Source of the DNA: Pedosphaera sp.
GTDB taxonomy: Bacteria > Verrucomicrobiota > Verrucomicrobiia > Limisphaerales > UBA1100
Direction: 5' to 3'
Assembly: GCA_009695465.1 (NCBI GenBank)
Contig: SIAW01000015.1
Location: forward strand, 1 to 38,147
DNA: 38,147 nucleotides
This document shows, one piece after another, positions 1 to 38,147 of the stretch (positions are counted from its first letter, which is position 1; the number at the start of each line of letters is the position of its first letter). The position numbers were made by a program, and so were the translations under genes. The notes beneath the pieces are model-generated. The model saw only the letters and a program-made list of their open reading frames with translations, had not been told where the DNA came from and did no database searches.

Positions 1-1
1 G

Positions 2-397
2 ACGGAAACCGACGGCGGCGGGGTGGGCTTTCTGCTCAACGAAATGAAGACGCGCCCGGAATTGGGGTTCAATGTGGTCTGCGCCAATTCACTTCATGAC
101 AGCGTGCTGGCCCATGAAGTCGGGCACAACCTCGGCTGCACACATGCCGCAGGCGACCCGCAGGCCACCGGCGCGATGTTCGATTACGCATTCGGCCATC
201 GCTTCGATGCCAATGACGGCAGCGGCAGTCGGCAGTTCCGCACAGTGATGGCCTACGCGCCGGGTGCGCGCGTCAAATACTTTTCCAACCCGCAGGTGAA
301 ACTGCACGGCGTGCCCACCGGCGTGGCGGGCAAGTCCGATAACGCCAAGGTCATCAACCAAACCGTGGCGCTTGTCGCCAAAAACTCGGATAAATGA
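2..397 (+). CDS. Metzincin-type zinc metalloprotease, 5'-truncated
   Basis: The reading frame is open to the window edge, so this is the C-terminal part of a larger protein; the GTG at 23 offered by the ORF track is internal. Visible residues 38-48 contain HEVGHNLGCTH, the HExxHxxGxxH zinc-binding signature of metzincins, with Glu as catalytic base. It is followed about 35 residues later by FRTVMAYAPG, the Met-turn region, and a YFSNP segment. By family knowledge this is a reprolysin-like (M12B-type) secreted endopeptidase. It ends with TGA at 395-397. The next gene, in the same orientation, encodes a paralogue with the same spacing between zinc site and Met-turn, so the two are a tandem duplication. 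Substrate and secretion signal cannot be judged because the N-terminus is missing. Confidence 0.85.
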   Translation, partial: TETDGGGVGFLLNEMKTRPELGFNVVCANSLHDSVLAHEVGHNLGCTHAAGDPQATGAMFDYAFGHRFDANDGSGSRQFRTVMAYAPGARVKYFSNPQVKLHGVPTGVAGKSDNAKVINQTVALVAKNSDK

Positions 398-485
398 CGG
401 GCAAATTTTGTGCAACCTCCGCGCCCGTCGTGCCGTCCAATACACCGTGCCCAGTGCCGCACCTATTAGTCCAGTGCCAGACAAA

Positions 486-2099
486 ATGAAAATCAACCCA
501 CGGAAACTCTGGGCGTTGCTAGTTGTCGTGCTCTTCGTGGCGGCGCTGGCGGGTGTGTGGCTCTTTCGCACGCGCCCGGCTCCGCATCTTATTTCAAGCA
601 AGCCCGTCGCCGCGCCCACCAAACAGGTGCTGCCCGAAAAGCGCATCACCAAACGCCAGCGCTACGTGCAGTTGGACGCCAATGTCGCCAAGATAATTTT
701 GAAGGAGGAAAAGGGCGCGGTGCAGTTGGAGCTTTTCCCGGGCGAAGTCGTCACGGTGGACTTTGAGCGCTCGGATATGGAATCCGCTGAATCCGCCACG
801 GTGACTGGCGGCGTGCGCGGACAACCCGGCAGCGAGGCGGTGTTGATTTCGCACAAAGGCGTCGTGGCCGGTTCCATCATGCTCGGCGACGGCCGTTCGT
901 TCCTCGTCAACTTTGCCGGCGAGAACCGGCATTCGGTCGTGGAACTGGATCCGGACAAGATGGCGCAGCCCGATCATCTCACCCGGCACATGGCGGATAA
1001 AATGCCGCGCAAGCTCCCGCGCAACACCATCATCAGCATGCCGCAACTGCCGTGGAACCAGACGATCCCCGTGCCGGGCATGCCGTGGTTCACCACCACG
1101 CTCATCGGCACGAATCCGTGGCCGCAGGGGCCGCCGGTTTACGGGCCGCCCGTGGTGAGCTTGATGGTGCTTTACACCGCCAAGGCCAGCCAGGAATTGT
1201 CCGGCCTGCTCGGTGTGGAATCGCGCATCCGCTTGGCTGTGGGGCAGGTCAACGCCGCGCTCAAATACAGCGGCACGACCGCCAAGGTTCGCTTGGTGCA
1301 CTCCGAGGAGATTGCCTACAACTCCACTGGCGACCTGCAGACGGATTTGCAGAACATGACCTTTGGCATCGGCCCCGTGATGCCCAAGGTGCATGATCTG
1401 CGCTGGGAACATCGCGCGGATCTCGTCTCGCTGTGGGTGGAATCCAACTCGCAGAATCTCATGCACGGCACCGCGTGGATGCTCACCTCATTTGATCCCG
1501 CACCGGCATTTGGTTTCAACGCCATCGAAGGCATCTACTGCAACACCTCCGTGTTGGCGCATGAGATTGGCCACAACCTCGGTTGCAATCACGCCACCAA
1601 CGACGTGGGCGGATTTTTGCAGGGCGCGTTCACCAATTCCTACGGCTATCGCTTCGGTGTGTTTGATACCAACAGCGGCGTGACGTACAACTTCCGCACG
1701 ATCATGGCTTACGGCGCGGGACGGCAGATTGGATATTTCTCCAACCCCGCAATCAATTTCTGGGGCGTGGCCACTGGCGACACCAACTGGGCCAACAATG
1801 CCTACACGATTGAACGCACCGCGCCGATGGTCGGCAGCTACATGAGTGGCGGCTACGGCCCGCCGTACTATGCGCCCGGTCAGCAGAACGCACAGGCCGT
1901 CGCGCAGGTGGAAAAGAACAACGGACAGCAGAGCAACTTCACCGTGAACTTGAGTGGCGCGGGATCTTCCTCCTCGCAGGGTTCAACGTCCTCCTCGGGA
2001 GCAGGCGCTGCGGCCAACGATCAATCCGGTCCGCAAGCGCCCTTTGACCGGAACAACCTGCGCCTTCCCGCGCGGTCATTCCCCGGCGCGTCCAACTAG
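486..2099 (+). CDS. Secreted/anchored reprolysin-like zinc metalloprotease
   Basis: A 537-residue metzincin. I chose ATG 486 over the ORF-track start at 372 because 372 overlaps the preceding gene and adds 38 residues of non-signal sequence, whereas 486 opens directly into MKINPRKLW and a hydrophobic segment (about residues 8-27) that is a signal anchor or signal peptide. Residues 1-200 look like a pro-region. The catalytic domain starts near VVSLMVLYTAKAS and carries HEIGHNLGCNH (residues 359-369, zinc ligands H359, H363, H369, base E360), then the Met-turn IMAYG around M407. The last 50 residues are Ser/Gly-rich low complexity, probably a flexible tail. It probably acts in the periplasm or outside the cell. 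Its stop codon sits in a CTAG that also supplies the stop of the convergent propeller gene. Confidence 0.88.
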   Translation: MKINPRKLWALLVVVLFVAALAGVWLFRTRPAPHLISSKPVAAPTKQVLPEKRITKRQRYVQLDANVAKIILKEEKGAVQLELFPGEVVTVDFERSDMESAESATVTGGVRGQPGSEAVLISHKGVVAGSIMLGDGRSFLVNFAGENRHSVVELDPDKMAQPDHLTRHMADKMPRKLPRNTIISMPQLPWNQTIPVPGMPWFTTTLIGTNPWPQGPPVYGPPVVSLMVLYTAKASQELSGLLGVESRIRLAVGQVNAALKYSGTTAKVRLVHSEEIAYNSTGDLQTDLQNMTFGIGPVMPKVHDLRWEHRADLVSLWVESNSQNLMHGTAWMLTSFDPAPAFGFNAIEGIYCNTSVLAHEIGHNLGCNHATNDVGGFLQGAFTNSYGYRFGVFDTNSGVTYNFRTIMAYGAGRQIGYFSNPAINFWGVATGDTNWANNAYTIERTAPMVGSYMSGGYGPPYYAPGQQNAQAVAQVEKNNGQQSNFTVNLSGAGSSSSQGSTSSSGAGAAANDQSGPQAPFDRNNLRLPARSFPGASN

Positions 2100-3382
2100 T
2101 CCGTCGCGCCGCTGCGCTTGCCGATGCACCACAGGTGCCGGTGCGTGCGCAGAAAAATCTGACCATCGGCCGCCGCCAGCGAGGCATTGGTCAGCGCGCC
2201 GTCCAACGGGTTGGTCGCCAGCAACTCAAACTTCGGCGCCGCGCGCAGCACGTACGTTTCACCGGACTGATTGGGGATATAGATCTTGTCACCCGCCAGC
2301 AGCATGGACGACCACGATTCATTCTTCGCCGCCGCGCCGCGCAGCCGTTCGTTATACACCACCTTGCCCGTCTTCAGTTCAATGCACTCCACAAATCCCG
2401 GCGTGTTGAGCACGTACACATGCCCCGCGTGAATCACGCCCGAGCCTAGCCGGTTCTGCGTGCGCACCGTCTGCCACAACCGATGCGTCGCCGTCACATC
2501 GCCTTTGCCGCCCAACTTCACCGCCTGCGACGTGCCGAAAAATCCGCCCATCGCCACCACCGTGTCTTCGCCCGCGATGGGCGAGGCATAAATCATCGGA
2601 TTCAATCCCGCGCACGACCAACGCACCGCGCCCGTGGCCGGATCCAGCCCGCGCAACTGCCCCGGATGGCTCATCACCAATTCCTCCTGCGCGCCATGTT
2701 TGATGATGATGGGCGTGCTGTACGAGCAGATCCATTCGCGGCTCTTGTTGCCCTTGAAACCGTCCGTGCGATCCTCAATCGCGATGGCCGGATCGTCCCG
2801 GCGCCACACCGTGCGGCCCGTGCGTTTGTCCAACGCCACCAGATGCGCCTGCGGATCGGGGCCGCGGTAGAGAAACACCATGCCACCGTGGATGACCGGT
2901 GAGGCGGCCGCGCCCCACGTGAATCGGATTTTCCCCAAGTCGCGCTTCCACAATTCGCGCCCTTCAAAATCGTAGCAGTACACCCCAGCCGATCCGTACG
3001 TCACCACGACGATCTCCCCGTCCGTGGCCGGTGACTCGGAGCAGAAAGGATTGTCCTCGTGCGACTCCTCCGCCTCCGCATATTTCACCGTGCGCTGCCA
3101 CAGCACGCGACCGTCACGGCGATCCAGACACAGCAACGCGCGCTCGTTGGATTTCTCCAGCGGCTGCGTCAGGAAAATCTTGTCGCCCCAAACGATGGGC
3201 GTTGAATTGCCGCGATCAGGCAGCGCGATCTTCCACGCGATGCTGTTCGTGGCGTTCCATTTTTGCGGCAGCGCCTTTTCATTGGCCGTGCCGCTGCCCG
3301 TTGCGCCGCGCCACATCGGCCAGTTGTCCGCGTGCATCCCAAACGGTGCGACCAGAAGAGCGAGAAGGCAGAGGCGAATCAT
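2096..3382 (-). CDS. Secreted PQQ-like beta-propeller repeat protein
   Basis: A 428-residue protein. ATG 3382 is chosen because it opens on a clean signal peptide (MIRLCLLALLVAPFGMHA) immediately followed by DNWPMWRG; the longer ORF start at 3508 overlaps rdgB. The body shows repeated blades of the type 'ALLCLDRRDGRVLWQR' and 'HLVALDKRTGRTVWRR', typical of PQQ_2/BamB-like propellers. Ligand and function are unknown; annotation pipelines often call such proteins BamB-like, but nothing here proves a role in outer-membrane assembly. Two paralogues lie at 13776-16332. A TTGTCA-16-TACGCT element ends 6 nt before the ATG. The stop overlaps that of the metalloprotease by four bases (CTAG). Confidence 0.85.
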   Translation of the reverse strand: MIRLCLLALLVAPFGMHADNWPMWRGATGSGTANEKALPQKWNATNSIAWKIALPDRGNSTPIVWGDKIFLTQPLEKSNERALLCLDRRDGRVLWQRTVKYAEAEESHEDNPFCSESPATDGEIVVVTYGSAGVYCYDFEGRELWKRDLGKIRFTWGAAASPVIHGGMVFLYRGPDPQAHLVALDKRTGRTVWRRDDPAIAIEDRTDGFKGNKSREWICSYSTPIIIKHGAQEELVMSHPGQLRGLDPATGAVRWSCAGLNPMIYASPIAGEDTVVAMGGFFGTSQAVKLGGKGDVTATHRLWQTVRTQNRLGSGVIHAGHVYVLNTPGFVECIELKTGKVVYNERLRGAAAKNESWSSMLLAGDKIYIPNQSGETYVLRAAPKFELLATNPLDGALTNASLAAADGQIFLRTHRHLWCIGKRSGATD

Positions 3383-3388
3383 GCCGCC

Positions 3389-3416
3389 AGCGTATCGCGT
3401 GCAAATCTCCTGACAA
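3389..3416 (-). promoter_or_regulatory. Candidate promoter of the beta-propeller gene (leaderless type)
   Basis: On the minus strand TTGTCA, a 16-nt spacer and TACGCT are followed after 6 nt by the ATG at 3382. A start site at the usual distance from the -10 would coincide with the ATG. Sequence match only. Confidence 0.3.
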
Positions 3417-3441
3417 GCCGCCACGCGCGGCACACGTGGCG

Positions 3442-3470
3442 TTGCCAATCCGTGCGCGGTGCGATAAGCA
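3442..3470 (+). promoter_or_regulatory. Candidate rdgB promoter
   Basis: TTGCCA, 17-nt spacer and TAAGCA lie 9 nt upstream of the ATG at 3480. The -10 lacks the final T. Expected transcript leader is at most a few bases, and I see no Shine-Dalgarno sequence. Confidence 0.35.
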
Positions 3471-3479
3471 GTCCCGCGC

Positions 3480-4130
3480 ATGCCATGCCTCATTCTCGCC
3501 ACGGGCAACCTTCACAAGGTGGAGGAGATTCGCAGCATCCTCGGCGACGGCCCGTGGGACTGGCTCACCCTGCGCGATTTCCCCGGCGCGCCCGTCGCGT
3601 GCGAGGACGCCGACACCTTCGCCGGCAACGCCACTAAAAAAGCCGCGAGCCTCGCGCAGTGGCTGGCGCAACAACCCGGCGTGCACCGGCAGCATCCGGT
3701 CGCGTGGGTGTTGGCGGATGATTCCGGATTGGAAGTGGACGCGCTGAATGGCGCGCCCGGTGTGCATTCAGCGCGGTTCGCTGCTTTGGAAACCAACGCC
3801 ACCGGCAACAGCCGTGATGCCGACAACAACGCGAAGCTGCTGCGACTTCTCAACGATGTGCCCGATGTCCAACGCGCCGCGCGCTTCCGCTGCTGCATCG
3901 CTGTGGTTCAACTGAGCGGCGGTCCGTGCCTTCTGTTCGATGGCGCCTGCGAAGGAAAGATTGCGCGCGCTCCATCGGGGCAGGGTGGCTTTGGCTATGA
4001 CCCGCTATTCATTCCGTCGGGTTTTAACCGCTCATTTGCGGAGTTGAGTGGTGAAGTAAAAAACAAAATTAGTCACCGCGCTGTGGCGCTGGCAAAACTT
4101 GCGCAGTGGCTGCGCACGTTGCCGGGCTGA
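3480..4130 (+). CDS. rdgB: XTP/dITP pyrophosphatase (RdgB/HAM1 family)
   Basis: A 216-residue nucleoside-triphosphate pyrophosphatase that removes non-canonical purine nucleotides (dITP, XTP) from the cytoplasmic pool by hydrolysis to the monophosphate and pyrophosphate. The sequence carries the family motifs in order: N-terminal LILATGNLHKVEEI (nucleotide/phosphate binding), ADDSGLEVDALNGAPGVHSARFA (metal and substrate binding), GQGGFGYDPLFIP (base recognition) and C-terminal KNKISHRAVAL. It is slightly longer than the usual 195-205 residues because of an insert near residues 60-70 (WLAQQPGVHRQHP). It stands alone, divergent from the propeller gene and convergent with the DHH gene 13 nt downstream. 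Confidence 0.95.
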   Translation: MPCLILATGNLHKVEEIRSILGDGPWDWLTLRDFPGAPVACEDADTFAGNATKKAASLAQWLAQQPGVHRQHPVAWVLADDSGLEVDALNGAPGVHSARFAALETNATGNSRDADNNAKLLRLLNDVPDVQRAARFRCCIAVVQLSGGPCLLFDGACEGKIARAPSGQGGFGYDPLFIPSGFNRSFAELSGEVKNKISHRAVALAKLAQWLRTLPG

Positions 4131-4143
4131 TTTCGGACTGAAA

Positions 4144-5082
4144 TTATTGGCCGCCCAATTTGTCGAAGGCACTGGCCAGCGACTGAAGCCCACTACCGGC
4201 GGCAGCAGTCTTGGGATCGAGCGTCCGCTTCAGATATTCCATCGCGTCGGGAATGCGCTGGATGGTATGCGGCAGCGTGGCGCCCGCTGCGTTGGGATGT
4301 CCGCCGCCTTGCAGTCGCTGCGCGACGCCCAGTGCTTCGCCGTTGCGGCTGCGCAGGCTCACGCTCACCGTGCGCGCGCGCAATGTCAGCGTGGCCAGCA
4401 CCGGTTGGGGCGCGGCTTTTTCTTCCAGCAACCGATGCACGATGGCGTTGGTGTCGCCCACGGCGGTGTCCACCACGGCAACCACGTCGCTGAGCGGCGT
4501 CAGATTTTTCAAGCTGTACGCGTAGCCCAGCGGATTCTCCACGCGCCGCCGTGTGGCCACCACTTCCAGCAACGGATGATCCACCAGCGCTTCCAAGTCA
4601 TCGCCGATCAAGTCGTGGATGTTCCAGAAGAGATACTGTTTGATGAGCGCGCCGTAATCCACGGCGGTCACAAAATCCGGATCGGCGGTGAGGTAGAGAT
4701 CGCCCACGTTGGTCAGGTGCGCCAGGCGCGCGAGCTTCTCGCTGCCCAACCCGTGTTGCGCGCACAGCTCGTAGCAGAGCAGGGTGGCGGACTTGGTGGC
4801 GTCATGGATGAGCTGGGCGTGCTGGGGCTTGGTGTCGGTGTGATGATGATCCACGATCACCCAGCCGGCCTTGTCCAAGCGCGGTGTAAAACTCAGATCG
4901 GTCACCCACGCCGTGCGCTCGCGCAGGTTGCGCTGCTCCCAGTTGGTGTAGTTCCAAGCCTGCAAGGGCACGGAGGTGTCAAACAGTTTCTGCGCCAGCC
5001 GCTGCAGCAGGTGACCGGCGACAAAACCGTCCAGGTCGCTCTCGTGCGTGATGATGACTTCAGGTTTGGGCAACTCGCTCAT
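4144..5082 (-). CDS. DHH/DHHA1 family phosphoesterase
   Basis: A 312-residue protein; ATG 5082 gives MSELPKPEVIITHESDLDG, placing the first metal-binding motif at the usual position, while upstream in-frame sequence looks non-coding and overlaps the SDR gene. DHH motifs are visible: HESDLDG (residues 13-19), VGDLY (around D128), VDHHHTD (78-84) and the C-terminal DHHA1 signature GGGHPNAAGA (259-268). Family members are Mn-dependent phosphodiesterases acting on nanoRNA, cyclic dinucleotides or pAp. The length suits a stand-alone NrnA-like enzyme, but the first motif is atypical, so I do not assign a substrate. A TTGTCG-18-TACCGT element ends 8 nt before the ATG. Confidence 0.85.
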   Translation of the reverse strand: MSELPKPEVIITHESDLDGFVAGHLLQRLAQKLFDTSVPLQAWNYTNWEQRNLRERTAWVTDLSFTPRLDKAGWVIVDHHHTDTKPQHAQLIHDATKSATLLCYELCAQHGLGSEKLARLAHLTNVGDLYLTADPDFVTAVDYGALIKQYLFWNIHDLIGDDLEALVDHPLLEVVATRRRVENPLGYAYSLKNLTPLSDVVAVVDTAVGDTNAIVHRLLEEKAAPQPVLATLTLRARTVSVSLRSRNGEALGVAQRLQGGGHPNAAGATLPHTIQRIPDAMEYLKRTLDPKTAAAGSGLQSLASAFDKLGGQ

Positions 5083-5090
5083 CTGGCGCG

Positions 5091-5120
5091 ACGGTAGCCC
5101 AGCGCACGGCATGGCGACAA
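5091..5120 (-). promoter_or_regulatory. Candidate promoter of the DHH phosphoesterase gene (leaderless type)
   Basis: On the minus strand TTGTCG, an 18-nt spacer and TACCGT precede the ATG at 5082 by 8 nt. No Shine-Dalgarno is seen. Sequence match only. Confidence 0.35.
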
Positions 5121-5174
5121 TGGTTTTCCGTCTTTTTGCTTTCCCGCTCCATGCAGCTTGCGCACCATCGCGCC

Positions 5175-5981
5175 ATGAATTTGTTCGACCTGAAAGGCGA
5201 AGTGGCCGTGGTGATCGGCGCGACGGGCGCGTTGGGCGGCGCGTGCGCACAGGCGTTGGGCGCGGCCGGTGCGGCAGTGGCGGTGCTGGGACGGCATGCG
5301 GATCGGGGCGCGATCTGTGTGGACGCCATCACTTCTGCAGGTGGGCGCGCGCAGTTTTTTTCCTGCGATGCGATGCAGCCGGAAAGTCTGCACGCAGCGC
5401 ATCGCGCAGTGGAGCAGGCGTTGGGCGCGCCGACGGTGCTGCTCAACGCCGCCGGCGGCAACAAGCCCGAGGCGGTGATCTCCGCGGATCGGCCCTTCGA
5501 GAAAATCCAGATGACTGCGTGGAGCGAAGTGTTTGATCTCAACTTGGTGGGCGGCGCATTGTTGCCCTGCCAAGAATTCGGGCCGGGCATGGTGACGCGG
5601 CGTAAGGGCAGCATCATCAACATCGCCAGCGTCACCTCGCATCTGCCGCTGTCGCGCGTGGTGGCGTACTCGGCGGCGAAGGCGGCGGTGCTGAGCTTGA
5701 GCCGGTTTCTCGCGCGCGAATGGGCAACGCACGGTGTGCGCGTGAACACCATCACGCCGGGGTTTTTCCCGGCGGAACAGAATCGCAAACTGCTCTTCAA
5801 TGACGACGGCACGCCCACGGCGCGCACGGCGGCCATCTGGGGGCACACACCCATGGGGCGGTTTGGCCAGCCTGCGGAGGTGGGCGGGGCAGCGGTGTTT
5901 TTGGCCAGCCCGCAGGCGGCGAGTTTTATCACCGGCACGGACATCGTGGTGGACGGCGGCTTTCTTTCGCAGACGATTTGA
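5175..5981 (+). CDS. SDR oxidoreductase, D-mannonate oxidoreductase-like
   Basis: A 268-residue NAD(P)-dependent short-chain dehydrogenase. ATG 5175 starts MNLFDLKGEVAVV right before the Rossmann motif GATGALGG (residues 15-22). NAAGGNKP, the catalytic Ser in IINIASVTSH, YSAAK (catalytic Tyr/Lys) and the C-terminal WGHTPMGRFGQPAEV ... VDGGF follow in order. From memory, the NAAGGNxP segment and the HTPMGRFG tail are what SDR-type D-mannonate oxidoreductases (D-mannonate to D-fructuronate) look like, so that activity is the best guess; other aldonate or 2-keto-acid reductases remain possible. The LarA-like gene starts one base after the stop, implying co-transcription and a shared pathway. No clear promoter or Shine-Dalgarno is visible in the 92-nt divergent gap. 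Confidence 0.88.
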   Translation: MNLFDLKGEVAVVIGATGALGGACAQALGAAGAAVAVLGRHADRGAICVDAITSAGGRAQFFSCDAMQPESLHAAHRAVEQALGAPTVLLNAAGGNKPEAVISADRPFEKIQMTAWSEVFDLNLVGGALLPCQEFGPGMVTRRKGSIINIASVTSHLPLSRVVAYSAAKAAVLSLSRFLAREWATHGVRVNTITPGFFPAEQNRKLLFNDDGTPTARTAAIWGHTPMGRFGQPAEVGGAAVFLASPQAASFITGTDIVVDGGFLSQTI

Positions 5982-5982
5982 C

Positions 5983-7263
5983 ATGAAAGCCATTTCTGAA
6001 ATTGCACCGGAGAACGGATCGCTTGCACCGGCGCAGGTGGAGGCACTGGTGGCGCAGGCGATGTCCGTGGACGAACATCGCGGGCGTAGATTGTTGGTGA
6101 TCATTCCCGACGCCACGCGCACGGCGCCGGTGGGCCAGATTTTCAAGATGTTGCACGAGCGACTGGGCGCGGTGACGCAGTCGCTGGACGTGATGGTGGC
6201 GCTGGGCACGCATCCGCCGATGAGCGAGGAGGCCATCTGCACGCGGCTGGAGATGACGCTGGAAGAGCGGCGCGGGCGGTACGCGCGCGTGCAGTTTTTT
6301 AATCACGAATGGGACAACCCTGCGGCGCTGCTCCAACTGGGCGTGCTGCCGGCGGCGGAGATTCGTGCGCTTTCGGAGGGGCGCTTTGAGATGGACGTGC
6401 CGGTCACCATCAACCGGCGGGTGTTTGACTACGACCGCCTGCTCATCATCGGGCCGGTGTTCCCGCACGAGGTGGTGGGGTTTTCTGGCGGCAACAAATA
6501 TCTCTTCCCGGGCGTGGCGGGCGCAGAGGTGCTCAACTTCTTCCACTGGCTCGGCGCGGTGGTGTCCAATCCCAAAATCATCGGCAGCAAATGGACGGCG
6601 GTGAGGCGCGTGGTGGATCGCGCCGGCAGTATGGTGAGCGTGGACAAACGTTGCCTGGCCATGGTGGTGCGTCCGGACAAATCGTTGGCGGGACTTTTCT
6701 ACGGGACGCCCGAGACAGCGTGGGACGCCGCCAGTGATCTTTCGGCGCAGGTACACATCGTGCACAAGGATCGTCCGTTCCACACTATCCTTTCCTGCGC
6801 ACCGCCGATGTACGACGACATTTGGGTCGGCGGCAAATGTATGTACAAGCTGGAGCCGGTGCTGGCCGATGGCGGCGAGCTGATCATTTACGGGCCGCAC
6901 ATCCGCGCGATCAGCCACACGCACGGCAAGCTCATCCAAGAGGTGGGCTATCACTGCGAGCCGTACTTGCGCGCGCATTGGGAAAAGCTCAAGCACCTGC
7001 CGTGGGGCATCCTCGCGCATTCCGCGCACGTCAAAGGCATCGGCGCTTTTGTGGATGGCCGGGAAATCCCGCGCGCGCGCGTGACGCTGGCCACGGGCAT
7101 TCCCGAGGAGACCTGTCGCCAAATCAATCTGGGCTACACCGACTGGCGTGCGATTGATGTGGAGTCTTACGCCAACCGCGAAGATGAAGGCGTGCTGCTC
7201 GTGCGCAAGGCTGGCGAGATGCTTTATCACCTGCGCGAACGCCCGGCATGGGCGCGTTCTTAG
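5983..7263 (+). CDS. LarA-like nickel-pincer (DUF2088) racemase/epimerase
   Basis: A 426-residue member of the lactate-racemase superfamily. ATG 5983 lies one base after the SDR stop; the longer ORF-track start runs through the SDR gene in another frame. Family residues can be lined up by spacing: D43 and R46 in PDATRTAP, H77 in LGTHPPMS, H162 in FPHEVVGFSGG, K172 in GGNKYLFPG and H188 in FFHWLG. The H-K-H spacing (10 and 16) equals that of Lactobacillus LarA H174/K184/H200, which I recall as catalytic His, pincer-bound Lys and Ni ligand. It should therefore swap the configuration at C2 of a 2-hydroxy acid using the nickel-pincer nucleotide cofactor. No LarB, LarC or LarE is in the window, so cofactor genes must be elsewhere. 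Substrate unknown; the SDR partner suggests an aldonate. Confidence 0.88.
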   Translation: MKAISEIAPENGSLAPAQVEALVAQAMSVDEHRGRRLLVIIPDATRTAPVGQIFKMLHERLGAVTQSLDVMVALGTHPPMSEEAICTRLEMTLEERRGRYARVQFFNHEWDNPAALLQLGVLPAAEIRALSEGRFEMDVPVTINRRVFDYDRLLIIGPVFPHEVVGFSGGNKYLFPGVAGAEVLNFFHWLGAVVSNPKIIGSKWTAVRRVVDRAGSMVSVDKRCLAMVVRPDKSLAGLFYGTPETAWDAASDLSAQVHIVHKDRPFHTILSCAPPMYDDIWVGGKCMYKLEPVLADGGELIIYGPHIRAISHTHGKLIQEVGYHCEPYLRAHWEKLKHLPWGILAHSAHVKGIGAFVDGREIPRARVTLATGIPEETCRQINLGYTDWRAIDVESYANREDEGVLLVRKAGEMLYHLRERPAWARS

Positions 7264-7767
7264 TGCGCGGGTTTCATGGGCACGATGTATTGGTAAACTG
7301 GGATGGGCTGCGGATCTTCCGGCACCAGCGCCTTGTAAGTAAACGACGTCGTGACGCCCGGGATGGGGAACGCGACGGCCACCACGCGCGTGCCCGGGCG
7401 CAGTGCTTGCAGGCGCGGCACCAACTGGGCGTGCAGTTCCATCACCAGATACAGGATGACCACGGTGGCTTCCGAGAAATCTTCGACCATCAAATCGCCG
7501 CAGCGCACTTCGACGCGATCGGCCACGCCCGCTGCGGCTGCGGCTTTCATGGTGACGGCCACCAACTTGGGATCGACCTCCACGCCCAACGCGCGGACGC
7601 CTTCATGCTTCGCGGCGGCGATGAGGAAACCGTCCATCACCGCTGCCCAAATCGCAGACGACGTCGCCGGGTTGGAGCTTGAGGGTGGATAACACCGCAT
7701 CCACCGCTCCCAATGGCGTGGGACGGAATGAGACGACTCTGCGGAACAGTAACTGTTCGGACGTCAC
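7260..7767 (-). pseudogene. Class I SAM-dependent methyltransferase, frameshifted
   Basis: The ORF track shows only a 146-residue frame starting at 7700, whose first 20 residues do not resemble the family. Reading the other frame upstream gives RPTPLGAVDAVL, KLQPGDVVCDLGSGDGR, a textbook motif I of class I methyltransferases. This frame then hits a stop, while the continuation (FLIAAAKHEGVRALGVEVD) lies in the ORF-track frame. Removing one base from the AAA at 7627-7629 (plus strand) joins them into GDGRFLIAAAKHEGV. The gene is therefore either disrupted by a +1 insertion or carries a sequencing error. GTG 7767 is the only usable start after an in-frame stop at 7800. Motif II region (RCGDLMVEDF) is intact. 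Its TAA overlaps the LarA-like gene's TAG by four bases (TTAG). Methyl acceptor unknown. Confidence 0.75.
7744..7758. repeat. Perfect inverted repeat GAACAGT-A-ACTGTTC
   Basis: Two 7-nt arms around one base. It lies inside the first codons of the broken methyltransferase as I delimit it, 171 nt before the PhyH start. It could be an operator or chance. Confidence 0.45.
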
Positions 7768-7811
7768 ACAGGTTGCGGGACAAGGACAGGCGATCCTTTA
7801 CTGGAGGCAAT

Positions 7812-7824
7812 CACTAAATTAGTG
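7812..7824. promoter_or_regulatory. Candidate operator CACTAA-A-TTAGTG
   Basis: A perfect inverted repeat with 6-nt arms around one base, in the AT-richer part of the 161-nt gap between the methyltransferase and PhyH. On the minus strand a perfect TTGACA lies 8 nt upstream of the repeat, so a bound repressor would cover the -10 position. No good -10 was found, so the promoter itself is uncertain. Confidence 0.35.
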
Positions 7825-7928
7825 CCCGAGATTGTCAACGCATTTTGCGGGCGAAGGGTTCCGATACGGCTTTGACTTTCGCGCAGTCGGCGCCCAACCT
7901 GTCGGCACAGCATCGGACGTTTCATTCT

Positions 7929-8768
7929 ATGTCTTCCATAGCATTATCAGATGAACAGGTGGCGCAGTTCCAGCGCGATGGCTACCTGTTGGTGCGCGGT
8001 CTGTTTGATGCCGAAGAGGCGCGCATCCTGCAGACGGCGGCCAAGAGCGATCACGCGTTCAAGCAGAACGCCCACGACCTGAAGGACGGCGAGGGCGGCA
8101 ACGCGCAACTGGTGTTGTGGAACAAGGCGGGCGAGGATTTGTGGGGGAGCATCGCGCGCAGTCGGCGTTTGGTGGACGGCATGGAACGGCTGCTGGGCGA
8201 TGAGGTGTACCATTACCATTCCAAGATGAGCATCAAAGAGCCGCGTACCGGCGGCGCGTGGTCGTGGCACCAAGACTACGGCTACTGGTACATGAACGGT
8301 TGTCTCTTTCCGGACATGGGCAGCGTGTTCATCGCGGTGGATCCCAACACGCGCGAGAACGGTTGCCTGCAAGTGTTGCGCGGCTCGCACTTGATGGGAC
8401 GCATCGAGCACGGGAGATTTGGCGATCAGACCGGCGCAGATCCGGAGCGCGTGGACGCCGCGACCAAGATCATGGAGTTAGTGTATGTGGAGATGGCGCC
8501 GGGCGACGCGCTGTTTTTTCACAGCAACACACTGCATCGGTCCGACCAGAACAAGTCGCCCAACCCGCGCTGGTCGTTGCTCTGCTGCTACAACACGCGC
8601 CACAATAATCCCTACAAGACCTCGCATCATCCCAACTACGAGCCGTTGGAACGATTGCCCGACGAGGCCATCAAGCAGATGGGCGTGCGGCTTTTCGCGC
8701 AGGGCACGGAGTTCTGGAATCCGACGGTGGACAAGACCGTGGGTGCCGGCAAAGGCATCGCCCAGTAA
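7929..8768 (+). CDS. Phytanoyl-CoA dioxygenase (PhyH) family protein
   Basis: A 279-residue Fe(II)/2-oxoglutarate-dependent oxygenase. ATG 7929 yields MSSIALSDEQVAQFQRDGYLLVRGLF, the standard PhyH opening; the ORF-track start (TTG 7845) adds unlike residues. Iron ligands are recognisable: H114 and D116 in WSWHQDYGYW and the distal H203 in TLHRSDQN, with R214 in NPRWSLL as 2-oxoglutarate anchor. PVC bacteria often encode many PhyH proteins hydroxylating small, mostly unknown substrates. It lies upstream of a Gfo/Idh/MocA gene (83 nt apart, same strand), so both may act on one carbohydrate or cyclitol. No Shine-Dalgarno is evident. Confidence 0.9.
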   Translation: MSSIALSDEQVAQFQRDGYLLVRGLFDAEEARILQTAAKSDHAFKQNAHDLKDGEGGNAQLVLWNKAGEDLWGSIARSRRLVDGMERLLGDEVYHYHSKMSIKEPRTGGAWSWHQDYGYWYMNGCLFPDMGSVFIAVDPNTRENGCLQVLRGSHLMGRIEHGRFGDQTGADPERVDAATKIMELVYVEMAPGDALFFHSNTLHRSDQNKSPNPRWSLLCCYNTRHNNPYKTSHHPNYEPLERLPDEAIKQMGVRLFAQGTEFWNPTVDKTVGAGKGIAQ

Positions 8769-8851
8769 CTGGGTTTCCCCACAAACGCCGCGCGCAGCGC
8801 CGTCCGCAGGATCGCAGTTTTTCCTTTCCACACCGCGTCGGCTCGCCTTTC

Positions 8852-9964
8852 ATGCGCGGCGTGAACCCCGACATCCGCCCGCCGACGCCGCGACGCCTGG
8901 ACTGGCGCATTGGCGTGTTGGGCAGCGGGTTCATCGTCAGCGATTGCCATCTCGTCGCCTATCGCAAGGCGGGTTTTAATCCCGTGGCCATCGCGTCGCG
9001 CTCGCGCATCAATGCGGAGCGCGCCGCCGCGCGCCACAACATCGACAAGGTGCACGACTCGTTCGAGCATTTGCTCGACGACCCGTCCATCGAAGTGCTC
9101 GACATCGCCGTGCCGCCCAACGCGCAGTTGGCACTCATCAAAGCCGCCTGCGCGCGACGCACGGTCAAGGGCATCCTCGCGCAGAAACCGTTGGGCATGG
9201 ATTACGCCGAGGCGCTGGAAGCCGTGCGCGCGTGCGAGGCCGCCGGCATCGTGCTGGCGGTGAACCAGAACATGCGCTACGACCCCAGCGTGTTTGCCGC
9301 GCGGCAGTTGCTCGATGCAAACGTGCTGGGCGAGCCGGTGCTGGCCAGTATTGATATGCGCGGCATCCCGCACTGGATGCCGTGGCAATCCAAGCTGGGC
9401 TGGGTGACGCTGCGCATCATGTCCATCCATCATCTGGATTGTTTCCGCTACTGGTTTGCGCGGCAGGGCGAACCGGCGCGCATTTTCTGCAGCGTGCGCA
9501 CGGATCCGCGCACGAAATTTCCGCACGCCGACGGCATCGCCGCGTACATCTTGGAATGGGACAACGGCCTGCGCTGCGTGGCGTTGGACGACACGTGGAC
9601 CGGCCCCGCGAAGGAAGGTTGCCCGGCCGACATCCGCATTCACTGGCGCATCGAAGGATTGGATGGACTGGCGATGGGCGACCTCGGCTGGTGTCAAAAC
9701 CCGTACACCACGCCCAGCACGATGCGTTGGGCGCGCAAAGGCGACGCGGGTTTTAACGAGCCGCGCTGGGCGGAGAGCTGGTTCCCCGACGCCTTCATCG
9801 GCACGATGGCGCAACTGCTGTGCGCGCTGGAATCCGGCGCGGCACCGGCCATCGGTGGTCGCGACAATCTCAACACGATGGCGTTGGTGGAGGCGGCCTA
9901 TCGCAGTGTGGCCGCGCGGCGTTCGGTGGCGTTGAGCGAGATCACCGGTGCGGCGCATCCCTGA
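8852..9964 (+). CDS. Gfo/Idh/MocA family oxidoreductase
   Basis: A 370-residue NAD(P)-dependent sugar or cyclitol oxidoreductase. The N-terminal Rossmann domain has IGVLGSGFIVSDCH (GxGxxxxxxH variant). The motif usually written EKP reads QKP here (AQKPLGMDY), keeping the Lys. NQNMRYDP and MSIHHLDCFRYW follow; the latter is the C-terminal domain segment carrying the catalytic His (HxxD). Members oxidise a sugar hydroxyl, or epimerise or reduce by hydride transfer. Substrate is unknown. It follows the PhyH gene and is near the SDR, LarA-like and TIM-barrel genes, all consistent with sugar-acid or cyclitol metabolism. It converges on the regulator gene 11 nt downstream. Confidence 0.9.
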   Translation: MRGVNPDIRPPTPRRLDWRIGVLGSGFIVSDCHLVAYRKAGFNPVAIASRSRINAERAAARHNIDKVHDSFEHLLDDPSIEVLDIAVPPNAQLALIKAACARRTVKGILAQKPLGMDYAEALEAVRACEAAGIVLAVNQNMRYDPSVFAARQLLDANVLGEPVLASIDMRGIPHWMPWQSKLGWVTLRIMSIHHLDCFRYWFARQGEPARIFCSVRTDPRTKFPHADGIAAYILEWDNGLRCVALDDTWTGPAKEGCPADIRIHWRIEGLDGLAMGDLGWCQNPYTTPSTMRWARKGDAGFNEPRWAESWFPDAFIGTMAQLLCALESGAAPAIGGRDNLNTMALVEAAYRSVAARRSVALSEITGAAHP

Positions 9965-9975
9965 CGCGGGCACGC

Positions 9976-11118
9976 TTACTTCACGTAAAGCGGTTCTTTG
10001 AGGACGGCCAGCTCGGAGTAATTGCGCAGCCGTTCCATGCCCAGCTTTGAGATGCGGCTGCCAGCAATCAGGAGGATGAGTCCGTCCTTGGTCTCGGCGT
10101 TATCCATGAGGAGTTGGCCGGCCTTGATGTCCGCTGCGCTGAGTTCTTGCACGCCGACCATGTCCGGTGTGGTCGCTTTGGTCACCAGACAGGTGTGGGC
10201 GGCCTCCAGCACGGCCGGGTCATAGACGCCGAAGCGATCCTTCATCATCGCCAGTGCCGTCGGCTTGAATTTCTTTTTCGCCTCGAGGTCGAGCAGGTCG
10301 TTGAGCACTTTCAACATGCGCGCGCCCAGCGGGATTTGGTCGCCCATGACCGCGCCTTCCGGAAATCCTTTGCCGTTGAATTCCTTGTTTTGAAAACGGA
10401 TCATCTCGGCCACGCGCTCGAGCCGCGGCAGATGGTTGATGAGCTTGCTCGTCGTGTCGGGCAACCGCGTGATGATCTGCTGCTCTTCGGGGGAGAGATC
10501 TTCGGCGGCGTTCAATTTCTTCAGGAGGGTCGGCGGCAAGGTCATGTAGCCGAGCGGCGCGAGCATCGCTGCCGTCTCCAATTCCCACAGTGACTCCGCC
10601 TTCATCTCCGTGCCCAGATGATGGATGCACTCGCGCAGTTGTTGGCTGCGGCCAAACTGTTTTGGCGCGGCCATCGCCAGCACCTCGCTCAGAAGCTGCA
10701 GACTGCCATTGAGGGTTTTCTCCAGCAGCTCTGACTCGGCCATGTTGGTGGCGTACTGTTTCTCGGCGGACTCAATGGTATGCAGGAATGTTTCGGGCGC
10801 ACAGTCGTCGGGCAGAAAGGCGAAGATGTGGTCGCGGTTCAAGGCTTCAAACACCACGTCGAGATGGTCGTGCGGCACCAGCAGGATGCGTGTGGTCTTG
10901 GGTGCGCATTCCAATGCCTGGGCCAGAAACGCGATGCCATCACCGTCTGAGCTGCCGCAAGTGCAGAGGACCTCCGCAAAGGGAGGCAACTGGTTCAGCA
11001 ACGCGATGGCCTCGGCGAGATTGTAGGAGACGACCACTTCACGTTCGGGGGTGAGGCTGGCCGCACGGGCCGCCAGTGAACCTCCTTGTACGTCCACCAA
11101 CAGAATGCGTGTAGCCAT
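9976..11118 (-). CDS. Degenerate receiver plus HD-GYP-like regulator
   Basis: A 380-residue cytoplasmic protein. ATG 11118 gives MATRILLVDVQGG, the first strand of a receiver-like domain; the longer frame is non-coding. Residues 1-120 follow the receiver fold (final strand/helix FAFLPDDCAPETFLHTI), but the region of the phosphoacceptor Asp reads LCTCGSSDGDGI, so phosphorylation is doubtful. Residues 150-290 follow an HD-GYP domain: SLWELETAAMLAPLGYMTLP where active enzymes have LHDIGK, and RFQNKEFNGKGFPEG where they have HHExxdGxGYP. The HD pair and the HH pair are absent, so metal-dependent c-di-GMP hydrolysis is unlikely; a binding or scaffold role is more plausible. Residues 325-380 form a small extra domain (DGLILLIAGSRISKLGMERL). 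It is divergent from the TIM-barrel gene. Confidence 0.75.
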   Translation of the reverse strand: MATRILLVDVQGGSLAARAASLTPEREVVVSYNLAEAIALLNQLPPFAEVLCTCGSSDGDGIAFLAQALECAPKTTRILLVPHDHLDVVFEALNRDHIFAFLPDDCAPETFLHTIESAEKQYATNMAESELLEKTLNGSLQLLSEVLAMAAPKQFGRSQQLRECIHHLGTEMKAESLWELETAAMLAPLGYMTLPPTLLKKLNAAEDLSPEEQQIITRLPDTTSKLINHLPRLERVAEMIRFQNKEFNGKGFPEGAVMGDQIPLGARMLKVLNDLLDLEAKKKFKPTALAMMKDRFGVYDPAVLEAAHTCLVTKATTPDMVGVQELSAADIKAGQLLMDNAETKDGLILLIAGSRISKLGMERLRNYSELAVLKEPLYVK

Positions 11119-11182
11119 GTCGAGGGCGACAATAACAGAAAAGCTCGATTTTGCACGCCATGTAGGCAGGCTTCGCCCATCC

Positions 11183-12004
11183 ATGAAACTAGGCATCATC
11201 AACAGCGCGTTCCAGCAGGCCGGTGTGGACACCGCCACGGGACTGCGCCACATCGCACGCATCGGCTTTGATTGCGTGGACATCTTCACCGAGGCCGAGG
11301 GCATTTCCAAAAAGGAAATCAAGCTCGTGCGTGACACCGCCACCAAGCTGGGCTTGCCCATCATCTCGCTGCCGGTCGTGGCGGTGGGGTTGATTGATTT
11401 CAACGACCCCGTGCGCGAGTATCACGTGGCGCGCTGCAAGAAATTCATCGACCTCGCGCACACGTGGGGCGCGCACAACATCCTGCTGGTGCTCGGCGAA
11501 TACATCTGGCAACGCGAAGTCATCCCGCCCGCCGCGCAGTGGCAGTGGGGCATCGAGACCTGCCGTCGCCTCGGCGATTACGCGGGCAAACGCGGCGTGG
11601 ACATCGCGCTGGAGTTAGAGCCGTTCCGCTTGAGCCTGCTCCACAACGTCGGCGAGATGGTGCGCTTCGTGGACGAATGCAATCACCCGCGCGTGCGCGC
11701 GAACATCGACATCAGCCACCTCGTTCTCAGCGACACCTCGCCCGCTGATCTGCGCGCGCTCAAAGGCAAAGCCATCCACGTGCATCTTTCCGATTGCGAC
11801 GGCAAAGTGCACGGCGACCTGCCGCCCGGACGCGGTGTGGTGAAGTTCGCCCCGTACCTGCAGGCCATCAAGGAACTGAAAATTGACGGCGTGGTCTCCA
11901 TCGAGCTGGAATATTCGCCCGACCCCAAACGCATCGTGGATTGGGTCACCGAAGCGTACACGCAAACGGCCAAGCTGATGGATCAAGTCGGCCTGCGCGG
12001 TTGA
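11183..12004 (+). CDS. Sugar phosphate isomerase/epimerase (xylose isomerase-like TIM barrel)
   Basis: A 273-residue AP-endonuclease-2/xylose-isomerase-like TIM barrel. ATG 11183 gives MKLGIINSAFQQAGVD, the first barrel strand. Divalent-metal ligand candidates are E144/E146 in ALELEPF, D176 in NIDISHL, H199/H201 in IHVHLSDCDG and E241/E243 in SIELEYSPD, in the order expected for the family. Such proteins isomerise or epimerise ketoses, inosose or hydroxypyruvate-type substrates; the sequence does not decide which. The frame starts 64 nt from the divergent regulator gene and ends 11 nt before the convergent MFS gene, a likely transporter for a related sugar. Confidence 0.88.
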   Translation: MKLGIINSAFQQAGVDTATGLRHIARIGFDCVDIFTEAEGISKKEIKLVRDTATKLGLPIISLPVVAVGLIDFNDPVREYHVARCKKFIDLAHTWGAHNILLVLGEYIWQREVIPPAAQWQWGIETCRRLGDYAGKRGVDIALELEPFRLSLLHNVGEMVRFVDECNHPRVRANIDISHLVLSDTSPADLRALKGKAIHVHLSDCDGKVHGDLPPGRGVVKFAPYLQAIKELKIDGVVSIELEYSPDPKRIVDWVTEAYTQTAKLMDQVGLRG

Positions 12005-12015
12005 TGCAGCCCAAG

Positions 12016-13317
12016 TCAGGGAGCGTGGTCTTCAGGCTCGGGGATGAACATCGCAAAGACGGTCGCGGGGATGAACAGCAGGCTCGCGTAGAGCAGCGCG
12101 GTTTTGAAGTCGCCTACCTTGGCGAATAGGCCAAAGAGCACCGTGCCCGCCGCTGCGGCGATGCGTCCGATGTTATAGCAGAAGCCCGCGCCAGTGGTGC
12201 GCAAGAGCACCGGGAAAAGCGGTGGCAGGCACATCGTGAACAGCCCGAACATGCCCGAGCAGAATCCCACGGCTGGGAACCAATAGGTGCTGAGCGTGCG
12301 CCAATCGTGATCCCATTGGAAGGTGCATTGGATGGTGACAAAGAAGGCCGCGCACATGATGGCGATGGCTCGCCGATAGCCCAGCCGCTGCGCCAGCCAG
12401 CCGCAAAAGAAATTGCCCACGATGGAGACTCCGATAGTCAGCGCAAAAGTACGCGCCACGATTTTCTCGACCTCTGCGCCGTTGTTCATCATCTCTGCGC
12501 GCAACGCGGGTAGGTTGCGCAGGTGTTGCGCCTGCCAGAACATGAAGGCCCACCACGCCGTGAGTGAGGTGGCGCAGACGCCGATGATGACCAGTGTGGT
12601 GCGCCGGATGTCCGCCGCAAAAAGGGCGGCCACGCCGGGAGTGACGGTGGATTTTTTCTTGGCCGCCTGCCATTCGTCCGGTTCGGGCACGTTGCGGCGA
12701 ATCCAGAACACAATCAGCGCGGGGGCGATGCCAACGAGGAAGACGTAGCGCGGGTGCAGGTCAGCCATCAGATACACTGAGAGGCAGGCGAAGAGCACGC
12801 CGATGTTCACGCCGGCTTGCAGCACTGCGGCAATCCACGGGCGCCATTTTTTGGGCCACGTCTCCGAGAGCAGCGTGGAGCCGACGGCCCATTCCCCGCC
12901 GATGCCCAGCGCTGCCACGAAACGAAAGATCATCAAGTGCCACCACGTCTCCGCAAAGAACGAGAGGCCGGTGAAGACGGCATAGGTGAGGATGGTGAGG
13001 CTCAACGCGCGCGCGCGCCCGATGCGGTCGCCGATGTAGCCGAAGAACCCGCCGCCCAACGCCCAGCCGACGAGGAAGGCGGCCTGAATCCACGAGCTTT
13101 TTTCTTTGACGTCTAAATCCGTGACCGCGCTGGCCTGCACCAAATACATGACAAACGGCGCAGCGACCAGCGTGTACAGGTGCATATCCAGCCCGTCAAA
13201 GAACCAGCCCAGCCACGCGGCGATGCCCGACTTCCATTGCTGCGGCGAAAGTTCGCGGAGGCTCTCGGCTTCCTTGCGCGGTGCGGCGCCGGGGCTTTCA
13301 AGAGGGGTTTGATTCAT
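12016..13317 (-). CDS. MFS transporter, sugar/aromatic-acid porter type
   Basis: A 433-residue inner-membrane carrier with about 12 hydrophobic segments. The first contains [13 protein letters not shown] (acidic residues in helix 1 as in proton-coupled acid porters). The loop 2-3 signature is [10 protein letters not shown] and helix 4 has [21 protein letters not shown], a pattern of the sialate/aromatic-acid porter (MHS/AAHS-like) branch. A central hydrophilic loop (about 200-225) splits the two halves. The ATG overlaps the ferredoxin stop as ATGA, so the two genes are translationally coupled. Substrate is probably an organic acid or sugar acid, inferred from neighbours. Confidence 0.9.
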
Positions 13318-13688
13318 GCGACAGGCTGCAGCGGGTTGGTGTTAAAGGCGTGCTCGGCCACGATGCGCCCGCCGATGAGGTGTTCTTGGATGATGCGTTC
13401 CAGCACCGCGGGCGTGCAGGTGTGGTACCAGACGCCTTCGGGGTAAATCACGGCGATCGGTCCGCGCGTGCAGATGCGCAGGCAGTTGGCTTTGGTGCGA
13501 TAGACCAGCGGTTGCGGGCCGGTCAACCCCAGTTCCTTGAGGCGTTGCTTGAGAAAAGCCCACGCGGCCAAGCCATCCTCTTTGGTGCAACAATGAGGCT
13601 CGGTCTGATCGGCGCAGAGAAAAATGTGCCGCCGAATACTGCCCAATCCCAACGAGGCGGCGGCGTGCTGCAAGGCGTCGTCGGGCAT
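13314..13688 (-). CDS. Thioredoxin-like [2Fe-2S] ferredoxin
   Basis: A 124-residue protein taken from the C-terminal end of a spurious 691-residue ORF; ATG 13688 sits 15-20 residues before the first recognisable strand [10 protein letters not shown]. Cluster ligands appear to be C25, C33 or C34 (PHCCTKEDG), C69 and C73 ([11 protein letters not shown]), and the tail [12 protein letters not shown] is the hallmark of the cyanobacterial-type thioredoxin-fold ferredoxin family. It probably transfers electrons in the cytoplasm; the partner is unknown. The coupling (ATGA) with an MFS carrier is unusual and has no obvious biochemical rationale. A TTGACG lies upstream, but no convincing -10. Confidence 0.88.
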
Positions 13689-13740
13689 GGCGGGCGCATT
13701 GGATAGGAAACGGCACGGGGCGTCAATGTCAGCGCGGGGC

Positions 13741-13768
13741 TGGACAGGTTGAACGAGCCTGCTACGGT
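13741..13768 (+). promoter_or_regulatory. Candidate promoter of the four-gene propeller/hydrolase operon
   Basis: TGGACA, a 16-nt spacer and TACGGT end 7 nt before ATG 13776. There is no Shine-Dalgarno, so the transcript would be leaderless. The following three genes are 4 nt apart, 3 nt apart and overlapping, so this would drive all four. Confidence 0.45.
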
Positions 13769-13775
13769 GATTTTC

Positions 13776-15041
13776 ATGCGCACTCTCCAGATGACTTTGT
13801 GGCTGGGCTTTCTCACCTGCACCGTGCACGCGGCGCAATGGCCGGCGTGGCGCGGGCCGACGGGCGACGGGGTCTGCACGGAAAAAGGACTGCCGCTCAA
13901 ATGGGGCGCGAAAGAGAATGTGAAATGGCGCGTGGCACTTCCGGAGCGCGGCAACTCCACGCCCGTCGTCTGGGGCAAGCGCGTGTTCGTGACGCAGCCG
14001 GTGAACGCCGAGCGCATGTTGCTTTGTCTGGATCGCGAGAACGGGCGCGAGCTGTGGCGCGCGGGGGTCAAGGGCGCGGAGCGCGAGCCCTCGCACGGCA
14101 CCAATCCTTTTTGCAGCGGCTCTGCGGCCACGGATGGCGAGCGGGTCATCGTCTGCTTCGCTTCGGCGGGCTTGTTTTGTTTCGACATGGAAGGCGTGGA
14201 AATCTGGCGCCGCGATTTGGGTCTGCAACATCACATCTGGGGTTCGGGGCCGTCGCCGGTGATTTACGGCGACTTGTGCCTGCTCAACTTTGGTCCCAAT
14301 GACAAGACCTCGCTCATCGCCTTCGACAAAAAGACCGGCAAGACGATTTGGAAAAATGATGAGGCCACCGGCTATCAACATCCGCAAGGCGGCGAAAAAG
14401 GAAACCAAGGCAAAACGTACATTGGCTCGTGGACGACGCCCGTGCTGTTCAAGGACAACGACAAGGAAGCGCTCTTGATGTCGTGGCCCGGCCGCCTGTG
14501 TTCGCTCGACCCCAAGACGGGCAAGGAAAATTGGACCTCCAAAGGATTGAACCCGCTGGTGTACACCTCGCCGTTGCATGGCGATGGCATCGCGGTGGGG
14601 ATGGGCGGCTTCGGCGGGATGGGATTGGCCGTGCGCACAGGCGGCAAAGGCGATGTCACCGAGACGCATCGCGTGTGGCACCAGCGCAATTCGCCGCAGC
14701 GCATCGGCTCCGGCGTGGTGCACGAAGGACACATTTACATCCACAACGATCCCGGCACGGCGATGTGCCTCAATCTTAAAACCGGCGTCACGGTCTGGAA
14801 CGAGCGCCTGCCTGCCAAGGCCGGCAGCGGCACCAACTGGAGCAGCGTGATGCTGGCCGACGGCCACTGCTACTCTATCACGCAGGGCGGCGAATGTTTC
14901 GTGTTCAAGGCCAACACGAACTTTGAGCTGGTCGCCACCAACTCGTTGGGTGAGCCGAGCAATTCCTCCATCGCTGCTTCGGACGGCGAGCTGTTCATCC
15001 GCACGCACCGCGCGCTCTGGTGCATCGCCCAGAAAAAATAG
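13776..15041 (+). CDS. Secreted PQQ-like beta-propeller repeat protein
   Basis: A 421-residue protein with N-terminal signal peptide ([19 protein letters not shown]) followed by [16 protein letters not shown] 13791 is a possible alternative start, but the TACGGT box 7 nt before 13776 favours the latter. Blade repeats such as [53 protein letters not shown] and [13 protein letters not shown] indicate a PQQ_2-type propeller of seven or eight blades. The sequence closely resembles the next gene ([26 protein letters not shown] versus CYHSPLH) and less closely the gene at 2096-3382. It is first in an operon with a second propeller, an SRPBCC protein and a hydrolase. Function unknown. Confidence 0.85.
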
Positions 15042-15045
15042 GGCC

Positions 15046-16332
15046 ATGAAAAAGTTCCTGTGCGGGCTGTTGATCGCGAGTGGCATCACATCGCTGCGCG
15101 CGGAAAATTGGCCGGCGTGGCGCGGACCGACAGGCAACGGGGTCAGTGCAGAAAAGGAGCTGCCGCTCAAATGGGATGCGCTGGAGAATGTGAAATGGCG
15201 CGTGCCCTTGTCGGAGCGCGGCAATTCCACTCCCGTCATCTGGGGGGATAAAGTCTTCATCACGCAGGCTGGCGATTTGAAACTCTGGCCGCCGAAGGTG
15301 CCCGACAATTTCGCGGGGGGTTCCTCGGCGGGCGGCCATGCGATTGCCGAGAAGCGCTCGGTCCTGTGTTTCAATCGTGCGGACGGCAAACTCCTCTGGC
15401 AGCGCGATGTGATTTACAAGGAACCGGAGATCACGCATCCCACCAATCCTTTCTCTGCCGCGTCGCCAGTGACCGATGGGGAGCGCGTGATTGCCAGTCA
15501 CAACTCGGCGGGCTTGGTCTGTTATGATTTCGAGGGCAAAGAACTTTGGCGATACGACGTCGGCAAACTCGAACACCTGTGGGGCACGGCTTCCTCGCCC
15601 ATTCTTTACGGCGACCTGTGCATTGTTTGGTGCGGTCCCGGCGCGCGGCAGTTCCTTCTCGCGGTCAACAAGAAGACCGGCGCGAAAGTTTGGGAACAGC
15701 CGGAACTGGATGGCGACACGGGCATCACCAGCCGAAAATTTCTTGGCACATGGAGCACGCCCCTCATTGCCAAGGTGGGCGATCAGGATCACCTCATCTT
15801 CGCCGTGCCGCATCGGCTCAAAGGGTACGACCCGAAGACCGGCAAAGAAATCTGGTCGGCCAAAGTGGGCGGCACTTATTGCTATCATTCACCGCTCCAC
15901 GTTGAGGGGAATGCGGTTTTCGGCGCCAGCCTCGTCAAACTCGGTGGCAGCGGCGACATCAGCAAGGGACTGCTTCCGCACCGCGTCGCGGCCATGTACA
16001 TCAGCACCGCTGTGATTGCGGGTGAGCACCTCTACACCTATAACGGCGTCGCTCCCGCCTGCTATGAATGGAAGACGGGGAAGGAACTTTGGAAAAGCCA
16101 GATTGAGCAGCGCCCCGGCGGCAGCGATGCGTGGGGTTCGCCAGTGTATGCTGCGGGACGGATTTACATCGCGGACAGACAAGGGACGACGCTCGTCTTT
16201 GCAGCGGGCGCGAAGTACGAACATCTGGCCACCAACTCGCTCAAAGAGCACACCGACGCTTCCCTCGCGATTTCCAACGGCGACATTTTCATCCGCACCC
16301 ACCGCGCGCTCTGGTGCATCGGGCGCAAGTAA
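15046..16332 (+). CDS. Secreted PQQ-like beta-propeller repeat protein (tandem paralogue)
   Basis: A 428-residue protein whose ATG follows the previous stop by 4 nt; the ORF-track start at 14923 lies inside the previous gene. The signal peptide is [19 protein letters not shown], then [13 protein letters not shown]. Blades include [58 protein letters not shown] and [13 protein letters not shown]. Compared with its neighbour it has an extra loop near residues 75-105 ([21 protein letters not shown]). Two adjacent paralogues with conserved N-termini suggest recent duplication and possibly two subunits or two ligand variants. No enzymatic residues can be named. Confidence 0.85.
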
Positions 16333-16335
16333 ATC

Positions 16336-16776
16336 ATGGAGACGTTGACCCACAGCAAGAGCTTTCGCGCGCCGGTTGGCCGGGTGTTTGCCATGTTCAC
16401 GGGCGTTGCCCAAGCGCCCACGTGGATGCAGGCGATCAAGAAGATTGAGGTGCTCCGTGGCACGGGCAGCGCCGTGGGCGATCGCTGGCGGGAGTTGCGC
16501 CGGGTGGGGGGACGAGAACAATGGATGGAATTTGTCGTCACCGAATGTACGCCGGACAAAAGCTGGGCGATTGAGTCGGAGGCGGGCGGCACGCTTTGGA
16601 CGACCCACTTCACGTTCGCTGAATCGCTCGGCGTCACCGAGATTGCGGCGAGCATGCAATGGCAGCCCAAAGGCATCGTGCTGCGGCTGTTCAACGGGAT
16701 GATCCGGCGCAAGATCACCGAAGGCATGGAGATGGATTGTGAGGATTTGCGAAAAGCACTCGAGGAGAAATTATGA
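16336..16776 (+). CDS. SRPBCC (START/polyketide-cyclase-like) domain protein
   Basis: A 146-residue cytoplasmic protein that begins METLTHSKSFRAPVGRVFAMFTGVAQAPTWM, the typical first strand and helix of the SRPBCC helix-grip fold, and ends with the long C-terminal helix GMIRRKITEGMEMDCEDLRKALEEKL. The fold binds hydrophobic or aromatic ligands in a cavity; some members are cyclases or stress proteins. No catalytic residues stand out. It lies 3 nt after the second propeller and its stop overlaps the next start as ATGA, so it belongs to that operon although it has no export signal and its neighbours do. Confidence 0.85.
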   Translation: METLTHSKSFRAPVGRVFAMFTGVAQAPTWMQAIKKIEVLRGTGSAVGDRWRELRRVGGREQWMEFVVTECTPDKSWAIESEAGGTLWTTHFTFAESLGVTEIAASMQWQPKGIVLRLFNGMIRRKITEGMEMDCEDLRKALEEKL

Positions 16777-18764
16777 TTCGATACCTATTCCTGTGTGTGG
16801 CGCTGACGCTGAGCGCGGTTGCTGCAGAATTGAAGACGCCCGGCGACAAGATGTTTGCCGATTATTTCCGGCGCGAGACAGCCAAGGTCTCCGCGCGCAG
16901 TCTAGCGGACATCAAGACGTTGGAGGATTGGAACGCGCGCAAGGGCGGCTATCGCCAGCAACTGTTCGAGATGCTCGGGCTGGATCCGCTGCCGCCCAAG
17001 ACGAAGTTGAACCCCACCGTCACCGGCGTTACGCAGCACGAGGCGTTCGAGGTGCGCAAGTTGCACTTTCAATCCATGCCCGGCCTGTACGTCACGGCCA
17101 ATCTGTACGTGCCCAAAAATCTCACCAAGCCCGCGCCCACCATCTTGTATGTGTGCGGTCATGCGTTGGTGAAGACCAATCAGGTCAGCTTCGGGAACAA
17201 GGCGGGCTACCAGCATCACGGTGCGTGGTTCGCGCGGCACGGCTATGTCTGCCTGACGATTGACACGCTGCAACTGGGGGAGATCGAGGGCATCCATCAC
17301 GGCACCCATAACAAGAACATGTGGTGGTGGAATTCGCGCGGCTATTCCTCCGCCGGGGTGGAGGCGTGGAACTGCATCCGCGCGCTGGATTTTCTGGAGA
17401 CGCAGGATTTCGTGGACAAGACGCGCATCGGCGTCACCGGCCGCAGCGGTGGCGGCGCGTACAGTTGGTGGATCGCTGCGCTCGACGAACGCATCCAAGT
17501 GGCCGCGCCCGTGGCGGGCATCACCGATCTGCAGAACCATGTGGTGGACGGCGTGGTGGAGGGCCACTGCGACTGCATGTTCCACGTGAACACGTACGGC
17601 TGGGATTTCGCGCAGGTGGCCGCGCTCGTTGCGCCGCGTCCATTGTTGATTCTCAACACCGACGACGACCGCATCTTCCCGCTGGACGGCGTGGTGCGCG
17701 TGTTTAATCAGGTGCGCCGCATCTACGAGCTGCACGGCGCGAAGGATAAGCTGGGGCTGGTCATCACGCCCGGCGGCCACTTGGACACGCAAGAGCTGCG
17801 CGTGCCCGCCTTCCGTTGGTTTGATAAACACCTGCTCGGTCAGGTGCGCCCCATCGAGGTGGACGCGACCAAATTGTTCACGCCCCCGCAACTCAAGGTC
17901 TTCGCCGACTTGCCTAAGGACGAGCGCAACACCGTGATCCAAGAGACGTTCACGCGCCGTGCCGATGAGAGCTATCCGTTGCACACCGACCGCGTGCTGG
18001 CTGATCTGCGCCTGAAAACTTTTGGCGGCTGGCCGCAGGCACCCGGCCCGTTGGGCATGCGGACGGCGTTTGAAACTCGGCAGGAAGGCGTGGTGTTTTC
18101 CGGTCACGACTTCACCAGTCAAGACGGCGTGCAACTGCGTCTGTACCTCGCCGCGCGGGAAGGTCTGGCAAAACCCGAGCGCATCCATCTGGAAATTCTC
18201 GGCGAAGAAGAATGGCAGAAATATCTGCAACTGGGCCGCCCCGCTTTTGCCGCTGTGTGGGCCAAAGAACTGGAGCAAGCCGGCATCGCGGGGGATGCGC
18301 CTGTGACGCCGCAGGCCAAGGCCGCGATGCAAAAACAGATGGAACACGTGCGCAACCACGCGGAGGTGTACGCGGTGCTGTTGCCGCGCGGCGTGGGTCT
18401 GACCGCGCTCACCCGCAACGAACGGCATCTTACCCACACGCGCCGCCGGTTCATGCTGCTGGGCCAGACGCTGGCGGGCATGCAGGTGTGGGATGTGCAA
18501 CGCGGCATTGAGGCGCTGCGCACGCTGCCGCAGTGCAAATCCGCGCCGCTGGATTTGTGGGGCTACAACGGGATGGCCAGTCAGACGGCGCTGGCGGCGG
18601 TGTTCGCCCAAGGCGTGGCGCAGATCCACTTGAAAGGATATCCGGCGACGGACAAAGAGCAGCCTGACTATCTGAACATCTCCCGCATCCTCACACCCGC
18701 GCAGGTGCTGCAACTGACGCGGCAACGTACGAAGGTGAACCTGCTCGACGCTGCCAAGAAGTGA
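16773..18764 (+). CDS. Large secreted alpha/beta hydrolase (acetyl xylan esterase-like)
   Basis: A 663-residue exported protein with signal peptide MIRYLFLCVALTLSAVAA. ATG 16773 overlaps the SRPBCC stop and is preceded by a good Shine-Dalgarno (GAGGAG), unlike most first genes in the window. Residues 85-350 form an alpha/beta hydrolase: TILYVCGH, nucleophile elbow GRSGGG with S225, D297-D299 in NTDDDRIF and H336 in PGGHLD as probable triad, close to acetyl xylan esterase-type enzymes. Residues 430-663 are a second region with LDLWGYNGMASQTALAA, which looks like an elbow in which Ser is replaced by Asn, so possibly a non-catalytic duplicate domain (inference). Likely an esterase acting on acylated polysaccharide or natural products. 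Confidence 0.85.
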   Translation: MIRYLFLCVALTLSAVAAELKTPGDKMFADYFRRETAKVSARSLADIKTLEDWNARKGGYRQQLFEMLGLDPLPPKTKLNPTVTGVTQHEAFEVRKLHFQSMPGLYVTANLYVPKNLTKPAPTILYVCGHALVKTNQVSFGNKAGYQHHGAWFARHGYVCLTIDTLQLGEIEGIHHGTHNKNMWWWNSRGYSSAGVEAWNCIRALDFLETQDFVDKTRIGVTGRSGGGAYSWWIAALDERIQVAAPVAGITDLQNHVVDGVVEGHCDCMFHVNTYGWDFAQVAALVAPRPLLILNTDDDRIFPLDGVVRVFNQVRRIYELHGAKDKLGLVITPGGHLDTQELRVPAFRWFDKHLLGQVRPIEVDATKLFTPPQLKVFADLPKDERNTVIQETFTRRADESYPLHTDRVLADLRLKTFGGWPQAPGPLGMRTAFETRQEGVVFSGHDFTSQDGVQLRLYLAAREGLAKPERIHLEILGEEEWQKYLQLGRPAFAAVWAKELEQAGIAGDAPVTPQAKAAMQKQMEHVRNHAEVYAVLLPRGVGLTALTRNERHLTHTRRRFMLLGQTLAGMQVWDVQRGIEALRTLPQCKSAPLDLWGYNGMASQTALAAVFAQGVAQIHLKGYPATDKEQPDYLNISRILTPAQVLQLTRQRTKVNLLDAAKK

Positions 18765-18771
18765 CCGCCCA

Positions 18772-20193
18772 TCACCGCACCGGCGCACGCACGGCGCGGC
18801 CGGCCATTGCATCCTTTTGCAGTTGGCCCTCTTTCACCACCGCCACGCCGTTGACGAGCGTGTAGCGGATGCCCGTGGAGAACCGCGCTGCGTCGGCGTA
18901 GGTGGATTGGTCGCGCACCTTGTCTGCGTCGAAGAGAACCAAGTCCGCATCCGCACCCACCTTGATGCGCCCCTTGTTTTTCATCGCCGGCACGCGCGCC
19001 TCCAGCCGTTGCGCGGGCATGAGGCTGCATTTTTTGAGCGCGAGCATCAGCGGCAAATCTTTGTTCTCGCGCACGTACACGCCCAGCATGCGCGCGTAGG
19101 TGCCGGCGTTGCGCGGATGACCGGGCAGCCCGTCGCTGGCGATCATCGTCAGCGGATGTATCAACGCTTGGCGCACGAGCGGCTCCGGATTGCTGTGCGC
19201 GATGACCAGCCCGCCCGTCTTGCGGAACTGCTCGAAGGTGGCCTTGGTGAGCCGCTCGCCCGTCGCGCCCCATTGCAGGTCTTTGTAATCCATCCCGTCG
19301 CGTTCCATCCAGCCCGGGTCAAAAATCGCAGAGCTGATATCCGTCATCCCGGCGGTGTACGGATACACTTCGCAGGTGATGTCCGCGCCGTTCTTGCGCG
19401 CCTGCGTGATCAGCTCCAGCAACCGCGGCGTGGAGCGCATGCCCGAGGCTTGGATGTGTACGATGTGCCCCGGCGCACCCGTGATGGCCGAGGCCGCGAC
19501 AACCTCTTCCAGCGCGGAGAAAATATTCTGCGTGCCGCGATCGCCTTTGTTGCGGACATGCACGTGGCAGGAGGCTTTGAACTTCGCCGCCGCCGCAAAA
19601 CATTCCAACACCTCCCAGTGGCTGGCCTGCGGAGTGTATTGAAGTCCAAACCCCACCGCGATGGCGCCGCGCTGCAGTCCCTCCTCGAGCTTCGCGCGGA
19701 TCTGCGCCACCTGCTCGGGCGTGGCCGGCTCGCGCGCAGCCTTGCTGGCGGCACCGGGCAGGAACGTGGGGCGATCGCCCAGCACCGACATGCGCGCGGG
19801 GATGTGCCCAACGCTCACGCCAAAGTGGATGGGCGATTTGCCTTCGCGCACGCGGTACCACAGATCCACATCCGCCGCGCCCACTTCCAATTCCAGCGCG
19901 CTGGTCACGCCGTCCATCGCCTTGAAGTGATAATCCGCCAACGTCTGTCCGTGCTGATGCAGATCAATGAAGCCCGGCGCGACGGCTAGACCCTTGGCGT
20001 CGATCACTTGGCGTCCTTGCAACGGCGTCGCGGAGATGGCGCGGATGACCCCGCCGCTGATTCCCAGATGGCGCACGGCATCCAGTTCCGTCTCAGGATC
20101 CAGCACGCGGCCGTGGGCGATCACCAAATCATACGTCTGTGCGCCCACCCCAATTGGAACCCACAGCAGACAGATCAGGATCCAGTGTTTCAT
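18772..20193 (-). CDS. Exported amidohydrolase, N-acyl-D-amino-acid (D-glutamate-like) deacylase
   Basis: A 473-residue metal-dependent amidohydrolase. ATG 20193 opens on a signal peptide (MKHWILICLLWVPIGVGAQ), so it acts outside the cytoplasm. Metal site and fold motifs are PGFIDLHQHGQ (H79, H81), HVHVRNKGD, GHIVHIQASG and TMIASDGLPGHP (Asp near the active site). Where classical D-aminoacylases have a zinc-bridging Cys (GNCG), this has GVTSALELEVG with Glu, together with GVSVGHIPARM; from memory this is the pattern of N-acyl-D-glutamate deacylases. Expected reaction: hydrolysis of N-acyl-D-amino acids. Last gene of a GntP-aldolase-deacylase operon; its start overlaps the aldolase stop by 1 nt. 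Confidence 0.83.
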   Translation of the reverse strand: MKHWILICLLWVPIGVGAQTYDLVIAHGRVLDPETELDAVRHLGISGGVIRAISATPLQGRQVIDAKGLAVAPGFIDLHQHGQTLADYHFKAMDGVTSALELEVGAADVDLWYRVREGKSPIHFGVSVGHIPARMSVLGDRPTFLPGAASKAAREPATPEQVAQIRAKLEEGLQRGAIAVGFGLQYTPQASHWEVLECFAAAAKFKASCHVHVRNKGDRGTQNIFSALEEVVAASAITGAPGHIVHIQASGMRSTPRLLELITQARKNGADITCEVYPYTAGMTDISSAIFDPGWMERDGMDYKDLQWGATGERLTKATFEQFRKTGGLVIAHSNPEPLVRQALIHPLTMIASDGLPGHPRNAGTYARMLGVYVRENKDLPLMLALKKCSLMPAQRLEARVPAMKNKGRIKVGADADLVLFDADKVRDQSTYADAARFSTGIRYTLVNGVAVVKEGQLQKDAMAGRAVRAPVR

Positions 20194-20954
20194 CAGCCGC
20201 GGGCGTCTTGCAGATAATGTTTTACGGCCGGGCACAGCACCGACTCGAACGGCACGGTGATGTAGCGCGCGCCGCGTTCGCGCCAGAGCCGCGCGCCCAC
20301 GCTGTCATACACCATCAATCCCAGCACCTTGTCGCTGGCCAGCACGATGTCGGCGATGCGCTGCATGGCCGCTTGCACGTCAGCGTGGCCAATGTTGCCC
20401 GCGTGACCCAGCGAGTGCGCCAAATCATTTGGCCCGATGAACACCACATCCACACCGTCCACCTTGACGATCTCTGGCAGTCGTTCGATGGCCTGCCCGG
20501 TTTCAATCTGCGCCACCACCAGCGTTTCGGCGTTGGCCTGCTGGACATATTCGGAGAGCGGCGCACCGCGCCCAAATTCCGCGGCGCGGATGCCGGCCAA
20601 TCCACGCTGGCCGCGCGGATGATACTTGATGGACTGCACTGCGCGCTCGGCATCGTCGGCGGTGTTGATGAAAGGGATGTGCGCGCCCTGCGCGCCCGTG
20701 TCCATGAATCGCAGAATCGTGGGCGCATCATTGTGGGTCACGCGCGCGATGGCGGTGAGGCCGCGCAGTTCGCAGGCGCGCGCTTGATCCTCGATGTCGC
20801 GCGGCTGCAACGTGCCGTGTTCGCCGTCGAGCACCAGAAAATCCCAGCCCAGAAATCCCTGCAACTCGATGAGGCTCGTGTCAGGCGTGCGGAAGAATGC
20901 GCCATGCACCGTCTCGCCCGCGCGCAGTTTGGCCTTGGTGAGGTTGGTCTTCAT
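20193..20954 (-). CDS. HpcH/HpaI family 2-keto-3-deoxy acid aldolase
   Basis: A 253-residue class II pyruvate aldolase. ATG 20954 is chosen because MKTNLTKAKLRAGETVHGAF is the standard start; the longer ORF overlaps the permease gene. Motifs: FLVLDGEHGTL (catalytic His), GAQGAHIPFINT, VVAQIETGQAI (metal-ligand Glu), VDVVFIGPNDLAHSLG. Members cleave 2-keto-3-deoxy acids (rhamnonate, glucarate or hydroxyphenylacetate-derived) to pyruvate or a 2-keto acid plus an aldehyde with Mg or Co. Starting 2 nt after the GntP permease stop and overlapping the deacylase start, it is the middle gene of a catabolic operon. Exact substrate cannot be read from the sequence. Confidence 0.9.
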   Translation of the reverse strand: MKTNLTKAKLRAGETVHGAFFRTPDTSLIELQGFLGWDFLVLDGEHGTLQPRDIEDQARACELRGLTAIARVTHNDAPTILRFMDTGAQGAHIPFINTADDAERAVQSIKYHPRGQRGLAGIRAAEFGRGAPLSEYVQQANAETLVVAQIETGQAIERLPEIVKVDGVDVVFIGPNDLAHSLGHAGNIGHADVQAAMQRIADIVLASDKVLGLMVYDSVGARLWRERGARYITVPFESVLCPAVKHYLQDARG

Positions 20955-20956
20955 AT

Positions 20957-22453
20957 TCAAACGCAGGGGAACCAGATTGCGCCCAGCATCGTGACGCCCA
21001 ATCCGACGAACCCCATCAACGTGAGGCTCAGCGAAAATGTCTTGAGCGTTTCCATCTCTGTCATACCGCTCATCTTGCTGATGACCCAAAAGCCGCTGTC
21101 GTTCATCCACGGAAACGGTTTGGAGCCGCAGCCAATCGCCAGCGCCAAGTACACCGGATGATATCCCAGTTGATCGGCCGAGGCCAATCCGCCGACGATG
21201 CCCACCGAGGTGATCATCGCCACCGTGGCCGAGCCTTGCGCCGCACGGATGAGCGCCGTCACCCCGAAGGCCAGCGGCAAGAGCCAGAGATTGGAGGTGA
21301 GCATCCGCGCTGCGGCCTCTTTGATGTGCGGCCCGATGCCCGTCTGTTGCAGCACCGCGCCGAACGCGCCACCCGCCGCGCAGATGAGGATGATCGGCCC
21401 GGCCTCTTCAAAGGCCGGCTGCAGCCGCGCATTGAGCGAGAGGTTCTGGCCACTGGCCTCGCGCAGGGTGAAGAGCGCCAGCAACGCCCCCGTGGCCAAC
21501 GCGACGTTTTCATTGCCCAGAAAATTGATGGACGCGTCCAGCCCCGGCAGGCCGGTGTTTGACACCGAAGCCCCGATGCCGATCAGCGCCAGCGGCAACA
21601 CGATGGGCAGCATCGAAAGCCACAGCGGCGGCAGCTGCTCATTCGGGCGCGCGGACAGTTCCTCCAGCCGCGCCAACATCTCCGGCGTGTCGCGCAGTGG
21701 AATCACCATGCGCCGGTTCAGCCAGTGCGCGATGAGAAATCCCGCGGTGCTGGTGAACGCGCCCACCACCAGTCCGCCAAAGATCATCACGTCCAACCCC
21801 AGCCCCATTTCCTTAGCCACGAAGAGCGGCCCTGGCGTGGGCGGCACCAGCGAGTGCGTCATCGTGCCGCCGGCGATGATGGCCAGCACCATGAGCAGAT
21901 AATCTTTGCGCAGTTTCAGCCACATGGCTTTGGCCAGCGGAATGGCCAGCAAGAAGACGCCCTCGAAAAAAACCGGGATGCCCAGCACAAAGCCACTGAC
22001 TAAAAATGCCAACGGCGCGCCGCCCGGCCCCAGCACGGCAAGTCCGGCGCGCACGATGCGGTCCGCCGCGCCGCTGTCCAAAAGGCAACGGCCGATGATG
22101 CTCGCCAGCGCGATGAGAAAACCGACCTTCGCGCAGGTGCTGCCGAATCCATCGGCCATCCGCTGCAAGGCAGGCTTACCGGCCTCCGCCCGCGCTTGCT
22201 GCTGTATGACGGCTTGCGTGGACGCGTTGATATCCACAGGCGGGGGCTTCACGTCCTCCGCTTCTTTCTTCACCGACTTGCGCCACTCGCGCTCCAAACG
22301 GTCAGTGTGGAATTGCAGCACACTTTCTACAGGCGTGGCCATCGCCACCACCACTGCACCGATGAAGAGCGCGAGAAACGCATGCAGTCGCAGCACCAAA
22401 ATTCCACCCAACACCACGCCCAAGCCAAGCAGCAATAGGAGGACGGGGTTCAT
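20957..22453 (-). CDS. GntP family gluconate-type permease
   Basis: A 498-residue inner-membrane transporter with many hydrophobic segments. ATG 22453 gives MNPVLLLLLGLGVVLGGILVLRLHAFLALF, the usual GntP opening. Diagnostic stretches: SIIGRCLLDSGAADRI, GFVLGIPVFFEGVFLLAIPLA, THSLVPPTPGPL, AAGGAFGAVLQQTGIG and RAAQGSATVAM. Family members import gluconate and related hydroxy acids with protons. Odd point: residues 42-96 form a hydrophilic, charged insert (DRLEREWRKSVKKEAEDVKPP...) between the second hydrophobic segment and the conserved GFGSTCAKVGFLIALASI, making the protein longer than typical GntP (about 440). First gene of the aldolase/deacylase operon. No clear promoter was found in the 156-nt divergent gap. 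Confidence 0.92.
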   Translation of the reverse strand: MNPVLLLLLGLGVVLGGILVLRLHAFLALFIGAVVVAMATPVESVLQFHTDRLEREWRKSVKKEAEDVKPPPVDINASTQAVIQQQARAEAGKPALQRMADGFGSTCAKVGFLIALASIIGRCLLDSGAADRIVRAGLAVLGPGGAPLAFLVSGFVLGIPVFFEGVFLLAIPLAKAMWLKLRKDYLLMVLAIIAGGTMTHSLVPPTPGPLFVAKEMGLGLDVMIFGGLVVGAFTSTAGFLIAHWLNRRMVIPLRDTPEMLARLEELSARPNEQLPPLWLSMLPIVLPLALIGIGASVSNTGLPGLDASINFLGNENVALATGALLALFTLREASGQNLSLNARLQPAFEEAGPIILICAAGGAFGAVLQQTGIGPHIKEAAARMLTSNLWLLPLAFGVTALIRAAQGSATVAMITSVGIVGGLASADQLGYHPVYLALAIGCGSKPFPWMNDSGFWVISKMSGMTEMETLKTFSLSLTLMGFVGLGVTMLGAIWFPCV

Positions 22454-22573
22454 GCGGGCGCATGGTGCGGGCACGCCCCGTGCCTGTCGAGTACTGCTTG
22501 AGGCGCGCAAGATGCCACATCTGTAGTGAGCCATATCGCCCGCCGCAGGGGATCACGGGGCGCAATTCCTGCC

Positions 22574-22603
22574 TTTTCATCGGCGGTGGCGTTGGGTTAG
22601 GTT
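22574..22603 (+). promoter_or_regulatory. Candidate promoter of the DUF4838 gene (leaderless type)
   Basis: TTTTCA, an 18-nt spacer and TAGGTT end 6 nt before ATG 22610. Weak match on its own; listed because the same TAnnnT-to-start geometry recurs in the window. Confidence 0.3.
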
Positions 22604-22609
22604 TTGAGT

Positions 22610-24901
22610 ATGAACTCCCCGCTGCGTTTTGCGTTCTGCGTTGTCGTGTCGCTGGTTTGGATGGGCACCACTGCCACGGCGGCTGTGTTGGTGAAGGAAG
22701 GCAAGCCCACTGCGCTGATCGTGTTGCCGCAGGAGCCGGATGCTGCGGAAAAATTGGCGGCCGATGAGCTGGGCGTGCACATCGGGAAAATCTCCGGCGC
22801 GCAGTTGGCCACGACGAATGTGGCGCCGCAGGATTTGCCGGGGTTGCTGGAGCGCAGTCGGCGCGCGGGGATCGCCGTGGTGCGTCTGGGCCGCGCGGCG
22901 GCGTTGGAGAAAGTCATCGAAGCCAAAAGCCCGTTCCCCGGCACGTTCGCCATTCACGTCACGAAAGATCAGGTGCGGGTGGCGGGGCGTGAGATGGGCA
23001 CGGTCTTTGGGGTGATGGAATTGCTGGAGCAGTTGGGCGTGCGCTGGTTCATGCCCGGCGAGTTGGGCACGGTGTTGCCTGCGATGAAAACCGTGACGGT
23101 GGCCGAGCAGCAGATTGCGCAGGCGCCGTCCTTCGCCAGTCGCTGGTTCCAAATGCCGGACCGGGATTGGCAGGTGCGCCTGCGCTGCGGCGGGCCGGTG
23201 TTTCCGGGGGCGCACGGTTTGCCTGGGCCGACGTTCAAGGCCGAGCCGGAATTATTTGCGCTCATCAAAGGGCAGCGCAGTGCGCGCCAGCATTGCCTCT
23301 CCAACCCGAAGTTGTTGGAGCAGGTGATTGTGCGCGTGCGCGAGATGCGCGCCAAAGGTCGCGGGCCGATCATCGGCATGGGGCCTAATGACGGGCGCGG
23401 GTTTTGTGAGTGCGACAAATGTCGTGCGCTCGACGGCGGGGATTTCGATCCCTTCTCCGGCGAACCGGCGGTGACGGACCGGTACATCTGGTTTTTCAAC
23501 CAAGTGTTGGAGGGACTGGCCGCAGATTTTCCAGACACGAAAATTGCTTTCTATATCTACCATTCCTACATGCGCCCGCCGGTGCGTTGGAAACCCAACC
23601 CGCGCATCACTGGGGCGCTGGCGCCCATCGCACTGGATCGCGTGCACGGGTTTTCAAATCCGGTGGCGCCGGAGAAAAGCTACGCGCGCTGGTTGTACCA
23701 GGAATGGGGCAAGCTGTTGCCCGAATTGTACGACCGCGGTTACTGGAGCAATCTGGCGGACCCGGGATTCCCGTTCATCATCGTGCACCGGCTGCGCGAC
23801 GAGATTCCCGCATGCCACGCGCTGGGTGTCAAAGGCTGGCGCGTGGAGACCTTTCCCAACTACGGCCCGCAGTTGCCCTCGATGTACATCGCGGCGCGGT
23901 TGATGTGGGATCACAAGGCGGATGTGGACGCGTTGCTGGCGGACTTCGCGGAGAAATTCTTCGGCCCCGCTGCCGTGCCGATGGGCCGGTATGTCGGGTT
24001 GATGGACGCGGCGCTGCGGGACAGCCCCGACTGCACCGGCTCGGCGTGGGACATGCCACATTTTTATCCCGCGCCGCTGCGCGCCCAAGCGCGTCGCCTG
24101 CTCGATGAAGGCGCCAAGCTGGCTGCCGGTCGTGGCGTGTACGAGGCGCGCGTGCGCATGGTGCGGCAGACCTTCGACATGCTCGAGTTGTTCGTGGCGA
24201 TGATGGACGCCCGCACCCGTGTGGATTTCGCCGAAGCACAGCGCGCGCTGGTGCAGATGGATGCGGTGGCCGCAGAGTTGATGGCGCAGAAGCCGGTGGC
24301 GATGGTGTCGGCGGGGCGCTTCAGCACCTACGTCAATTACATGAAACGCTTCTACCGGCCGGCCACTGAGCAGGGTTTCGCGCGCGTCACCGGCGGCAAC
24401 CGTCTGGTCGCTGCGGCGCGCGACGAGTGGGATTTCCTCATCGACCCGCCGAGGGTGGGCGAAGGCATCGGCCTGTGGCGAGAGGAGATCCGTGGTGGCA
24501 ACTGGCAGAAGTTAAAAACCTCCAGCGCCTCGTGGAGCCATCAAGGGCTGCGCTACTACAAAGGATTGGCGTGGTACCGCCAGACGGTGGAGGTGCCCGC
24601 GCAGTTCAAAGGGCAGCGAGTGTTCCTCTGGTGCGGCGGCGTGGATGAAAAGGCGAAGGTGTGGGTCAACGGGCAGCCCATCGGCATCAGTCACGGCGCG
24701 GCGTTTTATCCCTTTGAGATGGACGTGACGGAGGCGGTGCGCGCCGGTGCGCCCAACCACATCACCTTCTGCGTGGTCAACGACGTGGTGAACGAACTGG
24801 GCACCGGCGGCATCGTCGCGCCGGTGATTTTCTACGCGCCAGCCGCCGGCAAGGACGCGAAGCTGGACAACACACGTCCGCTGGGCGACACGTTCCCGTG
24901 A
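22610..24901 (+). CDS. DUF4838 protein with C-terminal GH2-like jelly roll
   Basis: A 763-residue exported protein; I take ATG 22610 rather than the TTG two codons upstream. After a signal peptide (about residues 1-25), residues 26-170 resemble the N-terminal domain of alpha-glucuronidases (LIVLPQEPDAAEKLAADELGVHIGKISGA ... VFGVMELLEQLGVRWF). The central DUF4838 region has the Cys-containing motif GMGPNDGRGFCECDKCRALD and YIWFFNQVLEGL. Residues about 610-750 (WYRQTVEVPAQFKGQRVFLW, VWVNGQPIG, FEMDVTEAVRAGAPNHITFCV) are a beta-jelly-roll like the sugar-binding domain of GH2 enzymes. Likely a polysaccharide-active protein. It lies alone between divergent gntP-type and convergent dapL genes. Confidence 0.85.
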   Translation: MNSPLRFAFCVVVSLVWMGTTATAAVLVKEGKPTALIVLPQEPDAAEKLAADELGVHIGKISGAQLATTNVAPQDLPGLLERSRRAGIAVVRLGRAAALEKVIEAKSPFPGTFAIHVTKDQVRVAGREMGTVFGVMELLEQLGVRWFMPGELGTVLPAMKTVTVAEQQIAQAPSFASRWFQMPDRDWQVRLRCGGPVFPGAHGLPGPTFKAEPELFALIKGQRSARQHCLSNPKLLEQVIVRVREMRAKGRGPIIGMGPNDGRGFCECDKCRALDGGDFDPFSGEPAVTDRYIWFFNQVLEGLAADFPDTKIAFYIYHSYMRPPVRWKPNPRITGALAPIALDRVHGFSNPVAPEKSYARWLYQEWGKLLPELYDRGYWSNLADPGFPFIIVHRLRDEIPACHALGVKGWRVETFPNYGPQLPSMYIAARLMWDHKADVDALLADFAEKFFGPAAVPMGRYVGLMDAALRDSPDCTGSAWDMPHFYPAPLRAQARRLLDEGAKLAAGRGVYEARVRMVRQTFDMLELFVAMMDARTRVDFAEAQRALVQMDAVAAELMAQKPVAMVSAGRFSTYVNYMKRFYRPATEQGFARVTGGNRLVAAARDEWDFLIDPPRVGEGIGLWREEIRGGNWQKLKTSSASWSHQGLRYYKGLAWYRQTVEVPAQFKGQRVFLWCGGVDEKAKVWVNGQPIGISHGAAFYPFEMDVTEAVRAGAPNHITFCVVNDVVNELGTGGIVAPVIFYAPAAGKDAKLDNTRPLGDTFP

Positions 24902-24925
24902 GTTGCCCACCGCAGACGCTCGCCG

Positions 24926-26164
24926 CTACCACTTCAACGCCTGCAGACGACGGGCGACTTCTTCGGCGTTGGCGCGGCTGTTGAAGGCGGAGATGCGGAA
25001 GAAGCCTTCGCCCTTGGAGCCAAAGCCGCTGCCGGGTGTGATGACGACGTTGGCTCCGTTGAGAATCTTGTCGAAGATCTGCCAGCTCGTGACGCCTTTC
25101 GGCGTGCGCACCCAAATGTACGGCGCGTTCACGCCGCCAAAAACTTTCAGCCCAGCCTTGCGCGCGCCGGTGCGCAGCACCTTTGCGTTGCCCATGTAAT
25201 GTTCGATGAGCGCGCGCACCTGCGCCTTGCCGTCGTCTGAGTAAAGCGCCTCGGCCGCGCGCTGGATGATGTACGAGACGCCGTTGAACTTCGTGGTCAT
25301 GCGACGATTCCAGAGCGGGTGCAGCGGCTTCGTCTCGCCGGACTTCGTCTGCGCGTTGAGCGATTTCGGCACGACAGTGAACGCGCAGCGCGTGCCGGTG
25401 AACCCGCCGTTCTTGGAGAAGCTGCGGAACTCGATGGCACATTCGCGCGCGCCGGGAATTTCGTAGATGGAATGCGGAATGCCCGGCTCGCTGATGTACG
25501 CCTCGTACGCGGCGTCGAAAAGGATGATGGAATTATTCTCGAGCGCGTACTTCACCCACGCCTCGAGTTGCTCGCGCGTGGCGGCCGCGCCGGTGGGATT
25601 ATTCGGCGAACAAAGATAAATCACGTCCACGTGTTTCTTCGGCGGCTCGGGGATGAAACCGTTGCTCGGGCGGCAGGGGAGATAAACAATCTTGCCGTAC
25701 GCGCCGGCCTCGTTCGCCTCGCCGGTGTGGCCGGCCATCACGTTCGTGTCCACGTACACGGGATACACGGGATCGCTGATGGCGAGTTTGTTTTTGCCGC
25801 CGAGGATGTCGAGGATGTTGCCGCAATCGCACTTGGAACCGTCGCTCACGAAAATCTCGTCGTCGGCCACATCAATCCCGTGATCGCGATAATCATTCTT
25901 CGCGATGGCCGCGCGAAGGAAGTCGTAGCCTTGCTCGGGGCCGTAACCTTTGAACGTCGCGCGCGCGCCCATCTCATCCACCGCCTTGTGCAGCGCGGCG
26001 GTGACGGCGAGCGGCAACGGCTCCGTCACATCACCAATGCCGCAACGGATGAGCCGTTGCGCCGCGTCGGGATTCGCGTCGCAGAATGCCTTCACGCGCC
26101 GGCCGATTTCCGGGAAAAGATAACCGGCCTTGAGCTTGAGATAATTGTCGTTGAGATAAGCCAT
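24926..26164 (-). CDS. dapL: LL-diaminopimelate aminotransferase
   Basis: A 412-residue PLP-dependent class I/II aminotransferase converting tetrahydrodipicolinate directly to LL-diaminopimelate with glutamate as amino donor, for lysine and peptidoglycan. ATG 26164 gives [24 protein letters not shown], the DapL start. Motifs: [51 protein letters not shown] (N188/N189), DAAYEAYI (D217, Y220) and [15 protein letters not shown] with K251 as Schiff-base Lys. From memory, the DapL shortcut occurs in Verrucomicrobia, Chlamydiae, plants and some other phyla, which agrees with the proposed origin. A good promoter (TTGCCA-17-TACGGT) lies upstream. Confidence 0.96.
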
Positions 26165-26189
26165 AAAAGTTTCCGTGCTTGCGCGGCGC

Positions 26190-26218
26190 ACCGTAGCCAA
26201 AGGCGGCAGCAGTGGCAA
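26190..26218 (-). promoter_or_regulatory. dapL promoter
   Basis: On the minus strand TTGCCA, exactly 17 nt, TACGGT; predicted start gives a leader of about 19 nt to ATG 26164. Shares the 133-nt divergent gap with the beta-helix promoter. Confidence 0.55.
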
Positions 26219-26239
26219 GATGCGAGCGGCCGCGCACAC

Positions 26240-26268
26240 TTTACACGCCCGCGCCGCGCGCCTATAAA
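26240..26268 (+). promoter_or_regulatory. Strong sigma-70-like promoter of the beta-helix gene
   Basis: TTTACA, a 17-nt all-GC spacer and TATAAA: five of six consensus bases in each hexamer, standing out sharply from the GC-rich surroundings. Predicted leader about 23 nt to ATG 26298. Confidence 0.65.
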
Positions 26269-26297
26269 AGCTCCAACCCAAATCAACCCACGCTGCC

Positions 26298-27641
26298 ATG
26301 AACACGATTGAACCTATCGCCAACCGCCGCCGCTTTCTCACGACAACCGCCGCCGCGTTTGCTGCGGTCGGTTCATTTGCTGCGCGATTGCGGGCAGAGG
26401 AACGGCCGGCTGTCACGCGACCGCGCGCAACTTCGGGCGACGCTGCCGTTGAACCGAATTGGGCCAGTCGCCTCACCATCACCGTTGGGCCGCGCGACGC
26501 GGACTTGGTGGGCACCGACGACAAGGCATTGCAGGCAGCGGTGGCTTATGTGGCGCGACTGGGCGGCGGCACGGTGCGCGTGTTGCCGGGCACCTATCGC
26601 CTGCGCAATGCCGTTCATCTGGCTTCGCGCGTCCGGTTGCTGGGCGCGGGGCAGGACACGATTCTCATCAAGGAACCTTCCGTCACCACCAAGCTCGCGG
26701 CTGACAGTGATTGGTACGATCAAGAGATCACGCTGACCGATGCCAGTGGCTTTCGCATCGGCGACGGGGTTTGTCTCAAGACCAAGAACGCGCACAAGAC
26801 CGGCCCGGATTACTGCAAGCGCACGCTCGTGGCGCGCGATGGCAACCGCTTCAAACTCGACCGGCCGTTGCGCGAGAATTTCTGGCAACTCGGCGAGGCG
26901 AATGTCTCCACACTTTTTCCGCTGATCAATTGCGAAGAGATTTCCGATGCCGTTGTCGAGAACATCACCCTCGACGGTAACAAGGCGAAGAACACTTTGC
27001 TGGATGGAAATTATGCCGGCTGCATTTTTGCGCAGGACTGCAGCCGCCTTGCGTTCCGTGGAGTGACGGCGCGCCACTACAATGGCGACGGCATCAGTTG
27101 GCAGATCTGTCACGATGTCGTGGTGGAGAATTGCCACAGCACCGGCAACGCGAATCTGGGACTGCATCCCGGCTCCGGCTCGCAGCGCCCCGTCATGCGC
27201 AACAATCGCCTTGAGGGAAATGACATTGGCATTTTCTTTTGCTGGGGCGTGAAGTTCGGCCTCGCCGAGGGCAACAAGATTGAGGGCAATCGCCTCGGCG
27301 TTTCCATCGGCCATCGCGACACGGACAATCTCATTGTGGCCAACGATATTCGCCGCAGCGGACAGGCTGGCGTGCTGTTCCGCAAAGAGCGCGGCAAGGA
27401 ATTCGCCGCGCACCGTAATCGGGTGGAGCGCAATTCCATCGTGGACAGCGGCGGCGATACTGGTGTCGGTGTGGACATCGAAGGCGGCACGGAGCAAGTC
27501 ACGCTCGTCCGCAATGAAATCCGGGAGACACGCGGGCCGGCCGGGCGCATCGGCATCCGGTTGAGCGCCGAGACCAACGCCATCAAGATGGAAGACAACC
27601 GCATCTCCGGTGTTGCCCGCGATGTCGTCACGCTCAAGTGA
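26298..27641 (+). CDS. Tat-exported right-handed parallel beta-helix protein
   Basis: A 447-residue protein with a Tat signal: [25 protein letters not shown] (residues 9-33) has the twin-Arg plus Phe-Leu pattern and a hydrophobic, Ala-rich core. From about residue 75 ([29 protein letters not shown]) it has the opening of pectate-lyase-type beta-helices, followed by many short Asn/Gly/Val-rich turns: [74 protein letters not shown]. The coils suggest a carbohydrate-binding or lyase/epimerase fold; no catalytic residues can be assigned. A strong promoter precedes it. It ends 6 nt from the convergent heme-protein gene. Confidence 0.85.
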
Positions 27642-27647
27642 GCTGGC

Positions 27648-30600
27648 CTACTTGGTCTGCAGCAGATAGGCGAAGAGGTCGCGGACTTGCTGCGGTTGCA
27701 GCGCGTCCAGCAGTCCTTCGGGCATCAGCGAAGTGCTCATCGCCTGCAACAACTTCACCTCGCTCCGCGCCAGCGTCACTTCGTTGCGCGCCAGATCGCG
27801 CAGCGTCACCGACAGCGGCGTTTGCTGGGTGATAAAACCCGTCAACGTCTGATCGTCGCGCGTGGTGATGTTGAACCCGGCGAACTCCTCGCGGATGCCC
27901 AGCGAAGGATCGACGATCGCGGGGATGAGGAAATCCAGATTGTTGAGTTGATACGCGCCCAAGTCCGGCCCCACGTTGCCGCCTTCATTTTGGAAACGAT
28001 GACACGTCGCGCACGCCAGCTTGAACAGCTCGCGGCCCGCCATGGCATTGCCTTTGCCGCCGGCGAGCACTTGCCGCACTTCCGCCATGCGTTGCGTTTT
28101 GGCCTCGGTGGTCTGGCGGATGCGGCCCCAATGTTTTTGGATGAGGCGATCCACCGATTCATCGCGGTGGCTCTGCATGGCCAGCAGGGTGGCCGGATCA
28201 ATGGTCTCCCGCGCAACACGCCCGCCGACGGACTGCAACAATTGCAACGACCAGTTACTGCGGCTGGCCATCACATGCTGCGCGGCGATGCGCTGCGTGG
28301 ATGTCATGGCCGTGTATTGATCGAGGATCGTGCGGCCAATCTCGATGTCGTCGAAACGTTGCAACGCGGCGAGCAGGTCGTTGCGTGGCGCGTCACTTTT
28401 CTCATCGCGGAACTGGCGAAGGAACACCGGCACCGCGCGCGGTTCGCGGCGTTCGGCCAGCAGGCGGATCAATTCGCGGCGATCGTTGGCCGTCGTCTTC
28501 GCGTCGGCCACACGATCGAGCGCTGATTGCAGCGCCTCGGGCAAACCCAGTCGCGTGGCGAAACTGGTGAGCGTGGGCGTGTGCGGGCGCGTCTGCCACG
28601 CCTTGCGCGCAGCGGTGAGCAACGTCTCGGGCACGGCGCGGACGGTGTCGCCGCGCAGTCCTTCCTCCATGCCGGTGATGAGCAGGTCCAGATGCGCTTC
28701 GGTGGGTGCCAATCCCATCAGCGCGGCGGCGGTCTGCAGATTGTCTGTTGTGCGTTCGGCGGTGTACCGGCGGCCAAGTCGAGCGATGATGTGCGTGCGG
28801 ACGATGGGCCGACTCCAAAACCCGGCGTCCTTGAAGAGCGCGATGACCTGCGCGCGATCACTGACGGCTTTGTTCTCGATGGCCCACCAGAGGAGCAGGG
28901 GAATATGTTTGTCGCCGCCATCCTCATCGCGCGCCAACAACTCGCGCAGCAACGGGAGCGCGGCGTCGGCGGGCCAGCGTTTGCAGGAGGCGGCGAGTTG
29001 GCTGCGGACTTCCGGATTCGATTCGCTGCGCGCGAGGACCAGCATCTGCGGGCGCAGATCGCTCGCGAGTTGGCGGTTGTCGCCGAGCAGACGGATGGTC
29101 CAGTAACGAACGAACGGATTCGTGTGCCGCAGAGTTTGCGCGGCGAAGGCGGTGTCAAATCCGCCGCTGACGTTGACGGCCCAAAAGGCTTCGAGCGCCA
29201 GTTGGCCTTGCTCTTGTGCAACCAGGTTTTTGAGCGCGGGCAGAAGCGCGGCGTCGCGGCGATCGGCCAGCACGCGCAGCGATTCTTGCCGCCACCATTT
29301 GTTGGGATTGCGAAGCTGGGCGATCAACTCCACCCCGGTGGATTTGGCGAGATCAAACGGCTTGATGAGCTTGGGCGCATCCGCGTTTTGCAGGCGATAG
29401 ATGCGGCCGCTCTCTTTGTGCCACGTGTCGCGCGGGTCGAGATGGCTGAGGCGGCTGTCGTACCAATCGGCGAAATACACGGCGCCGTCGGGACCGGCTT
29501 TTGTGTCCACGGGGCGGAACCAGCGATCGTCGGTGAGCACGGGCGTGTCGGTGTCCTCGGTACGGAAGGTGGAGGTGTCGGCGTAAATGCGGCTGGCCTG
29601 CACGCGATTGACCAGCGACATGGCGGCGATGATCTGGCCTTCGTGATTCGGCAACGCGCCGCCTTCATAGACAATCATGGACTGCGGGAAGCGCGGCTTG
29701 AATCCCACTTGCGCCATGTGCTCGAACCAGCCGAAGGCGTACGGGTTCATCAACGGGCCGTGTTTGCCCCAGCCTTTGATGTAGCAGCCGCCTTGTTCGT
29801 AATGCACGCCGCGGGTGTCGCCGTAGTTGGTGCCGGAGAAAAGGCGGCCCTGCGAATCGAAGTCGATGCAGTACGTGTTGCCGCCGCCTTCGGCGAAGAC
29901 CTCGAACTTTTTCGTCGCGGGATGATAACGCCACACCGCTTGCCCCAGAAATTTCACGCCCTGAATATCCGCCGTGCACGTGCTGCCGTGCGCACCGTAA
30001 ATCCAACCGTCCGGCCCCCAGCGCAGACTGTTCGCGCCCGAGTGCGTGTCCTCCAAACCGAAGCCGGAAAGATGCACTTCCGGCGGGCCATCGGGCGCGT
30101 CGTCGCGATTCTTGTCGGGATAAAAAAGCAGATACGGCGGCATCAACACCCACACCCCGCCGCGACCGCTCAACACGCTGCGCGCCATGTTCAACCCGTC
30201 GGCGAACACCTTGTGCTTGTCGAAGCGACCGTCGCCGTCGGTGTCTTCGTGGATGGAAATCAAGTCCGCGCCGCGGTCGTGATGCGGCGGCGCTTTGGGC
30301 ATCTTGTCGTACACCGCGCGCAGATATCTGTCGTAGGAAACAATCTTCAAGCCGGCGGGGAACGGGTACTGGAGATACTGCACCACCCACAGGCGGCCGC
30401 GCTCATCGAAGTTCATGTTGAGCGGCTGGCGCACCAACGGCTCATGCGCCACCACCTGCATCGCCAAGCCGGTGCCGACTTTGAAATTCTTGATCGTCGC
30501 CTCCGGTGTCAGCGGCTTGGAGGCATCCGTCAACGCGCCACCCGGCCGGAAACTGTCCACGAACGGCTTGAGCTTGTCATCAAACAGCGGCCCCTTTTTC

Positions 30601-30659
30601 TCCGCGGCAGCCAGTGTGGAAATCGCCAATGCCAGCGGCCAGAAAAGGAGATGGTTCAC
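27648..30659 (-). CDS. PVC-type CxxCH heme protein with membrane-bound-dehydrogenase propeller and HEAT-like repeats
   Basis: About 1003 residues if GTG 30659 is used, which opens directly on the signal peptide VNHLLFWPLALAISTLAAA. The alternative is TTG 30728, which overlaps the upstream stop (TTGA) and adds 23 residues. Domains in order: N-terminal propeller of the PVC membrane-bound dehydrogenase type (FDERGRLWVVQYLQYP, HEDTDGDGRFDKHKVFADGL, LRWGPDGWIYGAHGS), a long alpha-helical HEAT-like region (about 460-830), then a cytochrome c domain with CATCH (C883, C886, H887) and GPDLGAYQLNNLDFLIPAIVDPS. Such proteins are abundant in Planctomycetes and Verrucomicrobia; electrons are presumably passed from an unknown sugar or alcohol substrate to heme in the periplasm. 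The partner protein is not identified. Confidence 0.9.
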   Translation of the reverse strand: MNHLLFWPLALAISTLAAAEKKGPLFDDKLKPFVDSFRPGGALTDASKPLTPEATIKNFKVGTGLAMQVVAHEPLVRQPLNMNFDERGRLWVVQYLQYPFPAGLKIVSYDRYLRAVYDKMPKAPPHHDRGADLISIHEDTDGDGRFDKHKVFADGLNMARSVLSGRGGVWVLMPPYLLFYPDKNRDDAPDGPPEVHLSGFGLEDTHSGANSLRWGPDGWIYGAHGSTCTADIQGVKFLGQAVWRYHPATKKFEVFAEGGGNTYCIDFDSQGRLFSGTNYGDTRGVHYEQGGCYIKGWGKHGPLMNPYAFGWFEHMAQVGFKPRFPQSMIVYEGGALPNHEGQIIAAMSLVNRVQASRIYADTSTFRTEDTDTPVLTDDRWFRPVDTKAGPDGAVYFADWYDSRLSHLDPRDTWHKESGRIYRLQNADAPKLIKPFDLAKSTGVELIAQLRNPNKWWRQESLRVLADRRDAALLPALKNLVAQEQGQLALEAFWAVNVSGGFDTAFAAQTLRHTNPFVRYWTIRLLGDNRQLASDLRPQMLVLARSESNPEVRSQLAASCKRWPADAALPLLRELLARDEDGGDKHIPLLLWWAIENKAVSDRAQVIALFKDAGFWSRPIVRTHIIARLGRRYTAERTTDNLQTAAALMGLAPTEAHLDLLITGMEEGLRGDTVRAVPETLLTAARKAWQTRPHTPTLTSFATRLGLPEALQSALDRVADAKTTANDRRELIRLLAERREPRAVPVFLRQFRDEKSDAPRNDLLAALQRFDDIEIGRTILDQYTAMTSTQRIAAQHVMASRSNWSLQLLQSVGGRVARETIDPATLLAMQSHRDESVDRLIQKHWGRIRQTTEAKTQRMAEVRQVLAGGKGNAMAGRELFKLACATCHRFQNEGGNVGPDLGAYQLNNLDFLIPAIVDPSLGIREEFAGFNITTRDDQTLTGFITQQTPLSVTLRDLARNEVTLARSEVKLLQAMSTSLMPEGLLDALQPQQVRDLFAYLLQTK

Positions 30660-30724
30660 GCGCAGATTTTGAAGCCGCGAGATGCTGAAGACAAGCGCCA
30701 ATCTGCGTCCGTGCGTGCGGTGGA

Positions 30725-32095
30725 TCAAAGCAGCACGCCGGCCACCGCAGCGTTGAGCAGCGTGGCGACGAAACCGACGAAGAGCGCTTTCATCCCGAGC
30801 CGCGCGAGGTCGCCGCGCCGTTCCGGTGCCATCGCGCCAATGCCGCCCAACTGAATGCCGACGGAGGCAAAGTTGGCGAAGCCGGTGAGCGCGAAGGCTG
30901 TCAACATGTACGAGCGGTCGCTCATGAATCCCTCGGTGGCCTTCCAGCCTTTCATCAGGAGATAGGCGTAGTGTTCGTTGATGGACAATTTGGCGCCGAG
31001 CAGGCTGGCCACATTCGGGACATCGGCGAGGTCCACGCCCATGAGGAACGCCGCGGGCGCGAAGATGCAGCCGAAGATTTTTTGCAGCGAGAGTCCGTCG
31101 TGCAGCAATCCCAGCAACGCATCGGCCATCGCGACGAAGGCGATGAAGACGATGAGCATCGCGCCGACGTTGAGCGCCAGCCGCAGTCCGTCGCTGGTGC
31201 CGGTGGCGGCGGCGTCAATGCCGTTGACGTGCGGCGATTTCTCCAACTCCATCTGTGCGCTGCCCGCTGTCTCCGGTCGGCCCAGTTCCGGCATGAAAAG
31301 TTTGGAGAGATAAAGACTGCAGGGACAGGCCATGATGCACGTGGTGAGCACGGCCACGGGGTCGGCGCCGTAATTGATGTACACCACCATGATGCCGCCG
31401 GAGATGTGCGCCATGCCGCTGGTCATCAGCGCGAACAATTCGGAGTTGGTCATGCGTGGGATGTATGGCTTCACGATGAGCGGCGCTTCCGTCTGGCCCA
31501 TGAAGACGTTGGCGGAGACCGAGAGCGTCTCTGCGCCGCTGGTTCCCATCAGATGAATCATGCCGCGCGCCATCCAACGCACGCACCATTGCAGCACGCC
31601 GTAGTGGTAGAGCACCGTGAAAAACGCGGAGACAAACAGGATGGGCGGCAGCGCCTTGAAGGCGAAGATGAAGAGGAACTCCTTGCCGGGATTGAGTGCG
31701 AGGTCGCCCGGCCGCGCGAGATTGCCAAAGACGAACTCCGCGCCTTTGTCGGAGAAATCAATGAAGCTCACGATGACGACCTTCGCCGAGTTGAACGCGT
31801 CCTTCACCCACGGCACCTTGAGCACGAGCACCGCCAGCAGCACTTGCAGCGCGACGCCCCAGCCGATGGTTTTCCAATTCACCTCGCGCAGGTTCGTGGA
31901 GAACATCGCCACCAATCCGAAGAAGCAGAAAATTCCCGCCAACGCCTGGCCGCGCAGTCCGATGGTCTCGCGCAGGGCATAGGCCGCGAGTCCCAGCAAC
32001 ACGATGCCCACGCCAATGGCGACACGCCAACGCAACGGTGTGGGCGGCGATGCAGTCCGTGCGGCTGATGGGGCAGCGGTGGGATCCGGTTCCAT
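30725..32095 (-). CDS. Concentrative nucleoside transporter (CNT/NupC family)
   Basis: A 456-residue inner-membrane symporter. ATG 32095 begins a hydrophilic 20-residue tail before the first helix (WRVAIGVGIVLLGLAAYAL); the long ORF-track extension overlaps the alcohol dehydrogenase gene in another frame. CNT hallmarks: LREVNWKTIGWGVALQVLLA, the substrate-site motif MGQTEAPLIVKPYI, TSGMAHISGGIMVVYI and GFANFASVGIQLGGIGAMAPERR. Transports nucleosides with Na+ or H+. It lies upstream of the heme-protein gene; their junction is a TTGA overlap or a 65-nt gap depending on the start used. A role in nucleoside salvage is likely; no metabolic link with the heme protein is apparent. Confidence 0.93.
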   Translation of the reverse strand: MEPDPTAAPSAARTASPPTPLRWRVAIGVGIVLLGLAAYALRETIGLRGQALAGIFCFFGLVAMFSTNLREVNWKTIGWGVALQVLLAVLVLKVPWVKDAFNSAKVVIVSFIDFSDKGAEFVFGNLARPGDLALNPGKEFLFIFAFKALPPILFVSAFFTVLYHYGVLQWCVRWMARGMIHLMGTSGAETLSVSANVFMGQTEAPLIVKPYIPRMTNSELFALMTSGMAHISGGIMVVYINYGADPVAVLTTCIMACPCSLYLSKLFMPELGRPETAGSAQMELEKSPHVNGIDAAATGTSDGLRLALNVGAMLIVFIAFVAMADALLGLLHDGLSLQKIFGCIFAPAAFLMGVDLADVPNVASLLGAKLSINEHYAYLLMKGWKATEGFMSDRSYMLTAFALTGFANFASVGIQLGGIGAMAPERRGDLARLGMKALFVGFVATLLNAAVAGVLL

Positions 32096-32160
32096 GGGGA
32101 GTGTCGCCGTGAAACTACACGGAATGGAAATGGCGCACAGGAAAAACTGGCGGCACCGAT

Positions 32161-33189
32161 CTACGTTGCCTGCGCGGTGCGCACGAGAGTCTTGATCGCG
32201 CGTTGACCCCGCGACATGCGAGCAAAGAGCGCGGGCAACTCGTCGAGCGCGCATTCTCCATCCACAAAATCGGCGGCGCGCACTGTACCTCCCTCGATGA
32301 ATTCCAAAGCGCGGCGGAACGTGCGCGGCGTGTGATGGAAACTCGCCTGCAACGAGAGGCTGGCGTAATGCAGCCGCTCCGTGTCCAGCGTGATTGTGGC
32401 ACCGGCGGCGCAGCCGCCGAAGAAATTCACCGTGCCGCCCTTGCGCACCAATCGCGTCGCCGCTTCCCAAGTCTGCGGCGTCCCGACGGCCTCGATCACC
32501 ACATCAAACGGACCAAGTGCGGAGGCTGTTTCGGCCACATCACCATCACCGACATTCACGATGGCATCTGCGCCGAGATGTTGCGCCATCTGCAAACGCT
32601 GCGTGCCACGTCCCGCGAGTGTCACGCGGCAGCCAAGATTTTTTGCGAGGCAAGTGAACATGAGACCGATGGGACCGGAGCCGATGACCAGCACATGCTG
32701 CCCCGCGCGCAGCCGACTTTCTTCCACGCCTTGAACCACGCAGGCCAGCGGTTCGGCGAGCGCTGCATCGGCAAACGCAGTCTGCGGGCGCAACCGGTGC
32801 AGATTGCGCTGCACGATGCGCGCGGGGATGACGATGCGTTCGGCGTACGCGCCATTGAGAAAGAGCAGGTCGTCGCAGAGATTCTCCTGCGCGTTGCGGC
32901 AATGAAAACATTCGCCGCACGGCGCGGAGTTGGCCGGCACCACACGATCGCCGATGGCCCAGTCCGTGACACGCTCGCCCGTCTCACAAATCACGCCGGC
33001 CAGTTCGTGGCCAAAGAGCGCCGGGGGCTGGATCATGCGCGGGTGCCCGCCGCGTTTGAACACCTTCAGATCCGTGCCGCAAGTGAGCGCGGCGCGGATG
33101 GCCACGCGCACTTCACCCGCACGCAACGCAGGCTCGGGCACATCCTCGATGCGCACGTCTTCCCGGCCATGCAGGACGGCGGCTTTCAC
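32161..33189 (-). CDS. Zinc-dependent medium-chain alcohol/polyol dehydrogenase
   Basis: A 342-residue MDR enzyme starting at GTG 33189 (VKAAVLHGREDVRIEDVPEP is the canonical opening). Catalytic zinc site: C37 in LTCGTDLK and H61/E62 in FGHELAG; structural zinc cysteines C91, C94, C97, C105 in CGECFHCRNAQENLC; Rossmann motif VIGSGPIGLM. The pattern is close to sorbitol/threonine-type polyol dehydrogenases, so it should oxidise a secondary alcohol or polyol with NAD(P). A TTGAGG-17-TACAAA element ends 6 nt before the GTG. It is divergent from the DedA gene (91 nt apart). Confidence 0.9.
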   Translation of the reverse strand: MKAAVLHGREDVRIEDVPEPALRAGEVRVAIRAALTCGTDLKVFKRGGHPRMIQPPALFGHELAGVICETGERVTDWAIGDRVVPANSAPCGECFHCRNAQENLCDDLLFLNGAYAERIVIPARIVQRNLHRLRPQTAFADAALAEPLACVVQGVEESRLRAGQHVLVIGSGPIGLMFTCLAKNLGCRVTLAGRGTQRLQMAQHLGADAIVNVGDGDVAETASALGPFDVVIEAVGTPQTWEAATRLVRKGGTVNFFGGCAAGATITLDTERLHYASLSLQASFHHTPRTFRRALEFIEGGTVRAADFVDGECALDELPALFARMSRGQRAIKTLVRTAQAT

Positions 33190-33195
33190 GCAGGC

Positions 33196-33224
33196 TTTGT
33201 AGGACGCAGGCGCGGCGGCCTCAA
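33196..33224 (-). promoter_or_regulatory. Candidate promoter of the alcohol dehydrogenase gene
   Basis: On the minus strand TTGAGG, 17 nt, TACAAA, then 6 nt to the GTG at 33189. The -10 lacks the final T; geometry again implies a leaderless message. Confidence 0.35.
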
Positions 33225-33280
33225 CAACTTTCGCGTGCCGCACGCCGCGCCGTGTGTTAGCAGTGCGCGACCGGAGGCAC

Positions 33281-33931
33281 ATGGAAATAGTCCGCAACAT
33301 CTTCGACGTGCTGCTGCACCTCAATCAGCACTTGCAAAGCTGGACGGCCGAGTACGGCGTGTGGGTGTACGGCATCCTGTTCCTGATTGTGTTCTGCGAA
33401 ACAGGACTGGTGGTGACGCCGTTTCTGCCGGGCGATTCGCTGCTCTTCGCCGTCGGCGCTTTGGCAGGCGGCGGGACGTTGAGCGCGCCACTCGCGGGGG
33501 GTCTGATATTTCTGGCGGCGGTGTTGGGCGACGCGGTGAATTATTTCATCGGCTCACGACTGGGTGAGGTGGCCTGCGTACGTTGGCCGCGTCTCATCCG
33601 TCGCGAATATCTGGATCGCACGCACAGCTTTTTTGAGCGGTACGGCGGCAAGACCATCATCATCGCGCGCTTCGTGCCCATCGTGCGCACGTTCGCGCCT
33701 TTCGTGGCGGGCGCGGGGCGGATGACTTACCGGCGATTCATGGCGTACAATGTTTCCGGCGCGGCGCTGTGGGTGGTGACGATTGTCGGTGCCGGTTTTT
33801 GGTTTGGCCAAATGGAGTGGGTGAAAAAGAATTTCTCCGCCGTTGTGCTGGCGATCATCGTCATCTCCATCCTGCCAGCGGTCTTCGAAGTATGGCGCGA
33901 ATGGCGACGCGCTCGGCAGCCCGCGAAGTGA
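33281..33931 (+). CDS. DedA family membrane protein
   Basis: A 216-residue polytopic inner-membrane protein; ATG 33281 is preceded closely by GGAGG (3-nt spacing). Diagnostic stretches: GYLVTPFLPGDS-like ETGLVVTPFLPGDSLLF, LGDAVNYFIGSRLGE, FFERYGGKTIIIARFVPIVRTFAPFVAGAGRMTYRRFM, with the conserved Arg residues of the family. DedA proteins contribute to undecaprenyl-phosphate or lipid scrambling and to membrane homeostasis. Its stop is 6 nt from the convergent alr stop. The only clear Shine-Dalgarno among the divergently starting genes is here. Confidence 0.93.
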   Translation: MEIVRNIFDVLLHLNQHLQSWTAEYGVWVYGILFLIVFCETGLVVTPFLPGDSLLFAVGALAGGGTLSAPLAGGLIFLAAVLGDAVNYFIGSRLGEVACVRWPRLIRREYLDRTHSFFERYGGKTIIIARFVPIVRTFAPFVAGAGRMTYRRFMAYNVSGAALWVVTIVGAGFWFGQMEWVKKNFSAVVLAIIVISILPAVFEVWREWRRARQPAK

Positions 33932-33937
33932 ATCAAC

Positions 33938-35077
33938 TCACGCCGCGCTGCCGCCGCAGTAGAGGCGCGGCACGCGGTAGGTGATGGCCGTCAGGATTTC
34001 CCACGGCACAGTGCCGCACCATTGGGCCAGTTGCTGCGCGGTGATTTCGGCGCGGCCTTGTTTGCCGATCAACACCGCTTCGTCCCCCGGCTGCGCGCGC
34101 ACGCGCGAGACATCCACCATCAATTGATCCATCGTAATGCGCCCGAGCACCGAGCAGAGCCGTCCGCCCACCAACACCCGCGCGCTGCCGCTGCCGCTGC
34201 GCAGATAGCCATCGCCGTAACCGGCCGTGAGGGTGGCCACGCGCATCCGGCGCGATGCCACAAAGCTGCGCCCGTAACTGAGCGATGCGCCCGGCTCGAT
34301 GGTTTTCACCAATGCCACGCGGCATTTCAAACTCAGCGCCGGACGGAGATGGCGTTTGAGCAGCGCGGGCGCACGGCGCCGTCCCGGCGGCAGGACGCCG
34401 TACACCAGCAGGCCGGGCCGCGCGAGGTTGCACATCGCATCAGGCTCGTGCAGCAGCGCGGCGCTGTTGTTGGCGTGGATGAAATCAAAGCCGCGCCCAT
34501 CTCGTGCCAGTTGCTGCACCAATTTCTCGAAGGCCCGACGCTGCCGGCGCGAGTAGGCCGCGTCATCCTCGGCCGCCGCGTAGTGGGTGTACAAACCTGT
34601 CACGCGCAGATGCGGCAGGCGATCCACTGCCGCGAGGAGCTTGGGCACCGCATCCACTGGCGCGCCCAGTCGGCCCATGCCCGTGTCCACCTTCAGATGC
34701 GCTTGCACGCTTTTTCCAAGCCGCGCTGCGGTGGCAGAAAAAGCACGCGCCTCCGCAATCGTCGAGAGCGTGGGCATCACGTTGTCTTTCACCGCTGTCT
34801 CCACTTCGTCGGGCAGACACGCGCCGAGCATGAGGATGGGAAAGCCGCGGCCGACGGAGCGGATGTCGCGCGCCTCCTGCAGATTGGCCACGCCAAAAAT
34901 ATCCGTGCCCGCCTGCATCAACAGCGCTGCCACTTGTCGCAGTCCGTGGCCGTAGGCATCGGCCTTGACGACGGTGAGGATTTTTTTCTGCGGCCCGATG
35001 CGATAACGCAGCCACGCAAGGTTGCCGCGCAGTGCGTCCAAATCAATCTCCGCCCAGCATCGGTGGGTGAAACTCAC
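33938..35077 (-). CDS. alr: Alanine racemase
   Basis: A 379-residue PLP enzyme that interconverts L- and D-alanine for peptidoglycan. It starts with GTG 35077 (MSFTHRCWAEIDLDALRGNLAWLR). VVKADAYGHG contains the PLP Lys (K38); GMGRLGAP, HANNSAALL, ARPGLLVYG, SLSYGRSF (region of PLP interactions) and AGYGDGYLR, LGRITMDQLMVDV follow in family order. The length matches typical Alr. It is the last gene of a minus-strand run CPBP-thiL-tsaE-tsaB-alr; the 48-nt gap after tsaB may hold its own start signals, but none is obvious. Confidence 0.96.
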   Translation of the reverse strand: MSFTHRCWAEIDLDALRGNLAWLRYRIGPQKKILTVVKADAYGHGLRQVAALLMQAGTDIFGVANLQEARDIRSVGRGFPILMLGACLPDEVETAVKDNVMPTLSTIAEARAFSATAARLGKSVQAHLKVDTGMGRLGAPVDAVPKLLAAVDRLPHLRVTGLYTHYAAAEDDAAYSRRQRRAFEKLVQQLARDGRGFDFIHANNSAALLHEPDAMCNLARPGLLVYGVLPPGRRRAPALLKRHLRPALSLKCRVALVKTIEPGASLSYGRSFVASRRMRVATLTAGYGDGYLRSGSGSARVLVGGRLCSVLGRITMDQLMVDVSRVRAQPGDEAVLIGKQGRAEITAQQLAQWCGTVPWEILTAITYRVPRLYCGGSAA

Positions 35078-35125
35078 AAGGCCGAATCAGGCGGACGCAT
35101 GCCCGGTTTGGCAAGCGCGGGTCAT

Positions 35126-35785
35126 TCACAGCACGCGCGGCGGTGTGGCCAGCGGGACTGTCGCGAATTGCGCCGCGCGCAGGTAAATGGGTTCGAGTGT
35201 TTCATCGGGTGTTGAAACATCTGCCGCGGCCAGCCGTGCTGCCGCTAGTCGAGCGAGCATCGCTGCGTCAGGAAATATTGGCTGGCAGCGGTCAACCAAC
35301 GTGGCGGTGTCTGGGCACAGACCTTTCGTTGTGGCCAGTGCCGCGCTTGCTTCTGTGGCGGAGACGATGGACAGCGGCAGCGTGAGTCGCGTGCCCGCTT
35401 CATCCAACTCGTACTCGGCGCGATAGAATTCACCGCGCTGCGCATCAATGAGGACGGTGCAGGGGCCGCGCGTACCGCTGGCGTGCGCGGTGGCGGCGAT
35501 GACCTCGGCGCTGCTGATGCCGAGCAGGCGAATCGGGCGCACCAGTTGCCAGCCTTGCGCAAAGGCGATGGCCGCGCGGATGCCTGCGTAGGAACCTGGC
35601 CCAATGCCAATCGCGATGGCGTGCACTTGCGCGGGTTGCCAGCCGGCCTCGCGCAGGGTGTGTTCCACCTGCTGCGGGACGGATGCTTTTGGGGCATCAG
35701 AAAACGACTGCGCGCAGAGGCGGCCTTCACACAATGCAGCCGTGCTGCGTCGTGGGCTGGAGAATTCAATCGCCAAAATCTTCAT
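35126..35785 (-). CDS. tsaB: tRNA threonylcarbamoyladenosine biosynthesis protein TsaB
   Basis: A 219-residue ASKHA-fold protein, a partner of TsaD and TsaE in making t6A37 of ANN-decoding tRNAs. MKILAIEFSSPRRSTAAL is the first phosphate-binding hairpin, and GIGPGSYAGIRAAIAFAQG (about residues 60-78) is the TsaB/YeaZ signature; STELVTA-like TVLIDAQRGEFYRAEY follows. The start overlaps the tsaE stop by 20 nt, an unusually long coding overlap that implies translational coupling. TsaD itself is not in the window. Confidence 0.95.
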   Translation of the reverse strand: MKILAIEFSSPRRSTAALCEGRLCAQSFSDAPKASVPQQVEHTLREAGWQPAQVHAIAIGIGPGSYAGIRAAIAFAQGWQLVRPIRLLGISSAEVIAATAHASGTRGPCTVLIDAQRGEFYRAEYELDEAGTRLTLPLSIVSATEASAALATTKGLCPDTATLVDRCQPIFPDAAMLARLAAARLAAADVSTPDETLEPIYLRAAQFATVPLATPPRVL

Positions 35786-36191
35786 ACTCGATGCGGCGTT
35801 CGGTGGGGCTGACCTCGCTTAGTCGGGCGTGACGATAGCGCGTCGGGCGCGGCCCTTGCCAGCGTTCCATCCACTCGATGAGGGTCACGCCGTCGGGCGC
35901 AAGATAAGGCCCCAATCCAGCGGACAAAATCTGCGCGTCATTTTCCAGCCGATAAAAATCCAGATGACACAGCAGCAGTCGCCCACCGTGATACTCGTGC
36001 AGGAGCGTGAACGTGGGCGAGGTGATCAGCCCGCTGATGCCCAGTCCGTGGGCGAGACCCTTGGCCAGTTGCGTTTTGCCCGCGCCCAAATCGCCGTCGA
36101 GGCCGATCACCCAGCCGGGCCGTGCTTCCTGCGCCCACGCGACGCCCAGCGCGAAGGTGGCTTCAGGACTTTTGGAAATGCACGTAGCCAT
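35766..36191 (-). CDS. tsaE: tRNA threonylcarbamoyladenosine biosynthesis ATPase TsaE
   Basis: A 141-residue P-loop ATPase that drives the TsaB-TsaD cycle. I take ATG 36191, since the longer ORF-track start runs into thiL sequence in another frame. Walker A GDLGAGKT (residues 33-40), ITSPTFTLLHEY (switch region) and CHLDFYRLE are all present, followed by LIEWMERW. A short extra C-terminal tail (RRIEYEDFGD) comes from the stretch shared with tsaB. The start lies 29 nt inside the thiL 3' end. Confidence 0.95.
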   Translation of the reverse strand: MATCISKSPEATFALGVAWAQEARPGWVIGLDGDLGAGKTQLAKGLAHGLGISGLITSPTFTLLHEYHGGRLLLCHLDFYRLENDAQILSAGLGPYLAPDGVTLIEWMERWQGPRPTRYRHARLSEVSPTERRIEYEDFGD

Positions 36192-37098
36192 GAGCGGTGA
36201 ACGGGCGCACGCCGTCGCGGTCGCGCAAAGTGATGCCGGGCTTGGCGGTGATCCTGCCGATGCAACTGAGGCGCAGATCGGCGAACGCCTGCTTCCACGC
36301 GTCCAAGAGCGGCACGGCTTGGCGGGGCGCGATGGTGAAGAGCAGTTCGTAATCTTCGCCATCGGTCAGCGCGGCGAGCAGCGGCGGTTTGCTGGAGGGT
36401 GTTTGACGCGCAGCTTGGCGGAGGGTGTCGCTGATGGGGATGGCCGGGGTCAGCAATTCGGCGCCGCAGTGACTGGCGTCGAGCAGATGGCGCAAGTCCG
36501 ACGCCAAGCCGTCGCTCAGATCAATCATCGCGTGCGGCAGAAAATGTTCGGCCAGCCAACGTGCTTGAGACAGGCGCGGCTCAAAATCCAAGTGCCGACC
36601 GTGCAGCGATCCGCCGAGTTGGCCGGTGACAAAAATAGCGTCGCCGGACTGGCTGCCCGCGCGGCGCACGCAGCGGGCTGGCGGCACGGTGCCGAGCAGC
36701 GCGATGGAGAGAGTCAGCACGGGCGTCGTGGTGGTTTCGCCGCCCACGATGGCCACGCCGTGTTGTTGCGCCAACGTTGTCATCCCGCGGTAGATGGCCT
36801 CGATGCGTTCGGGAGAATTCATGTCCGGCAGGCCCACGGTGACGAGTGCGTGCGTGGGGGTGCCCGCCATGGCGGCGATGTCTGAGAGGGCGCGGGCCAG
36901 CGCCTTGCGCCCGATTTTTTCAGGCTCGGTGGCGGCGGTGAAATGCACGCCTTCCACCACGGCGTCGGTCTTGAAGAGCAGCCACTGGCCCGGCAAAGCC
37001 AAGTCCAGCACAGCGCAGTCGTCGCCGGCGCCCACGCGGACGGAGTCGTTGGTGGGCAAACTCGCGGTCAGCCGTTGGATGAGTTCCGTCTCGTTCAT
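36163..37098 (-). CDS. thiL: Thiamine-monophosphate kinase
   Basis: A 311-residue ATP-dependent kinase that makes thiamine diphosphate from thiamine monophosphate. Motifs in order: VGAGDDCAVL (metal/ATP binding), FKTDAVVEGVHF, ALARALSDIAAMAGTP, IVGGETT, DLSDGLASDLRHL and LTDGEDYELLFT. Length and order match ThiL (AIR-synthase fold). The start overlaps the CPBP stop as ATGA and the end overlaps tsaE by 29 nt. Pairing of thiL with tsaE/tsaB appears in various bacteria as a housekeeping cluster. Confidence 0.96.
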   Translation of the reverse strand: MNETELIQRLTASLPTNDSVRVGAGDDCAVLDLALPGQWLLFKTDAVVEGVHFTAATEPEKIGRKALARALSDIAAMAGTPTHALVTVGLPDMNSPERIEAIYRGMTTLAQQHGVAIVGGETTTTPVLTLSIALLGTVPPARCVRRAGSQSGDAIFVTGQLGGSLHGRHLDFEPRLSQARWLAEHFLPHAMIDLSDGLASDLRHLLDASHCGAELLTPAIPISDTLRQAARQTPSSKPPLLAALTDGEDYELLFTIAPRQAVPLLDAWKQAFADLRLSCIGRITAKPGITLRDRDGVRPFTAHGYVHFQKS

Positions 37099-37877
37099 GA
37101 TGCCGGCAGCCAGTCTTCCAGTGGGATGACCTTGAGCATGATGAGCACGTTGATGAGGTTAAACACCGAGTGGGTGAGGATGGGGCTGATGAGGTTGCCG
37201 GTCTTCTCATACTGCCACGTGAGCATGGCGGAGAAGATCGCCAGCGGTGCCGCCGCCAGCAGGCTCCCGTGGCAGGCCGCAAACAGGCAGGAGGTGAGCC
37301 AGAGCGCCGCCGTCGCCCCGACGCGATTCTTCGCCGCCGGATACAGCAGGCCGCGGAAGAGCACCTCCTCCACCACCGGCGCGCGGAGGATGGCCAAGAG
37401 TGTGTAGTTGACGAGGGCTTGGTAGTCGGCGCGCTTGGCCGCGCGTTCAAATTCCCGCACCAACTCCTGCCGTTCGGGCATGAGCGTGACCTGTTCGAGA
37501 ATGAACTGCACTGCCAAGTTTAGCCCGAACGACACCGGCACAAACAGGATGCCCGTGGCGATGGACAACACAATCACGCGTGGCAGCGGCCCTTCTCGGT
37601 GGCCAATGGTTTGGTTGAGTGTGAGTTGATGGCGGCTCATCACGATGGCCAAAGCCATCGTCGCGTACGCCGCGTAGATCGCAAAATCCAAAAGGGCGTA
37701 CGACAACGTGGGCGGCGTGGCGGTGCCTTGCGGCATCAATCCGGAGAGAAATACCGGCAGGACGAAGGGGCAAAAGAGGATTGCGGCTTCGCCAAAACTC
37801 CACGGCTTGACCGTCAACCCGGCGGTGATGGGCACGGGCGGAGGCTCTGCGGGGGCGGCTGGGTTGTCCGGAAGCAC
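37095..37877 (-). CDS. CPBP family intramembrane metalloprotease (CAAX-like)
   Basis: About 260 residues from GTG 37877. The ORF track gives ATG 37976, which would overlap the divergent rph start (the two ATGs share CATG). I prefer 37877 because a TCGTCA-17-TACCGT element ends exactly 6 nt before that GTG and the sequence between is Arg-rich and unlike a CPBP N-terminus. Polytopic membrane protein with Abi/CPBP motifs: EEVLFRGLLYPA (EExxxR), a second conserved His in FAACHGSLLAA, and THSVFNLIN (HxxxN). Family members are glutamic-type intramembrane proteases or bacteriocin-related. First gene of the thiL-tsaE-tsaB run. Confidence 0.88.
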   Translation of the reverse strand: MLPDNPAAPAEPPPVPITAGLTVKPWSFGEAAILFCPFVLPVFLSGLMPQGTATPPTLSYALLDFAIYAAYATMALAIVMSRHQLTLNQTIGHREGPLPRVIVLSIATGILFVPVSFGLNLAVQFILEQVTLMPERQELVREFERAAKRADYQALVNYTLLAILRAPVVEEVLFRGLLYPAAKNRVGATAALWLTSCLFAACHGSLLAAAPLAIFSAMLTWQYEKTGNLISPILTHSVFNLINVLIMLKVIPLEDWLPAS

Positions 37878-37883
37878 GCCGCC

Positions 37884-37912
37884 ACGGTAAAGAAGCGTGC
37901 GGGGGGTGACGA
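37884..37912 (-). promoter_or_regulatory. Candidate CPBP/thiL operon promoter (leaderless type)
   Basis: On the minus strand TCGTCA, 17 nt, TACCGT, 6 nt, GTG 37877. Supports the GTG over the ATG at 37976. It lies back to back with the rph promoter. Confidence 0.4.
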
Positions 37913-37936
37913 TGAAAAAGCGGCGCGCATTCGCCG

Positions 37937-37966
37937 TTGCGGTCAGTGGCCGCGGTTCACTACACT
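37937..37966 (+). promoter_or_regulatory. Candidate rph promoter (leaderless type)
   Basis: TTGCGG, an 18-nt spacer and TACACT end 8 nt before ATG 37975. No Shine-Dalgarno sequence is seen between the box and the start codon. Confidence 0.4.
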
Positions 37967-37974
37967 GCGCGCGC

Positions 37975-38147
37975 ATGAGCAGCTCAGTCCCGACTCCCTT
38001 GCGTGCCGATGGCCGCGCCCCCGATCAATTGCGTCCGGTGCGATTCCAAAACCATATTGCGCCGTACGCGGCGGGTTCCACGTTGATCGAGTGGGGCAAG
38101 ACGCGCGTCATCTGCGCCGCGACTATCGAGGAGACCGTGCCGCGTTG
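37975..38147 (+). CDS. rph: Ribonuclease PH, 3'-truncated by window end
   Basis: Only the first 57 codons are present and the ORF track misses it because of the edge. ATG 37975 gives MSSSVPTPLRADGRAPDQLRPVRF, then AAGSTLIEWGKTRVICAATIEETVPR, the N-terminus of RNase PH (RxDGRxxxQLRPV and GSxLxEfGxTRVxCxAxxEExVPR). The enzyme is a phosphorolytic 3'-5' exoribonuclease that trims tRNA 3' ends. It continues beyond the window. Divergent from the CPBP-thiL-tsaE-tsaB run. Confidence 0.92.
   Translation, partial: MSSSVPTPLRADGRAPDQLRPVRFQNHIAPYAAGSTLIEWGKTRVICAATIEETVPR

Follow-up and report, generated by a model that had tools for sequence, protein, structure and literature searches.

Which compound is taken up and split by a gluconate-type permease and a 2-keto-3-deoxy acid aldolase that are encoded back to back in a verrucomicrobial genome, and does the exported amidohydrolase encoded directly behind them act on the same compound? 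The three genes lie in a stretch of 38,147 nucleotides from Pedosphaera sp., which was analysed as a whole and is referred to here as the window. A first-pass annotation made from the sequence had read them as an operon for the catabolism of a polyhydroxy acid, with an exported D-glutamate-like deacylase as the third member.

Organization and distribution of the locus

All three genes are on the reverse strand: a GntP-family permease of 498 residues (22453-20957) is followed by an HpcH/HpaI class II aldolase of 253 residues (20954-20193) and a PRK09061-type amidohydrolase of 473 residues (20193-18772). A check of the open reading frames reproduced to the base the spacing given at first pass, with 2 nt between permease and aldolase and a 1-nt overlap between aldolase and amidohydrolase at position 20193, where stop and start codon are fused in TGATG. 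A promoter search at the operon returned nothing informative. In agreement with the proposed operon, the order permease-aldolase-amidohydrolase is kept in four further genomes, with spacings of 0 to 6 nt for the first pair and of -4 to 30 nt for the last. The possibility raised in the first-pass annotation that the gene partners differ in all relatives was looked at, and the complete trio was found in five genomes (G000, G001, G005, G007 and G016) from three genera of one Verrucomicrobiales family, in all five at a fixed site between dapL on one side and an alpha/beta hydrolase gene on the other.

In the same family, permease and amidohydrolase occur without the aldolase in G006, G008, G010 and G012, and the permease is found alone in G009, G015, G018 and G019. 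In G002 only the aldolase is present, close to the corresponding hydrolase gene, so that its persistence without the other two genes is evidently possible. The host draft genome of the window comprises 2.57 Mb at a completeness of about 91%, and single absences are therefore weak evidence. The aldolase subgroup was detected in six of 320 genomes from the order, all of the same family and at 62-100% identity, the next-best matches dropping to 35-38%; the amidohydrolase is present in 25. In the loci read from other families and phyla, the amidohydrolase never adjoins a permease or an aldolase of the kinds described here. All three enzyme families are known, and their combination was found in one bacterial family only; a search of the open-licence literature returned no paper treating a GntP permease and an HpcH aldolase together.

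In most of the family's genomes the locus is bordered by dapL (LL-diaminopimelate aminotransferase; 24926-26164) and the alpha/beta hydrolase gene (16773-18764), whose product weakly matches models of glucuronyl esterase and acetyl xylan esterase. A divergently oriented forward-strand gene at 22661-24901 encodes a DUF4838 protein that includes a GH2-type sugar-binding domain; G001 has a gene of comparable size at the corresponding place, where a conserved PQQ-repeat-like gene is found in several further genomes of the family.

Permease and aldolase

The permease is a clear member of the GntP family (PF02447, 261 bits at a threshold of 22.5, E 1.9e-77). It remains below the cut-off for gluconate:H+ symporters (TIGR00791, 221.3 of 292.75) and far below that for DsdX (131 of 618). 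Among 20 loci with related permeases from other families, six carry a sugar-acid dehydratase gene 8-15 nt upstream of the permease; the dehydratase is an MR/MLE protein in G122 and in four genomes belonging to a single genus, and an IlvD/Edd protein in G063. Two more have such neighbours in a looser or different arrangement: in G118 an MR/MLE gene lies 364 nt upstream and a KdgD-like protein is encoded close by, and in G153 a KdgD-like protein adjoins the permease. The other 12 have none; the permease positions in G189 and G175 were taken from a separate search and not from the gene caller. The MR/MLE neighbours score best as gluconate/galactonate dehydratase, below the cut-off of that model. 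Based on the dehydratases and KdgD-like proteins next to its relatives, a sugar acid is the likeliest cargo of the permease. Within the window's own family, no close orthologue of the permease-linked dehydratase was found (best identity 27-34%); several MR/MLE proteins of other types are present.

The aldolase matches PF03328 (116 bits, threshold 25, E 1.8e-33), was aligned to 4b5s and aligns over its full length to the structures of HpaI, GarL and YfaU. Residues D43, H46, R71, E151 and D177, which we take to be the equivalents of D42, H45, R70, E149 and D175 of HpaI, are present and invariant in six homologues. The catalytic set is thus complete, and the enzyme would be expected to cleave a 2-keto-3-deoxy-type acid. 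It shares family and catalytic residues with HpaI, GarL and RhmA/YfaU, but differs from them in that it falls below every equivalog cut-off (HpaI, 174.8 of 368.8; GarL, 154.4 of 406.75; RhmA, 126.9 of 441) and belongs to a subgroup restricted, within the order, to one family. The neighbours of the related permeases and the retained catalytic residues bear out the part of the first-pass annotation that assigned permease and aldolase to a polyhydroxy acid.

That the two genes belong together is further indicated by their history at the locus. In a tree of the permeases encoded at this site, those of the five trio genomes fall into a single clade (support 0.994), outside which lie the eight permeases without an aldolase, at about 51-62% identity to the former. 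The aldolase accompanies five of five permeases of this clade and none of the eight others at the same site. In contrast, the dapL tree mixes the two kinds: members of genus g5 form one group whichever kind they carry (0.996), and both kinds are likewise represented in genus g4. Thus, permease type and aldolase seem to appear and vanish together at a fixed locus, as judged from 13 related genomes that represent few independent events and are in part incomplete. The amidohydrolase tree departs from that of the permease, as the enzyme of G006, a genome with the other permease, clusters with those of the trio genomes at full support. Coupling of the amidohydrolase to the other two genes is loose: the enzyme is also paired with the other permease clade, and elsewhere it occurs alone or beside D-amino-acid dehydrogenases.

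Similar gene sets are known from Escherichia coli, where the D-xylonate operons yagEFG and yjhIHG encode an acid-sugar transporter, a dehydratase and a pyruvate-forming 2-keto-3-deoxy acid aldolase (PMC13279387). The predicted sugar-acid transporter and pyruvate-forming aldolase of the window have counterparts in these operons, while the E. coli operons include the dehydratase and have no amidohydrolase. In total, the interpretation of permease and aldolase as a sugar-acid unit is fairly well supported. The aldolase of yagEFG and yjhIHG is of the DHDPS type, unlike the HpcH/HpaI type found here.

The amidohydrolase

The amidohydrolase scores 521.5 bits against NF006560/PRK09061 (curated cut-off 340, E 1.8e-156). 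Its N-terminus, MKHWILICLLWVPIGVGAQ, is signal-peptide-like when read by eye, and those of near relatives are similar, in line with the export proposed in the first-pass annotation. An AlphaFold model (mean pLDDT 91.2, pTM 0.90) was compared with known structures by Foldseek, yielding TM scores of 0.78-0.81 to 9kb4, 9g5m, 3gip and 1m7j. The closest folds are PpOngB, a Klebsiella D-acylase and the Bordetella N-acyl-D-glutamate deacylase (BbDam), at TM scores of about 0.80-0.81 and 24-26% identity, and by its fold the protein goes with the subtype V D-aminoacylases (AfDam, BbDam, OngB). In enzymes of this subtype, zinc is bound by Cys/His/His, an Asp is catalytic, and the substrate carboxylate is contacted by Lys, Tyr and Arg residues (PMC12017989). 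Residues H79 and H81 of the HxH motif, H212, H246, the catalytic D354, Y279 and R361 are all kept in the window protein. The zinc-ligand Cys of D-aminoacylases is absent, and the strand concerned carries E101-L-E103 instead; x-[LM]-E replaces the Cys in most homologues as well, and the second Glu (the E103 position) is kept in those of Verrucomicrobiota, Acidobacteria, Chloroflexi, Alphaproteobacteria, Streptomyces and Vibrionales. From the sequence, this Glu may serve as metal ligand in place of the Cys, although an ungapped alignment sets Val, not Glu, opposite the Cys.

Further differences concern substrate binding. The carboxylate-binding Lys254 of OngB corresponds to Gln248 in the window protein and to Asn, Thr or similar residues in homologues; no Gln is evident in place of the C5-hydroxyl-binding Gln298 of OngB, in a loop of uncertain alignment; and in TAGMTDISSAIFDPGW, the approximately aligned loop that corresponds to the region around the gamma-carboxylate-binding Arg295 of N-acyl-D-glutamate deacylase, there is no conserved Arg. 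Accordingly, the protein has the fold and most catalytic residues in common with the Bordetella bronchiseptica N-acyl-D-glutamate deacylase (3gip; 26% identity in the fold alignment), but not the Cys ligand, the Lys or the D-Glu-binding Arg295. Since these three residues are absent, as read against the published enzymes (PMC12017989), the name 'D-glutamate deacylase' is unsupported, specificity for D-glutamate was rejected as a reading, and the first-pass description as 'D-glutamate-like' has to be given up. Hydrolysis of an amide in the vicinity of D-amino-acid metabolism is a plausible prediction.

Homologues elsewhere have varied neighbours. Those of Phyllobacterium and Streptomyces adjoin D-amino-acid-dehydrogenase-like genes, and in several Alphaproteobacteria differing sets of genes for an M81/MlrC peptidase, a CobW/ZigA-like GTPase, an FAD oxidoreductase and TRAP components are found. 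At L134 and L136, a conserved alphaproteobacterial plasmid cluster comprises FAD oxidoreductase, TRAP transporter, M81/MlrC peptidase, PRK09061 amidohydrolase and CobW GTPase. Acidobacteria carry tandem PRK09061 paralogues (L066:1179-4038 and L070). PRK09061 relatives from Firestonebacteria and Paenibacillus (L071, L072, L074 and L137) have lost the HxH motif (LSY) and show His in place of the conserved Glu, and their metal site is possibly different or lost. In three genomes of the window's family (L095:4297-7374 in G000:C82, L093 and L094), genes that, by sequence impression only, resemble gcvT and gcvH of glycine cleavage are neighbours of a D-aminoacylase homologue in which the Cys ligand motif is retained.

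Proposed pathway and alternatives

It is very likely that the three genes constitute one operon, in which permease and aldolase serve to import and split a compound similar to a sugar acid and an exported enzyme that cuts amides is added to them. In the reading that we favor, at a probability of roughly 0.42, they act as one catabolic operon, from amidohydrolase through GntP to aldolase. In the periplasm, the exported amidohydrolase would act on an N-acylated hydroxy- or polyhydroxy-acid and hydrolyse its amide bond, and GntP, judging from the genomic context of its relatives, would move the liberated polar acid, or a different sugar acid from the same source, across the inner membrane. In the cytoplasm, the aldolase, which has the required residues, would release pyruvate and an aldehyde from a 4-hydroxy-2-oxo (2-keto-3-deoxy) acid; the oxo acid would be produced by a dehydratase or deaminase encoded outside the operon, as neither is present within it. 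The pair of permease and aldolase is the better supported unit and the amidohydrolase the least certain member. That the latter delivers the substrate of the other two is plausible from their kept adjacency and partly contradicted by its independent history, and we give this somewhat less than an even chance. It may further be speculated, as an outside chance, that the operon degrades an undescribed natural class of N-acylated sugar or hydroxy acids by a periplasmic amidohydrolase that has Glu for Cys in its metal site and is coupled to import by GntP and to a dedicated aldolase of the non-phosphorylating kind.

The independent history might also mean that permease and aldolase form the sugar-acid unit and the amidohydrolase is merely co-located, with a separate role such as the scavenging of N-acyl-D-amino acids. 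The co-variation of permease and aldolase would fit, as would an amidohydrolase that pairs with both kinds of permease, is unlinked to them in other families and adjoins D-amino-acid-dehydrogenase-like genes elsewhere. However, the tight spacing kept across five genomes and three genera counts for a joint function: the frames overlap or nearly overlap in all five trio genomes and permease and amidohydrolase are adjacent in four more, which exceeds what indifference would produce, and we regard mere co-location as rather unlikely. If the amidohydrolase instead released a hydroxy-D-amino acid (e.g. a 4-hydroxyglutamate-like compound), this could pass a DsdX-like GntP and a D-amino-acid dehydrogenase to reach the aldolase. 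DsdX does belong to the GntP family, and the dehydrogenase-like neighbours in Phyllobacterium and Streptomyces point in this direction; the low DsdX score, the sugar-acid dehydratases adjoining related permeases and a search of the window's genome for a D-amino-acid dehydrogenase, which gave weak and partial matches only (at best E 5e-9 across about 130 residues), make such a route improbable.

A single substrate that would fit all three genes, and is chemically attractive for this reason, is N-acetylglucosaminate (GlcNAc1A) from oxidised chitin, which would be deacetylated in the periplasm, taken up as glucosaminate by GntP, deaminated to KDG and cleaved directly by the aldolase. OngB, the nearest fold (TM 0.81), deacetylates GlcNAc1A in the ong cluster of Pseudoalteromonas prydzensis, where a deacylase of D-aminoacylase fold likewise acts ahead of a 2-keto-3-deoxy sugar acid and the route proceeds via KDG (PMC9537276). 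However, OngB has the Cys97 and Lys254 that the window protein lacks, as well as the Gln298 not evident there, and is cytoplasmic by prediction; moreover, the ong cluster employs an SSS transporter and a KDG kinase where GntP and a direct aldolase are found here. No LPMO was detected in any of 20 genomes searched, and PF14031, taken as a proxy for a deaminase of the OngC kind, occurs in G001 and G005 but not in the window's genome. Because of these two absences, an ong-like pathway was rejected as the main reading, and we consider it to have little likelihood.

The favored reading of one catabolic operon, from amidohydrolase through GntP to aldolase, provides a small and testable system in uncultured Verrucomicrobiota. 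For the amidohydrolase, the protein-group label 'D-glutamate deacylase' is corrected, as the residues that define this specificity and metal site are missing and the place of the cysteine is taken by a conserved acidic motif, and within this small verrucomicrobial operon, permease and aldolase are apparently exchanged as a pair.
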